Part shown: in pieces, positions 1-49,579 of the stretch
Numbering within the stretch: the first letter of the stretch is position 1
Layout: each line of letters opens with the position of its first letter
Source of the DNA: Clostridiales bacterium
GTDB taxonomy: Bacteria; Bacillota; Clostridia; UBA1381
Direction of reading: 5' to 3'
Assembly: GCA_029219585.1 (NCBI GenBank)
Contig: JAQXTR010000056.1
Span: 1-49,579, forward strand
DNA: 49,579 bases
Notes under the pieces: generated by a model
Databases searched by the model: none
The model's input: the letters and a program-made list of their open reading frames with translations, nothing else
What the model was told of the DNA's origin: nothing
Program-made: the position numbers and the translations under genes

Positions 1-770
1 ACGCCGAACCACAGCATACACTTCATGCCTTCATCATGCACATCCGAAACAAAGCCTTTCATATCCGAAAGTCTTTCCGGCTCCCAGTCGCCGCAGTGCG
101 CATAACCTCTCCCTCCGTCGCAAGTCTGCCATCCGTCATCGACAATAACGGTTTCCATACCGAGCTGTTTTGCCGCTTTTAATTCCGCAATAAGCTCTGC
201 ATGGTTTAAATTTTGATGATATGAATACCATGTTGAATACATCGGCTCCTTTGCCACCTCCGGCACTGATGTTTCCCCATACCATAAACGGCTTGTATCG
301 GCTAAAACTTCTTCATACGGCAGCTTTCTTGTATCTATTGTTAATACCGTTTCATATTTATCCATCGGACTTACAAGCTTTGTAAACAATGTCAGCTTAT
401 ACGCTATTTCCGCCGTTTCTTCAATTATACCCGCTGCAATCTCCATAGGAGTAAGCGGATCGCTTACGGAAACGGTAATCTCATTTATGCCGTCAAGCGA
501 CAAATGCGTCTGCAGAGGTGTTCCCTCGGCAGATCGTGAAGCGTTTTTAATCGGCATCCAGTTGGGATTGAGCGTTCTCGCCGACCACAGCTGCGGATAC
601 CACTGTGAAAACACGTTTTTGCACGGATGCGTCCAGCGTATAACAACAGGCTTTGGTGTGATTTGCTTTTCAAAATCGATGCTGATTTTGATTTTTATAA
701 TATCCTCCTGCTCTTGCGACTTTTGCAGAGATATTTTGTAGTCTGTTTCTGTTTTAAATTTATATTCCAT
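1..770 (-). CDS. Alpha-galactosidase, GH36 family (3' part outside window)
   Basis: The reading frame is open from ATG at 770 to the window edge, giving the first 256 residues. They match the N-terminal beta-sandwich and the start of the TIM barrel of GH36 alpha-galactosidases. The barrel entry motif VIVDDGWQT is present (D211, D212, W214), followed by GDW and then KCMLWFGV at the edge. GH36 enzymes remove terminal alpha-1,6-galactose from raffinose-type sugars and galactomannans. The aspartate nucleophile lies downstream and cannot be checked. No signal peptide is seen, so the enzyme is probably cytoplasmic. The ATG is 1 nt after the stop of the upstream GH2 gene, so the two are co-transcribed. 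Family assignment is firm; exact substrate is inference. Confidence 0.85.
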   Translation of the reverse strand, partial: MEYKFKTETDYKISLQKSQEQEDIIKIKISIDFEKQITPKPVVIRWTHPCKNVFSQWYPQLWSARTLNPNWMPIKNASRSAEGTPLQTHLSLDGINEITVSVSDPLTPMEIAAGIIEETAEIAYKLTLFTKLVSPMDKYETVLTIDTRKLPYEEVLADTSRLWYGETSVPEVAKEPMYSTWYSYHQNLNHAELIAELKAAKQLGMETVIVDDGWQTCDGGRGYAHCGDWEPERLSDMKGFVSDVHDEGMKCMLWFG

Positions 771-771
771 G

Positions 772-2502
772 TTATAATTCTCCGCGCCACAATGTTTTAA
801 GCATATGCGCCGCCATCTTAGGCTCTCTTTCTCTCGTGAACACGCCCTTGCGGTTAAATACGATTCTTGAAATGGTCTGCGCCGTTTTAAAGTCCGCAAA
901 CGCCCATACATGAGTACCTATCGCATACGGCTGTTCTCTGAATTTCTCATATTGCAGCTTTATCATCTTCGCCTGATATTCCTCGCTGAACATCTGCGGC
1001 GGCTCGGTGTGTATACCGGCAATTGCGTCCGCCCCGAACTCGGTAAGAATTATACCTTTTCCGAATTTCTTATAAAAACGGTCCGCACATTTAATAAATT
1101 CATCAAGCGATTCCTCAATCTGTCCCGGCCATTCATACCAGCCGTAATACTTATTTATACAGCAAATATCATAATACTGCATTCCTCTCGTATTTTCCGG
1201 CTCATAGAACGCAACAAAGGTTATCGGTATTGTACTGTCGAGAGCCCTTGCGGTTTCCGCCATAACCTTAAAGAAGTTTTCGCCCGCATCCGTTTCAATC
1301 ATAGGCTCGTTTGCAAGGCTCCACATAATGATTGACGGATGATTCTTATCCCTTTTTATCATTTCATGTATGACCGACACAGCCTTTTCCAAAACCTCAT
1401 CGGTATAATTTCTGTTGTTCAAACCAACAAACGGGGTTTCGGCAATAACCAACATACCCTCCTTATCCGCCATATCGAGTATATTTTCATCATACGGATA
1501 ATGAGATGTTCTGAATGAATTTGCTCCTATATCTTTCATAAGCGCAAAATCCTTTACCGTAACGGCATGGTTAAAGCCCTTGCCTATAATATGAAAATCC
1601 TCATGCTTTCCGAATCCCTTCAAAAATATTTCGCGTCCGTTTAAAATAAGCTTGTTATCCTCAACCTTTATTTCACGCACACCGAACGTTTCTTTATATT
1701 CATCCGTTACGGTATCGGTTATAAGACGTACTGACAAAGTATAAAGATTAGGCTCTCCGATATCCCAGAGTCTGACATTATCAAGAATAATTTCCCCCGA
1801 CACAGATTCAGCCTTGCTGCAGCGTATATTTACGATTTTACCATCTACCGATGCTTCAAGTCTTCCCGTAAATCTGTTGTTTAACTCGACATTAAACCGC
1901 ACCGCGGCGGTTTTATAATTTATTTCGGATACAATGGTTATATCCTCTATTCTTGTTTTCGGCGAGGTATAAAGATATACGCTTCTCTGTATTCCTCCGA
2001 ACGGAAAGAAATCGTACGGGACAGCCGGATATGACTGTGAAAATCCCATTCGTCCCTCATTCTCCATAAGAGTTGCCGGAGGCAATGACCATGGGTCAAG
2101 AGTACTGTCGGCAAGAACGACAACGGTATTTTTTTCTCCGAACCTTACATACTCCGTTATTGCCGCCTCAAACGGCAGAGCCGTTCCTATATGCTCCGTT
2201 ACATATTTATCGTTAATCCATACCTTGGCTTTTCCGCTTACGCTGCCGAAGCGTATGTATACCTCCTGTCCGCACCACATTTGCGGCAGGACAAATTCCT
2301 TTTTATATATGCCCTTTCCGTGAAACTGAAACAAGTCCTCATACTGGTCGTTCCAGCTCGCCGGAACGGCTATATTTCTTGTCTCGGGCAAATCGCATGA
2401 TGAAATATCATCAAATGTATTCTCCGAACGGTCGGCGTAAAACTGCCATATGCCGTCAAGTGAGTATAAGCTGCGGCATTTGTTAATCTGTGGATATAAC
2501 AT
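772..2502 (-). CDS. Beta-glucuronidase, GH2 family
   Basis: A 576-residue GH2 enzyme with an N-terminal jelly roll, an Ig-like middle domain and a C-terminal TIM barrel. The acid/base is E399 in N398-E-P; the nucleophile is E488 in LTEFGAD, followed by IAGIH and SEEYQ as in E. coli UidA. N550-R-K552 forms the NxK motif that reads the carboxylate of glucuronic acid in known beta-glucuronidases and is absent from plain beta-galactosidases, so release of glucuronate is the likely reaction. The segment matching Loop 1 of the E. coli enzyme, between GLN and the VIHEMIKRDKNHP helix, is very short. No signal peptide is seen. The SD (AAAGGGG) overlaps the stop of the preceding small peptide gene, so translation may be coupled. 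Confidence 0.88.
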   Translation of the reverse strand: MLYPQINKCRSLYSLDGIWQFYADRSENTFDDISSCDLPETRNIAVPASWNDQYEDLFQFHGKGIYKKEFVLPQMWCGQEVYIRFGSVSGKAKVWINDKYVTEHIGTALPFEAAITEYVRFGEKNTVVVLADSTLDPWSLPPATLMENEGRMGFSQSYPAVPYDFFPFGGIQRSVYLYTSPKTRIEDITIVSEINYKTAAVRFNVELNNRFTGRLEASVDGKIVNIRCSKAESVSGEIILDNVRLWDIGEPNLYTLSVRLITDTVTDEYKETFGVREIKVEDNKLILNGREIFLKGFGKHEDFHIIGKGFNHAVTVKDFALMKDIGANSFRTSHYPYDENILDMADKEGMLVIAETPFVGLNNRNYTDEVLEKAVSVIHEMIKRDKNHPSIIMWSLANEPMIETDAGENFFKVMAETARALDSTIPITFVAFYEPENTRGMQYYDICCINKYYGWYEWPGQIEESLDEFIKCADRFYKKFGKGIILTEFGADAIAGIHTEPPQMFSEEYQAKMIKLQYEKFREQPYAIGTHVWAFADFKTAQTISRIVFNRKGVFTREREPKMAAHMLKTLWRGEL

Positions 2503-2515
2503 AGTTTATCCCCTT

Positions 2516-2677
2516 TCAATGTATCCCTGCCATATCCACCTCAACCGGCTGATAGCCGTTAGCCGTAGCACGCTCCTTTGCGGCCTCAACACCGTCTGTC
2601 TGTACATAGGGCGCGGATGTGACTATTTTCTCCGCATCGAATTTTAAAACATTAATTTCAGGCTTGATGAATGTCAT
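2516..2677 (-). CDS. 53-residue peptide starting MTFIKPEI, unknown function
   Basis: A longer in-frame start exists at 2704, but a perfect AGGAGG (2692-2687) sits 9 nt before ATG 2677, which fixes the start. The product is 53 residues, without cysteine, transmembrane segment or signal peptide. An N-terminal half containing KPEINVLKFDAEKIVTS is followed by a polar, acidic tail ending VDMAGIH. From memory, short proteins opening with M-x-x-x-KPE and a following acidic/hydrophobic stretch recur in Clostridia without assigned function; the arrangement resembles a leader-core peptide, but no maturase or transporter is visible here. It is the first gene of an operon with the beta-glucuronidase (13 nt gap) and alpha-galactosidase. 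Real gene likely; function unknown. Confidence 0.7.
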   Translation of the reverse strand: MTFIKPEINVLKFDAEKIVTSAPYVQTDGVEAAKERATANGYQPVEVDMAGIH

Positions 2678-2851
2678 AATATTATTCCTCCTAAATACTT
2701 TCATTTATAACTCAAACTTAAATACATTATACAGCAGCTCAATGCCGTCCAGATTCTTCCACACAAATACCTTTATCATAATTATAGCCTGTATTGTGTA
2801 TATTAAAGCTTTCATAGGACATTACCTTCCTGCGCTTTTACATTTAGCCCT

Positions 2852-2857
2852 ATTATA
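2852..2857 (-). promoter_or_regulatory. Candidate -10 for the glycan operon
   Basis: TATAAT on the minus strand, about 175 nt before the 53-residue peptide start. No convincing -35 lies 16-18 bp upstream, so an activator may be needed, or the site may be chance. The rest of 2678-2977 is AT-rich with no further feature that I can support. Confidence 0.35.
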
Positions 2858-2977
2858 GAGTATACACCAAAAAAAAGGTTTTTGTCTATATTTTTTTCAA
2901 AACCGGGCAAAAAAAAGGGAAATATTAAATATCTGTATAAATCCGGTCATGTCACAGACTAAAAGATTAAATAATGG

Positions 2978-3006
2978 TTGCAAACAGACGCAGACAATGG
3001 TATAAT
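2978..3006 (+). promoter_or_regulatory. SigmaA-type promoter of the cobalamin operon
   Basis: TTGCAA (2978-2983), a 17-bp spacer and TATAAT (3001-3006). Transcription should begin near 3013, leaving a leader of only about 23 nt before cbiD. That leaves no room for a B12 riboswitch. An AAGGAGAGGGG ribosome binding site follows. Confidence 0.8.
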
Positions 3007-3035
3007 AGATATATCTTAAGGAGAGGGGAATCACA

Positions 3036-4145
3036 ATGGCAGAGCTTAGATCCGGCTATACAACAGGAACATGCGCAGCAATTGCAGCGAAAGCGGCGGT
3101 TCGTATGCTGCTGACTCAGGAAGCGGTTAAAACCGAATATGTGATTACCCCGAATGGTACACGCATTGAAACTGAAATTTCGGATGCTGAGTACAGCGGC
3201 TGCCGTGCGAGGTGCGCGGTGAAAAAATTCGCCGGAGATGATCCGGATATAACGAATGGGATGCGTATATTCGCTGAGGTCACGTTCGGAGGCGACGGTA
3301 TAGCGATAGACGGAGGCGAGGGTGTCGGAAGAGTTACGAAGCCCGGACTTGATCAGCCTGTAGGCGCTGCGGCGATAAACAGTGTGCCGCGCAGGATGAT
3401 TGCTGAAGCGGTGCGCGGAGTAATAGAGGAGCTTGGCGCAGAATGCGGAGCGCATGTGATTATATCTGTTCCGGGTGGTGAAAAAACAGCGCTAAAGACG
3501 TTTAATCCAAGGCTTGGCATTGAGGGAGGAATATCAATACTCGGCACAAGCGGAATAGTTGAGCCTATGAGTACACGTGCCGTTATTGAAACAATACGGA
3601 CAGAGCTTAACTTCAAGCGCCAAAACGGTCATAACTGCGTGGTTGTCGTACCCGGAAATTACGGCAGGGATTTTGTGATGGACAGGCTGGGACTTGATAT
3701 AGATTCAGCTGTGAAGTGCAGTAACTATATAGGCGAAGCAATTGACATTGCAATAGAGAAGCAGCTCGGCAGTATTTTACTTATTGGTCATGCCGGAAAG
3801 CTCATAAAGCTTGCCGCAGGAATAATGAATACCCATTCGCAAACGGCAGACGGCAGAGCCGAAATTTTCTGTACCCATGCCGCGCTTTGCGGTGCGTCGC
3901 TTGCGGTTTTGGAGAGAATTATGAAATGTGTGACAACTGATGACATGATAACGATACTTAAGGAGTTCGGAATGCTCGATGAAGTAATGCAGCGTATAGG
4001 TGAGCGGATAAATTATTATATCAACAAGCGCTGCGGCGGTGAAATAAAATATGCGTTTGAGGTTTTTTCTAATGTGCACGGAGAGCTGTGTCGCGGCGGA
4101 GATGAAAAAGTATTTGCAAATGCGGTTAAGGAGTATGTTAAATGA
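3036..4145 (+). CDS. cbiD: Cobalt-precorrin-5B C1-methyltransferase CbiD
   Basis: A 369-residue protein of full family length. It opens with the CbiD signature SGYTTGTCAAIAAKAA. CbiD uses S-adenosylmethionine to methylate C-1 of the corrin ring in the anaerobic (early cobalt insertion) B12 pathway, so this organism makes the ring by the anaerobic route. It is first in the operon, with a strong SD 5-9 nt upstream, and overlaps cobL by ATGA (4142-4145). Internal motifs VVVPGNYGRDF and LLIGHAGKLIKLAAGIMNTHS also match the family. Genes for the other ring-building steps (cbiC, cbiF, cbiG, cbiH, cbiJ, cbiK/X, cbiL) are not in this window. Confidence 0.96.
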   Translation: MAELRSGYTTGTCAAIAAKAAVRMLLTQEAVKTEYVITPNGTRIETEISDAEYSGCRARCAVKKFAGDDPDITNGMRIFAEVTFGGDGIAIDGGEGVGRVTKPGLDQPVGAAAINSVPRRMIAEAVRGVIEELGAECGAHVIISVPGGEKTALKTFNPRLGIEGGISILGTSGIVEPMSTRAVIETIRTELNFKRQNGHNCVVVVPGNYGRDFVMDRLGLDIDSAVKCSNYIGEAIDIAIEKQLGSILLIGHAGKLIKLAAGIMNTHSQTADGRAEIFCTHAALCGASLAVLERIMKCVTTDDMITILKEFGMLDEVMQRIGERINYYINKRCGGEIKYAFEVFSNVHGELCRGGDEKVFANAVKEYVK

Positions 4146-5395
4146 AGGTATATCTGATAGGTATAGGTATGGGGGACAATAAAACGCTTACAGCGGAGGC
4201 TGAGGAAGCAATGAAAAAGGCGGATGTGTTTATCGGTGCGGAACGTATGCTTGATGCCGTAAAGCTGTATGATAAGCCAAAGTATAAGGCATATAGGCCG
4301 GATGAAATTGAACAATATTTATCAGAGAGCGGAGCGGACACGGCCGCGGTGCTGTTATCGGGAGATATTTCCTTCTGCAGCGGCGCAAAGGGACTTGAGG
4401 AAAAACTGGAAGGATATGATATTGCGCGTATTCCGGGAATTTCATCATATTCATATATGTGCGGGAAGCTTGGCATAGATACTGCCGATACAGCGATTGT
4501 CAGCCTGCATGGATCACGGGAGGTTTATTTTAATAAAAAGAGCGTATGCAACATTGTGAGGGACAGTAAATATACCTTTGTTCTGCTTAATGAGCCTAAG
4601 GATATAAACTACCTCATAACGCAGCTGGGCAGCTACAGACTTGGTGACTGTATAATTCATATAGGGTCAAGACTGGGATATGAGGACGAGATGTTGTGCA
4701 AAACCGGTGTTTCATATATGTTTGACGCAGAACAGGAGGAAATCAAGGCGCCGGTATCCGTTATCATTGAAAACCCGTCACCGAAGAATTTACAGGGAAA
4801 GCATATAAGGGATGATGAATTTACCCGTGACAATATTCCGATGACAAAGGAGGATATAAGAGCTCTGTGTATTGCAAGGCTTGCCCTTGAGCACGACAGT
4901 ATTCTCTATGATATTGGCGCCGGAACAGGCTCGATAGCGGTCGAAGCATCATTGGTGTCGCATGATATAAGGGTATACGCAGTCGAGAAAAAGAGCGAGG
5001 GATATGTGCTTATAAATCAAAACCGCTGTAAATTCAGCTGTGACAATGTATTTCTGATAAACGGCGAGGCGCCCGAGGCTATAGAGTATCTCCCTGCGCC
5101 GACTCATGTATTTATCGGCGGCAGCGGCGGAAGACTTAAAGAAATTATCGAGTGCGTGATGAGGAAAAATCCGTTTGTCCGAATTGTCATAAATACTATA
5201 GCGCTTAACTCGGCCGCAGAGGTTATGAGAGTTATTGAGGAGCTTGATCTCGACAGCGAGATTATAAGCGTAAATACGGCTAAAGCAAAGAAGATGGGGG
5301 GCTATGATATGATGATGGGACAGAATCCTGTTTATATTTTCACACTTAGCAAAAAGCCGGAGCCGGAAACGGAAAATGAAGAAAATGAAGATTAA
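4142..5395 (+). CDS. cobL: Fused precorrin-6Y/cobalt-precorrin-7 methyltransferase CbiE-CbiT
   Basis: A 417-residue two-domain fusion. Residues 1 to about 210 are CbiE, a tetrapyrrole methylase of the CobA-like fold beginning MKVYLIGIGMGD, which methylates C-5. From about 222 (DDEFTRDNIPMTKEDIR) to about 400 is CbiT, a Rossmann SAM methyltransferase with motif I D257-IGAGTG-263, which methylates C-15 and decarboxylates the acetate side chain at C-12. In many anaerobic-pathway species these are two genes; the fusion is common in Clostridia. The C-terminal tail (KKPEPETENEENED) is acidic and overlaps the start of cbiA by 20 nt. Translation is coupled to cbiD by a 4-nt overlap. Confidence 0.94.
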   Translation: MKVYLIGIGMGDNKTLTAEAEEAMKKADVFIGAERMLDAVKLYDKPKYKAYRPDEIEQYLSESGADTAAVLLSGDISFCSGAKGLEEKLEGYDIARIPGISSYSYMCGKLGIDTADTAIVSLHGSREVYFNKKSVCNIVRDSKYTFVLLNEPKDINYLITQLGSYRLGDCIIHIGSRLGYEDEMLCKTGVSYMFDAEQEEIKAPVSVIIENPSPKNLQGKHIRDDEFTRDNIPMTKEDIRALCIARLALEHDSILYDIGAGTGSIAVEASLVSHDIRVYAVEKKSEGYVLINQNRCKFSCDNVFLINGEAPEAIEYLPAPTHVFIGGSGGRLKEIIECVMRKNPFVRIVINTIALNSAAEVMRVIEELDLDSEIISVNTAKAKKMGGYDMMMGQNPVYIFTLSKKPEPETENEENED

Positions 5396-6746
5396 TATAC
5401 CCCGAATTATGATAGCCTCCGCCATGAGCGGAGGAGGAAAAACAACAGCGGTATGCTCATTGCTCAGAGCCATGGAGAATATGGGATACAAAACGTCACC
5501 TTTTAAATGCGGACCTGATTATATTGATCCTATGTATCACAGGGCGGCTTGCGGGAAGATGGGGATAAATCTTGACTTGTTTTTCTGCGGTCCCGAAAAA
5601 TTAAAAACTGTTTTTGCGGAAAATTCAAAGGAATGTGATATTGCCGTTATTGAGGGTGCTATGGGTTACTATGACGGAAGGTCAATGGAGAGCACGGAGT
5701 TAAGCTCATATGATACGGCAAAAGAACTGGATTGTCCCGTGGTACTGATACTTCCCGCAAAAGGAATGGCATATACGGTTGTTCCTCTTATAAAGGGAAT
5801 GGCAGGGCAATTTAGCAACAGCCGAATAGTAGCGGTCATTCTGAATAATGTCACGAAAATGACATATATGCAGCTGAAGCCGGTAATAGAGAGGGAAACG
5901 GGAATTAAGGCGGCAGGATATATACCACGTCTGGACAAAGAACTAAAAAGCCGTCATCTCGGTCTTGTTATACCGGAGGACGCATATAATATTGAGGATA
6001 TTATTTCAGATACTGCTCGGATAGTTTCGGAAACTGTGGATATTGACTTGTTGATTAAGCTGGCAGAGAACACAGATGAGCTTGATTACATGACCGAAGA
6101 AAACGTAACATACGGCAGGGTTAAAATCGGGGTAGCATATGATAAGGCATTCTGCTTTTATTATAAGGACAATATTGACATCCTGAAGAAATACGGTGCA
6201 GATCCGGTGATGTTCAGCCCCCTCAAGGACAAAGCGCTGCCGGACGGGATATGCGGAATTTTACTCGGAGGCGGTTATCCTGAATTATACGCCAAGGAAC
6301 TCAGCGAGAACACGACGTTTTTAAGGGACATAAAAAATAAAATACAGAACAATATGCCTTGCCTTGCGGAGTGCGGAGGATTTATGTATCTTCATTCCGC
6401 GCTTGAAAGCGAGGACGGCATAATATATAAAATGGCTGATGTTGTAAAGGCAAAAGCTTTTAAAACGGATAGGCTTGTACGCTTCGGTTATGCTGAAATA
6501 ACCGGAGAACATACGTTAGGGACAATAAAAGCGCATGAATTTCACTATTGGGACAGTACGGATAACGGCAGAGCGTGTACAGCGGTAAAGCCCGGAGGAA
6601 AACGTGCATGGAAATGCATCCATGACAAAGGTAATTTATTTGCAGGCTTCCCGCATTTGTATTACCGCTCAAACGAAGATTTTATACAGCGGTTTACAGA
6701 CAGATGCGTTGAATATGGGAGGAGTATAAAATGTTTGAGCTTATAA
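5376..6746 (+). CDS. cbiA: Cobyrinic acid a,c-diamide synthase CbiA
   Basis: A 456-residue ATP- and glutamine-dependent amidase that amidates the a and c acetates of cobyrinate. The N-terminal dethiobiotin-synthetase-like domain has the P-loop ASAMSGGGKTT (K22), followed by FKCGPDYIDPMYH. The C-terminal glutamine amidotransferase domain has its nucleophile C333 in LAECGGFMYL, with the family's LLGGGYPELY before it. The gene overlaps cobL by 20 nt. ATG 5385 is an alternative start that removes only three residues. The next gene, cobU, starts 16 nt before the cbiA stop, so the set is tightly coupled. Confidence 0.95.
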   Translation: MKKMKINIPRIMIASAMSGGGKTTAVCSLLRAMENMGYKTSPFKCGPDYIDPMYHRAACGKMGINLDLFFCGPEKLKTVFAENSKECDIAVIEGAMGYYDGRSMESTELSSYDTAKELDCPVVLILPAKGMAYTVVPLIKGMAGQFSNSRIVAVILNNVTKMTYMQLKPVIERETGIKAAGYIPRLDKELKSRHLGLVIPEDAYNIEDIISDTARIVSETVDIDLLIKLAENTDELDYMTEENVTYGRVKIGVAYDKAFCFYYKDNIDILKKYGADPVMFSPLKDKALPDGICGILLGGGYPELYAKELSENTTFLRDIKNKIQNNMPCLAECGGFMYLHSALESEDGIIYKMADVVKAKAFKTDRLVRFGYAEITGEHTLGTIKAHEFHYWDSTDNGRACTAVKPGGKRAWKCIHDKGNLFAGFPHLYYRSNEDFIQRFTDRCVEYGRSIKCLSL

Positions 6747-7249
6747 TCGGCGGGAGCGGCAGCGGAAAATCCGAATATGCAGAAAAACGCGCAGCGGAGC
6801 TGTGTGAGGACGGAGAGCCTCTTTTGTATATAGCTACAATGAAGAGTGACGGTGAAGCTGCACGTAACCGTATTCAGCGTCACCGCAGAATGAGATCAGG
6901 AAAGGGGTTTCGGACTATAGAACAGCCAACAGGTTTAATGTCCCTGCCGGTACCGGAGAATGCGACTGTACTGCTGGAATGTATGTCCAATCTTCTTGCC
7001 AATGAGATGTTTGATAATGGGGGAAATTATCTAACCAGAATAATATCGGAAATTGAAAGACTGTTGTCTGAATGCAGGAATTTGGTTCTTGTTTCAAATG
7101 ATATTTTCTCCGATGGAATTATATACGATGGTGAAACAGAGGAATACAAAACAGCTCTTGCTGAGCTGAACAGATTTTGTGCCGAGAAGGCGGACAAGGT
7201 TACGGAGGTCACGTCATTGATCCCGAATATTATAAAATGTCAAGGATGA
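6731..7249 (+). CDS. cobU: Adenosylcobinamide kinase / phosphate guanylyltransferase CobU
   Basis: A 172-residue protein of normal length. The P-loop is GGSGSGKS (residues 7-14). The RIQRHRRMR segment carries the histidine region that becomes guanylylated in characterised CobU. The enzyme phosphorylates adenosylcobinamide and then attaches GMP, giving the activated substrate for CobS, which is the next gene. An ATGA overlap with cobS (7246-7249) couples the two steps. Confidence 0.94.
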   Translation: MFELIIGGSGSGKSEYAEKRAAELCEDGEPLLYIATMKSDGEAARNRIQRHRRMRSGKGFRTIEQPTGLMSLPVPENATVLLECMSNLLANEMFDNGGNYLTRIISEIERLLSECRNLVLVSNDIFSDGIIYDGETEEYKTALAELNRFCAEKADKVTEVTSLIPNIIKCQG

Positions 7250-7998
7250 AAAAAATGGTTAATTCACTTATTATAGCTTTTTCGATGTATTCAAGAATAC
7301 CGATGCCGCGCGTTGAGTGGAGAGAGGAAAGTATGAAATATGTTATGTGTTTTTTTCCTCTTATTGGTGTTATCATAGGTGGGATTATTTATTTTGCGGG
7401 AAAATTTATTCTTGCTCACGGCATAAGTACGCTTATGTACGCGGCAGTTATGAGTGTAATTCCGATTGTTATTACGGGCGGTATTCATATGGACGGTTTT
7501 ATTGATACGGCGGACGCCTTGGCCTCCTGCGGCAATAAGGAAGAAAAGCTTGCGATTATGAAGGATCCTCACATCGGTGCTTTTGCAATAATATGGACGG
7601 CAGTGTATTTTGTACTATGTCTCGGATTGTGGAGTGCCGCAGAAATATCTGATCTACCCGCGATTGCAGTGGGATATGCACTTTCAAGAACCATGAGCGG
7701 TATTTCAATCGTATGTTTTAAAACCGCAAAAAATACGGGACTTGCGCATATGTTCAGTGATGCTGCACAGAAAAAACGCGTAATTGCGGCGCTTGTGATC
7801 TGGCTGGTAGTTGAGGCGGCGGGACTGCTGATTATCGGCATAGGATATGCGGCGGCTGAAGCAGCAGCGGCGGTTGCCGTATTTATATGTCATTACCTCG
7901 TATGCCGCAGGCATTTCGGCGGAATAACCGGTGATCTCGCAGGCTGTTTTTTACAGGTATGTGAGCTTGCAATACTTGCGGCGGCAGTAATAATTTAG
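7246..7998 (+). CDS. cobS: Cobalamin synthase CobS (adenosylcobinamide-GDP ribazoletransferase)
   Basis: An integral membrane enzyme that joins adenosylcobinamide-GDP with alpha-ribazole or its phosphate. About 250 residues with five to seven hydrophobic segments. It opens with IIAFSMYSRIPMP and contains the hallmark GIHMDGFIDTADAL, whose acidic residues bind Mg2+. A longer open frame runs back to 7177 inside cobU but has no ribosome binding site. ATG 7246 overlaps the cobU stop. ATG 7255, with AAGGA 8 nt upstream, is an equally good start and would remove three residues. A 13-nt gap follows before cobD, where GGGAGAAGG acts as SD. Confidence 0.92.
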   Translation: MKKMVNSLIIAFSMYSRIPMPRVEWREESMKYVMCFFPLIGVIIGGIIYFAGKFILAHGISTLMYAAVMSVIPIVITGGIHMDGFIDTADALASCGNKEEKLAIMKDPHIGAFAIIWTAVYFVLCLGLWSAAEISDLPAIAVGYALSRTMSGISIVCFKTAKNTGLAHMFSDAAQKKRVIAALVIWLVVEAAGLLIIGIGYAAAEAAAAVAVFICHYLVCRRHFGGITGDLAGCFLQVCELAILAAAVII

Positions 7999-8011
7999 AG
8001 GGAGAAGGCTT

Positions 8012-9025
8012 ATGGAATACAGGCATGGCGGAAATGCTTTTGAATACGGAAAAAAAATACTGGATTTTTCGGTGAATATAAATCCGCTCGGTACGCCTTT
8101 GGCAGTGAAGAAGGCTGTTATATCGGTGCTGGATAAAATAGAGGAATATCCTGATTATAAATGCACGGAGCTTAGAAGGAAAATCGCAGAGCGAGAGGGC
8201 GTATCGCCTGAATATATCGTATGCGGCAACGGTGCGGCGGAGCTTATATACAGCTTAATGTATGCAGTCAGACCGAAGTCTGCAATCATACATACTCCGA
8301 CATTTTGTGAATATACCTATGCTGTTAAAGCATCTGACGGACACAAGGGTACAATCCTTATGTGTGCGGAATCGAACGCCGAAGAAAGGGCTCCATGTGT
8401 TGAATTTATATGCAATCCCAATAATCCAACGGGAACCCTGACGGAGCGGGCGGAAATAATACAAAAGCTTGAAACCACTGACAGGCTTATTGCGGTGGAT
8501 GAATGCTTCAATGATTTTCTTGACGAGCCTGAAAAATATTCATGCGTTAATCTGCTTGACAGATATAAAAGACTCATCATATTAAAGTCTTTTACTAAGA
8601 TGTATGCGATACCGGGGATAAGATTGGGGTATCTTATGACTTCTGATACGGAGCTTATTAATGAGATATACAAAGCGCGTCAGCCGTGGAGTGTTTCATC
8701 CGCGGCGCAGGCGGCGGGGCTTGCGGTATGCGAAGATACGGAAACACCGGTCAAAACAAGAAAATATATAAAAGAGGAAAGAGCATATCTGGAGATGGAG
8801 TTTGAAAGACTGGGAATCGAATATATGAGATCGTCTGCAAATTTTATTTTTTTCAAAGCTATGCCCGGACTGCAGAAGAAGCTGCTGGAAAAAAATATTC
8901 TCATTCGCGACTGCTCTGATTTTGAAGGCCTTGATGCCGGCAGCTACAGGATAGGGATAAAAAAGCATAATGATAATAAAAAGCTGATACTTGCGCTGGA
9001 GGAGGTGGTCAGATGCCAAAGGTGA
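8012..9025 (+). CDS. cobD: Threonine-phosphate decarboxylase CobD (class I PLP aminotransferase fold)
   Basis: A 337-residue protein. The N-terminus HGGNAFEYG followed by [10 protein letters not shown] is typical of CobD and separates it from histidinol-phosphate aminotransferase. The PLP-binding lysine is K196 in [16 protein letters not shown]. The enzyme makes (R)-1-amino-2-propanol phosphate, the nucleotide-loop linker, which CbiB attaches to cobyric acid. cbiB itself is not in this window. Context inside the cob operon supports the CobD role. It overlaps cbiP by 13 nt. Confidence 0.93.
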
Positions 9026-10512
9026 TAATGATACAGGGCACTATGTCGGGCGCGGGGAAAAGTCTTATTGCCGGTGCGCTGTGCAGAATATTCACACAGG
9101 ACGGTTATAAAACAGCGCCGTTTAAATCACAGAATATGGCGCTCAATTCATTTGTTACATCAGACGGCTTTGAAATGGGGCGTGCGCAGGTCATGCAGGC
9201 AGAGGCTGCGATGCGTGAGCCGGATGTGAGGATGAACCCTATACTTTTAAAGCCGACAAGTGATGTCGGTTCTCAGGTTATTGTAAACGGAAAGCCGATA
9301 GGCAATATGACCGCAAAGGAATACTTCAGTAAAAAGACCGAACTGATTCCTCATATAATGGAGGCATACAATTCATTGCTTGAGGAAAATGACATAATAG
9401 TTATTGAAGGCGCGGGCAGTCCTGCGGAGATCAATCTGAAAACGAATGACATTGTCAATATGGGAATGGCAAGGCTTGCGAAGTCACCTGTGCTTCTTGT
9501 GGGAGATATAGACCGAGGAGGCGTATTTGCGCAGCTTTACGGCACAATTGCCCTGCTTGAAAAACGTGAGAGGGAAATCACAAAGGGACTTATAATAAAC
9601 AAATTCCGCGGTGATGTGTCAATATTGCAGAGCGGGCTTGATATGCTGTACGAGCTGACCGAAAAGCCTGTTCTGGGGGTAATTCCTTACACGAATGCCG
9701 ATATTGATGATGAGGATTCTCTGACGGAACGATTCGAACAAAGGGACATAAAAAATGGAATTGATATAACTGTAATAAGACTGCCGAGAATATCAAATTT
9801 TACGGATTTTACACCATTTGAATGTATTCCGGGCGTGTCGATAAGATATGTAAGCCGTCCTCGTGAGCTTGGGGAACCTGATATGATAATCCTGCCCGGA
9901 ACAAAGAATACAATGGGAGATTTGAAGTGGCTTAGGGAAAGCGGTCTTGAAGCCGCAATATGCCGCAAAGCCGGCAGCGGTGTTCCGGTAATGGGAATAT
10001 GCGGCGGGTATCAGATGCTTGGAAGGATAATAGCAGATCCGGAAAATACTGAGGGCGGCGGAAGTATACGCGGTATGGGATTACTGGACACAGAAACGGT
10101 TTTTAAAAGCGGAAAGACCACAACGAGAGTGTCCGGCAGAATTATCGCCACAGGAGGCATATTTTCGGCTCTTAACGGCATACGGATAGACGGATATGAA
10201 ATACATATGGGATGTACTGCATCAAAAGGTGAGCCGCTTGCTGAGATAACGGATAATAACGGCAATATAAAGCCTGACGGATTATGCAGCGGCAATGTAT
10301 ACGGAACGTATGTTCACGGAATATTTGATAACGAAGAGGCGGTTAAAGTAATAGTTGAGGCGCTTATGGAGCGTAGGGGGATAGACTATTCGGATATAGA
10401 CTCTTTTGATATGAGGCTGTACAAGCAGCGGCAGTATGATATACTTGCAGATACGGTAAGAAACAGCCTTGACATGAAAACGATTTATGATATAACAGAA
10501 CAAGGTATATAA
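9013..10512 (+). CDS. cbiP: Cobyric acid synthase CbiP/CobQ
   Basis: A 499-residue protein of full length. The N-terminal ATPase domain has [10 protein letters not shown] and [10 protein letters not shown]. The C-terminal glutamine amidotransferase has nucleophile C330 in [11 protein letters not shown] and the distal histidine in [11 protein letters not shown]. It adds four amide groups (b, d, e, g) to adenosylcobyrinate a,c-diamide. An SD, GGAGGTGG, lies 5-6 nt upstream inside cobD. It is related in fold to CbiA, but length and motifs separate the two. Confidence 0.96.
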
Positions 10513-10539
10513 AATTGTAACAGAAGGAAGCTGAGAAAA

Positions 10540-11517
10540 ATGATAAACAGACCAAGAAGATTGAGGACGACACCGGAGCTGCGAAGCATGGTGCGGGAAA
10601 CGAGAGTGAGCGCGGATTCGCTTGTATACCCCATGTTTGTAACGGAGGGAAACGATATAAAAGAGGAAATTGACACAATGCCGGGGCAGTATCGGTGGAG
10701 CATTGACCGCATGGGAGAAATATTGCAGGACGTTATCAGTGCGGGAGTAAAATCAGTTATGCTGTTCGGAATACCGGAGCATAAGGATGAATGCGGAAGC
10801 GAGGCGTACAGCGACAACGGCATTATTCAGCGTGCGCTGAGATACGCAAAGGAAAATTATCCTGAGCTGTATTATATTACAGATGTATGTATGTGTGAGT
10901 ACACCTCACACGGACACTGCGGAATACTTGACGGACATTATGTGGATAATGACAAGACTCTGCAAATGCTTGCGAAAATAGCTGTGTCTCACGCAAAGGC
11001 CGGTGCGGATATGGTGGCACCGTCGGATATGATGGACGGACATATTGCAGCGATACGCAGTGCTCTTGACGAAAACGGATTTATAAATATTCCTATTATG
11101 GCATATTCGGTAAAATATGCGTCGGCATTCTACGGTCCGTTCCGTGACGCGGCAGGCTCTGCTCCGGCATTCGGCGACAGAAAGAGCTACCAGATGGATC
11201 CGCATAATATTCGGGAGGCGATAATTGAAGCGGAGCTTGACTATGAGGAGGGCGCAGATATTCTTATGGTAAAGCCGGGCATGGCGTATCTTGATGTTCT
11301 GCGTGAGGTAAAAGCGCGCTTTAACAAGCCTCTTGCGCTTTATTCGGTAAGCGGTGAATACTCGATGATAAAGGCGGGAGCAAAGCTTGGATATATAGAT
11401 GAAAAGAAAATGATATGCGAATCGGCTGTATGTATGTATAGGGCAGGAACGGATATTCTTATTACATATTTTGCGAAGGAAATTGCGCAATATATAAAGG
11501 AAGGACTGATAGGCTGA
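10540..11517 (+). CDS. hemB: Delta-aminolevulinic acid dehydratase (porphobilinogen synthase) HemB
   Basis: A 325-residue enzyme that condenses two 5-aminolevulinate molecules to porphobilinogen. The two Schiff-base lysine motifs are present: YSVKYASAFYGPF and MVKPGMAYLD. The metal site reads DVCMCEYTSHGHCG, with three cysteines, so this is the zinc-dependent type. It sits in the B12 operon so that precursor supply follows corrin synthesis. The SD is AGAAGGAAG. Its stop overlaps the hemL start by 1 nt. Confidence 0.96.
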   Translation: MINRPRRLRTTPELRSMVRETRVSADSLVYPMFVTEGNDIKEEIDTMPGQYRWSIDRMGEILQDVISAGVKSVMLFGIPEHKDECGSEAYSDNGIIQRALRYAKENYPELYYITDVCMCEYTSHGHCGILDGHYVDNDKTLQMLAKIAVSHAKAGADMVAPSDMMDGHIAAIRSALDENGFINIPIMAYSVKYASAFYGPFRDAAGSAPAFGDRKSYQMDPHNIREAIIEAELDYEEGADILMVKPGMAYLDVLREVKARFNKPLALYSVSGEYSMIKAGAKLGYIDEKKMICESAVCMYRAGTDILITYFAKEIAQYIKEGLIG

Positions 11518-12800
11518 TGAAGACGGAGATTTCCGAGAAACTTTTCGAAAGAGCGGTAAGGGTAATGCCGGGCGGAGTGAATTCACCTGTCCGTGCCTTC
11601 GGATCGGTGGGAGGAACACCGAGGTTTATTGAACGCGCGAAGGGTGCAATACTCTATGATATAGACGGAAACGAATACACGGATTATATAGGCTCATGGG
11701 GACCTATGATTCTGGGACATAATGACGATAGGGTTCTTGAGGCTGTCATGAAGCAAATGGAAAAAGGTCTGAGCTTTGGCGCGGCAACGGGTATTGAGGT
11801 GGAAATGGCAGAGCTGATAGGTGAGCTTGTGCCATGCGTTGATATGATAAGAATGGTAAACTCGGGAACAGAAGCCGTTATGAGTGCAGTAAGAGCGGCA
11901 AGGGGATTTACCGGACGGGATAAGATAATTAAGTTTGAGGGCTGTTATCACGGTCATGCCGATGCTATGCTTGTCAAGGCAGGCTCGGGAGTGATGACCG
12001 CCGGGGTGCCGGATTCTGCCGGAGTGCCGCAGGGCTGCGCGAGGGATACGCTGACGGCGGAATATAACAATCTTAAAAGTGCGGAAAGCTTATTCGATGC
12101 TTACCCTAATGAAATTGCATGTATAATAGTTGAACCGGTTGCGGCCAATATGGGGGTTGTTGTTCCGGAAAACGGATTTCTGCAGGGGCTTAGAGATATG
12201 TGTGACAGGAACGGTGCACTTCTTATTTTTGATGAGGTCATAACAGGCTTTCGTCTCGGTCTTGACGGCGCGGCAGGTCATTTCGGCGTAATACCCGACC
12301 TTGTTACCTACGGTAAAATTATAGGAGGCGGAATGCCCGTCGGTGCTTACGGCGGCAGACGTGATATAATGAGCGTTGTTTCGCCGCTCGGCAATGTCTA
12401 TCAGGCGGGGACTTTAAGCGGCAATCCTATAGCGATGCGTGCAGGAATTACACAGCTCAGTATTTTAAAGAATGAACCGCAGATTTATGACAGAATTAAT
12501 ATGCTTGGTCAAAGGCTGAGAGCGGGACTGCGCAGCGCGATAGAAAAATCCGGACTGCCGTATACGGTCAACGGTATCGGATCGCTCTCATGTTTGTATT
12601 TTGCGGACAAGCCTGTTTATGACTATGTATCTGCGAGAAAATCGGATACCGTAAAATTTGCAGAATATTTCAGGCATATGCTCAGTTGCGGGCATTATAT
12701 CGGACCGAGTCAGTATGAGGCTGTGTTCATATCGGGCGCGCATACCGAGAGTGATATTGATAGGTTTATTGCGGACGCAGAGGAGTATTTAAAGGCATGA
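11517..12800 (+). CDS. hemL: Glutamate-1-semialdehyde 2,1-aminomutase HemL
   Basis: A 427-residue PLP enzyme of normal length. It has MPGGVNSPVRAF at the N-terminus, VNSGTEAVMSAVRAARG, the loop CYHGHAD, and the PLP lysine in TYGKIIGGGMPVGAYGG. It converts glutamate-1-semialdehyde to 5-aminolevulinate, so the organism uses the C5 pathway from glutamyl-tRNA. hemA (glutamyl-tRNA reductase), the partner step, is not in this window. It ends in an ATGA overlap with cobO (12797-12800). Confidence 0.96.
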   Translation: MKTEISEKLFERAVRVMPGGVNSPVRAFGSVGGTPRFIERAKGAILYDIDGNEYTDYIGSWGPMILGHNDDRVLEAVMKQMEKGLSFGAATGIEVEMAELIGELVPCVDMIRMVNSGTEAVMSAVRAARGFTGRDKIIKFEGCYHGHADAMLVKAGSGVMTAGVPDSAGVPQGCARDTLTAEYNNLKSAESLFDAYPNEIACIIVEPVAANMGVVVPENGFLQGLRDMCDRNGALLIFDEVITGFRLGLDGAAGHFGVIPDLVTYGKIIGGGMPVGAYGGRRDIMSVVSPLGNVYQAGTLSGNPIAMRAGITQLSILKNEPQIYDRINMLGQRLRAGLRSAIEKSGLPYTVNGIGSLSCLYFADKPVYDYVSARKSDTVKFAEYFRHMLSCGHYIGPSQYEAVFISGAHTESDIDRFIADAEEYLKA

Positions 12801-13318
12801 ACAAGGGCTTGATTCACATATACTGCGGCGATGGTAAGGGTAAAACCACTGCTGCCGTAGGACTGGCAATAAGATGCGCAGGTGCGGGCGGGCGCGTAAT
12901 GTTCTTTCAGTTTCTGAAGGGTAATTCGTCGAGTGAAAGGGATATTATCAACAGAATAGATAATATAGACGTTATTGACGGAATTGAAGATATGAAGTTC
13001 ATATGGGATATGAACGAAAAAGAAAAAGAAAAAGTATGCGTACAGTACAGGAGTATTTTTAATTCTATGATAAAAAGAGCCGGGGAATACGATATGATAG
13101 TTTTTGACGAAATTATTCCGGCAGTGCAATATGACTTTGTAACAGAAAGTGAGCTTATAAGTTTCTTGCATAATAAACCCGGGACGACGGAAATAGTTCT
13201 GACGGGGCGTACACCTTCGCGCAGGCTTTGCGGCATGGCAGATTATATCACGGAAATGAAAAAAATAAAGCATCCCTATGACAGCGGCATCACTGCCCGT
13301 AAAGGGATTGAGCTATAG
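12797..13318 (+). CDS. cobO: Corrinoid adenosyltransferase CobO/BtuR type
   Basis: A 173-residue protein. The P-loop is GDGKGKTTAA near the N-terminus, followed by MFFQFLKG and the Walker-B-like MIVFDEIIPA. This family transfers the 5'-deoxyadenosyl group of ATP to cob(I)yrinate a,c-diamide or cobalamin. It is the last gene of the operon and is followed at once by a hairpin terminator. EutT- and PduO-type adenosyltransferases have different motifs and are excluded. Confidence 0.93.
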   Translation: MNKGLIHIYCGDGKGKTTAAVGLAIRCAGAGGRVMFFQFLKGNSSSERDIINRIDNIDVIDGIEDMKFIWDMNEKEKEKVCVQYRSIFNSMIKRAGEYDMIVFDEIIPAVQYDFVTESELISFLHNKPGTTEIVLTGRTPSRRLCGMADYITEMKKIKHPYDSGITARKGIEL

Positions 13319-13323
13319 CCCGG

Positions 13324-13351
13324 GGGCTGTCTGAAGCGACAGCCCTTTATT
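13324..13351 (+). terminator. Intrinsic terminator of the cobalamin operon
   Basis: GGGCTGTC (13324-13331), loop TGAAGC, GACAGCCC (13338-13345), then TTTATTG. It starts 6 nt after the cobO stop and overlaps the 3' end of the convergent phosphoesterase gene. The minus-strand side has no T run. Confidence 0.75.
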
Positions 13352-14240
13352 GATTTATATAAAAAGCAGATATATCATTCGGACCGTCTAAAACGTTTCG
13401 TTCAACATACAGACTCTGATCCTCATGTGCGGAAACAAACCATTTAATAAGCGAAATCCGGTTACTTACTATTTCGATACCGGTTATACTTCCCGGGTGG
13501 ACACAGCTTCCGTCATTGAAATAAAGTCCTGTTCCCGGCTGTGGATATGCGGGACGGTGGGTGTGCCCGGCTATCAGCATAAGCTGCTGTGATGCGGCAT
13601 AGGCAGCCAGTTTCTTTTCTATTGCCTCTTTTTTGTGGTGAGTGCGTGCTGCGCCTATGGGAGCGGTAAAACCGATAAGCTCAAGAGGCTTCCAGAAATA
13701 CCGCACCAGAAACCGCGCAACGGGCCATGCCGTGTCATTAATAAGACTTCCCTGATGCCCGTGTACAAGCAGAATTTTCTTTTTGGAATGCTCCTCTTCA
13801 AGTACAAGTCCCTCCGGCATTGAAATTCCGGGGAATAATTTGCATTCGCCGCTGTCGCAGTAAAAGCTTTTAAATTCCCTGTCTGCCAGTCGTTTGCGGC
13901 GTTTTACGGTATCGTGGTTGCCGTACAGCATATAAAGACGCCTGTTATCGTAGAATTTTGACATAATACGAAAAATATCGCTGTGTGCTGAGATAATCGG
14001 CTGAATTTTACGATTTTCCCAAAGCTCGTCACCATCTCCAAGCTCAATATATGTGAAGCCGTTTTTGTAGTAATACTCAAGTGCGGCAAAATACAATGCT
14101 CGGTTTGGAAGAAAATTATCACCCGTGTTTCCCTGCCCCCTGTGGCAGTCGCTCATTATAATAAATTTGGAGTTTTTATCAAATGGTATCACCTCTGCAG
14201 TGTTATATACGCACTGCAGTCGTTTTTTAACCGCTGACAT
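13347..14240 (-). CDS. Calcineurin-like metallophosphoesterase
   Basis: A 297-residue protein with the full two-metal set: MSDCHRG, GDGDELWE, YGNHD, VHGHQG and GHTHRP. It has no signal peptide or transmembrane segment, so it is probably cytoplasmic. The family includes nucleotide, lipid-precursor and nucleic acid phosphodiesterases, and the substrate cannot be read from the sequence. There is some resemblance to UDP-2,3-diacylglucosamine hydrolase-like proteins, but that lipid A role does not fit a Gram-positive. It begins 1 nt after the stop of the DUF4474 gene, so the two form an operon. Confidence 0.8.
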   Translation of the reverse strand: MSAVKKRLQCVYNTAEVIPFDKNSKFIIMSDCHRGQGNTGDNFLPNRALYFAALEYYYKNGFTYIELGDGDELWENRKIQPIISAHSDIFRIMSKFYDNRRLYMLYGNHDTVKRRKRLADREFKSFYCDSGECKLFPGISMPEGLVLEEEHSKKKILLVHGHQGSLINDTAWPVARFLVRYFWKPLELIGFTAPIGAARTHHKKEAIEKKLAAYAASQQLMLIAGHTHRPAYPQPGTGLYFNDGSCVHPGSITGIEIVSNRISLIKWFVSAHEDQSLYVERNVLDGPNDISAFYINQ

Positions 14241-14241
14241 A

Positions 14242-15306
14242 TTAACTGTCCGTACCGGGCTGGTATAATGAATTTTCCTTCATCATCTGCTCACAGTGAC
14301 GCATACGGCATTGTCTGCACATATCCTCGGCACTCGAACACGGCGGCTTTGGCGGGCACGGCGGCTTCGGCGGACACGGCGGTTTATGCGGGTGTATGAG
14401 CTTTATAAGCCACTCGAATGATTTGAAAAATTCCTTTCCGTATAAAGAACGCATCATAAAGTCATAGAGGTCGGGCATGAACGATTTCAGATACTCAAGC
14501 TTATCTAATGTATCGGTATATTCAGCCGTTGCAAGCTTATATGCTTTGCAGTTGGTTTTATTTATTTGCTGCACAGCATCCTCCTGAAGACCGCCCTGTG
14601 AAACGGGCTGAGGAGAATGGGGAACGGTATAGCGGATACTCACAGTTCTGTTCTTTACCGAAAATTCTTTGCGGTTGTAGCCGGCTCGTGTGAGTGCATC
14701 AGTAAATGCATCCCGCATCTGACGCGTCGGGAATTTAACAGCTGCCTGCATAGCAAGAGAATCCTTTTCTGAGAACTCACCCGGTTTAAATGCTGTAAGC
14801 CACCAGTGGCGCGCCTTGCGGCTTAGAAGCTTTTTGCCGTTTTTTACAAGAACAAAGGAAAGCTCAAGCTGTTCCTCATCAGATGCAGGCTCATAGAAGG
14901 CACCTGTAAAGTGCTCGGAATGTATATCTGCACAGGAGGTGTTGTAAACTCCGATTTCAGCGCCTGTTGTTAATCCGTACTGACCTTTCCATAGCTCAAT
15001 CATCCATCTTTTTCCTGCATATAAGAAGGTAATGGGTTCGCAGTCCATTATCATATTAAAGAACGGTGCGCCTTCGTCATATAGTCTGCAATAGCCGGCT
15101 TCGCGCTGCCAGCAGTCTTTTAGCGCATAGAAGTAGTCTTTCCTGTAATCATATGCAAATCCGGCGGGACGCAGGTCATCATTCAGTCGGGCGGCCTGTT
15201 GTGCCTTATCCGGAGTGGGTCGGAAGCGTTTTGCCCGAATAAAAAATATCATACCTGATACTGCCGTAAAAATTGCGATTACCGCAATTATGATAAAAAT
15301 CAGCAT
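14242..15306 (-). CDS. DUF4474 membrane-anchored protein with Pro-Cys-rich tail
   Basis: A 354-residue protein. An N-terminal transmembrane segment (residues about 2-24) is followed by a conserved domain containing RPAGFAYDYRKDYFYALKD, REAGYCRLYDEGAPFFNMI and WKGQYGLTTGAEIGVYNT, which I recognise as DUF4474. The C-terminus carries three near-copies of the unit KPPCPP, followed by a CxxC-x3-C cluster (CRQCRMRHC). The biochemical role is unknown. The start is set by AGGAGAT upstream of ATG 15306. It is paired with the phosphoesterase at 13347 (1-nt gap). Confidence 0.75.
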   Translation of the reverse strand: MLIFIIIAVIAIFTAVSGMIFFIRAKRFRPTPDKAQQAARLNDDLRPAGFAYDYRKDYFYALKDCWQREAGYCRLYDEGAPFFNMIMDCEPITFLYAGKRWMIELWKGQYGLTTGAEIGVYNTSCADIHSEHFTGAFYEPASDEEQLELSFVLVKNGKKLLSRKARHWWLTAFKPGEFSEKDSLAMQAAVKFPTRQMRDAFTDALTRAGYNRKEFSVKNRTVSIRYTVPHSPQPVSQGGLQEDAVQQINKTNCKAYKLATAEYTDTLDKLEYLKSFMPDLYDFMMRSLYGKEFFKSFEWLIKLIHPHKPPCPPKPPCPPKPPCSSAEDMCRQCRMRHCEQMMKENSLYQPGTDS

Positions 15307-15380
15307 TTATAAAATCTCCTTTCTCACGAAATTATCTATTGATATAATATTCACATACGGCGCATACGGTGATAATGTGG

Positions 15381-15413
15381 AAAAAAACTCCGCATGGGCA
15401 TACCCGGCGGAGT
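15381..15413 (-). terminator. Intrinsic terminator of the cysteine-rich protein gene
   Basis: On the minus strand, ACTCCGC (15413-15407) pairs with GCGGAGT (15393-15387), with an inner GGG/CCC pairing, followed by a run of seven T (15387-15381). It lies 6 nt after the stop of the cysteine-rich gene. Confidence 0.75.
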
Positions 15414-15419
15414 CTTGAC

Positions 15420-15815
15420 TCATTCAGAAATACTGTCGTCACATTCTTCTTTTTTACATTCTTTGTCTTTTTCGCAATCGCTGTCATATTCCGAACATCT
15501 GCAGGTATTGCACTCGCCGTTAATACATGCAGAAGTCTGCCCGCTGCGTATACGTGCAGCGCCGACCGTTATATCCGCTCCGAACACGATCGGAATATGG
15601 ATTTTCATTTTCTGAGCCACTGTAAATTCAAATTTTCCGTTTACAACCCCGCAGCATGGCTCTCCGCCGCAGTTTACCATAGGCGCGCCGCAGTTATCAA
15701 TACTGATAGGACCGGGATCGGCAAACGGAGATATTGAGACCGGCACGCATGCCGTTGTTTCATGACCGGCGTTTACGGGACATGTTCCTACATCCATAGA
15801 TTGTTTTTCATTCAT
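15420..15815 (-). CDS. Cysteine-rich small protein, unknown function
   Basis: 131 residues from ATG 15815, chosen because GAGGGGG lies 8 nt upstream; the longer frame to 15884 would run over the broken transporter gene and has no SD. There are 13 cysteines, in an N-terminal CPVNAGHETTAC motif, a central NCGAPMVNCGGEPCC cluster, and a C-terminal CINGECNTCRC segment followed by a charged Cys-rich tail. A beta-rich core (KFEFTVAQKMKIHIPIVFGADITVG) sits between the clusters. No signal peptide. From memory, similar proteins occur in spore-forming Clostridia, so a coat- or metal-related role is possible, but this is not shown by the sequence. Confidence 0.65.
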   Translation of the reverse strand: MNEKQSMDVGTCPVNAGHETTACVPVSISPFADPGPISIDNCGAPMVNCGGEPCCGVVNGKFEFTVAQKMKIHIPIVFGADITVGAARIRSGQTSACINGECNTCRCSEYDSDCEKDKECKKEECDDSISE

Positions 15816-15840
15816 AATCATCACCCCCTCAAATTTTTGC

Positions 15841-16146
15841 TCACATAAACATAATAAGACTGACCGCCATAACTGCCATACCACCTATGCATCCCAATAT
15901 CATTGTGTTGCCTTTGTCGTATTCCCGCGCCATGGGTATCAGCTCTTCTATTGATATGTAAACCATTATTCCGGCAATAAGTCCGAAGATTATACCGTAC
16001 ATTGTACCGCTCAGGAACGGGCGCAGAACAAGATAACCGATAAGTGCGCCTATAGGCTCGGTAATACCGGAGAGAAATGATATTCCGAATGCTTTTTTCT
16101 TGTTTCCTGTGGCAAAGTAAATTGGAACTGAGGTTACGATGCCCTC
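15841..16146 (-). pseudogene. 3' fragment of a ZIP-family metal transporter (ZupT-like)
   Basis: The minus strand encodes about 101 residues that match the C-terminal part of ZupT/ZIP zinc transporters: EGIVTSVPIYFATG, FLSGITEPIGALIGYLVLRPF, GIMVYISIEELIPMAREY and a final hydrophobic helix, ending at TGA 15843-15841. The conserved HNxPEG motif, whose histidine binds metal, is broken right at E-G. Upstream of GAG-GGC the frame runs ACA, AAC, TTA, ACT and then TAG (16161-16159), with no start. The 5' half (about 150 residues, four helices) is not found elsewhere in the window. The break is 87 bp from the stop of a serine recombinase gene, which suggests that an element integrated into this gene. 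Confidence 0.8.
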
Positions 16147-16233
16147 TGTGTTTAAAGTCTAAGTGATAAAAAATTTGTCGATTCTTTTCTGAGTGATTTT
16201 AAATAAAAATTTAAGGCGTGTTTTTGTAGATTT
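16147..16233. other. Candidate attachment junction of the recombinase element
   Basis: An AT-rich 87-bp stretch between the broken transporter codons and the recombinase stop. Large serine integrases usually lie within about 100 bp of one attachment site, so the left junction should be here, close to 16147. No partner core repeat was found in the window, so the exact core cannot be given. Confidence 0.4.
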
Positions 16234-17826
16234 TTAATGAATTATATTACCCCACGGAGCTTTTTGAACGAACAGCAGTCCACCTTCGTTATACAACTTT
16301 CCGAACTGCTCCTCACAAATTCCGTATTCTTCCTTTACTGATTCAGTAATTTCTCCCGGCTCATACACGATGATTTCATTAAACAGAACCGCCAGACCTT
16401 CAGGCGAAATGCCGTCATCATGTATTTTCTTCATAAGCTTTTCATACTCCGAGACGCTGTCAAGCTTCTTTACGTGATCAAGCTCATTTTTCAGCCTTTC
16501 AGTCTGATTATGCACTCTCTCAAGCTCAGCCTTAACAGAATGTGCCTTTTCAACAAACATAAAATCCGGAAGTATCCCGCTGAGCTTATCCTCATAGAGA
16601 ATATCAAATCTCTTTTTAAGACCATCCTCTCTTTTTTTTAGATTGTCAATCTGCTGCTGTATTTTTGAGTCCTGTGCATTCTGATTTATCGTGTCAAAAA
16701 CACTCTGCCTGAAAAGCTTATCATCAAGGAAATGACCTACATACCCGGAAATGGTTTCGCATAAGTCCTCATAATAAACCTCATGCGGATTACAGCCCCA
16801 ATTTTCTCTTACATTGTCCTTAATGCCGCCTTCACGATTATATTTTCCGCACATATATTTGTACGGCTTCCCTCCGCGTCTGCTTCTCACAAGCACACTC
16901 TTGCAGCATCGTCCGCAGCGAAGCAAGCCCGAAAACGGATTATTCGCAGGCTTGCGGCTCGGAATCTTAAATGAACGTATACTAAGCTGCACATAATCAA
17001 ATACGTCTTTGCTTATCAGAGCTTCATGGTGATTTTCTATGTAAATACGTTCCTCCTCCGGAACCACTGTATATCGCTTGCTCTTAAAGCTTACCTTTCG
17101 TCTTTTGCACGACACCTGAAGTCCCGTGTAACTGGGATTTTGAAGAATACGCCTCACATTATCGGCAGTCCATATCGGATTTATAACCGTGTTAAAGCTT
17201 TTATTCCCCTTGGACGGACTCGGTGCGCGAATGATATTCAGATAATCCGAAATCTGCGGCGGTGTGCTTCCGTTGCAGCTCATATCAAAGATTTTTCTCA
17301 CAACGGGAGCGGTATCCTCGTCAGGAACAAGCTGTCCTTCTTTCTTTACATACCCGTACGGCGCGCTGATCACAAGACCGTTTTCAAGCTTATGGCGAAG
17401 CACATGTCTGATTTTATCGCTGTCATCCTTTGCACGCCGTTCATTAAACCACGCAATAAGCGGAAACAGCTCCGGATTGAACTCCTCGCTTTCAAACAGG
17501 ATTGTTACATCATTATCCTCCGCAAACTGAATAAATTTCAGGCTTTCAAGAAGATTTCGTCCCAGACGCGACGCATCCTTACATATGAAAATATCAATCT
17601 CACCGTCAGCCATACGCCGTTTTATATCACCCAGACGTTTGAAAGAGGTTCCTGTCACATTATCGTCCATAATCACATCAACAATGTTTGTCAGTCCCTG
17701 CCTTTTGCAATACGATAAAAGAATATCTCTCTGAGTTTCTATACGATCATACTTCTCACCGTAATCATCACGGCTTTCTCTGCAATAAACTAATACCTTC
17801 TTATTTGTTTGATATTTGGTGTTCAT
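16234..17826 (-). CDS. Large serine recombinase (site-specific integrase)
   Basis: A 530-residue protein. The resolvase catalytic domain (residues about 10-140) has nucleophile S18 in VYCRESRDDYG, then DDNVTGTSF and FICKDASRLGRNLLE. The recombinase domain (about 150-270) contains APYGYVKKEGQLVPDEDTA. A zinc ribbon follows, with CGRC, MCG and GCNP. A long coiled coil (about 385-460), the hallmark of large serine integrases, comes next. The start is ATG 17826, with GGAGG 9 nt upstream; the TTG at 17829 is less likely. It appears intact and could integrate or excise DNA between short att sites. It lies beside a split transporter gene, as expected if that gene was the target. Confidence 0.92.
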   Translation of the reverse strand: MNTKYQTNKKVLVYCRESRDDYGEKYDRIETQRDILLSYCKRQGLTNIVDVIMDDNVTGTSFKRLGDIKRRMADGEIDIFICKDASRLGRNLLESLKFIQFAEDNDVTILFESEEFNPELFPLIAWFNERRAKDDSDKIRHVLRHKLENGLVISAPYGYVKKEGQLVPDEDTAPVVRKIFDMSCNGSTPPQISDYLNIIRAPSPSKGNKSFNTVINPIWTADNVRRILQNPSYTGLQVSCKRRKVSFKSKRYTVVPEEERIYIENHHEALISKDVFDYVQLSIRSFKIPSRKPANNPFSGLLRCGRCCKSVLVRSRRGGKPYKYMCGKYNREGGIKDNVRENWGCNPHEVYYEDLCETISGYVGHFLDDKLFRQSVFDTINQNAQDSKIQQQIDNLKKREDGLKKRFDILYEDKLSGILPDFMFVEKAHSVKAELERVHNQTERLKNELDHVKKLDSVSEYEKLMKKIHDDGISPEGLAVLFNEIIVYEPGEITESVKEEYGICEEQFGKLYNEGGLLFVQKAPWGNIIH

Positions 17827-17841
17827 CAATCATTCCTCCGA

Positions 17842-17913
17842 TAAAAAAACAGAAGCTTGATTACTGACCCGTCAACCTTCTGTTATTATATCACAAACCA
17901 CAGCATTTTTCAA
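17842..17913 (-). promoter_or_regulatory. Recombinase promoter overlapping a terminator hairpin
   Basis: Minus strand: TTGAAA (17913-17908), a 17-bp spacer, TATAAT (17890-17885), start expected near 17878. A hairpin has arms AACAGAAG (17884-17877) and CTTCTGTT (17855-17848), extended by TTGA/TCAA, with T7 to 17843. The SD (17840-17836) follows at once. Read-through RNA would form the full terminator; RNA started at the promoter lacks half of the first arm. Confidence 0.65.
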
Positions 17914-17927
17914 CACTATTCGAGCTT

Positions 17928-18068
17928 TTATTGGTTATTTGTCACCTGACTGCTTATCATTCGTATCAGTTTTGTCCTAAGTTCATTTTCATCCCTGATT
18001 TCATTACTCTTATTACACTTCCCGGTTACAAAAACCGCATATCTCTTTGTGCCGTTTTTATTTGCCAT
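17928..18068 (-). CDS. 46-residue ORF next to the recombinase, unknown function
   Basis: ATG 18068 has a strong GGGAGGAAG ribosome binding site and encodes 46 residues, beginning MANKNGTKRYAVFVTGKC and ending VTNNQ. It is basic in its first part (K, R), with a short beta-like AVFVT strand and a helix-forming RDENELRTKLIRMISSQV tail. There is no transmembrane segment and one cysteine. It lies upstream of, and in the same direction as, the recombinase, 101 nt apart. Such a small basic protein beside a serine integrase could be a directionality factor or transcription regulator; this is inference from position only. Confidence 0.55.
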   Translation of the reverse strand: MANKNGTKRYAVFVTGKCNKSNEIRDENELRTKLIRMISSQVTNNQ

Positions 18069-18226
18069 AACTTCCTCCCATGATAAGAATTATTACAGTA
18101 TATGAGGCTTACGCCTGTACTTATTTATAATCATTAAAGTCTTTTTTCAAGACATATAAAAACGTTAAGGATTACGGCATCTTGTTTTATCGTATCTGTA
18201 AAATAAAATCCATAGAATTCTACTAG

Positions 18227-18268
18227 CTTGCATTAAGTACCCTGTATTTTAATCGTACTTAATGCAAG
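18227..18268. repeat. Perfect 14-bp inverted repeat, 14-nt spacer
   Basis: CTTGCATTAAGTAC (18227-18240) and its exact reverse complement GTACTTAATGCAAG (18255-18268). No T run follows on either strand, so it is not a simple terminator. It lies 12 bp from a second, larger palindrome. Confidence 0.8.
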
Positions 18269-18280
18269 CGGTTAAGGCCT

Positions 18281-18327
18281 CTTTTGACTAAGTTTTCTTC
18301 ATTGACTATAGAAAACTTAGTCAAAAG
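18281..18327. repeat. Perfect 18-bp inverted repeat, 11-nt spacer
   Basis: CTTTTGACTAAGTTTTCT (18281-18298) and its exact reverse complement (18310-18327). The spacer TCATTGACTAT repeats the TTGACTA core of the arm. Neither side has a terminator-like T run. It could be an operator, a recombination or att-type site, or the end of a small non-autonomous element. Confidence 0.8.
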
Positions 18328-18560
18328 CATATATTTATATGTTCAGTATACTTTTTACCATTTTTGCTGTCAATTACAAAATCAACTATTAATACTCATT
18401 ATTAACTCATATCTCAAAAGATAAGAAAACTAAATGTAGTGCGAGAAATCGAAATGCAGCAGGGATCCACATAATAACCGGCAAGCAAGCATACGGACAT
18501 ATATCACTGTTACTTCACCCTATATAATGCCTACTGAATAAATAAAAATTGGCTAAACTA
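18328..18560. other. AT-rich stretch without recognisable gene
   Basis: I see no reading frame with a ribosome binding site, no protein similarity and no clear hairpin. It probably belongs to the decayed element or to the outer end of the IS remnant that follows. The stretch 18069-18226 before the palindromes is also AT-rich, with only a weak possible promoter (TTGAAA, 15 bp, TATAAA, minus strand) for the 46-residue ORF. Confidence 0.5.
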
Positions 18561-18640
18561 CTGACTTTTCGAGATGTTTATGGTATAATAAGTGCAAGGA
18601 TAAATGCCGAAATCGGCAAAAACCCTTGCACTTTTGTTTT
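18561..18640 (+). promoter_or_regulatory. IS promoter with overlapping terminator hairpin
   Basis: CTGACT (18561-18566), 17 bp, TATAAT (18584-18589), start expected near 18596. A hairpin with arms AGTGCAAGG (18591-18599) and CCTTGCACT (18624-18632) and an inner stem TGCCGA/TCGGCA is followed by TTTGTTTT. As in several IS elements, the promoter start falls inside the first arm, so only read-through RNA makes the complete terminator. Confidence 0.65.
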
Positions 18641-18655
18641 ATGGGAGTTGTAAAA

Positions 18656-18818
18656 ATGTATAAATATGGAAGCGAACAAATAAGTCTTACAGATTTCAAT
18701 ACGCCTATTGGGATGAAACTTAATCCTGATAATCGCCGGGTTAAAAAAGCTGAATTAATTCCATGGGATGAAATAGAACAGCGTTATGCAAAGCTTTTCA
18801 CAAACCGCAAGGGAAATG
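18656..18818 (+). pseudogene. N-terminal remnant of an IS1182-like transposase
   Basis: ATG 18656, with GGGAG 8 nt upstream, encodes about 54 residues resembling the N-terminus of IS1182/DUF772-type transposases: SLTDFNTPIGMKLNPDN, RRVKKAELIPWDEIEQRYAKLF. Similarity stops after FTNRKGN. The frame then stays open to 19027, but as antisense of the convergent secreted-protein gene, so that part is not real. The catalytic DDE region and the right end are missing. The leader and promoter are intact, so the deletion removed everything after codon 54, probably together with neighbouring host DNA. Confidence 0.7.
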
Positions 18819-18857
18819 GCTTGAATATCATAGTTTTCTTCTGTTTCACACAATTAA

Positions 18858-21053
18858 CTATTTTCTTCCGCCCATACCGCCGCGGAATCCGGCTGTCGGT
18901 GTTCCGATTATCGTCAGGGCGCTTTCCGCCGTACCGCTGCCCTGCTCTGCTGTATCAACATATACCGTATACGTGTTCCCGGATGCAATATCGGGCGACG
19001 AAAACATTATATGCCCCGCTGCGTTAGTCACCTCATAGCTGTATACCTGTTTTCCATCCTTATCATTAATTGTAACCGTCTGTCCCGCATTTGCACTAAT
19101 ATACGCAGAAATTATATTCTGCTCCGAGGAAGCAGAGGGATTCTCAATCATACTTGCAGCCCCCACGGCCGTAACAGTACCGCCGTTTATCATAAACAAG
19201 CCGTCATGGTCAAGTGCTGAATTGCCCCCGACAGCTGCTTCGTCCACCGTAACGCTGCCGCCGGAAATTATAAGCGATCCGTTTGAATCAATGCCGTCAC
19301 CTCCGGCATTAATATAAATATTTCCACCGTCTATCTGAATATGATGCTCCGTGCTGATTGTCTCAGAGAACGCCCTGCCGCCGGGTACTCCGCCATGCGG
19401 CATCGGAATAAAGTCCTCTCCCTCAGACCCTGGAGGCAGTGCCATAGGCTCATTGCCGCTGTTTCGTTCTCTCATTCCCATGGCTGCTCCTGTGTCTTCA
19501 GTCATGCCATCGGGTCTCGGAGGCTTTCTGAAATCTGCATTATCCGTCATCTCAGGCGGTCTCATATCTCCGCCGAAGCCGCCTCTGCCGCCCTCTGTAC
19601 CGATGCCTCCGGCATTCATTCCGTCATCGCTTGCAATTACATTTATATCTCCGTCCGTAATTGTCATAATACGCTTTGTTTCAATTCCTTCTGTTGACTT
19701 CTTTATATCAATTACGCCGCCGCAAATATTGATATCCTCCATGCCCTTGATACCCTTCTTTACCTCTGAAGTCAGTGTAATGGCACCTCCGGAAATATTA
19801 AGCTCCGAATCACACTTTATACATGTATCATTTGAACAAACAGTAACCTCTCCGCCTGAAATATCCATCATCCATTCAGCTTTAAGTCCCTTAGAGCTTG
19901 TGCTTTCATCATCTTCGGGCTCTGAAACCACTGCCTGCTGCCAATCGTGCGGGCCTCCCGTTTTCAGCCCGTATACATCTGCTGTTGCCTCACCGGTACA
20001 GCTGATGTTGATAATCCCGTCGGTTATATCCAGAATACTCTCTGACTGAATACCATCACCTGCGCTTGTTATATTAACCGTACCTCCGTAAAATCCGGCA
20101 GTATCCTTTACATGAATCCCGTCACCCCGTGAATTAATATTGAGTACACCGTTTGTTATTTCAAAATTATCCTTTGCCGCTATACCATGATAAACATTCG
20201 CATTTATATTAAGCATCCCCTTACCTTTTATTTCAAGATTATCAGATGAATAAATGCAGCCGTTTATTTCCTGCCCGTCCGTATACTCTCCGCCGTCTGT
20301 CAGCGTGTTGTCCGTACCTTCTTCAAGCGTTATATAGCACTTATCCGCACTCTTGATATACAGCGGCGCTCCTTCTGTGTTTGTCAGGTTTATACCGTTC
20401 AGTCTCAGCCTTACCTTTTCGTCCGTATCCACAACTATCTGCGCATCGGTATTCACTCCTTCTACGGTAAAATCGCCTCCTTTGGCAATTGTCACAATTT
20501 TCCCGGAAACACTTGCGCCGCTGCCCGATACGATCATTGCCGATAAATCAACATAACCTGTGTTTTCTTTCCATGAATCGACGTCCTCATTCTCCGGAGT
20601 TCTAAGAGTTACAGTCTTTGTTTCGTCGTTCCAGTCCACATCAAGACCGAAAAGCTCACTCAAAGCGCGAAGCGGAATCATTGTCCTGTCGTCTATCAGC
20701 TGCAGTGCCTCTTCCGCCGTTGACGTGTTAGTAACTTCATCGTTTTTGCTAACGCTTATTGTCTTTTCTCCCAAGGTCATTGCATAGGTTTTTGAGCTCT
20801 TTCTTGCCGAAACAGACTGCGTTTGGGCATCCCATTTAACCTTAGCCCCCAGTGCTTCAAATACGGCCCGCATCGGTACAAGAATTGTTCCGTTTTCATT
20901 TACCGGAGCAACATCAAACTCCAGCGGTACACCGTCATATATGATTGAGGCTTCATTAACACGCTCTGCATTCTCTGCCGGAGCTGCGCAGCAGGTTCCT
21001 GATATAAGCATTGCGGACGCCGTCATACATATTAAATATTTTTTTCTTTTCAT
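18858..21053 (-). CDS. Secreted CuAO-N plus beta-helix carbohydrate-binding protein (Cthe_2159-like)
   Basis: 731 residues from ATG 21053 (SD AAGGAG); the frame to 21119 has no SD. A signal peptide covers about residues 1-25. Residues about 37-155 form a copper-amine-oxidase-N type domain (ILVPMRAVFEALGAKVKWD and MIPLRALSELFGLDVDWND). The rest consists of short repeating beta-helix rungs such as INISGGxIxI, as in the carbohydrate-binding domain family of C. thermocellum Cthe_2159, which binds polygalacturonate. A Gly/Pro/Met-rich insert (about residues 478-560) interrupts the helix. No catalytic motif is visible. A cell-wall or pectin-binding role is inferred from the family. The 3' end is 40 bp from the IS remnant. 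Confidence 0.75.
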   Translation of the reverse strand: MKRKKYLICMTASAMLISGTCCAAPAENAERVNEASIIYDGVPLEFDVAPVNENGTILVPMRAVFEALGAKVKWDAQTQSVSARKSSKTYAMTLGEKTISVSKNDEVTNTSTAEEALQLIDDRTMIPLRALSELFGLDVDWNDETKTVTLRTPENEDVDSWKENTGYVDLSAMIVSGSGASVSGKIVTIAKGGDFTVEGVNTDAQIVVDTDEKVRLRLNGINLTNTEGAPLYIKSADKCYITLEEGTDNTLTDGGEYTDGQEINGCIYSSDNLEIKGKGMLNINANVYHGIAAKDNFEITNGVLNINSRGDGIHVKDTAGFYGGTVNITSAGDGIQSESILDITDGIINISCTGEATADVYGLKTGGPHDWQQAVVSEPEDDESTSSKGLKAEWMMDISGGEVTVCSNDTCIKCDSELNISGGAITLTSEVKKGIKGMEDINICGGVIDIKKSTEGIETKRIMTITDGDINVIASDDGMNAGGIGTEGGRGGFGGDMRPPEMTDNADFRKPPRPDGMTEDTGAAMGMRERNSGNEPMALPPGSEGEDFIPMPHGGVPGGRAFSETISTEHHIQIDGGNIYINAGGDGIDSNGSLIISGGSVTVDEAAVGGNSALDHDGLFMINGGTVTAVGAASMIENPSASSEQNIISAYISANAGQTVTINDKDGKQVYSYEVTNAAGHIMFSSPDIASGNTYTVYVDTAEQGSGTAESALTIIGTPTAGFRGGMGGRK

Positions 21054-21153
21054 ACAATTCACTCTCCTTAATGCAGTCTCTGAAAAATCAGGTGCGATTT
21101 GCTGATTATTCAAATGCACGAATATTCTCTGAGTCTGACTTATGTTTTTCTGT

Positions 21154-21186
21154 ATTATAAATTATCAAGCTTAAAACAACCTTAAA
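21154..21186 (-). promoter_or_regulatory. Promoter with TTTAAG direct repeats for the beta-helix protein
   Basis: Minus strand: -10 TATAAT (21159-21154). In place of a -35 there are two direct repeats, TTTAAG (21186-21181) and TTTTAAG (21176-21170), with an 11-nt period and ending 10 nt before the -10. This layout is typical of promoters activated by OmpR/PhoB-family response regulators. Confidence 0.45.
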
Positions 21187-21230
21187 GTTTGTATTTATCT
21201 GTATAAATTTTCATATATCGGAAATAATAT

Positions 21231-21254
21231 CTTTCAAATAGTAAATTTGAAAGG
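21231..21254 (+). promoter_or_regulatory. Hairpin that hides the ribosome binding site
   Basis: CTTTCAAAT (21231-21239), loop AGTAA, ATTTGAAAG (21245-21253). The second arm covers most of the GAAAGG SD (21249-21254) of the gene at 21266, so translation may depend on melting or on a bound factor. Confidence 0.45.
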
Positions 21255-21265
21255 TATTGTTAATT

Positions 21266-21538
21266 ATGAAAGATATGTTAAAAAAAGTGGTTATTCTTGA
21301 AAACCTCTCCTCCCCGTATGTCCATCAGGCAATAATCGTTATGCGCGATTATAACCCAAAGCTTGAATCGAAAGCCATCATTGAAGCCGAGCGTATCGTC
21401 AATGCATACCTTGACAATATGAAACTAAATTACGGACAGCCTTCAAAAAGATCTGTCCGTAAAAAATGGTATGCCGTATTGCTCTCAAGCTTTGCAGCAA
21501 TAACGGGAATTTTACTGTATTTAATTATTAATCACTGA
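21266..21538 (+). CDS. Small C-terminally anchored membrane protein, unknown
   Basis: 90 residues from ATG 21266 (GAAAGG 11 nt upstream; ATG 21275 is an alternative). A helical cytoplasmic part contains LENLSSPYVHQAIIVMRDY and KAIIEAERIVNAYLDNM, followed by a basic stretch (KRSVRKKW) and one transmembrane helix (about residues 68-88). I do not recognise a named family. From memory, similar short tail-anchored proteins occur in Clostridia. Its last 7 bases overlap the convergent zinc-ribbon gene. Confidence 0.6.
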   Translation: MKDMLKKVVILENLSSPYVHQAIIVMRDYNPKLESKAIIEAERIVNAYLDNMKLNYGQPSKRSVRKKWYAVLLSSFAAITGILLYLIINH

Positions 21539-22335
21539 AAAAAACTGTCCATGTACTCAATATTTGTTTTATATTGACCTGCCTTTGCCGATGATGCCGG
21601 ATAACGGATTTCATAATATACTTCTGTACCATTTGAAACAACGCTCTTTTTATGGCAAATATCCGAGCCGACCGAAATCGTTATATCATATCCGGTATCA
21701 TTAGCACGCGACTGCTGAGGTGTTCCTCCTGTTTCATCAGCATATTTCTTCATCAGCTCTTTCGGAGCAGAACCTGTTACCTCTTTGTTTATCGTTATAA
21801 CCGCATCCCCATCTGTCAGACGAAGCAGATATTTACTGTCCTTTTCTTCTTTAAAATCCGACGGGTAAGCAAAGCTGAAGCCCGCAATACTCGTCTCCTT
21901 ATATGTACCGGATGAACCGGGTGTCGGCTTTTGCGTTGTTACGGAAGGTATCTCTGTTTTGTTGTTATTCTGACCTCCGCCTATAACCACAGCAGGAGCA
22001 GCACTCTCTGTAGGTGTTTCTGTTGCTTGCTCTATATTAGTATCATTAAAGGTTGAAGTCTGCACATAGTTTATGTATGCGATTACACCGCTTATAACGC
22101 CGATACCGAGAATAACAGCTATCACCGATACAACCACACCGCGTCTTTTGCGCTTAATCCTCTTAATTTTTTTCTGTCTCTCCTCAATGGCCTTTGCCTT
22201 TCTGCGCGCCAGTCGTTCCTCCTTCAGTTCCTCAATAAGCTCCATTTTGTTCTCTTTTTTACGAACTGACACATTACATCTGTCACAGAACCGCGCATCG
22301 TCAGGAAGCTTTTTGCCGCAATTTTTGCAATACAC
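21532..22335 (-). CDS. Zinc-ribbon membrane protein with extracellular domain
   Basis: 267 residues starting at GTG 22335 with GAGGAG upstream. The N-terminal zinc ribbon is CKNCGKKLPDDARFCDRC. A highly basic helix (residues about 30-66) and one transmembrane segment (about 68-90) follow. A Thr/Pro-rich linker leads to a C-terminal domain of about 120 residues (SIAGFSFAYPSDFKEEKDSK, FxxP-type), which recalls PsbP/DUF1795-like folds. The protein is probably an envelope sensor or anchor with the ribbon inside the cell. Function unknown. Confidence 0.65.
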   Translation of the reverse strand: MYCKNCGKKLPDDARFCDRCNVSVRKKENKMELIEELKEERLARRKAKAIEERQKKIKRIKRKRRGVVVSVIAVILGIGVISGVIAYINYVQTSTFNDTNIEQATETPTESAAPAVVIGGGQNNNKTEIPSVTTQKPTPGSSGTYKETSIAGFSFAYPSDFKEEKDSKYLLRLTDGDAVITINKEVTGSAPKELMKKYADETGGTPQQSRANDTGYDITISVGSDICHKKSVVSNGTEVYYEIRYPASSAKAGQYKTNIEYMDSFFQ

Positions 22336-22410
22336 AAAATCTCTCCTCTGTCTGCTCTTTTCCCTTGTCCCGCCAAAACAGCATTCTGAAAATCTGCAAG
22401 GGATATTATG

Positions 22411-22439
22411 ATTATACTACACATCCATAATTATTTCAA
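22411..22439 (-). promoter_or_regulatory. SigmaA-type promoter of the zinc-ribbon gene
   Basis: Minus strand TTGAAA (22439-22434), 17-bp spacer, TATAAT (22416-22411). The leader is about 70 nt. Confidence 0.7.
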
Positions 22440-22468
22440 GCATTTTTTTTAAATAATTCATGAAAAGA

Positions 22469-22577
22469 TTTACATTTTGTATTTTACCTGTTCATTACAT
22501 TACAGATTAAAGCTTTACAAAATTTCCCCAATTTTTACACCGTCTTGAATACTTTTTGAAAAACTGTATTGTATAAT
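22469..22577 (+). promoter_or_regulatory. Candidate Pho-type control region and promoter of pstS
   Basis: TTTACA-type motifs occur at 22469, 22483 (TTTACC), 22514 and 22534. They are followed by TCTTGAATAC (22543-22552) and -10 TATAAT (22572-22577), with no good -35 at 17 bp. The motifs at 22514, 22534 and 22545 fall about 10 bp or 20 bp apart. TTTACA resembles the half-site of PhoP-family regulators, and TCTTGAATAC recurs at the same distance from the -10 of the Na/Pi transporter gene. Confidence 0.5.
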
Positions 22578-22651
22578 AACATTACAGCAGCCGACAAACA
22601 GGCTGAAATATCTAAATTCAAATCACAGAATAAAGAAAAGAGGAAATCAAC

Positions 22652-23560
22652 ATGAAAACAAAAAACATAGCTTTATCATTATCGGCAGTTATCGCAATGG
22701 CGGCTTTATCGGCCTGCGCAGGCTCAGGCACCGAAACCGCATCGCACACAGGCGCCGCACCATCTTCATCATTTGATGCAGACCGCGAAATCACAGTCGT
22801 ATCGCGTGAGGACGGTTCAGGTACACGAGGCGCGTTTATTGAGCTTTTCGGCATTGAGCAGAAGGACGCCTCAGGCAACAAGGTTGACACAACCACCGAG
22901 GAGGCAATTATCGCAAATAAGACAGATGTAATGCTTACGAACGTGTCCGGTGATAAATATGCTGTCGGTTATGTTTCACTGGGTTCTCTTAACGACAATG
23001 TAAAGGCTCTCAGTATTGACGGAGCGGAAGCATCTGCGGAAAATGTCAAGAACGGAAGCTACAAGATTTCAAGACCCTTTAACATTGCCACAAAATCCGA
23101 TATTTCCGAGGTGGCTCAGGACTTTATAGACTTTATTATGAGCGCAGAGGGGCAGGAGGTTGCCTCAGACGGTTACATAGCAATTAACGACAGCGCAGAG
23201 CCTTATGCAGGCTCAAAGCCGGCAGGCAAGATTGTCGTAGCCGGTTCATCATCGGTTTCACCTCTTATGGAAAAGCTCAAGGAGGCGTATATAGCAGTAA
23301 ATACTAACGCAGAAATAGAAATACAGACGAACGACTCTACATCAGGTATGAACGGCGCAATTGAAGGTACCTGCGACATAGGTATGGCATCACGTGAGCT
23401 TAAGGATTCAGAAGCGGCAGAGCTTACATCAACAGCAATATGTCTTGACGGTATTGCGGTTATAGTAAACCCTGAAAATCCCACAAACGAACTTACATCA
23501 GATACTGTAAAGGATATTTTTACAGGTACAATAACATCATGGAGTGAAATAAACTTATAA
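22652..23560 (+). CDS. pstS: Phosphate-binding lipoprotein PstS, circularly permuted
   Basis: 302 residues with a lipoprotein signal (lipobox LSAC, C22). The order of the two lobe segments is reversed from classical PstS: the phosphate-binding SREDGSGTRGAF (G55-G60), normally in the second half, comes first, while the canonical N-terminal motif VVAGSSSVSPLMEKL starts at about residue 195. The protein then ends at SWSEINL, just where the GSGTRG part would normally begin. All phosphate-binding segments are present, so it should work as the PstCAB binding protein. I believe such permuted forms occur in other Clostridia. It overlaps pstC by 1 nt (TAATG). Confidence 0.88.
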   Translation: MKTKNIALSLSAVIAMAALSACAGSGTETASHTGAAPSSSFDADREITVVSREDGSGTRGAFIELFGIEQKDASGNKVDTTTEEAIIANKTDVMLTNVSGDKYAVGYVSLGSLNDNVKALSIDGAEASAENVKNGSYKISRPFNIATKSDISEVAQDFIDFIMSAEGQEVASDGYIAINDSAEPYAGSKPAGKIVVAGSSSVSPLMEKLKEAYIAVNTNAEIEIQTNDSTSGMNGAIEGTCDIGMASRELKDSEAAELTSTAICLDGIAVIVNPENPTNELTSDTVKDIFTGTITSWSEINL

Positions 23561-24417
23561 TGAAAAACATACTGGAAAAAGGAATGCGCGTCATCTTCTT
23601 TATAGCGGCGATTGCGTCAATTATTGCTGTATTCCTTATATGCCTGTTCCTTTTCGCAAACGGGATTCCGGCAATCGGCAAAATAGGAATATTCAGCTTC
23701 CTTCTCGGTACAAAATGGGCGCCTACAAATGTTCCCGCCTCGTTCGGTATATTCCCGATGATCCTCGGCAGTATCTATGTTACTGCCGGGGCTGTCATAA
23801 TAGGCGTACCGATAGGTATTCTTACATCTGTATTTATGGCAAAATACTGCCCTAAGGGGATTTATAAGGTATTAAAGCCCGCCACTGAGCTTCTCGCCGG
23901 CATCCCGTCGGTTGTATACGGCTTTTTCGGGCTGGTGGTTATTGTACCGATAATCCGATCAGTTTTCGGCGGAACCGGCAACAGTATTCTGGCGGCTTCA
24001 ATCCTCCTTGGAATCATGATTCTCCCGACTATAATCGGTGTCAGCGAATCGGCGATAAGAAGCGTTCCGGCAAGCTACTATGAAGGCTCACTTGCCCTCG
24101 GTGCGACACATGAGAGAACAATTTTCAGAGTCATTCTCCCCTCCGCCAAATCCGGTATAATGGCAGGAGTTGTTCTCGGCATAGGACGCGCGATAGGAGA
24201 AACGATGGCGGTAATCATGGTTGCAGGCAACCAGGCAAGAATGCCGGCAGGCTTAATGAAGGGCATAAGAACACTTACGGCAAATATTGTTATTGAGATG
24301 GGTTATGCTGCGGAGCTGCACAGAGAAGCGCTTATCGCAACAGGTGTTGTTCTGTTCGTATTTATACTTATCATAAACATCACCTCTATACTTCTTAGAA
24401 GAAAGGGGAATGAATGA
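23560..24417 (+). CDS. pstC: Phosphate ABC transporter permease PstC
   Basis: 285 residues with six predicted membrane helices. The first periplasmic loop (FLLGTKWAPTNVPASFGIFPMI) is followed by the BPD permease core, with ATELLAGIPSVVYGFFGL and the EAA loop ASYYEGSLALGATHERTIFRVILP. It forms the membrane channel with PstA for high-affinity phosphate import. Translation is coupled to pstS by a shared A and to pstA by a 4-nt overlap. Confidence 0.94.
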   Translation: MKNILEKGMRVIFFIAAIASIIAVFLICLFLFANGIPAIGKIGIFSFLLGTKWAPTNVPASFGIFPMILGSIYVTAGAVIIGVPIGILTSVFMAKYCPKGIYKVLKPATELLAGIPSVVYGFFGLVVIVPIIRSVFGGTGNSILAASILLGIMILPTIIGVSESAIRSVPASYYEGSLALGATHERTIFRVILPSAKSGIMAGVVLGIGRAIGETMAVIMVAGNQARMPAGLMKGIRTLTANIVIEMGYAAELHREALIATGVVLFVFILIINITSILLRRKGNE

Positions 24418-25328
24418 TGGCAGAAGCAAAAGTCAACAGTATGACAGATACAAGCGGCATAAAAGGAATAAACACCATTACCGCCGCGGATAAAATGCGG
24501 TCATACTTTAAGAAACCATTTTCCATGATAGCAATGCTGTGCGTAATGCTGGCGGCATTATTCACCTTTACTATGCTTATATTCATCATATGCTATATCC
24601 TGATAAGGGGTGTTCCCCACATCACTCCTTCGCTTTTTGCATGGGAATACAACACGGAGAATGTGTCTATGCTCCCCTCTGTTATCAACACGGTAATAAT
24701 GACGGTTATATCTCTTATAATCGCAATTCCGCTGGGATTGTTTACGGCAATATATCTTGTAGAATACTCAGGAAAAAATAACTCTAAAATTGTGCAGGTT
24801 ATAAGACTAACAACAGAGACACTTTCCGGCATCCCTTCAATTATATACGGACTGTTCGGTATGCTGTTCTTTGTAACCTACCTTAAATGGGGATATTCAA
24901 TACTCGCCGGCGCGCTGACCATGTCAATTATGGTTCTTCCCCTCATTATGAGAACAGCCGAGGAAGCGCTCCTTGCTGTTTCTGATTCATTCAGGGAGGC
25001 AAGCTTCGGACTTGGTGCAGGAAAGCTCAGAACCATATTCAGAATTGTTCTGCCTGCGGCAATGCCCGGTATTTCATCCGGTATAATCCTTGCAATAGGA
25101 CGAATTGTAGGCGAAACGGCAGCTTTGATGTATACAGCGGGGACTGTCGCCAATATTCCTACAAGCCTGATGTCCTCCGGACGCACGCTCGCGCTTCATA
25201 TGTACGCACTCTCAAGCGAGGGACTTTACGAAAACCAGGCATATGCAACTGCGGTTGTACTGCTTGTCCTGGTACTGATAATCAATATGACCTCCTCATA
25301 TATTGCGCGCAGGCTTACCAAATCATAA
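24414..25328 (+). CDS. pstA: Phosphate ABC transporter permease PstA
   Basis: 304 residues, six membrane helices. Motifs: [17 protein letters not shown] and the EAA loop [26 protein letters not shown]. Starts are possible at ATG 24414 or 24417; AAAGGGG in the pstC end favours either. An N-terminal cytoplasmic extension of about 30 residues precedes the first helix. It is the partner of PstC. A 19-nt gap with GAAAGGA leads to pstB. Confidence 0.94.
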
Positions 25329-25347
25329 TTGTGAAAGGATTAAACAA

Positions 25348-26115
25348 ATGGCTAAATCAACTAACATTCCTAAATTTACTGTTAAGGGCATGAATCTTTA
25401 TTACGGCAATTTTCATGCTCTGAAGGATATTGACATAGATATTCCCGCAAATAAAATTACCGCTTTTATCGGTCCGTCAGGCTGCGGTAAATCTACCTTT
25501 CTGAAATCTCTCAACAGAATGAACGACCTTGTTGAGGGCTGTAAAATAACAGGAGATATACGACTTGACGATACAGACATTTACGGTTCGATTGATGTAA
25601 ACCTTCTGCGCAAACGTGTCGGAATGGTATTCCAGAAGCCTAACCCGTTTCCGATGAGCATATATGACAATATAGCATACGGCCCGCGCACTCACGGAAT
25701 CCATTCAAAGGCAACGCTCGACGAAATTGTGGAAAAATCTCTCCGCGGAGCGGCTATATGGGACGAGGTTAAGGATAATCTCAAAAAGAACGCTCTTGCA
25801 ATGTCAGGCGGTCAGCAGCAAAGACTGTGCATCGCAAGGGCAATGGCGGTTGAACCGGAGGTACTGCTGATGGATGAACCAACCTCGGCGCTTGACCCTA
25901 TCTCCACTTCCAAAATAGAGGATCTTGTAACAGAGCTGAAGGATAAATTCACAATCATTATGGTAACGCACAATATGCAGCAGGCCACAAGAGTTTCAGA
26001 CAGAACCGCATTCTTTCTTCTGGGCGAGGTTATAGAATACGACGACACCGAAAAACTGTTCAGCATTCCGTCCGACAAACGCACGGAAGATTATATTACC
26101 GGACGCTTCGGTTAA
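25348..26115 (+). CDS. pstB: Phosphate ABC transporter ATPase PstB
   Basis: 255 residues from ATG 25348 (GAAAGGA SD); a 15-codon longer frame into pstA is not supported. Walker A is GPSGCGKST, the ABC signature [15 protein letters not shown], Walker [12 protein letters not shown], and the switch histidine lies in [17 protein letters not shown] and [14 protein letters not shown] are PstB-specific. It powers phosphate import through PstCA. Confidence 0.97.
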
Positions 26116-26132
26116 TTGAAAGGGGCATGAAA

Positions 26133-26774
26133 ATGAGAAATAAATTTGACGAGCAGCTTAATCTGCTTAACCAAAAGCTAAATGAAATGTGTGCTGCCAT
26201 AGAGCAGTCCATAAGCGGTGCTGTTACGGCAATCACAAAAAATAATACGGAGCTGGCAAAGGAGGTAATCGAGGCGACCGGAGATATACAGTCGAGGGAG
26301 CGTGAAATTGAGGCTCTGTGCCTTAAGCTCCTTCTGCAGCAGCAGCCTGTGGCAAGAGATCTCAGAACTATTTCCGCGGCATTAAAAATGATTACTGATA
26401 TGCGCAGAATAGGAACACAGGCGGCAGATATATGTGAAATCGCGCTCACCTCTGAAAACGTACTTTCAGACACACTTCCGGAGCTTCTCCGTGAAATGGC
26501 ACTTGAAACAATTGCAATGGTCAACAAGAGCATAGATGCCTTCATAAGAAAGGATCTTGACCTTGCTTACGCCGTTGCCAGAGAGGACGAAAAGGTCGAT
26601 AATCTTTTTATTGAAATCAAGAACAAGCTTATTGAATCAATAAAAGCAACAGACGGTAGCGACCGTTCAATCGACATCTTAATGATTGCTAAGTACTTAG
26701 AAAAGATTGGTGACCATGCCAATAATATTGCGGAATGGGTTGCATTCTCAATAACCGGCGGTCACAGGGAGTAA
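26133..26774 (+). CDS. phoU: Phosphate regulator PhoU
   Basis: 213 residues from ATG 26133: GAAAGGGG lies only 1 nt before ATG 26127 but 7 nt before 26133, so the second ATG is preferred. It consists of two tandem three-helix PhoU repeats, with the metal-binding-type motifs MITDMRRIGTQAADICE and MIAKYLEKIGDHANNIAEW. PhoU links the Pst transporter to the PhoR-PhoP-type sensor and lowers uptake when phosphate is ample. No sensor kinase or regulator gene is in this window. It ends the pst operon before a strong terminator. Confidence 0.93.
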   Translation: MRNKFDEQLNLLNQKLNEMCAAIEQSISGAVTAITKNNTELAKEVIEATGDIQSREREIEALCLKLLLQQQPVARDLRTISAALKMITDMRRIGTQAADICEIALTSENVLSDTLPELLREMALETIAMVNKSIDAFIRKDLDLAYAVAREDEKVDNLFIEIKNKLIESIKATDGSDRSIDILMIAKYLEKIGDHANNIAEWVAFSITGGHRE

Positions 26775-26806
26775 CTTCTCCCATATCTTATTTAATTTCC
26801 TTAAGG

Positions 26807-26846
26807 AAACACCCCCGCATTCCACCTGCGGGGGTGTTTATTTCAA
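26807..26846 (+). terminator. Intrinsic terminator of the pst operon
   Basis: AAACACCCCCGCA (26807-26819), loop, TGCGGGGGTGTTT (26827-26839), then ATTTCAATTTT. The 13-bp stem is perfect and G+C rich. It may serve both directions, since the methyltransferase gene ends at 26886 on the other strand. Confidence 0.85.
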
Positions 26847-26885
26847 TTTTATTACGTCAGGTATAAAAATTAATTCGGATATTGT

Positions 26886-28029
26886 TTACAGATATTGCGC
26901 ATCTGTCAGCAGCTCATATAACGTCTGTTTAAATCCAAACTCCTTCATAATCGCTTCAACCTCGGCAAGCGCTTTATCCCGTGTCTTTTTTGAAATATTA
27001 GACTTCACTGCGCGAATAAGAATATTTTTCGGGGTATGTGAGAGGTCCACAAACTCAAGCAGCTGGGTTGTATATCCCATATATTGCAGCAAATTTCCCC
27101 TTATCGCATCTGTCATAAGAGCCGCCGTGCGTTCCTTTATTATTCCGTAGCGTGTCAGGATTGACAGCCTCTCGCTTTTCATCTGCGCGTTAAGCTCATG
27201 CTGACAGCAAGGAACCGAGAATATAAGCTCCGCGCCCCATGAAACCGCGTTATAAAGCGCGAAATCCGTAGCCGTATCACAGGCGTGCAGGGTTATTACC
27301 ATATCAGGCTTTTTTTTCACAGCTGTAGCCTTTTATATCTCCTATTTCAAATTTAAGTCCGTCATAACCGTAGCGCTGCGCCGCACGATTGCAGTCACGG
27401 ATAACATCCTCTTTGAGATCCAGTCCGGTTATATGAGCGTCTATGTGCATTATCTCAACAAGATAATAGTACACGATAAACGTAAGATATGATTTTCCGC
27501 AGCCGAAATCTATAATATTTATTGACTTATAATTCCTGTTCTTTATCTCGTCATTTATCAGCTCAATGAACCTGTTTATCTGGCGGAACTTATCATACAT
27601 TGTACGGACTATTTTTCCCTCCTTTGTGAATATTCCCATATCCACCAAAGGCGGAACTATTGTTCCCTCCTCGATAAGATACTGCTTTTTGCGGTTATGC
27701 GCAGCAGGTTTTCTCTCACATTGCGTACTCTGCTTCTTCTTATAGGTTACATTCCCTTTTTTTGAAACCAGCACAATGTGCTCTATACCGCTTGTCCATG
27801 CATTAAGCTGCATATATTTTTCGGAATTATCCGCAAAATAGCCCTCTATCTCATGTTCAGAAAGATTTTTATGAAATGCCTGCTTTTCGGTAAATGCCTC
27901 CGCCATATAGCCGTTATCTCCGAGGCTGATATTTATTTTTTTATATTCCGCTGTCTTTTTGGGCTTACTGAAAACCGCCTTAATAAGACCTTGTCCCGTT
28001 ATTTCCTTTATTATTTCATTAATTTCCAT
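26886..28029 (-). pseudogene. SAM-dependent methyltransferase (Methyltransf_32-like), frameshifted
   Basis: Two overlapping frames make one protein. 28029-27304 gives 241 residues with IIDFGCGKSYLTFIVYYYL (SAM motif I) and ends GYSCEKKA-stop. 27320-26886 gives [21 protein letters not shown] and [13 protein letters not shown]. The break is at an A8 run (minus strand, 27317-27310): seven A would give an unbroken [16 protein letters not shown]. So one extra base explains the split. The intact protein (about 380 residues) belongs to the METTL25/Methyltransf_32-like class; its substrate is unknown. Causes could be a true mutation, a sequencing error, or transcriptional slippage on A8 that restores a share of full product. 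It is last in the trmD-comEA transcript. Confidence 0.75.
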
Positions 28030-28030
28030 A

Positions 28031-28513
28031 TTATTCTACACAGATTTTATCAATTATAGCTTCCAGCTTCTTTTCTCCGATGCCGTTTACCTCCGTCAGC
28101 TCATGAACATCAGTAAACCCGTCGTGTTCTTCCCTGTATTCAATTATTTTTTCCGCAGTGCTTTGTCCGATTCCGTCCAGCTGCATAAGCACCTCAGCGG
28201 CTGCGGTATTTATATTGATTTTACCGTCTGAGACCATTTCGGCGCCCGTATCTGTTTCCGTTACAGCCGTATCAGCCTCAGTTGTTGTACTTTCCTGTTC
28301 GTTAACAGATACGGCGGACTCCGCCGTATCTTCTGCGGCGATAAGCTTTGTTGGCTCTGCCTCTGAATTTGTTCCGTTATAATCTCCGGGTACAGCCTCA
28401 ATAACAAATCTGTCATTATTAAGATGCTCCAGAAGGAGTCCTACCCCTGTAATTGCGGCAAATACTGCGATAACAGCAGCTATTTTCGCCTTTCCTTTCA
28501 GTTCAATTTTCAT
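28031..28513 (-). CDS. comEA: ComEA-type helix-hairpin-helix DNA-binding protein
   Basis: 160 residues: a short basic N-terminus, one transmembrane helix (about 10-28), a Thr/Glu-rich linker (about 50-95), and a C-terminal double HhH domain with ININTAAAEVLMQLDGIGQSTAEKII and LTEVNGIGEKKLEAI. ComEA binds incoming DNA outside the membrane in competent bacteria. The SLBB domain of longer ComEA forms is absent. comEC and comEB are not nearby; instead the gene overlaps the end of trmD by 11 nt. A role in DNA uptake is inferred from the family only. Confidence 0.82.
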   Translation of the reverse strand: MKIELKGKAKIAAVIAVFAAITGVGLLLEHLNNDRFVIEAVPGDYNGTNSEAEPTKLIAAEDTAESAVSVNEQESTTTEADTAVTETDTGAEMVSDGKININTAAAEVLMQLDGIGQSTAEKIIEYREEHDGFTDVHELTEVNGIGEKKLEAIIDKICVE

Positions 28514-29246
28514 AACCGTTCTCCTTTTGCCTTGCTATGAAATCTGTATCCTCCACCGTAAGCCATGCCTTTTCAAGCATATCCGGCCGCTTTTTAAGCG
28601 TTGTCAGCAGCGACTGCTCATGCTTCCATTTATCTATCATCCTGTGATTGCCCGACAGCAGCACCTCCGGTACAGCCTTATCATGCCACACCTGAGGCTT
28701 TGTATACTGCGGATGCTCTAAAAGCCCCTGGAAATGCGATTCATTCTGAAATGAGCCGTCATTTGCCAGAACGCCGGGGATAAGCCGTGAAACCGTATCT
28801 ATTACTGCCATAGCCGGAATTTCACCGCCCGTCATGACAAAATCTCCGAGCGAGATTTCGGCATCCACTATTTCGTCAAGCACCCGCTGGTCTATCCCTT
28901 CATAATGTCCGCACAACAGTATTATATGGTTATACCGCGAAAGCTCAATGGCCTTGTCCTGACTGAACACACTGCCCTGCGGAGACATGAAAATCGTATA
29001 CGGCTTATAGCTAAGTCCCCCCGCAACTGACATATACGCATCAAATACCGGCTGCGCCTGCATGAGCATTCCACCTCCGCCGCTGTACGGCGTATCATCC
29101 ACTTTACGGTGCTTATTTTTTGTGAAATTGCGTATATCAATAAAATTAAGCTCAATAAGTCCCGCCTTTTCAGCCCTGCCGATTATGGAATCACCAAGAA
29201 CTGCGCGAAACATATCGGGAAACAGCGTGAGAACATCAAACCTCAT
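28503..29246 (-). CDS. trmD: tRNA (guanine37-N1)-methyltransferase TrmD
   Basis: About 247 residues of the SPOUT knot family. It starts MRFDVLTLFPDMF; ATG 29246 is chosen, 29249 being equally possible, with GGAAGG upstream inside rimM. Motifs: MSPQGSVFSQ, LLCGHYEGIDQR, EISLGDFVMTGGEIPAM, and LLSGNHRMIDKW. It methylates G37 of tRNAs that read CNN codons, preventing +1 frameshifts. It follows rimM as in most Firmicutes, but rplS, which usually comes next, is replaced by comEA. Confidence 0.96.
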   Translation of the reverse strand: MRFDVLTLFPDMFRAVLGDSIIGRAEKAGLIELNFIDIRNFTKNKHRKVDDTPYSGGGGMLMQAQPVFDAYMSVAGGLSYKPYTIFMSPQGSVFSQDKAIELSRYNHIILLCGHYEGIDQRVLDEIVDAEISLGDFVMTGGEIPAMAVIDTVSRLIPGVLANDGSFQNESHFQGLLEHPQYTKPQVWHDKAVPEVLLSGNHRMIDKWKHEQSLLTTLKKRPDMLEKAWLTVEDTDFIARQKENGYEN

Positions 29247-29754
29247 CATCAAGACCTTCCATAACATGAACGGTTATTTTTCCGCCCTCAACATCAATTT
29301 CCTTTACAACCTCATCTATAACCGGCAGAAGAAGATTTTTCTTTCCTTCGCGCTTTACATCATAAACGTCATTAGCGCCGGTGTTAAACACATCAGCAAG
29401 AACGCCGAGCTTTTCGCCTTCCTCATTCACTACCTCAAGACCGATAAGATCGACAATGTAATGCACTCCCTCCGGCAGCTCTCCGAGCTCCTCACGGTCA
29501 GCGTACAGAACACAGTTCTTATACTGTTCTATATCATTTATATCATTAAAGCCCTTGAACTTAACAATAAGATTATTCTTCTGGTATCTCACATTTTCAA
29601 TTTCAACCGGCTTCATTTCTTTTCTCGTTTTTATAAAAATGTTTTCCAGCTCTTCAAAATCCTCCGGGTAATCCATCCACGGCACTACCTTTACCTCGCC
29701 CCGAAGCCCGTGTGTATTAACTATTTTTCCTATCTCAAGTAAGCTGTTGTCCAT
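29236..29754 (-). CDS. rimM: Ribosome maturation factor RimM
   Basis: 172 residues with an N-terminal beta-barrel (EIGKIVNTHGLRGEVKVVPW) and a C-terminal PRC-barrel (DLIGLEVVNEEGEKLGVLADVFNTGANDVY, LLLPVIDEVVKEID). It helps 30S assembly around S19. An 11-nt overlap couples it to trmD. The SD is GGAGG, about 7 nt before ATG 29754. Confidence 0.95.
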   Translation of the reverse strand: MDNSLLEIGKIVNTHGLRGEVKVVPWMDYPEDFEELENIFIKTRKEMKPVEIENVRYQKNNLIVKFKGFNDINDIEQYKNCVLYADREELGELPEGVHYIVDLIGLEVVNEEGEKLGVLADVFNTGANDVYDVKREGKKNLLLPVIDEVVKEIDVEGGKITVHVMEGLDDEV

Positions 29755-29796
29755 AAAAGACCTCCGTTATCAATAATTTTCTCAGTAGAACAAAAC

Positions 29797-29832
29797 AGGC
29801 TGTCTCATAGCATATAACTACTGAAACAGCCT
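29797..29832 (-). terminator. Possible partial terminator between khpA and rimM
   Basis: Minus strand AGGCTGT (29832-29826) and ACAGCCT (29803-29797), with a TCA/TGA extension, then GTTTTGTT. The loop is long and the T run broken, so partial termination that lowers rimM-trmD relative to the ribosomal protein gene is more likely than a full stop. Confidence 0.45.
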
Positions 29833-29861
29833 ATAAATTCCGATATTGATAAGCCATCGGC

Positions 29862-30092
29862 TTATACTATTTCGACCGAAACTTTCTTATTTTCATGGCT
29901 TGCCGCAGCTTTAACAACAGTGCGGAGTGCCTTGGCAATTCTGCCCTGCTTGCCGATTACCTTGCCCATATCGCTTTCGGCTACTCTAAGCTCAAGAGTA
30001 ATCGTGCCGTCCTCATTGTTGATCTCTGTAATATCAACCCTCTCCGGATTATCTACGAGTGCTTTGGCGATGATTTCTAAAACCTCTTTCAT
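29862..30092 (-). CDS. khpA: KH-domain RNA-binding protein KhpA
   Basis: 76 residues from ATG 30092, which has GGAGGG upstream; the ATG at 30107 overlaps the rpsP stop and is not preferred. A single KH domain with the GxxG loop in VIGKQGRIAKALRTVVKA. KhpA, usually with KhpB, binds RNA and affects cell division and elongation in Firmicutes. Position between rpsP and rimM is classical. Confidence 0.93.
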   Translation of the reverse strand: MKEVLEIIAKALVDNPERVDITEINNEDGTITLELRVAESDMGKVIGKQGRIAKALRTVVKAAASHENKKVSVEIV

Positions 30093-30106
30093 CTTAACGC
30101 CCTCCA

Positions 30107-30352
30107 TTAGTCGATAATATTGGATTTCTTCAGAAGAGCCTTTACAGTATCTGTAGGCTGAGCACCGTTAGCAATCCACTTCTTAGCGGCATCTGCATCG
30201 ATGTTGATAGTTGAAGGGTTTGTGAGCGGATCATATGTTCCGATCTCATCAATGAACTTACCGTTTCTCGGTGATCTTGAATCTGCAACAATTACTCTAT
30301 AAAACGGCGCTTTCTTTGCACCCATTCTTCTTAATCTGATTTTAACTGCCAT
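30107..30352 (-). CDS. rpsP: 30S ribosomal protein S16
   Basis: 81 residues, full length: [19 protein letters not shown] and [20 protein letters not shown] are diagnostic. GGAGGTGA precedes ATG 30352. It lies 62 nt after ffh in the same direction. Confidence 0.97.
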
Positions 30353-30414
30353 TGTATTTTCACCTCCTGCTGTAAAATGTGTATATAATCAATAAATATA
30401 TTAATTATCATAAA

Positions 30415-31758
30415 TTATCTTTTGCCTTTTCGGAGCCGTTTGAGCATTCTCTGCTGCTTTCCGCCCGAAAACTGCTTCATAACCTTCTGCATCTCTGCAA
30501 ACTGCTTCAAAAGCTGATTTACATCCTGAACTCTTGTTCCGCTTCCCTTTGCGATTCTTATCTTACGGTTTGCGGCAATTATCTTGGGATTGCGTCTTTC
30601 CTCAATTGTCATTGACTGAATAATCGCTTCTATATGAACAAGCCTTTTGGCGTTTTCCTCTGTATCGACCTGCTCAATCATTTTTCTGTCCACTCCCGGC
30701 ATCATACCGAGAATCTGCGAGAACGAGCCAAGCTTCTTAATCTGGTTTAGCTGCTCTAAGAAGTCGTCAAGATCAAACTGCGATTTTCTTATCTTAGCTT
30801 CAAGCTCTCTTGTGCTCTTTTCGTCAAATTCAGCCTGCGCCTTGTCAACCAGGGAAAGAATATCACCCATACCAAGGATTCGTGATGCCATTCTGTCAGG
30901 ATGGAATATGTCAAGATCTCCGAGCTTTTCACCGACCGATGCGAATTTAATCGGCTTTCCCGTTACCTGCTTTACAGACAGTGCCGCACCGCCTCTGGTG
31001 TCGCCGTCAAGCTTTGAAAGAATAACACCGGTAATTTCAAGCTGTTCATTAAAGGTCTTTGCAACATTAACCGCATCCTGACCTGTCATCGCATCGACAA
31101 CAAGCAGTATTTCAGCAGGATCGGTCTGAGCCTTAATATCCGCCAGCTCACGCATCAGCTCCTCGTCTATGTGAAGACGTCCCGCAGTATCGAGAATTAC
31201 AGGGTCATTACCGTGCTTTAAGGCATATTCAACGGCTTCCTTTGCAATCCGTACCGGGCTGACATCGGTTCCCATCTGAAATACCGGCTGATTTATCTGC
31301 TTGCCCAGAACCTCCAGCTGCTTGACTGCCGCCGGACGATATACATCACAGGCGACCATAAGAGGACGTTTACCCTGCTTCGAAAGATGCAGCGCAAGCT
31401 TTGCGGTTGCAGTCGTTTTACCCGCACCCTGCAAGCCTGCCATCATAATAACTGTAGGCGGCTTCTTTGAATATTCAAGTCTTGCTGCCTCTCCGCCGAT
31501 CATTGCGGTTAGTTCATCGTTTACAATTTTAACAAGCTGCTGTGACGGTGTGAGCGATTCGAGGATCTCTGCGCCCAAAGCCTTCTCCGAAACTCTGTTT
31601 ACGAATTCCTTGACAATTTTAAAGTTAACATCAGCTTCCAGAAGTGCAAGCTTTATCTCACGCATAGCGTCTTTTATATCTTTTTCGTTCAGCTTACCCT
31701 TGCCTCTGAGCTTCTTGAATACACCCTGAAGCTTATCGCCGAGACTTTCAAAAGCCAT
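30415..31758 (-). CDS. ffh: Signal recognition particle protein Ffh (SRP54)
   Basis: 447 residues from ATG 31758, with GGGGAG 8 nt upstream; ATG 31767 is three codons longer and lacks spacing. The NG GTPase domain has GLQGAGKTT (G1), DTAGRL and SKLDGDTRGG. The methionine-rich M domain follows (SFSQILGMMPGVDRKM, MTIEERRNP, GSGTRVQDVNQLLKQF). It binds signal sequences on nascent chains with 4.5S RNA and hands them to FtsY. It is preceded by its usual partner ylxM. Confidence 0.97.
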   Translation of the reverse strand: MAFESLGDKLQGVFKKLRGKGKLNEKDIKDAMREIKLALLEADVNFKIVKEFVNRVSEKALGAEILESLTPSQQLVKIVNDELTAMIGGEAARLEYSKKPPTVIMMAGLQGAGKTTATAKLALHLSKQGKRPLMVACDVYRPAAVKQLEVLGKQINQPVFQMGTDVSPVRIAKEAVEYALKHGNDPVILDTAGRLHIDEELMRELADIKAQTDPAEILLVVDAMTGQDAVNVAKTFNEQLEITGVILSKLDGDTRGGAALSVKQVTGKPIKFASVGEKLGDLDIFHPDRMASRILGMGDILSLVDKAQAEFDEKSTRELEAKIRKSQFDLDDFLEQLNQIKKLGSFSQILGMMPGVDRKMIEQVDTEENAKRLVHIEAIIQSMTIEERRNPKIIAANRKIRIAKGSGTRVQDVNQLLKQFAEMQKVMKQFSGGKQQRMLKRLRKGKR

Positions 31759-31788
31759 TGTATGCACTCCCCTTCACAAAATGTCAAA

Positions 31789-32124
31789 TTATATTACAGC
31801 CGATATTTTATCAATAATGCTTATCAGTTTTTTACGCTCAGCCTCTTCCGGCATCCCGCAGGCGAATTCACGCATTTCACTCAGTCCTCTGCTTATCTTG
31901 CCGAACCTTCCGGCAAGTCCGAGTTTTTCTTCAAAGCTCCTGAGATGCTTTTCTCCCTGCTTCAGAAATGCCATAACACCCTGACGGCTTATACCCATTT
32001 CCTCCGCTATTTCAGCAAGCGATAAGTCCTGATTGTAATAGCCGTCCAGTACCGATTCCTGCTTTTCGGTAAGCAAACCGCCATAGAAATCAAGCAGAAG
32101 CGCAAGCTTCATATCCTTAGCCAT
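31789..32124 (-). CDS. ylxM: YlxM-family helix-turn-helix protein
   Basis: 111 residues from ATG 32124 (GAGG upstream); the frame to 32244 would run across the promoter and is not coding. It has a sigma-70-like HTH: LLLDFYGGLLTEKQ and LSLAEIAEEMGISRQGVMAFLKQGEKHL. YlxM is nearly always upstream of ffh and is thought to affect SRP activity. It heads this operon. Confidence 0.92.
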   Translation of the reverse strand: MAKDMKLALLLDFYGGLLTEKQESVLDGYYNQDLSLAEIAEEMGISRQGVMAFLKQGEKHLRSFEEKLGLAGRFGKISRGLSEMREFACGMPEEAERKKLISIIDKISAVI

Positions 32125-32166
32125 TATATCGACCTCGCTGTAAAGTATTTTTAATTTACAGACGTT

Positions 32167-32195
32167 ATTATACAGCATACTGCCCGGTTTGTCAA
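32167..32195 (-). promoter_or_regulatory. Perfect consensus promoter of the ylxM-ffh operon
   Basis: Minus strand TTGACA (32195-32190), 17-bp spacer, TATAAT (32172-32167). Both hexamers match the sigmaA consensus in every base, as expected for a highly expressed SRP/ribosome operon. The leader is about 35 nt. Confidence 0.9.
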
Positions 32196-32207
32196 TAGCT
32201 TTATCAT

Positions 32208-32238
32208 AAAAAATATCCGGAACATCCGGATATTTTTT
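32208..32238. terminator. Bidirectional terminator after rnmV
   Basis: AAAAAATATCCGGA (32208-32221), loop ACA, TCCGGATATTTTTT (32225-32238). The 14-bp stem is perfect, with T6 on both strands. It ends the ruvA-ruvB-lysozyme-rnmV transcript 12 nt after the rnmV stop. Confidence 0.85.
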
Positions 32239-32249
32239 GTACAATATTT

Positions 32250-32840
32250 CTATTTGAGTTTTTTTGTCAGTTCCGCCAGCTCATCGTATGTAATAAGCCT
32301 GTTTAATACATCCAGAAGCATGTTTGACGAAAGCTTTGCCGGTACTCCCAGCTCTCCGGCAACCTTTTCCCTCAGCTCCTTTGACCCCCTGCCGCCGCAG
32401 AGACCGAGCATATAAAAGTCAGCTTTGCTGATACCGCTGTCAAGCGGTTTTTCTGTCTTGTTATCTATCGTGCAGCCCGCATCGCGCAGCGCCTTGATTA
32501 TAACTTCCTCCGTCATGCCCTCAACACCGATCAGTCCCTCCGCAGAAGATTTTCTCTTTCGTCTTTCCTTTCCGGCAACATCCGGCACATAGGCATGAAG
32601 TACACGGCCGCCCTCCGCCTTCTGCTTAATAAAGTTTCTTATTCTCAATCCCGCCGAATCCGAATCGGTAAGAATTACAATGCCTGTTTCATTGGCCAGC
32701 CTTGCAAAGGTCTTTATAAAATCAGTATTTGAATATACCGCAAAGCCGTGTGTCGTAAGAATAAGCCCGTCTATAAATCCCGATAGCTTTATTTTATCAT
32801 ATGCTCCCTCTACGATTATCGCTTCTTTTATCTTATACAT
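32250..32840 (-). CDS. rnmV: Ribonuclease M5 (Toprim plus DUF4093)
   Basis: 196 residues. The Toprim core has its glutamate in AIIVEGAYDKIKL and the DxD in ILTDSDSAGLRIRNFIK. The C-terminal DUF4093 part carries SKADFYMLGLCGG and KLSSNMLLDVLNRLITYDE. RNase M5 matures 5S rRNA with ribosomal protein L18 in low-GC Gram-positives. It is a little longer than the B. subtilis enzyme. It starts 10 nt after the lysozyme gene and ends before a strong terminator. ksgA, a common partner, is not next to it. Confidence 0.87.
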   Translation of the reverse strand: MYKIKEAIIVEGAYDKIKLSGFIDGLILTTHGFAVYSNTDFIKTFARLANETGIVILTDSDSAGLRIRNFIKQKAEGGRVLHAYVPDVAGKERRKRKSSAEGLIGVEGMTEEVIIKALRDAGCTIDNKTEKPLDSGISKADFYMLGLCGGRGSKELREKVAGELGVPAKLSSNMLLDVLNRLITYDELAELTKKLK

Positions 32841-32850
32841 TATCTGATGA

Positions 32851-34140
32851 TTATTTGCTGCCTGTTATCCGATCGCCGTACCACAGGTTCATATCCAGAT
32901 GTCCTTCTATAGTCCCCGCGCTGCCTGATGACGTATACTGCCACATTACATAGCTTCCTTCATAAGTGCAGCTGTCTGCATACTGAGCAACCCATCTGTA
33001 CCATGCAGGGTTTTCAAACTCGGGAGCAGTGAGATAATTTGTCCACCAATACTTGTTTGCATAAATACCCACTTCATATCCCGCCGCGCTGACAGCGTCG
33101 CAGAAAAGCTTTGCAAACCGTCCGCGTTCTTCATCTGTAAGCTGCGCCTGAATTTTATCCTCCATATCATAGAACACCGGCAGACTTATCTTCCTTCCGT
33201 TGAGAAGCCGCAGAACATGCTGTGCCTCGCTTTGTGCCTTCTCGGGTGTATTTGCATAGGAATACAGATATACTCCGTACGGAATACCCAGCCTTTCACA
33301 CTCCTGAACATTCCTGACCCACATCTTATCATCCTGTGATTCATAATCGCTTCCGTATCCGCAGCGTATTATGGCAAAATCAATATCATTTCTCATGCTC
33401 TCCCAGTCAATTACCCCCTGATGCTCACTTACATCTATCCCTATCATGGTAGGAGTCCTTCCCTGACTGTCATATATATTAAGCGTCGGCGGAACAGTCA
33501 TCCACGCTCCGCTTTCTGCCGCAGGCTCTTCTGTCACCTCCGCCGGCAGCTGTGTAGGTATCGGCTCTTCAGGCTCATCTGCCGCAGGATTGTTTTCTTC
33601 CGGCTCAGTTATCGGTATTGAGCCGGAATTTACTAATATTCTGCCTTTCTCACTGTCAAAATTCACACTTATTCCCACGTTTTCGCTTATGAATCTCACT
33701 GGGACCATTGTTTTCGTCTCGCCGCCGGGCTTATAAATAAGCTTCGGCACCACGCCGTCCGGTATAAGGCTGCGTTTGCTGTTTATATAGGCAGTATTGT
33801 CATTTATGTAAAGTCTTATGTATGTATATTTATACTGAACCTCAACGCATTTCTTGTCACCGTCGTATTCAACACTTGCTCCGCATGCCTCAAACACTTC
33901 ACGAAGCGGCACAACTGCGTGGTCATTGAATATAATGGGCTCCACCGCAGCTTCTATTTTCTCCCCGTTAACATATAAATCAAAGATTGAGCCGGTATAC
34001 CAATGCTCTGTGTCATCATAACATATTGTCATGCCGGGATTATACACCTGTGCCGAAACAGTCATCTGTAATATAAGTATTATAACTGCTGTCAGTATCA
34101 TTATGTAATGTTTTAAATTCTTCACTATTCTCTCCTTCAT
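32851..34140 (-). CDS. Secreted GH25 lysozyme with CuAO-N domain
   Basis: 429 residues from ATG 34140 (GAGGGA upstream). An N-terminal signal or anchor helix covers about residues 8-30. Residues about 35-165 form a CuAO-N domain (AVVPLREVFEACGASVEYD, MVPVRFISENVGISVNFD). A Pro/Glu/Thr linker (about 170-220) leads to a GH25 muramidase with D236 in GIDVSEHQG and the acid in PVFYDMED. GH25 enzymes cut the beta-1,4 bond of peptidoglycan after N-acetylmuramate. Gene position directly after ruvB (1-nt gap) suggests shared transcription, not shared function. A role in wall remodelling is likely. Confidence 0.88.
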   Translation of the reverse strand: MKERIVKNLKHYIMILTAVIILILQMTVSAQVYNPGMTICYDDTEHWYTGSIFDLYVNGEKIEAAVEPIIFNDHAVVPLREVFEACGASVEYDGDKKCVEVQYKYTYIRLYINDNTAYINSKRSLIPDGVVPKLIYKPGGETKTMVPVRFISENVGISVNFDSEKGRILVNSGSIPITEPEENNPAADEPEEPIPTQLPAEVTEEPAAESGAWMTVPPTLNIYDSQGRTPTMIGIDVSEHQGVIDWESMRNDIDFAIIRCGYGSDYESQDDKMWVRNVQECERLGIPYGVYLYSYANTPEKAQSEAQHVLRLLNGRKISLPVFYDMEDKIQAQLTDEERGRFAKLFCDAVSAAGYEVGIYANKYWWTNYLTAPEFENPAWYRWVAQYADSCTYEGSYVMWQYTSSGSAGTIEGHLDMNLWYGDRITGSK

Positions 34141-34141
34141 T

Positions 34142-35149
34142 TTATCCCTCAAATGGAATTTCAAAATGCTCATACGCCTGCTTTGTAGCTATTCTTCCCC
34201 GCGGAGTACGCGCGATAAAGCCAAGCTGCAGCAAATACGGCTCATAAACATCCTCTATCGTATTCGGTTCCTCACCAATTGTCGCCGCCAGCGTATCCAA
34301 CCCAACAGGACCGCCGCCGAAGTTCTCAATCATTGTACGTATCATACGGCTGTCGATTGCGTCAAGCCCCAGTTCATCAACCTCCATACGCTTAAGCGCC
34401 ATATCCGCCACTTCATAGGTTATAACGCCGTTTGCCCTGACCTGGGCAAAATCACGCACACGTTTTAAAAAGCGGTTTGCAAGACGCGGCGTTCCTCTTG
34501 AGCGCGATGCAATTTCAGCCGCTCCCTCATGGTCTATGGCAACCTCAAGGATACCTGCACTTCGCTCAACAATACTTGTAAGCTCCTCAGGAGTGTACAG
34601 CTCAAGACGACAAATCACGCCGAAACGATCACGCAAGGGAGCTGTAAGAAGCCCGGCGCGCGTAGTTGCACCTATAAGCGTAAAATGCGGCAGATCAATT
34701 CTGATTGACTTCGCAGACGGGCCTTTTCCTATAATAATGTCAAGCGAATAGTCCTCCATTGCAGGGTACAGAATTTCTTCAACCGTTCTTGACATACGGT
34801 GAATCTCATCTATAAACAGAATATCATGCTCCGAAAGATTGGTAAGTATTGCTGCAAGGTCTCCCGCCTTTTCAATTGCGGGTCCGCTTGTTATCCTTAT
34901 ATTAACACCCATCTCGTTGGCTATAATTCCCGCCAGCGTCGTTTTTCCCAAGCCCGGCGGTCCGTACAGCAGAACATGGTCAAGTGCCTCCTTGCGTTCA
35001 AGCGCCGCCTGTATATATACCTCAAGATTATCCTTTGCCTTTGCCTGTCCGACATATTCATCAAGCTTATGCGGTCTCAGACCATACTCAATATCCGCAT
35101 CCTCCCCGATAAATCCGCCGGTTACAAAGCGTTCATCCTCATCCATCAT
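34142..35149 (-). CDS. ruvB: Holliday junction branch migration ATPase RuvB
   Basis: 335 residues. Walker A is GPPGLGKTT, Walker B DEIHR, followed by the RuvB-specific [21 protein letters not shown] and sensor II region [19 protein letters not shown]. The C-terminal winged helix has [17 protein letters not shown]. It drives branch migration with RuvA, encoded 16 nt upstream. ruvC is not in the window. AAAGGGG precedes ATG 35149. Confidence 0.97.
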
Positions 35150-35165
35150 CTACAAAATCACCCCT

Positions 35166-35768
35166 TTACATAAGCTGTGCTAGAGCTTTCTTAATAAGCT
35201 CCTCGGTTGAAAGAGTGCCGTCAAGCTTGCCCAACACATTTTTTGCATCGTTTGGATTGTAGCCCAGAACCACAAGCGCGCTCAGCGCTTCAGCCTTATT
35301 ATCCATAACCGGCATTTCATGCTCGTCAGCTGCAATACCGGCATCACCGTCTATGCCTAACTCACTCTTGTCTATCTTGTCCTTAAGCTCTAAAATAATA
35401 CGTTTTGCCGCCTTCGGTCCCACACCCTGAGCTTTTGTGAGCAGCTTTGTATCCTCTGTAATGATCGCGGCAGCTATTTTCTGAGGCGACGCCGCAGAAA
35501 GAAGTGCAAGCCCCGCCTTCGGTCCCACACCCGAAACAGAGATAAGCATAAGATACATATGCTTTTCTTCCTCACTTGTAAAGCCGTAAAGCTCCATTGC
35601 ATCCTCCCTGACATTAAGACAGGTATACATTGTAATCTCAGAGCCTATAGGTCCCGAATTTTCAATATCGGTAAGCGTTGTATAAATAAGGTAGCCTACG
35701 CCGCCTGCGTCCACAACAATATAATTCCCGCCTTTTGCGGCAAGAGTTCCTTTTATATAATAATACAT
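35166..35768 (-). CDS. ruvA: Holliday junction DNA helicase subunit RuvA
   Basis: 200 residues from ATG 35768 with GGAGAG 6 nt upstream (the TTG two codons earlier is less likely). Domain I begins MYYYIKGTL. The two HhH motifs are MLISVSGVGPKAGLALLS and AQGVGPKAAKRIILELKDK. Domain III is ALSALVVLGYNPNDAKNVL. It binds four-way junctions and loads RuvB. Confidence 0.96.
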   Translation of the reverse strand: MYYYIKGTLAAKGGNYIVVDAGGVGYLIYTTLTDIENSGPIGSEITMYTCLNVREDAMELYGFTSEEEKHMYLMLISVSGVGPKAGLALLSAASPQKIAAAIITEDTKLLTKAQGVGPKAAKRIILELKDKIDKSELGIDGDAGIAADEHEMPVMDNKAEALSALVVLGYNPNDAKNVLGKLDGTLSTEELIKKALAQLM

Positions 35769-35799
35769 TATCAACTCTCCGTTTGATCAAATTAACAAA

Positions 35800-35828
35800 A
35801 TTATATCATAACCACACACACAAGTCAA
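35800..35828 (-). promoter_or_regulatory. SigmaA promoter of the ruvA operon
   Basis: Minus strand TTGACT (35828-35823), 17-bp spacer, TATAAT (35805-35800). It should drive ruvA-ruvB-lysozyme-rnmV. I saw no clear LexA/DinR box next to it. Confidence 0.85.
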
Positions 35829-35858
35829 TAAAATCGTCGTATATGATTACAAACATAT

Positions 35859-36761
35859 TTACAGATGTTCTTTTGTACCGGTAAATTCGGGAATAAAGCT
35901 TTCGCTTGCAGCCTCTCCGTCCTGAACGAACACCCGCTCCATTCCGAGCCGTCGACACAGATCAACCGCCGCCCTGTACGCACGGACGTCAAGCCTGCCG
36001 TTAAGCCTCTCTATTCCCTCTATATGCCTTACAGGCGTATATTGATTCATAAGACTGAAATACACCTTATCTCCGAAATGCTTATGTATATAATTTATTA
36101 TATGAACAGTATCCGACAGTCTTCCCGGCAGCATCAGGTGACGTATTATCATCCCTCTCCGCATAATTCCGTTTTGATCAAGCTCAGGGGTGCCCACCTG
36201 ATGATACATACTGTCAAGCGCTGCTGCGGTATGTTCAAGATAGTCCGGCGCTTTTGAATATCGTGCCGCAGTTTTGTTATCATAATATTTAAAATCCGGC
36301 ATATAGATATCCACATAGCCGCAAAGCATTTCTATTGTTTCCGGCAGCTCATAGCCGCCTGTATTATACACAACCGGCAGAACCATTCCGTTTGCCCCGG
36401 CAATTAGGAGCGCTGCTATTATCTGCGGTACATAGTGCGTTGGTGTGACAAGATTTATATTGTTCGCCCCCTGCCGCTGCAAATCCAGAAATATTTCAGC
36501 CAATTCTTCCTCCGTTACAGCATAACCCAGATTATTTGTGCTGACTTCATAATTCTGACAGTATACACACTTCATTGTACAATTCGAGAAAAATACTGTA
36601 CCGGAGCCGGAGCTGCCGCTTATACAAGGTTCTTCCCAGAAATGCAGTGCCGCACGTGCAATCCTGACCTCCCTGCCCGCGCCGCAGAAGCCGCGTTCTC
36701 CGTTCAGTCTGTTCACGCCGCACCGTCTTGGGCACAGGCGGCAGTTTTCAAGCGCCTTCAT
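35859..36761 (-). CDS. Radical SAM protein (PflA-related, YflA-type)
   Basis: 300 residues from ATG 36761 (GGTGA upstream; GTG 36770 is an alternative). It begins ENCRLCPRRCGVNR and RGFCGAG, a cysteine-rich lead, then the radical SAM motif FFSNCTMKCVYCQNYEVS (CxxxCxxC for a 4Fe-4S cluster), followed by the barrel (VVYNTGGYE, VDIYMPDFKYYD, MIIRHLMLPG). Homologues are called putative pyruvate formate-lyase activating proteins, but the true target is unknown. Its start overlaps the end of rqcH by 14 nt. Confidence 0.85.
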   Translation of the reverse strand: MKALENCRLCPRRCGVNRLNGERGFCGAGREVRIARAALHFWEEPCISGSSGSGTVFFSNCTMKCVYCQNYEVSTNNLGYAVTEEELAEIFLDLQRQGANNINLVTPTHYVPQIIAALLIAGANGMVLPVVYNTGGYELPETIEMLCGYVDIYMPDFKYYDNKTAARYSKAPDYLEHTAAALDSMYHQVGTPELDQNGIMRRGMIIRHLMLPGRLSDTVHIINYIHKHFGDKVYFSLMNQYTPVRHIEGIERLNGRLDVRAYRAAVDLCRRLGMERVFVQDGEAASESFIPEFTGTKEHL

Positions 36762-38499
36762 TGTTATCACCGATTAAGGACGGCTTTACATATACCGTAT
36801 TATAGCCGTCATATATTACCATCCCCGGCTTTGCGCCGTTTGGCTTATGCACGTTCTTTATTACAGTATAATCAACGGGGACCTGTGCGCTCTCACGCGC
36901 CTTTGAGTAATACGCAGCAAGCTGCGCAGCTTCAAGTATTGTCCGCTTTGGCACTTCCTTGTCAAGCCCCAGCTTTATAACCGTGTGAGAACCGTGTATA
37001 TCCTTGGTGTGAAACCACCAGTCTGAATTATTTGCATATCTCAGCGTCAGATAATCATTCTGGGTATTGTTTCTTCCGACGTATATATCAAAGCCGTCAC
37101 TTGATACAAAATGCATAGGCTTTGAAGCAGCAGCCCTCTTTTTCCTGCTTCCGTTCGTTTTACGCTGAATATAACCCTGCTCCGCAAGCTCGTTTCGAAT
37201 CGCTGTTATATCTTCAACCGCCTCTGCATTCTCCGCCATGGTCAACGTACTTTCAATATATTCGAGATCTGCCCTTGCAGCTTCAAGCTGCTTTGCCGCC
37301 TCCGTCAGCGCGGTCTTGGATTTGTTGTATTTCTTATACCATCTCTGTGCGTTCTTCGCCGGAGACAAGGACGGGTCAAGCGCAATCTTTACCGTGCTTC
37401 CCGGCTCATAGAAATTTTCCGTTTCAATTTCCTTCATCCCTTCTTTAATCCGGTATATATTCGCCGTCAGCAGATCTCCGTATACTCTGTATTCATCAAG
37501 TCTCTGCGCATCCTTAATGGTTCTTTCAAGAATTGATATCTTCTTTGCCGTACGCTCCGCACAATTGCCAAGCAGCTTTATTACATCGGCGCTTTTCTGC
37601 CTCATTCTGTCATGCATATCACGCTTGTAATAAAATGAATCCACAAGCCTGTTCATGCTGTCATAATATTCAACCTCCGCCATCGTCTCATACTGCTTTA
37701 TATCCGTCGCGGAAAATTCAATAATTTTCCCGGTGTTTTTATCGGTTATCATGCACGGGCGGAAATCATCGCTTCTCACAGCTTTTGCAAGCTTCAGAAC
37801 CGAAAGCTTCAGCTCCGCAGCCTTATTGGTATTTATATCCTGAGCATTTATGTCCGTGGTCTGAAATACAGAATAAACAAGCTCCCTCGCAGTAAGAGGG
37901 CTTATTCCGGCGATTGCGGAAATAAGCGCTCTGTCAGCCTTAATCGGCTTGTCAAAGCTCAGCACACTGTCTATATCAAAATCAATCAACGCCCTTTTTT
38001 CCTGCTTTGGCGGAGCCTCATAAAGACCGCCCGGCAAAATCTCACGCACGGAGCTTACCGATTCATCAATATGCTTTATTGCGTCTATTATTCTGTTTTC
38101 ACTGTTTATTAGAATTATGTTGGAATGTCTTCCCATAATTTCAATAATAAGCTGCTTCATTGTGAGATCACCAAGCTCATCATAGCTTTCAACCGCAATC
38201 CTGACTATTCTCTCAAATCCCGACTGTTCAACCGAAACAATCCTGCCGCTGCCTATGTGCTTTCTTAGCAGCATACAGAACAACGGAGCAGTCTGAGGAT
38301 TTTTCTTCGATGCATCTGTAAGGTGTAGTCTGGGATGAGCCGAGCTTGCCGAAACCACCAGCTTATAATGCTCCTCTCGGGTACGCACATGAATTACAAT
38401 TTCATCACGCTCCGGCTGAGAGATTTTATCAATCCGACCTCCTTGCAGACACTGCAGTTCTTCTGTTATCGCGCGTATTGCAACCGCATCAAGCGCCAT
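36748..38499 (-). CDS. rqcH: Ribosome quality control protein RqcH (NFACT, Rqc2 homologue)
   Basis: 583 residues. The NFACT-N domain (about 1-190) is followed by helix-hairpin-helix and long coiled-coil regions (about 270-440), then the NFACT-R domain with PMHFVSSDGFDIYVGRNN and SDWWFHTKDIHGSHTVIK. RqcH recruits alanyl-tRNA to stalled 50S subunits and extends the stuck chain with alanine tails; older annotations call it fibronectin-binding FbpA. At the position of the reported essential Asp-Arg pair this protein has E96-R97 (SGFERIVRI). It is encoded 11 nt after pcrA. Confidence 0.92.
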   Translation of the reverse strand: MALDAVAIRAITEELQCLQGGRIDKISQPERDEIVIHVRTREEHYKLVVSASSAHPRLHLTDASKKNPQTAPLFCMLLRKHIGSGRIVSVEQSGFERIVRIAVESYDELGDLTMKQLIIEIMGRHSNIILINSENRIIDAIKHIDESVSSVREILPGGLYEAPPKQEKRALIDFDIDSVLSFDKPIKADRALISAIAGISPLTARELVYSVFQTTDINAQDINTNKAAELKLSVLKLAKAVRSDDFRPCMITDKNTGKIIEFSATDIKQYETMAEVEYYDSMNRLVDSFYYKRDMHDRMRQKSADVIKLLGNCAERTAKKISILERTIKDAQRLDEYRVYGDLLTANIYRIKEGMKEIETENFYEPGSTVKIALDPSLSPAKNAQRWYKKYNKSKTALTEAAKQLEAARADLEYIESTLTMAENAEAVEDITAIRNELAEQGYIQRKTNGSRKKRAAASKPMHFVSSDGFDIYVGRNNTQNDYLTLRYANNSDWWFHTKDIHGSHTVIKLGLDKEVPKRTILEAAQLAAYYSKARESAQVPVDYTVIKNVHKPNGAKPGMVIYDGYNTVYVKPSLIGDNNEGA

Positions 38500-38510
38500 A
38501 TTATCCCTCC

Positions 38511-40712
38511 TTACTCTACCTTTTCCAGCTTCGCAAACGCCGCCATGAGGCGCTTTGTTCCGGCATTGTCAAAATCTATAAGTAAAATTGAATCCTTGCC
38601 GAACGCCTGAGCTGAAATCACTGTTCCATCCCCGAACTTTCTGTGACGGACTCTGTCTCCCGCGTCAAAATGCGACATATCCATTGACACGGCTTTCTTC
38701 TGTTCATATACCTCCGTCCTGACCGTTTCTCTCTTCAGATTAAAACCGAAATCTTCAAGACTATGCTTTACCCTGTTTCTCACAGGGCTCATATCCTCTA
38801 TATATTCAGTCGGAATTTCGTCAAAGAAACGCGACGCTTCACTCTGCTCAATTTTACCGAACCTGAAACGGTTCATTGCCCTTGTGACATAAAGCTTTTC
38901 CTTTGCCCTTGTTATGGCAACATAGCACAAGCGTCGCTCCTCCTCCGTCTCCTCCTCATCCACAGATGATTTTGTACCCGGAAAAACTCCTTCCTCCATT
39001 CCCGTCAGAAATACGACCGGAAATTCAAGTCCCTTTGCGCTATGTATTGTCATCATGACAACATAATCCTCGCTTTCATCATAATCATCAATGTCGGAAA
39101 CCATTGTAACGGACTCAAGAAATTCTCCCAACTCTCCGCTTGTTTCGGGATCTTCATAATACTCTGTTACGAGATTGCAGAATTCCTCTATGTTTTCAAG
39201 CCTTGTCTGTGACTCTATCGTCCCCTCGTCCTCAAGCATTTTCTGATAGCCCGTCTCAAGCAGAACCTTCTTTACAAATTTATCTATTGTAAGCTCGCCC
39301 GCAAGCTTTCGCAGACGCTTTATAATATCTGCAAACGCCGTAAGTCTCGGAGCCGCAGCCTTTAAATCGGGGTATGCTGCCACGCTCTGTATAACCCGAT
39401 AGCAGCTTATATCCTTTTCAGACGCATGCTGCTGTAATCTCTCAATAGTGGTATTCCCGATTTTCCGCTTAGGCTCGTTTATTATCCTTTTCAGACTCAC
39501 ATCATCATCAGGATTATATATAACTCTCAGATAAGCGGTTATATCCTTTATTTCCTTACGGTCGTAGAAGCGCAGGCCTGCCAATACCTTATACGGAATT
39601 GCATTTTTCATCAGCGCTTCCTCTATCGCGCGTGACTGAGCGTTTGTCCTGTACAGAATTGCGCAGGATTTATAATTTCCCTTTTCCTTATATACTCTTT
39701 CTATCTGTCCGGCAATAAAGTCCGCCTCATCCCGGTCTGTCGAAGCGGTATATGCAAAAATTTTCTCTCCGTCTGATTTATTTGTCCAGAGATTCTTTCC
39801 CATTCTTTTTCTGTTATTTGCAATAACACGATTCGCGGTATTGAGAATAGTTGAGGTTGAGCGGTAATTCTGCTCCAGCATGACCTTCTTTGCATCTGCA
39901 TAATCCGATTCAAAGTCAAGAATATTATTCACATTCGCTCCTCTGAACTTATATATGCTTTGGTCGTCATCACCTACAACGCATATATTACCGTAGCCCT
40001 GTGCAAGAATACCGATCATTGCATATTGTGTGTTATTTGTATCCTGATACTCATCCACAAGTATGTATTGGAAACGCTCCTGATATTTTTCCGCAACATC
40101 CGGATTATTCTTTAATATCTTTACCGTAAGCATGAGAATATCATCAAAATCAAGAGCATTATTTCTTTTCAGCTTCTTCTGATAAAGACTGTACAGCTCT
40201 TCGATTATCCGGCTGCGCATATTGTTTCCGTATACGGCAGTGTAGGAATCCGGCTCAACCATATTATTCTTCGCGTTTGAAACCGCACTTAGCACCGCAC
40301 GAACCGGAAAGGTCTTTTCCTCAATATTAAGCTCTTTCTCACACTCCTTCATCAGCGTCCGTGCATCCGCACTATCATATATAACAAATTCCTTGTCGTA
40401 CCCCTCACGGTCTATGCAGGTGCGCAGTATACGGACACATACGGAATGAAAGGTGCCTATCCACATAGACTTAGCTTCACTCCCTACAATACGTTCTATT
40501 CTTTCCCGCATCTCCCTTGCCGCCTTATTCGTAAAGGTAATTGCAAGTATATTCCACGGCTTGGCAAATGTATTCTGTAAAATATATGCTACTCTTGCCG
40601 CAAGCACCGTTGTCTTTCCGCTGCCGGCTCCGGCGAGCACGAGAAGCGGGCCGTCTATCGTAGTAACAGCCTCAAGCTGCTTATCATTCAATCTTTTGAG
40701 ATAATTTTCCAT
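38511..40712 (-). CDS. pcrA: ATP-dependent DNA helicase PcrA/UvrD
   Basis: 733 residues of superfamily 1A. Motifs: Q/I VLAGAGSGKTT, Ia ITFTNKAAREM, II LVDEYQDTN, III VGDDDQSIYKFRGA, IV LEQNYRST, V TIHSAKGLEF, VI LCYVAITRAKE. The C-terminal extension (GDRVRHRKFGDGTVIS) is the PcrA-type Tudor-like RNA polymerase-binding tail. It is a 3'-5' helicase of repair and replication. Complete length is as in other Firmicutes. Confidence 0.96.
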   Translation of the reverse strand: MENYLKRLNDKQLEAVTTIDGPLLVLAGAGSGKTTVLAARVAYILQNTFAKPWNILAITFTNKAAREMRERIERIVGSEAKSMWIGTFHSVCVRILRTCIDREGYDKEFVIYDSADARTLMKECEKELNIEEKTFPVRAVLSAVSNAKNNMVEPDSYTAVYGNNMRSRIIEELYSLYQKKLKRNNALDFDDILMLTVKILKNNPDVAEKYQERFQYILVDEYQDTNNTQYAMIGILAQGYGNICVVGDDDQSIYKFRGANVNNILDFESDYADAKKVMLEQNYRSTSTILNTANRVIANNRKRMGKNLWTNKSDGEKIFAYTASTDRDEADFIAGQIERVYKEKGNYKSCAILYRTNAQSRAIEEALMKNAIPYKVLAGLRFYDRKEIKDITAYLRVIYNPDDDVSLKRIINEPKRKIGNTTIERLQQHASEKDISCYRVIQSVAAYPDLKAAAPRLTAFADIIKRLRKLAGELTIDKFVKKVLLETGYQKMLEDEGTIESQTRLENIEEFCNLVTEYYEDPETSGELGEFLESVTMVSDIDDYDESEDYVVMMTIHSAKGLEFPVVFLTGMEEGVFPGTKSSVDEEETEEERRLCYVAITRAKEKLYVTRAMNRFRFGKIEQSEASRFFDEIPTEYIEDMSPVRNRVKHSLEDFGFNLKRETVRTEVYEQKKAVSMDMSHFDAGDRVRHRKFGDGTVISAQAFGKDSILLIDFDNAGTKRLMAAFAKLEKVE

Positions 40713-40744
40713 TTTTTTGTTCCTCTTTAATACAAAAATAACTC

Positions 40745-40822
40745 ATTATACAGTATAACACAAAATTCAGAAAAAAGCTATGCTTTTTTACACCAATTTA
40801 AGAATAAGTTTTGCAGTATAAT
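40745..40822. promoter_or_regulatory. Divergent promoter region pcrA / SpoIVB-type gene
   Basis: For pcrA: TATAAT on the minus strand (40750-40745) with a weak TTTCTG 17 bp upstream. For the plus gene: TATAAT (40817-40822) without a normal -35, preceded by TTTACA (40787) and TTTAAG (40797), 10 bp apart. Between them lies the palindrome AAAAAAGC-TAT-GCTTTTTT (40771-40789). Confidence 0.5.
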
Positions 40823-40862
40823 GTAATCGACAAAATCAGACAATATATGTGTAAGGACGGTG

Positions 40863-41843
40863 ATGAAAATGAATAAAGCCTATAAGGGTTTTACAGCCCT
40901 TATTGCTGTTTTTATGATGACAGCATCAGCTGAGGCAATGGAGGTTATTCCCTCCGGCGAGTGTGTCGGAGTAAAGCTTTACACCGACGGGCTTGTGGTT
41001 GTTGATACAACGGCATTAACGGCAAAAGACGGAACAACAATCGATATTGCCTCAGACTGCGGTATTGAAAAAGGCGATATAATAAAAAAATTAAACGGAG
41101 AACGAATGCTTTCCAATGAGATGATTACCGACAGACTTAAAAAGCTTTCAGGTTCAGACGTAATTCTGACAATCTCTCATAATAATGAGGAACGCGATGT
41201 AACCGTTACCCCTGCAGACACAGAGGACGGACCTAAGCTTGGACTATGGCTCCGCGACAGTACGGCAGGTCTGGGTACAATTACCTGCTATACTGACGAA
41301 GGCTTTGCCGCACTTGGTCATGGGATATGTGATATTGATACCGGAAATATTATGCCCGTTGAACGAGGAATTATTCAAGGCTGCACAATTCTTGCAGTTT
41401 CAAAAGGGGCTGACGGAGCACCGGGCGCAATGACAGGGAATATAGACGGAAACGAGCTGGGAACGGTAACCCAAAACACCGACCGCGGAATTTTCGGAAT
41501 CCTTTCATCCGAGCCTACAGGTCAGCCTGTTGAGGTTGCGGAGAAATCTGAGGTCAAATGCGGAGACGCAAAAATCCTCGCCGATATAGACGGCGAGGGT
41601 GTTAAAGAATATTCAATCGAAATAAAGCGTATCGCTCCTCCGTTATTCGGAACCAAGGATATGGTCATAAAGATTACCGACAAGGACTTAATCGGCAAAA
41701 CAGGCGGAATCGTCCAGGGTATGAGCGGAGCTCCCATAATTCAGAACAATAAGCTTGCCGGAGCTGTAACACACGTTTTTGTAAACGACTCTGCCTCAGG
41801 ATATGCAATTCTTGCCGAGCATATGCTTAAGGATCAGGATTAA
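40863..41843 (+). CDS. SpoIVB-type serine peptidase (S55) with PDZ domain
   Basis: 326 residues from ATG 40863 (AAGGA 6 nt upstream). An N-terminal signal/anchor helix (about 5-23) is followed by a PDZ domain (GIEKGDIIKKLNGERMLSNEMI) and an S55 peptidase with H153 in ALGHGICD and S288 in QGMSGAPIIQ, the pair known from B. subtilis SpoIVB. SpoIVB cuts SpoIVFA in the forespore to release sigmaK activation. The gene is not beside spo0A, where spoIVB usually sits, so it may be the main copy or a paralogue. Its last 4 bases overlap the convergent SLH gene. Confidence 0.87.
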   Translation: MKMNKAYKGFTALIAVFMMTASAEAMEVIPSGECVGVKLYTDGLVVVDTTALTAKDGTTIDIASDCGIEKGDIIKKLNGERMLSNEMITDRLKKLSGSDVILTISHNNEERDVTVTPADTEDGPKLGLWLRDSTAGLGTITCYTDEGFAALGHGICDIDTGNIMPVERGIIQGCTILAVSKGADGAPGAMTGNIDGNELGTVTQNTDRGIFGILSSEPTGQPVEVAEKSEVKCGDAKILADIDGEGVKEYSIEIKRIAPPLFGTKDMVIKITDKDLIGKTGGIVQGMSGAPIIQNNKLAGAVTHVFVNDSASGYAILAEHMLKDQD

Positions 41844-43492
41844 TAAGGCTTGAGCGTATCTGTTGTAATTCCGGTTACACCCATATTTATAAGCTGCTGA
41901 GCGGTGGATGTATCATTCACCGTCCAGCATTCCATATCAAATCCGGCCTGCTTCATAAAGTCTATATAGTTTTCATCCAGATACTTGTAATTCACATCAA
42001 GCCCTACACGGTTTGTTGCATTCTTCAATTCCGACATCTTCCACTTCAGTGTATAATCCTTAACCGAGCATACATACAGCAAGCGCAGATCAGGCTGCAC
42101 AGAAACCTCCTTTATAGTCATAAGAACATTAAAATAGCTGCTTATCCACGTTATTCTGTATTCCATATTATACTTTCTTGCTATGTCTATAAGCTGCGCG
42201 GCACGTTGGGCTGTAAAGACCTCTCCGTCATAAATCTCAACATATGGATTAAGACCAATTTTCTTACACAGCTTTATCATATCCTCATACGATGCAATAG
42301 CTTCGTCCTCATAATCGGTTTTCTTATATGATGAAAATCTGTACTTACGAAGCTTGTCAAACGTCATCTGCGAAATGTTTCCAAAGCCTTCGGCAGGTCT
42401 GCCGAGACTTGGGTTATGACAAACAACAGGAACATTATCACTCGTCCATCTAATATCACACTCTATATATGAATATCCCTTCTTAGCAGCAAGGCTGAAC
42501 GCGGAAAGCGTATTTTCCGGCGCTCCGAAATCTCCGCCTCTATGTGCTGCCGTGCGGAAAATGCGGTCATAATCCGTAACCGAAGGCATATAATTAAACT
42601 TTATCATGCTGCCGATATAAGCATCAATCGGCGAATCATCGGCATACTTTACCGCAATTCGGTAAATCCCCGGCGGTAAATAAACCTCGCTGTTCTTCCA
42701 GCCGGATTCGTATGTCAGCTCAAAGGTATCATTATAATGAATAAACTCAAAAATAATATCGTTCCCGCCGTATATCATACATGCCGGAGTATAAAAATAA
42801 TCAGATATTATGCCTCTGTCTGTTTCGTAAATGTTTCCATCACCGTCAATCAGACCGTTCTGCCATTGCGGAACGCTTATTCTTGACATAAATGTTGCAA
42901 ACTGCGCTCTTGTAACAGGCGCGTTCATTTTAAGCCGTCCGTCATCAAAGCCGCTCAGAACACCTCGCTCCAGAGCTGCGGCAATTATCCCCCTGTATTC
43001 CTTACTGATTGATTCCCGGTCGGTATATTTATCCAATACAGATTCGTCAGCATACTCGGGATTTATCCCGCAGGCGGTAACTATTGCGACAACGAGGTCA
43101 TTTCTCGTTATAAACACATCCGGTTCGAAATATCTGCCGTATGCCGGTATCAGATTATAAATACCGTTTATATTTACATAACGCTCATACCACGCAGACG
43201 AATTTACATCCTCATAGCTGAAGCCCTCGTCTGATGGTATATCACTGCCATAGATATATGAATATATAACCTTTGCCGCCTCTGCCCTTGTTGTATACCC
43301 TTCAGGATTGAAATGCGTCCTGTCATATCCCTGAAACCATCCCTTTGCAGTTGCCTCCGCAACATTATCTCTGTACCATACGCCTTCCGGGACATCCTCG
43401 TAAAACGCATGAATAGCTGATGGAAGCATCATAAACACTGCGATCACAGCTAATGCTGCCATAATCCGTATACAACCGAATTTTTTTCTCAC
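41840..43492 (-). CDS. S-layer-anchored glycerophosphodiester phosphodiesterase (SLH x3 + GDPD)
   Basis: 550 residues with a GTG start at 43492 and GAGG 9 nt upstream. After a signal peptide (about 1-29) come three SLH repeats (FYEDVPEGVWYRDNVAEA; FSYEDVNSSAWYERYV; the third with GFDDGRLKMNAPVTRAQF), a small beta-rich region, and a GDPD TIM barrel with AAHRGGDFGAPENTLSAF, ECDIRWTSDNVPVVCHNP and YVEIYDGE. It should sit on the cell surface via the secondary wall polymer and hydrolyse glycerophosphodiesters, possibly teichoic-acid or lipid derived. The usual EIK is EIY here; activity cannot be judged from that. Confidence 0.9.
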   Translation of the reverse strand: MRKKFGCIRIMAALAVIAVFMMLPSAIHAFYEDVPEGVWYRDNVAEATAKGWFQGYDRTHFNPEGYTTRAEAAKVIYSYIYGSDIPSDEGFSYEDVNSSAWYERYVNINGIYNLIPAYGRYFEPDVFITRNDLVVAIVTACGINPEYADESVLDKYTDRESISKEYRGIIAAALERGVLSGFDDGRLKMNAPVTRAQFATFMSRISVPQWQNGLIDGDGNIYETDRGIISDYFYTPACMIYGGNDIIFEFIHYNDTFELTYESGWKNSEVYLPPGIYRIAVKYADDSPIDAYIGSMIKFNYMPSVTDYDRIFRTAAHRGGDFGAPENTLSAFSLAAKKGYSYIECDIRWTSDNVPVVCHNPSLGRPAEGFGNISQMTFDKLRKYRFSSYKKTDYEDEAIASYEDMIKLCKKIGLNPYVEIYDGEVFTAQRAAQLIDIARKYNMEYRITWISSYFNVLMTIKEVSVQPDLRLLYVCSVKDYTLKWKMSELKNATNRVGLDVNYKYLDENYIDFMKQAGFDMECWTVNDTSTAQQLINMGVTGITTDTLKPY

Positions 43493-43532
43493 GTTTTCTT
43501 ACCTCTTTATCTTTTTTATATAGTCTCCCCCT

Positions 43533-43560
43533 ATTTTAGCACAAAATGCTCAAATGTCAA
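43533..43560 (-). promoter_or_regulatory. Promoter of the SLH-GDPD gene
   Basis: Minus strand TTGACA (43560-43555), 16-bp spacer, TAAAAT (43538-43533). The leader is about 35 nt before the GTG start. Confidence 0.75.
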
Positions 43561-43630
43561 GACAAAAACATATAAAAATCCATTTTAAGTGTAATTTATT
43601 ATTACTAAAAGTAATATGTGCCACACGAAT

Positions 43631-43684
43631 TTTACATAAATTTAAGATAATCTTGAATACACTTTTACATTAATTATATATAAT
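43631..43684 (+). promoter_or_regulatory. Candidate Pho-type control region of the Na/Pi transporter
   Basis: TTTACA (43631), TTTAAG (43641), TCTTGAATAC (43651-43660) and TTTACA (43664) are spaced about 10 bp apart, then -10 TATAAT (43679-43684). TCTTGAATAC starts 28 nt before the -10; at pstS it starts 29 nt before. No normal -35 is present, consistent with activator control. Confidence 0.5.
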
Positions 43685-43728
43685 ATTATATTGGATTTTA
43701 GAAAAAATACATATATGAGGTGTTGTTT

Positions 43729-45495
43729 ATGGATATTTTTAAGATATTCAGCATGTTCGGCGGACTGGCTATGTTCCTTTACGGAATGAATGTAATGGGC
43801 GAAGGGCTTGAAAAGTTGGGAGGCGGACGATTTGAGAAAATACTCGAAAGACTTACATCAAATCCGATAAAGGGCGTTATTTTAGGTGCGGCGGTCACGG
43901 CTGTTATTCAGTCGTCATCCGCAACAACCGTAATGGTTGTCGGTTTTGTAAATTCCGGCATAATGAAGCTTTCACAGGCAATCGGAATCATTATGGGCGC
44001 AAACATCGGTACTACAGTAACATCATGGATTCTGAGTCTGTCCGGCATACAGGGAGACAGCTTTTTGGTTCAAATCTGCAAGCCTGCCAACTTTACGCCT
44101 GTGCTTGCACTTATAGGCATTATATTTATTATGGCGTCCAAAAGCGATAGAAAGCAGAATATAGGCACTATACTTATCGGTTTTTCAGTGCTTATGTTCG
44201 GTATGGAAACAATGTCATCTGCCGTTGCTCCTTTAAAGGACGTGCCGCAGTTTACAAGTATATTGACATTGTTTCGCAATCCTGCGCTTGGCGTGCTGGC
44301 AGGCGCGGTTCTTACAGCCGTTATTCAGTCATCATCCGCATCTGTCGGAATTTTACAGGCACTTTCCGCAACCGGGCAGATAACCTTCGGAGCGGCTATA
44401 CCTATTATTATGGGGCAGAACATCGGTACATGTGTAACAGCACTTATTTCCTGTGTCGGAGCGGGCAAAAATGCCAAACGCGCGGCTATGGTACATCTGT
44501 ATTTTAACATCATAGGTACTGTTTTGTTTCTCATAATATTCTATACCGCCAACGCTTTTATACATTTTCAGTTTACAGACGGACCGGTAGATCCGTTCAA
44601 GATAGCGGTGGTACACACAATATTCAACATTTCCGCAACAGCGGTACTTCTGCCTTTCAGTAAATTGCTTGAAAAAATCGCAAGAATGACAATAAAAGAC
44701 GGAGCAGACATCTCCGGCTTCTCAATTCTTGATGAAAGATTTTTGCAGACCCCGTCCTTTGCAGTCGAGCAATGTATGACGCTTGCTACAAATATGGCGT
44801 ATATTGCAAAGGACAGCTTTACGCTTGTACAGGAATGTGTTGCAAAATATTCAGAGCAAAACGATAAGAGAATTATAGAAAACGAAGGCATGGCAGATGA
44901 ATACGAGGACACTCTTGGCGCATATCTTATAAAGCTGTCGGCGCAGAAGCTTACAGCCTCTGATTCGCAAAAGGTATCAATATTGCTTCATGCCATATCC
45001 GACTTTGAAAAAATAACCGACTACACAGCCGATCTTGTGTTCACTGCCCGAGAAAAACGTGACAAGGACATTCATTTCTCCGAAAAGACGAGACAGGAAA
45101 TAACAATTATGGTCAATGCGGTAGGTGAAATTATCGATCTCACCATCAGCGCATTTTCAAGCGGCAGCGTCGCCCTTGCCAATAAGGTCGAGCCTCTGGA
45201 AGACGTTATAGACAGACTGAGAAACGAACTTAAAAGCCGTCAGATAAGACGAATGCAGGAAGGACGCTGCAGCGTAAATCAGGGCTTTGTACTAACGGAT
45301 TATATAACCTCTCTCGAAAAAATATCAGACCACTGCGCAAATGTCGCCGCAGCAATAATTGAGCTTAATAATGAGAATTACGATGTCCATAATGTAATGA
45401 GCCACAGGCGAAACAAAGACTCATATAAGGCAATGCGCGAATCCTTCAACAAAAAGTACGCCCTGCCCGCCTCTGTTTCATCCTCTGCTGAATAA
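43729..45495 (+). CDS. Na+/phosphate cotransporter family protein with PhoU-like tail
   Basis: 588 residues from ATG 43729 (GAGG 8 nt upstream). Two inverted Na/Pi repeats (about 5-310) each carry the QSSSA motif: TAVIQSSSATTVMVVGFVNSG and TAVIQSSSASVGILQ. About eight membrane helices. The C-terminal part (about 340-560) is helical and PhoU-like (LLHAISDFEKITDYTADL, ITSLEKISDHCANVAAA), probably a cytoplasmic regulatory domain. It should take up phosphate with sodium, or export it, and stands in its own transcription unit ending at a strong terminator. Confidence 0.92.
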   Translation: MDIFKIFSMFGGLAMFLYGMNVMGEGLEKLGGGRFEKILERLTSNPIKGVILGAAVTAVIQSSSATTVMVVGFVNSGIMKLSQAIGIIMGANIGTTVTSWILSLSGIQGDSFLVQICKPANFTPVLALIGIIFIMASKSDRKQNIGTILIGFSVLMFGMETMSSAVAPLKDVPQFTSILTLFRNPALGVLAGAVLTAVIQSSSASVGILQALSATGQITFGAAIPIIMGQNIGTCVTALISCVGAGKNAKRAAMVHLYFNIIGTVLFLIIFYTANAFIHFQFTDGPVDPFKIAVVHTIFNISATAVLLPFSKLLEKIARMTIKDGADISGFSILDERFLQTPSFAVEQCMTLATNMAYIAKDSFTLVQECVAKYSEQNDKRIIENEGMADEYEDTLGAYLIKLSAQKLTASDSQKVSILLHAISDFEKITDYTADLVFTAREKRDKDIHFSEKTRQEITIMVNAVGEIIDLTISAFSSGSVALANKVEPLEDVIDRLRNELKSRQIRRMQEGRCSVNQGFVLTDYITSLEKISDHCANVAAAIIELNNENYDVHNVMSHRRNKDSYKAMRESFNKKYALPASVSSSAE

Positions 45496-45497
45496 AT

Positions 45498-45539
45498 AAA
45501 AAAACAGATGATCGAACATCTTCAATCATCTGTTTTTTT
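45498..45539. terminator. Bidirectional terminator, Na/Pi gene and esterase
   Basis: AAAAAAACAGATGAT (45498-45512), 12-nt loop, ATCATCTGTTTTTTT (45525-45539). Perfect 15-bp stem with T7 on both strands, placed between two convergent genes. Confidence 0.9.
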
Positions 45540-45543
45540 GTAC

Positions 45544-46320
45544 TTATTTCCAGCCCTTAAGCTTTAACCAATCAAGCAAATCGTTTTTCCATTTGGCTAC
45601 ATACGGTATATCCGGTGCAAGTCCGAGACCGTGCTCACCAACAGGATAAATATGCAGCTCATACGGAATGCTTTCAGCACTTAATGCTTGAGCATAAAGA
45701 AGCGTGTTCATAACCGGCACTGCCTGATCCGTTGATGTGTGCCAGAGGAACGCCTCCGGTGTATTCTCGTTAACCTGCTTATGCAGCGACATAAAATCAA
45801 CAAGTCGCTCCGGTGCTCTCTCACCGAGAAGGTTAAACTTTGATCCGTCATGACGATAATTACCCAGGTCTATAACAGGATAGCAGAGAATTGAAGCGTT
45901 TGGCTTACAGCTCTCCTTATCAATTCTGTCAGTCTCAGGATATATGTCCTTATCGTAGTGAACCGATACCGATCCTGCAAGATGTCCGCCCGCACTAAAG
46001 CCCATAACGGCAATCTTATCTCTGTCAATACAGTATTTATCTGCATAGAATCTTATCCACTTAATCGCACGCATCGCATCCGAAAGTTCTGCCGGGTGCT
46101 TATACGGTGCTACACGATAATCAACCACAAATGCAGTAATCCCTGAACTCTGCAGCCACTCCGCTATTACCTGCCCTTCATGGTTAGCCTTCATGCCGTA
46201 GCCTCCACCCGGGAATATTGCAACCGCTCCCTTTGACTGTGCAGGATACGCCGTTATACCCGGCACAAAATCATTTTTCTCATCATTGTACGGAATTTTT
46301 TCATCCCATAAATTTGCCAT
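45544..46320 (-). CDS. Alpha/beta-hydrolase esterase (acetyl esterase-like)
   Basis: 258 residues, no signal peptide. The oxyanion motif is FPGGGYG, the nucleophile elbow GFSAGGH, and the acid/histidine region STDQAVPV and GEHGLG. It resembles BD-FAE/xylan-esterase-like hydrolases that remove acetyl or short acyl groups from sugars, which would suit intracellular processing of acetylated plant oligosaccharides; the substrate is inference. It is 38 nt downstream of aspS in the same direction, with GAGGAG in front of ATG 46320. Confidence 0.82.
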   Translation of the reverse strand: MANLWDEKIPYNDEKNDFVPGITAYPAQSKGAVAIFPGGGYGMKANHEGQVIAEWLQSSGITAFVVDYRVAPYKHPAELSDAMRAIKWIRFYADKYCIDRDKIAVMGFSAGGHLAGSVSVHYDKDIYPETDRIDKESCKPNASILCYPVIDLGNYRHDGSKFNLLGERAPERLVDFMSLHKQVNENTPEAFLWHTSTDQAVPVMNTLLYAQALSAESIPYELHIYPVGEHGLGLAPDIPYVAKWKNDLLDWLKLKGWK

Positions 46321-46358
46321 TTTAATTTTCTCCTCACTTATTTATTACAGATACTCTA

Positions 46359-48137
46359 TCATTCTTCTTCATTTTTCTCAACCACTTCTATAGACAATTC
46401 TTCAAGCTGCTGCTTTTCAATTGTACCGGGCGCCTGCGACATGAGCTCCGACGCATTCTGAACCTTAGGGAATGCAGTAACGTCACGCAGATTATCACAG
46501 CCTGTCATAAGCATTGTAAGTCTGTCAAGACCTATTCCCATACCCCCATGCGGTGCCGCGCCGTACTTATATGCTTCAACAAGGAATCCGAACTTTGCTT
46601 CGATTTCCTCATCAGTCAGTCCCAAGGATTCAAACATTTTCTGCTGAAGCTCATAGTCATTAATTCTTATTGAACCGCTTGAAAGCTCAATGCCGTTCAA
46701 TACAAGGTCATATGCCTTTGCAATTACCTTTTCCGGAGCACTGTCAAGATACTGTATACATTCATCCTTCGGCATTGTAAACGGGTGATGCATTGCCACC
46801 CATGAATCGCTTTCCTCATCATACTCAAAGAACGGAAAGTCTGTTATCCACAGGAAGTTCCAGCCCTCAGGGATAATATCAAGTCTCTTGGCTGTTTTAA
46901 GACGGAGTGCACCCAGAACCGGAAGCGTAACTCTGTCCTTGTCGGCTACGATAAGCACAACATCGCCCTGCTTTGCGCCGAGCTTGTTCATAAGCAGTGT
47001 AATCTGCTCCGGTGTAAAGAACTTCTTGAAGCTTGCGTTCGGCTCTGCATCCGTCCAGCGCACATAGGCGAGTCCCTTTGCGCCTATGCCCTTTGAATAT
47101 TCAACAAGCTTATCTATCTCCTTGCGCGTATAGGTTGATGCCGCATCCGGCACAACTATCGCCCTTACAGAGCCGCCGTTTTCGATTGCTGATTTAAATA
47201 CAACAAAATCAGAATCCATAACGTCCTCTGTAATATTCTGAATTTCCATACCGAAGCGCGTATCCGGCTTGTCCGAACCGTAGCGCTCCATAGCGTCCTT
47301 ATAGGTCAGGCGCGGGAGCGGTGTAGGAATATCCACATCAAGCACGTTCTTAAACAGATACTTGATAAAGCCCTCACCCATTTCAAGAATGTCATCAACA
47401 TCAACAAATGACATCTCCAGGTCTATCTGGGTAAATTCCGGCTGACGATCCGCTCTTAAGTCTTCGTCACGGAAGCATCTCGCAAGCTGAATATAACGGT
47501 CGAAGCCTGAAATCATAAGCAGCTGCTTATAAATCTGCGGTGACTGCGGAAGCGCATAGAATTTGCCATGGTGGATTCTTGACGGAACAACATAGTCCCT
47601 TGCGCCCTCCGGAGTTGATTTGATCATCATCGGAGTTTCAATCTCGATAAAGCCGTTATCATAGAAATAGTCACGGGCAGCCTTTGCAATTTTTGAACGC
47701 ATAATAATGTTCTGCTGCAGAACATTTCTTCTAAGGTCAAGGTAACGATATTTCAGCCTAAGCTCCTCATTCACCTTCGTATCGTTTACAATCTCAAACG
47801 GAGGAGTCTGAGCCTTTGCAAGAATTCTTAAATCATCAACAAATATCTCAATTGAACCTGTTTTTATCTCTGTATTCTTGCTCTCACGCTCTCTTACAAC
47901 ACCTTTTGCCATTACCGCAAATTCTCCGCGGCATGACTTTGCCTTTTCAAACACATCGCGATCCGTATTATCGTCAAATGCCAGCTGAACAATACCTGTT
48001 CTGTCTCTTAAATCTATAAAGATAAGGTTTCCCATATCTCTAATCTTCTGCACATAACCGCCAACAACAACTGTTTTTCCTACGCCTTCCGTTTCAGCAC
48101 AGTAATTCGTGCGCTTTAAACCCTGCATCGTATCCAT
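46359..48137 (-). CDS. aspS: Aspartyl-tRNA synthetase (bacterial type)
   Basis: 592 residues with an N-terminal OB anticodon-binding domain, a class II core (FRDEDLRADRQPEFTQIDLEMSF as motif 2, GGMGIGLDRLTMLMTG as motif 3) and the GAD insertion domain (about 290-410) that marks bacterial AspRS. The C-terminus has the usual MSQAPGTIEKQQLEELSIEV tail. AAGGA precedes ATG 48137. Whether it is discriminating or also charges tRNA-Asn cannot be told without gatCAB and asnS data. Confidence 0.97.
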   Translation of the reverse strand: MDTMQGLKRTNYCAETEGVGKTVVVGGYVQKIRDMGNLIFIDLRDRTGIVQLAFDDNTDRDVFEKAKSCRGEFAVMAKGVVRERESKNTEIKTGSIEIFVDDLRILAKAQTPPFEIVNDTKVNEELRLKYRYLDLRRNVLQQNIIMRSKIAKAARDYFYDNGFIEIETPMMIKSTPEGARDYVVPSRIHHGKFYALPQSPQIYKQLLMISGFDRYIQLARCFRDEDLRADRQPEFTQIDLEMSFVDVDDILEMGEGFIKYLFKNVLDVDIPTPLPRLTYKDAMERYGSDKPDTRFGMEIQNITEDVMDSDFVVFKSAIENGGSVRAIVVPDAASTYTRKEIDKLVEYSKGIGAKGLAYVRWTDAEPNASFKKFFTPEQITLLMNKLGAKQGDVVLIVADKDRVTLPVLGALRLKTAKRLDIIPEGWNFLWITDFPFFEYDEESDSWVAMHHPFTMPKDECIQYLDSAPEKVIAKAYDLVLNGIELSSGSIRINDYELQQKMFESLGLTDEEIEAKFGFLVEAYKYGAAPHGGMGIGLDRLTMLMTGCDNLRDVTAFPKVQNASELMSQAPGTIEKQQLEELSIEVVEKNEEE

Positions 48138-48152
48138 CTGTATATTCCTTCC

Positions 48153-49394
48153 TTATCTCAAAAATTCGGCTGCGGCATTCAGCTTGACCGCTGTCTGCTC
48201 ACCGGTTTCCATGTTCTTTATATTTGCTTCTCCCGTTTCGATTTCATTATCACCGAGAACCATAGTATACTGCGCATTCAGCTTATTTGCATATTTCATA
48301 CTCGCACGCAGACCTCTCCCCGCATGCTCTGTATCGACCGATATTCCCGCCTTGCGCAAATCAAACACTATTCTCTGCGCCGCCGTTGCAGCAGCTTCTC
48401 CCAGAGGTATTATATACAGCCTGACCGGAGCCGGCTCCGGAATCTCAACACCCTGATCCGCAAGACATATAAGCAGCCGTTCAATCCCCAGTCCAAAACC
48501 TACGGCCGGCACACTTTCTCCGCCTATTTCCTCAACCAGATTATCATAACGTCCGCCGCCGCATACGGTGAAGCCGTTTGCTATAATCTCAAATACGGTT
48601 TTTGTATAATAATCAAGACCTCTTACTATACCCTGATCAATTGTATATTTAATCCCCATATTATCAAGACATGCCTTGAAATTCTCAAAATGACTGCTGC
48701 AATCCTCACACAGATATTCAAGAATATTAGGAGCCTTCTCCACCAGCTCATGACATACCTCCGACTTGCAGTCTATAATCCTCAGAGGGTTGCGCTCAAA
48801 ACGACCCTTGCAGGTATCGCAAAGCTCATCATAATGCGGTCTTAAATACTCCTTTAAAGCATCACTGTACGCCTTGCGGCACTTGGGACATCCGATGGAA
48901 TTGATATTAACCGACAAATCCTTAAGTCCCACACTGTCAAGAAAATTCAGAGCCAGCGAGATTACCTCCGCGTCCATTGTCGGGTTTGCCGCGCCGAACG
49001 CCTCAACACCGAACTGATGAAATTCTCTAAGACGCCCCTTCTGTGCCTTCTCATAACGGAAACACGCAATGTTATAGAACATCTTCATAGGCATCGGCAG
49101 CGCATAAAGACTGTTCTGAATAAAGCTCCTTGCAACGGATGCCGTACCCTCCGGACGAAGCGTTACACTTCTTCCGCCCTTATCATTAAAGGTATACATC
49201 TGCTTCTCAACAACATCACTTGTGTCACCGACACCGCGTTCAAAAAGCTCCGTATGCTCAAAGGTCGGAATCCTGATTTCCTTAAAATTATATAAATCAG
49301 CGGTTCTCCTGAATTTGTCCTCAAGATACTGCCACTTATAACTGTCCTGCGGCAGAAGATCCGCTGTTCCCTTAGGGGATCTTGTTATTATCAT
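48153..49394 (-). CDS. hisS: Histidyl-tRNA synthetase
   Basis: 413 residues from ATG 49394 (GAAAGGAAG upstream; the frame to 49448 crosses the promoter). Class II motifs: RPEGTASVARSF (motif 2 region), RYEKAQKGRLREFHQFGVEAFG, the HisA loop GLDYYTKTVFEI with GGGRYDNLVEEIGG, and motif 3 VGFGLGIERLL. A CPKC and CDTC pair in the insert suggests a bound zinc. It is first in the hisS-aspS-esterase unit. Confidence 0.97.
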   Translation of the reverse strand: MIITRSPKGTADLLPQDSYKWQYLEDKFRRTADLYNFKEIRIPTFEHTELFERGVGDTSDVVEKQMYTFNDKGGRSVTLRPEGTASVARSFIQNSLYALPMPMKMFYNIACFRYEKAQKGRLREFHQFGVEAFGAANPTMDAEVISLALNFLDSVGLKDLSVNINSIGCPKCRKAYSDALKEYLRPHYDELCDTCKGRFERNPLRIIDCKSEVCHELVEKAPNILEYLCEDCSSHFENFKACLDNMGIKYTIDQGIVRGLDYYTKTVFEIIANGFTVCGGGRYDNLVEEIGGESVPAVGFGLGIERLLICLADQGVEIPEPAPVRLYIIPLGEAAATAAQRIVFDLRKAGISVDTEHAGRGLRASMKYANKLNAQYTMVLGDNEIETGEANIKNMETGEQTAVKLNAAAEFLR

Positions 49395-49432
49395 CTGTAA
49401 TCTTCCTTTCGAAAACATAATATGTCTATTAT

Positions 49433-49461
49433 ATTTTACACTTAACATCGCTTAATGTCAA
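49433..49461 (-). promoter_or_regulatory. SigmaA promoter of the hisS-aspS unit
   Basis: Minus strand TTGACA (49461-49456), 17-bp spacer, TAAAAT (49438-49433). The leader is only about 30 nt, so there is no room for a T-box. Confidence 0.85.
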
Positions 49462-49532
49462 GGGTTTTCCAAAAAAATATACCTCTCGTACAAGTGATGT
49501 CGTTACTATTCAGCTATCAGCACGCCAATAAG

Positions 49533-49553
49533 ACCTGTTACGCCGTAACAGGT
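49533..49553. repeat. Hairpin upstream of hisS, probable terminator remnant
   Basis: ACCTGTTACG (49533-49542) and CGTAACAGGT (49544-49553). The minus-strand side is followed by CTTATT and the plus side by TTGAGTTGTT; neither is a clean T run. It probably ends a gene outside the window. Nothing else is seen in 49462-49579. Confidence 0.5.
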
Positions 49554-49579
49554 TGAGTTGTTATAATTGATTTTATCTT

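Follow-up and report, generated by a model that had tools for sequence, protein, structure and literature searches.

A 53-residue peptide, probably an LPP-like precursor, ahead of a beta-glucuronidase gene in a Clostridiales bacterium is an atypical member of a large peptide family

The window, which denotes here the whole stretch of DNA analysed, comprises 49,579 nucleotides of a gut bacterium of the Clostridiales (assembly GCA_029219585.1, contig JAQXTR010000056.1), and close to one end it carries a short minus-strand gene that translates into 53 residues and a stop codon (Table 1). As a first-pass annotation made from the sequence alone had proposed, the peptide contains no cysteine and its gene leads a minus-strand run ahead of two glycosidase genes. 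The first of these scores 582 bits against the PRK10150 model (cut-off 544), and the second is matched by PF02065 on the longer frame 3-911 at 27.9 bits (cut-off 27). The peptide gene also has the strongest Shine-Dalgarno sequence of the operon, compared with AAGGGG for the GH2 gene and GGAG (by eye) for the melibiase-like gene; its stop codon was said to overlap the beta-glucuronidase Shine-Dalgarno sequence, where the two in fact adjoin and any overlap amounts to at most one base. A promoter scan of positions 2500-3100 returned five sites against 2.3 expected in shuffled sequence. The window peptide is matched by no Pfam or NCBIfam model at E <= 1. The divergent genes upstream look by eye like cobalamin biosynthesis genes. 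A 36-codon frame with a hydrophobic start (MKALIYTIQAIIMIKVFVW...) lies at 2708-2815 on the minus strand, is preceded by GGAAGG and ends 27 nt ahead of the peptide ATG; among the collected loci it matches itself alone.

Table 1. Coordinates of the peptide gene and of neighbouring features in the window.
Feature	Position	Strand	Basis or remark
LPP-like precursor peptide gene, 53 aa	2516..2677	-	translation; leave-one-out family profile, E = 2e-11
Predicted leader, residues 1-20 (MTFIKPEINVLKFDAEKIVT)	2618..2677	-	motif positions
Predicted core/tail, residues 21-53	2519..2617	-	motif and tail comparison
Shine-Dalgarno AGGAGG, full, 9 nt ahead of ATG	2687..2692	-	sequence
Shine-Dalgarno-like AAGGGG of GH2 gene	2510..2515	-	directly abuts peptide TGA (2516-2518)
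Beta-glucuronidase (GH2), 13 nt downstream of peptide gene	772..2502	-	PRK10150 and Pfam GH2 domains
Melibiase/GH36-like gene, cut by contig end	3..770	-	PF02065; start 770 by eye
Possible promoter TAGACA-18-TATACT, 10/12	2859..2888	-	consensus scan alone

The front of the peptide follows a motif that was defined on 47 sequences, namely the peptides from forty fetched regions and the window peptide; one of the regions, L043, yielded no peptide with the gene caller used, and another copy there is cut. The motif, [YFW]xxP-x6-F-x2-E-x3-T, is ungapped and is followed by a Ser at most four positions on. An aromatic residue three before Pro (Tyr in 31, Phe in 15, Trp in one) and Phe at P+7 are found in all 47, Glu or Asp at P+10 in 45, Thr at P+14 in 40, and Ser at +1 to +4 after the Thr position in 46 (at +2 in 31), counts that are partly by construction because a profile chose the peptides. 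The window leader has FxxP, F at P+7, E at P+10 and T at P+14. Behind this front the tails vary across the 47 peptides, which agrees with the leader-core division read from the single sequence in the first-pass annotation. The window tail is short relative to the family, with Ser at +1 and a terminal His, where 35 of the 47 end in an aromatic residue (F, Y or W).

A profile built from the other 46 peptides recovers the window peptide among the 830 open frames of the window at E = 2e-11 and 39.8 bits, against 5.1 bits for the next-best frame and at most 11.8 bits for 2,000 shuffles of the peptide; as the 46 came from a search seeded by the window peptide, the family also rests on its spread and gene context. 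A seven-sequence profile has matches in all 16 genomes of the genus that were searched (2-31 each at E <= 1), including distant paralogues in the genome of the window itself (G000), which holds 10 family copies at E <= 0.001. Homologues with the same front exist, so the first-pass annotation is not refuted on the ground it had named, a lack of any such homologue. The precursors are many and scattered in the genus, and large numbers also occur in G017 (25 matches), G047 (19) and G076 (15). The best match to the window peptide in the 15 other genus genomes has an E-value of 0.007, and no close orthologue was found there. With a carrier defined as a genome holding a family peptide at E <= 0.001, 26 of 60 genomes of the order are carriers, five of which (G020, G039, G045, G049, G062) rest on one or a few matches with E-values of 2e-4 to 1e-3. 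The 53-codon gene is real and a member of a large family. Its relatives in named records come from uncultured Clostridia and Oscillospiraceae MAGs, and some of these records are labelled Lapin (rabbit) or Goat_Ileum. At L043 4969-5727 (contig C65 of the same genome), a family peptide is fused in frame to what looks by eye like a serine-recombinase sequence; the fused peptide has no tail and its upstream partner gene is intact. A search of solved structures with the peptide profile gave a best E-value of 0.033, to RIG-I, which was taken as chance.

The relatives mostly lie just behind a gene for a secreted protein. A same-strand gene with a signal peptide lies directly upstream of 60 of 96 distinct peptides, against 53 of the 522 remaining genes of these loci, where signal peptides were recognised by a home-made pattern rather than SignalP, genes were called by a home-made caller, and the loci form no random sample since they were picked by peptide matches. 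For the other 36 peptides, the upstream gene runs off the locus in 16, is on the same strand with no visible signal peptide in nine (mostly cut loci) and is missing in nine, while one is a tandem copy and one sits at an edge. All 14 peptides in named records, three of which repeat peptides already counted, have a same-strand gene directly upstream, with a signal-like start in 13 and a cut gene in one. The link to glycosidases drawn in the first-pass annotation is not supported by the family: no other copy read precedes a beta-glucuronidase, and a glycosidase partner, seen in none of the other copies read, was rejected. At L047 2515-2676 the order is reversed, the family peptide standing ahead of a secreted protein with the C-terminal domain described below.

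A domain of about 85 residues is common to 37 of the 39 partners from the genus (close homologues left out of the profile, E-values being for one sequence). It is C-terminal in 36 of the 39, the match in L075 lies away from the end, and L042 and L062 failed the test. The front parts of the partners vary and include LRR, laminin-G-like, pectate lyase, pectinesterase, GDSL lipase and other types, and at least 20 of 45 partners (37 of the 39 together with eight from other genera) have no Pfam match at E <= 0.001. Among the partners read outside the window's family of genomes, the profile found the domain in L224 alone. AlphaFold2 models one partner with a mean pLDDT of 57 (12 rows), and Foldseek returns legume-lectin-like matches for it at TM of about 0.25-0.47, a hint only. 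Twelve locus pairs, six of them supplied by four loci, combine similar C-terminal domains with dissimilar fronts, and in 11 of the 12 the tails resemble each other above the 95th percentile of all pairs; in the sole pair with alike fronts and unlike domains the tails are unlike. Partner domain and peptide tend to travel together. Tail and partner covary at r = 0.66 (39 pairs), against r = 0.10 (23 pairs) for an N-part control; after thinning to 64 unlike pairs the correlation is 0.25 for the tail and 0.27 for the leader. A specific tail-partner covariation was accordingly rejected, as the tail follows the domain no better than the leader does, which argues against specific contact. No description of such peptide and secreted-protein pairs was found in the part of the literature searched. 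New in this family are the large number of precursors scattered over a genome, the signal-peptide gene ahead of them and the domain that the partners have in common.

The YxxPx[hydrophobic] pattern is familiar as the RRE-binding leader of lasso peptides, and its spacing suggested that the family front is such a leader. The form [YFW]xxPx[VILMFA] is present in all 96 distinct peptides, partly by construction, with Tyr in 68 and Phe in the window copy. The linear polyphosphorylated peptides (LPPs; LppA/K/B/S/D/N) offer a close precedent (Popov et al. 2026, Nat Commun, 20 May 2026; PMC13381572). In that pathway the kinase LppK phosphorylates core Ser3, the RRE LppB binds YxxP, the SipW-like LppS cleaves behind Thr-1, LppD serves as an export pump, and the NTP transferase LppN had no visible effect in the authors' host. 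The Discussion of the same paper states the biological role of LPPs and paeninodins as unknown. The first-pass remark that peptides of this kind have no known function thus holds for their role, whereas their likely pathway has had a close precedent since May 2026.

The family resembles LPPs, as these are described in PMC13381572, in that its precursors are short, carry the RRE-binding YxxPx[hydrophobic] as a conserved element near the N-terminus, vary at the C-terminus and have a Thr shortly ahead of a Ser. In locus L208 the peptide also stands together with an HprK-like kinase, discrete PqqD RRE, SipW-like peptidase, NTP transferase and MsbA-like exporter; as for LPPs, no macrolactam cyclase occurs in the clusters read (L207-L210, L213). 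Unlike LPPs, none of the 96 peptides has the consensus YxxPxVLxHQxIxFETxxS (HQ in 0 and FET in 7 of the 96), the family Thr is two residues further from Pro, and the Ser is mostly at +2 rather than +3. LPP clusters hold one to three precursors each, while here the precursors are many and scattered and come with an upstream signal-peptide gene and a shared partner domain; the words 'secreted', 'surface' and 'Clostridia' do not occur in the main text of PMC13381572. The gene set is moreover dispersed in the window's genus. As the full consensus is absent, the family is called LPP-like rather than assigned to the LPPs. Paeninodin-type phosphorylated lasso peptides also share an RRE leader motif, an HprK-like kinase and a nucleotidyltransferase (PMC13381572, PMC7533575), but their leader has WxxP, with W in one of 96 peptides here, and no cyclase or B2 protease was seen in the clusters read. 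In the pseudomycoidin producer, a nucleotidyltransferase has been linked with glycosylation (PMC7533575). The HprK-like proteins further show a weak likeness to SynChlorMet ScmC and HprK-related kinase A (TIGR04249, TIGR04352; best E-value 3.3e-9), reaching at most 36.5 bits against cut-offs of 125 or 200, and the kinase profile matched no solved structure at E <= 0.01.

Contrary to the lack of a maturase noted in the first-pass annotation, candidate maturation genes do occur in the genus, at a distance from the peptide; they encode an HprK-like kinase, a PqqD RRE, a SipW-like peptidase and a nucleotidyltransferase. PqqD (PF05402) was found in 14 of 16 genus genomes, as a single copy in 13 and as two copies in G014, and 12 of the 15 genus loci with PqqD that were fetched have the gene order HprK-like kinase, PqqD and a reductase that is presumably folA-like. 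Across the 60 genomes of the order, PqqD and the HprK-like kinase are each present in 42, the SipW-like peptidase in 41 and NTP_transf_5 in 35. They accompany the peptide: of the 26 carriers, 25 have PqqD, against 17 of the 34 non-carriers (p = 1.2e-4), and the kinase gives the same counts; the peptidase is present in 25 and 16 (p = 4.5e-5), and NTP_transf_5 in 21 and 14. In the class (293 genomes), PqqD is found in 26 of 27 carriers against 111 of 266 other genomes (p = 1e-8), and outside the order in 18 of 18 against 108 of 258. Related genomes are not independent, so that these p-values overstate the evidence; the pattern still recurs in many families. Given its presence in half of the order's non-carriers, PqqD does not imply the peptide, and that count is raised by a second PqqD-like family that PF05402 also detects. 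Its members are 112-116 aa long (L138 3871-4209, L142 3759-4109, L144 3875-4219) and differ from the RRE discussed here; in three genera they immediately follow a membrane-protein gene of about 630 codons.

In some lineages peptide and enzymes are absent together. In genus g4, peptide, kinase, peptidase and NTP_transf_5 are absent from all 12 genomes and PqqD from 11, the exception being a weak match in G023, a genome with 8% contamination; within genus g2, the 25 peptides of G017 come with all four enzymes, and its genus-mate G018 has neither peptides nor enzymes. Among the carriers, G004 has no SipW-like peptidase, and NTP_transf_5 is missing from five of 26 (G004, G012, G040, G045, G049). 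The control genome of Bacteroides ihuae matches PqqD and NTP_transf_5, and a similar system may exist in Bacteroidota. The second PqqD gene of G014 (L101 99-588, contig C95) follows a short cysteine-rich frame that by eye looks like the end of a SPASM radical SAM enzyme, perhaps another RRE pathway in the genus.

Physical linkage was found in more distant relatives. In two genomes of another family of the order a family-like peptide gene stands directly before HprK: in L153 it follows a secreted-protein gene, and in L146, whose peptide was recognised by eye and not reported by the profile, it follows a frame that the edge of the locus cuts. Outside the order, 8 of 18 carriers have a peptide match and PqqD on one strand and no more than about 5 kb apart. 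The L208 operon reads peptide, HprK-like kinase, PqqD, SipW-like peptidase, exporter and nucleotidyltransferase, and a signal-peptide gene lies 133 nt ahead of the peptide. L213 reads secreted protein, peptide, HprK-like kinase, PqqD, SipW-like peptidase and nucleotidyltransferase; L211 is arranged similarly, its kinase frame having been called as a fragment alone. Between kinase and nucleotidyltransferase there is no room for a cyclase or B2 gene in L207-L210 and L213. In the window's genus, kinase/PqqD, peptidase and nucleotidyltransferase are encoded at separate places, away from the peptide genes. Most of the 20 NTP_transf_5 loci read in the order (L163-L182) have, by eye, sugar or capsule genes around them and are distant from kinase and PqqD, with L163 (from the window's own genome), L167, L168 and L177 as exceptions; since this setting holds for most but not all loci, and not in the own genome, the role assigned to NTP_transf_5 is the least secure. 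In seven of eight genus loci (L237-L242, L244) one and the same gene, about 560 codons long and by eye coding for an oleate hydratase-like flavoprotein, comes next after that of the SipW-like peptidase, and L243 stops short of that position.

From the computed family, front motif, enzyme co-occurrence, operon linkage in relatives, upstream signal-peptide gene and shared domain, we infer the chemical steps, cut site, export and role of a pathway for which the peptide is probably a precursor, one related to that of the LPPs and built on an HprK-like kinase and a PqqD RRE. The front strand, [YF]xxP-hydrophobic, would dock on the PqqD protein, and the HprK-like kinase would phosphorylate a Ser just behind the conserved Thr. 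A SipW-like peptidase, acting on the RRE, would then cut the leader off after that Thr, which by analogy with LPP (PMC13381572) places the predicted site in the window peptide after Thr20. The nucleotidyltransferase may add a further group to the phosphate, and the core would be exported after processing. In this lineage a single enzyme set would serve numerous scattered precursors, whose genes normally come right after that of a secreted protein, and at the cell surface the mature core would act on or with this partner.

The window copy itself departs from this arrangement. Of the 10 copies in its genome, nine directly follow a gene on the same strand, which shows a signal peptide in eight cases and is cut by a contig end in one; the window copy is the exception. 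It is atypical in having no partner, in lacking an aromatic C-terminal strand and in standing ahead of a beta-glucuronidase; it keeps the leader, and its partner was lost or never present. There is accordingly some prospect, though short of even, that it is an orphan, decaying or repurposed, that is neither matured nor functional in its own right, an explanation compatible with that given for the family. The divergent upstream genes, on whose frames the partner-domain profile reaches an E-value of 1.9 at best, the Ser at +1, the non-aromatic end and the lack of a close orthologue in the 15 other genus genomes searched all speak for it, but the front is complete, the Shine-Dalgarno sequence perfect and the frame intact. 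The assembly of its genome (99 contigs, 92% complete) contains the SipW-like peptidase (C83) and NTP_transf_5 (C63), while searches for PqqD and HprK found none and a folA-like query, run with no positive control, came back empty. As kinase, PqqD and the folA-like gene form one locus in relatives, the missing locus is probably an assembly gap.

An improbable alternative to a modified precursor is a small unmodified protein, such as a chaperone, inhibitor or subunit, that serves the secreted partner, with the PqqD/HprK link reflecting shared lifestyle or lineage. The tight pairing with signal-peptide genes, the joint likeness of partner domain and tail in pairs with unlike fronts, and the position of most copies away from the enzymes would fit such a protein. 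Against it stand the peptide beside HprK in the distant genomes of L146, L153 and L213 and in the same operon in L208, the presence of PqqD in every carrier outside the order and the RRE-type leader motif; the AlphaFold2 model of the window peptide (mean pLDDT 57, 13 rows) also fits an unfolded peptide, as well as a shallow alignment. Less probable still is a leader ORF that controls beta-glucuronidase translation by coupling. The gene is indeed the first of its run, with a strong Shine-Dalgarno sequence and a stop abutting that of the GH2 gene, but other family members mostly lie behind rather than ahead of their neighbour gene, and no Rfam element reaches gathering score in window positions 1-12000; on the latter result and the family context, an attenuator or riboswitch was rejected. 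A lasso peptide precursor, suggested by the [Y/W]xxPx[hydrophobic] leader and by the PqqD and HprK of paeninodin-type clusters (PMC13381572), is very improbable and was rejected, as the clusters read contain no cyclase, their consecutive genes leave no space for one or for a B2 protease, and no NCBIfam model matches the window peptide.

For the role of a processed precursor, surface display can be put forward as a speculative and rather unlikely proposal, in which phosphorylated cores, linked through their phosphate to a sugar or capsule glycan, would hold the secreted partners on the cell surface by a C-terminal beta strand docking in the partner's C-terminal domain, so that one enzyme set would serve dozens of tag-cargo pairs. 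With up to about 30 precursors per genome, mostly behind secreted proteins that have a common C-terminal domain, a role at the cell surface is directly testable. Taken together, the data suggest that an RRE-kinase enzyme set is able to serve genome-wide substrates in trans, which would escape genome mining by gene cluster, and the pairing with secreted proteins gives an initial hint at the function of peptides modified in this way.
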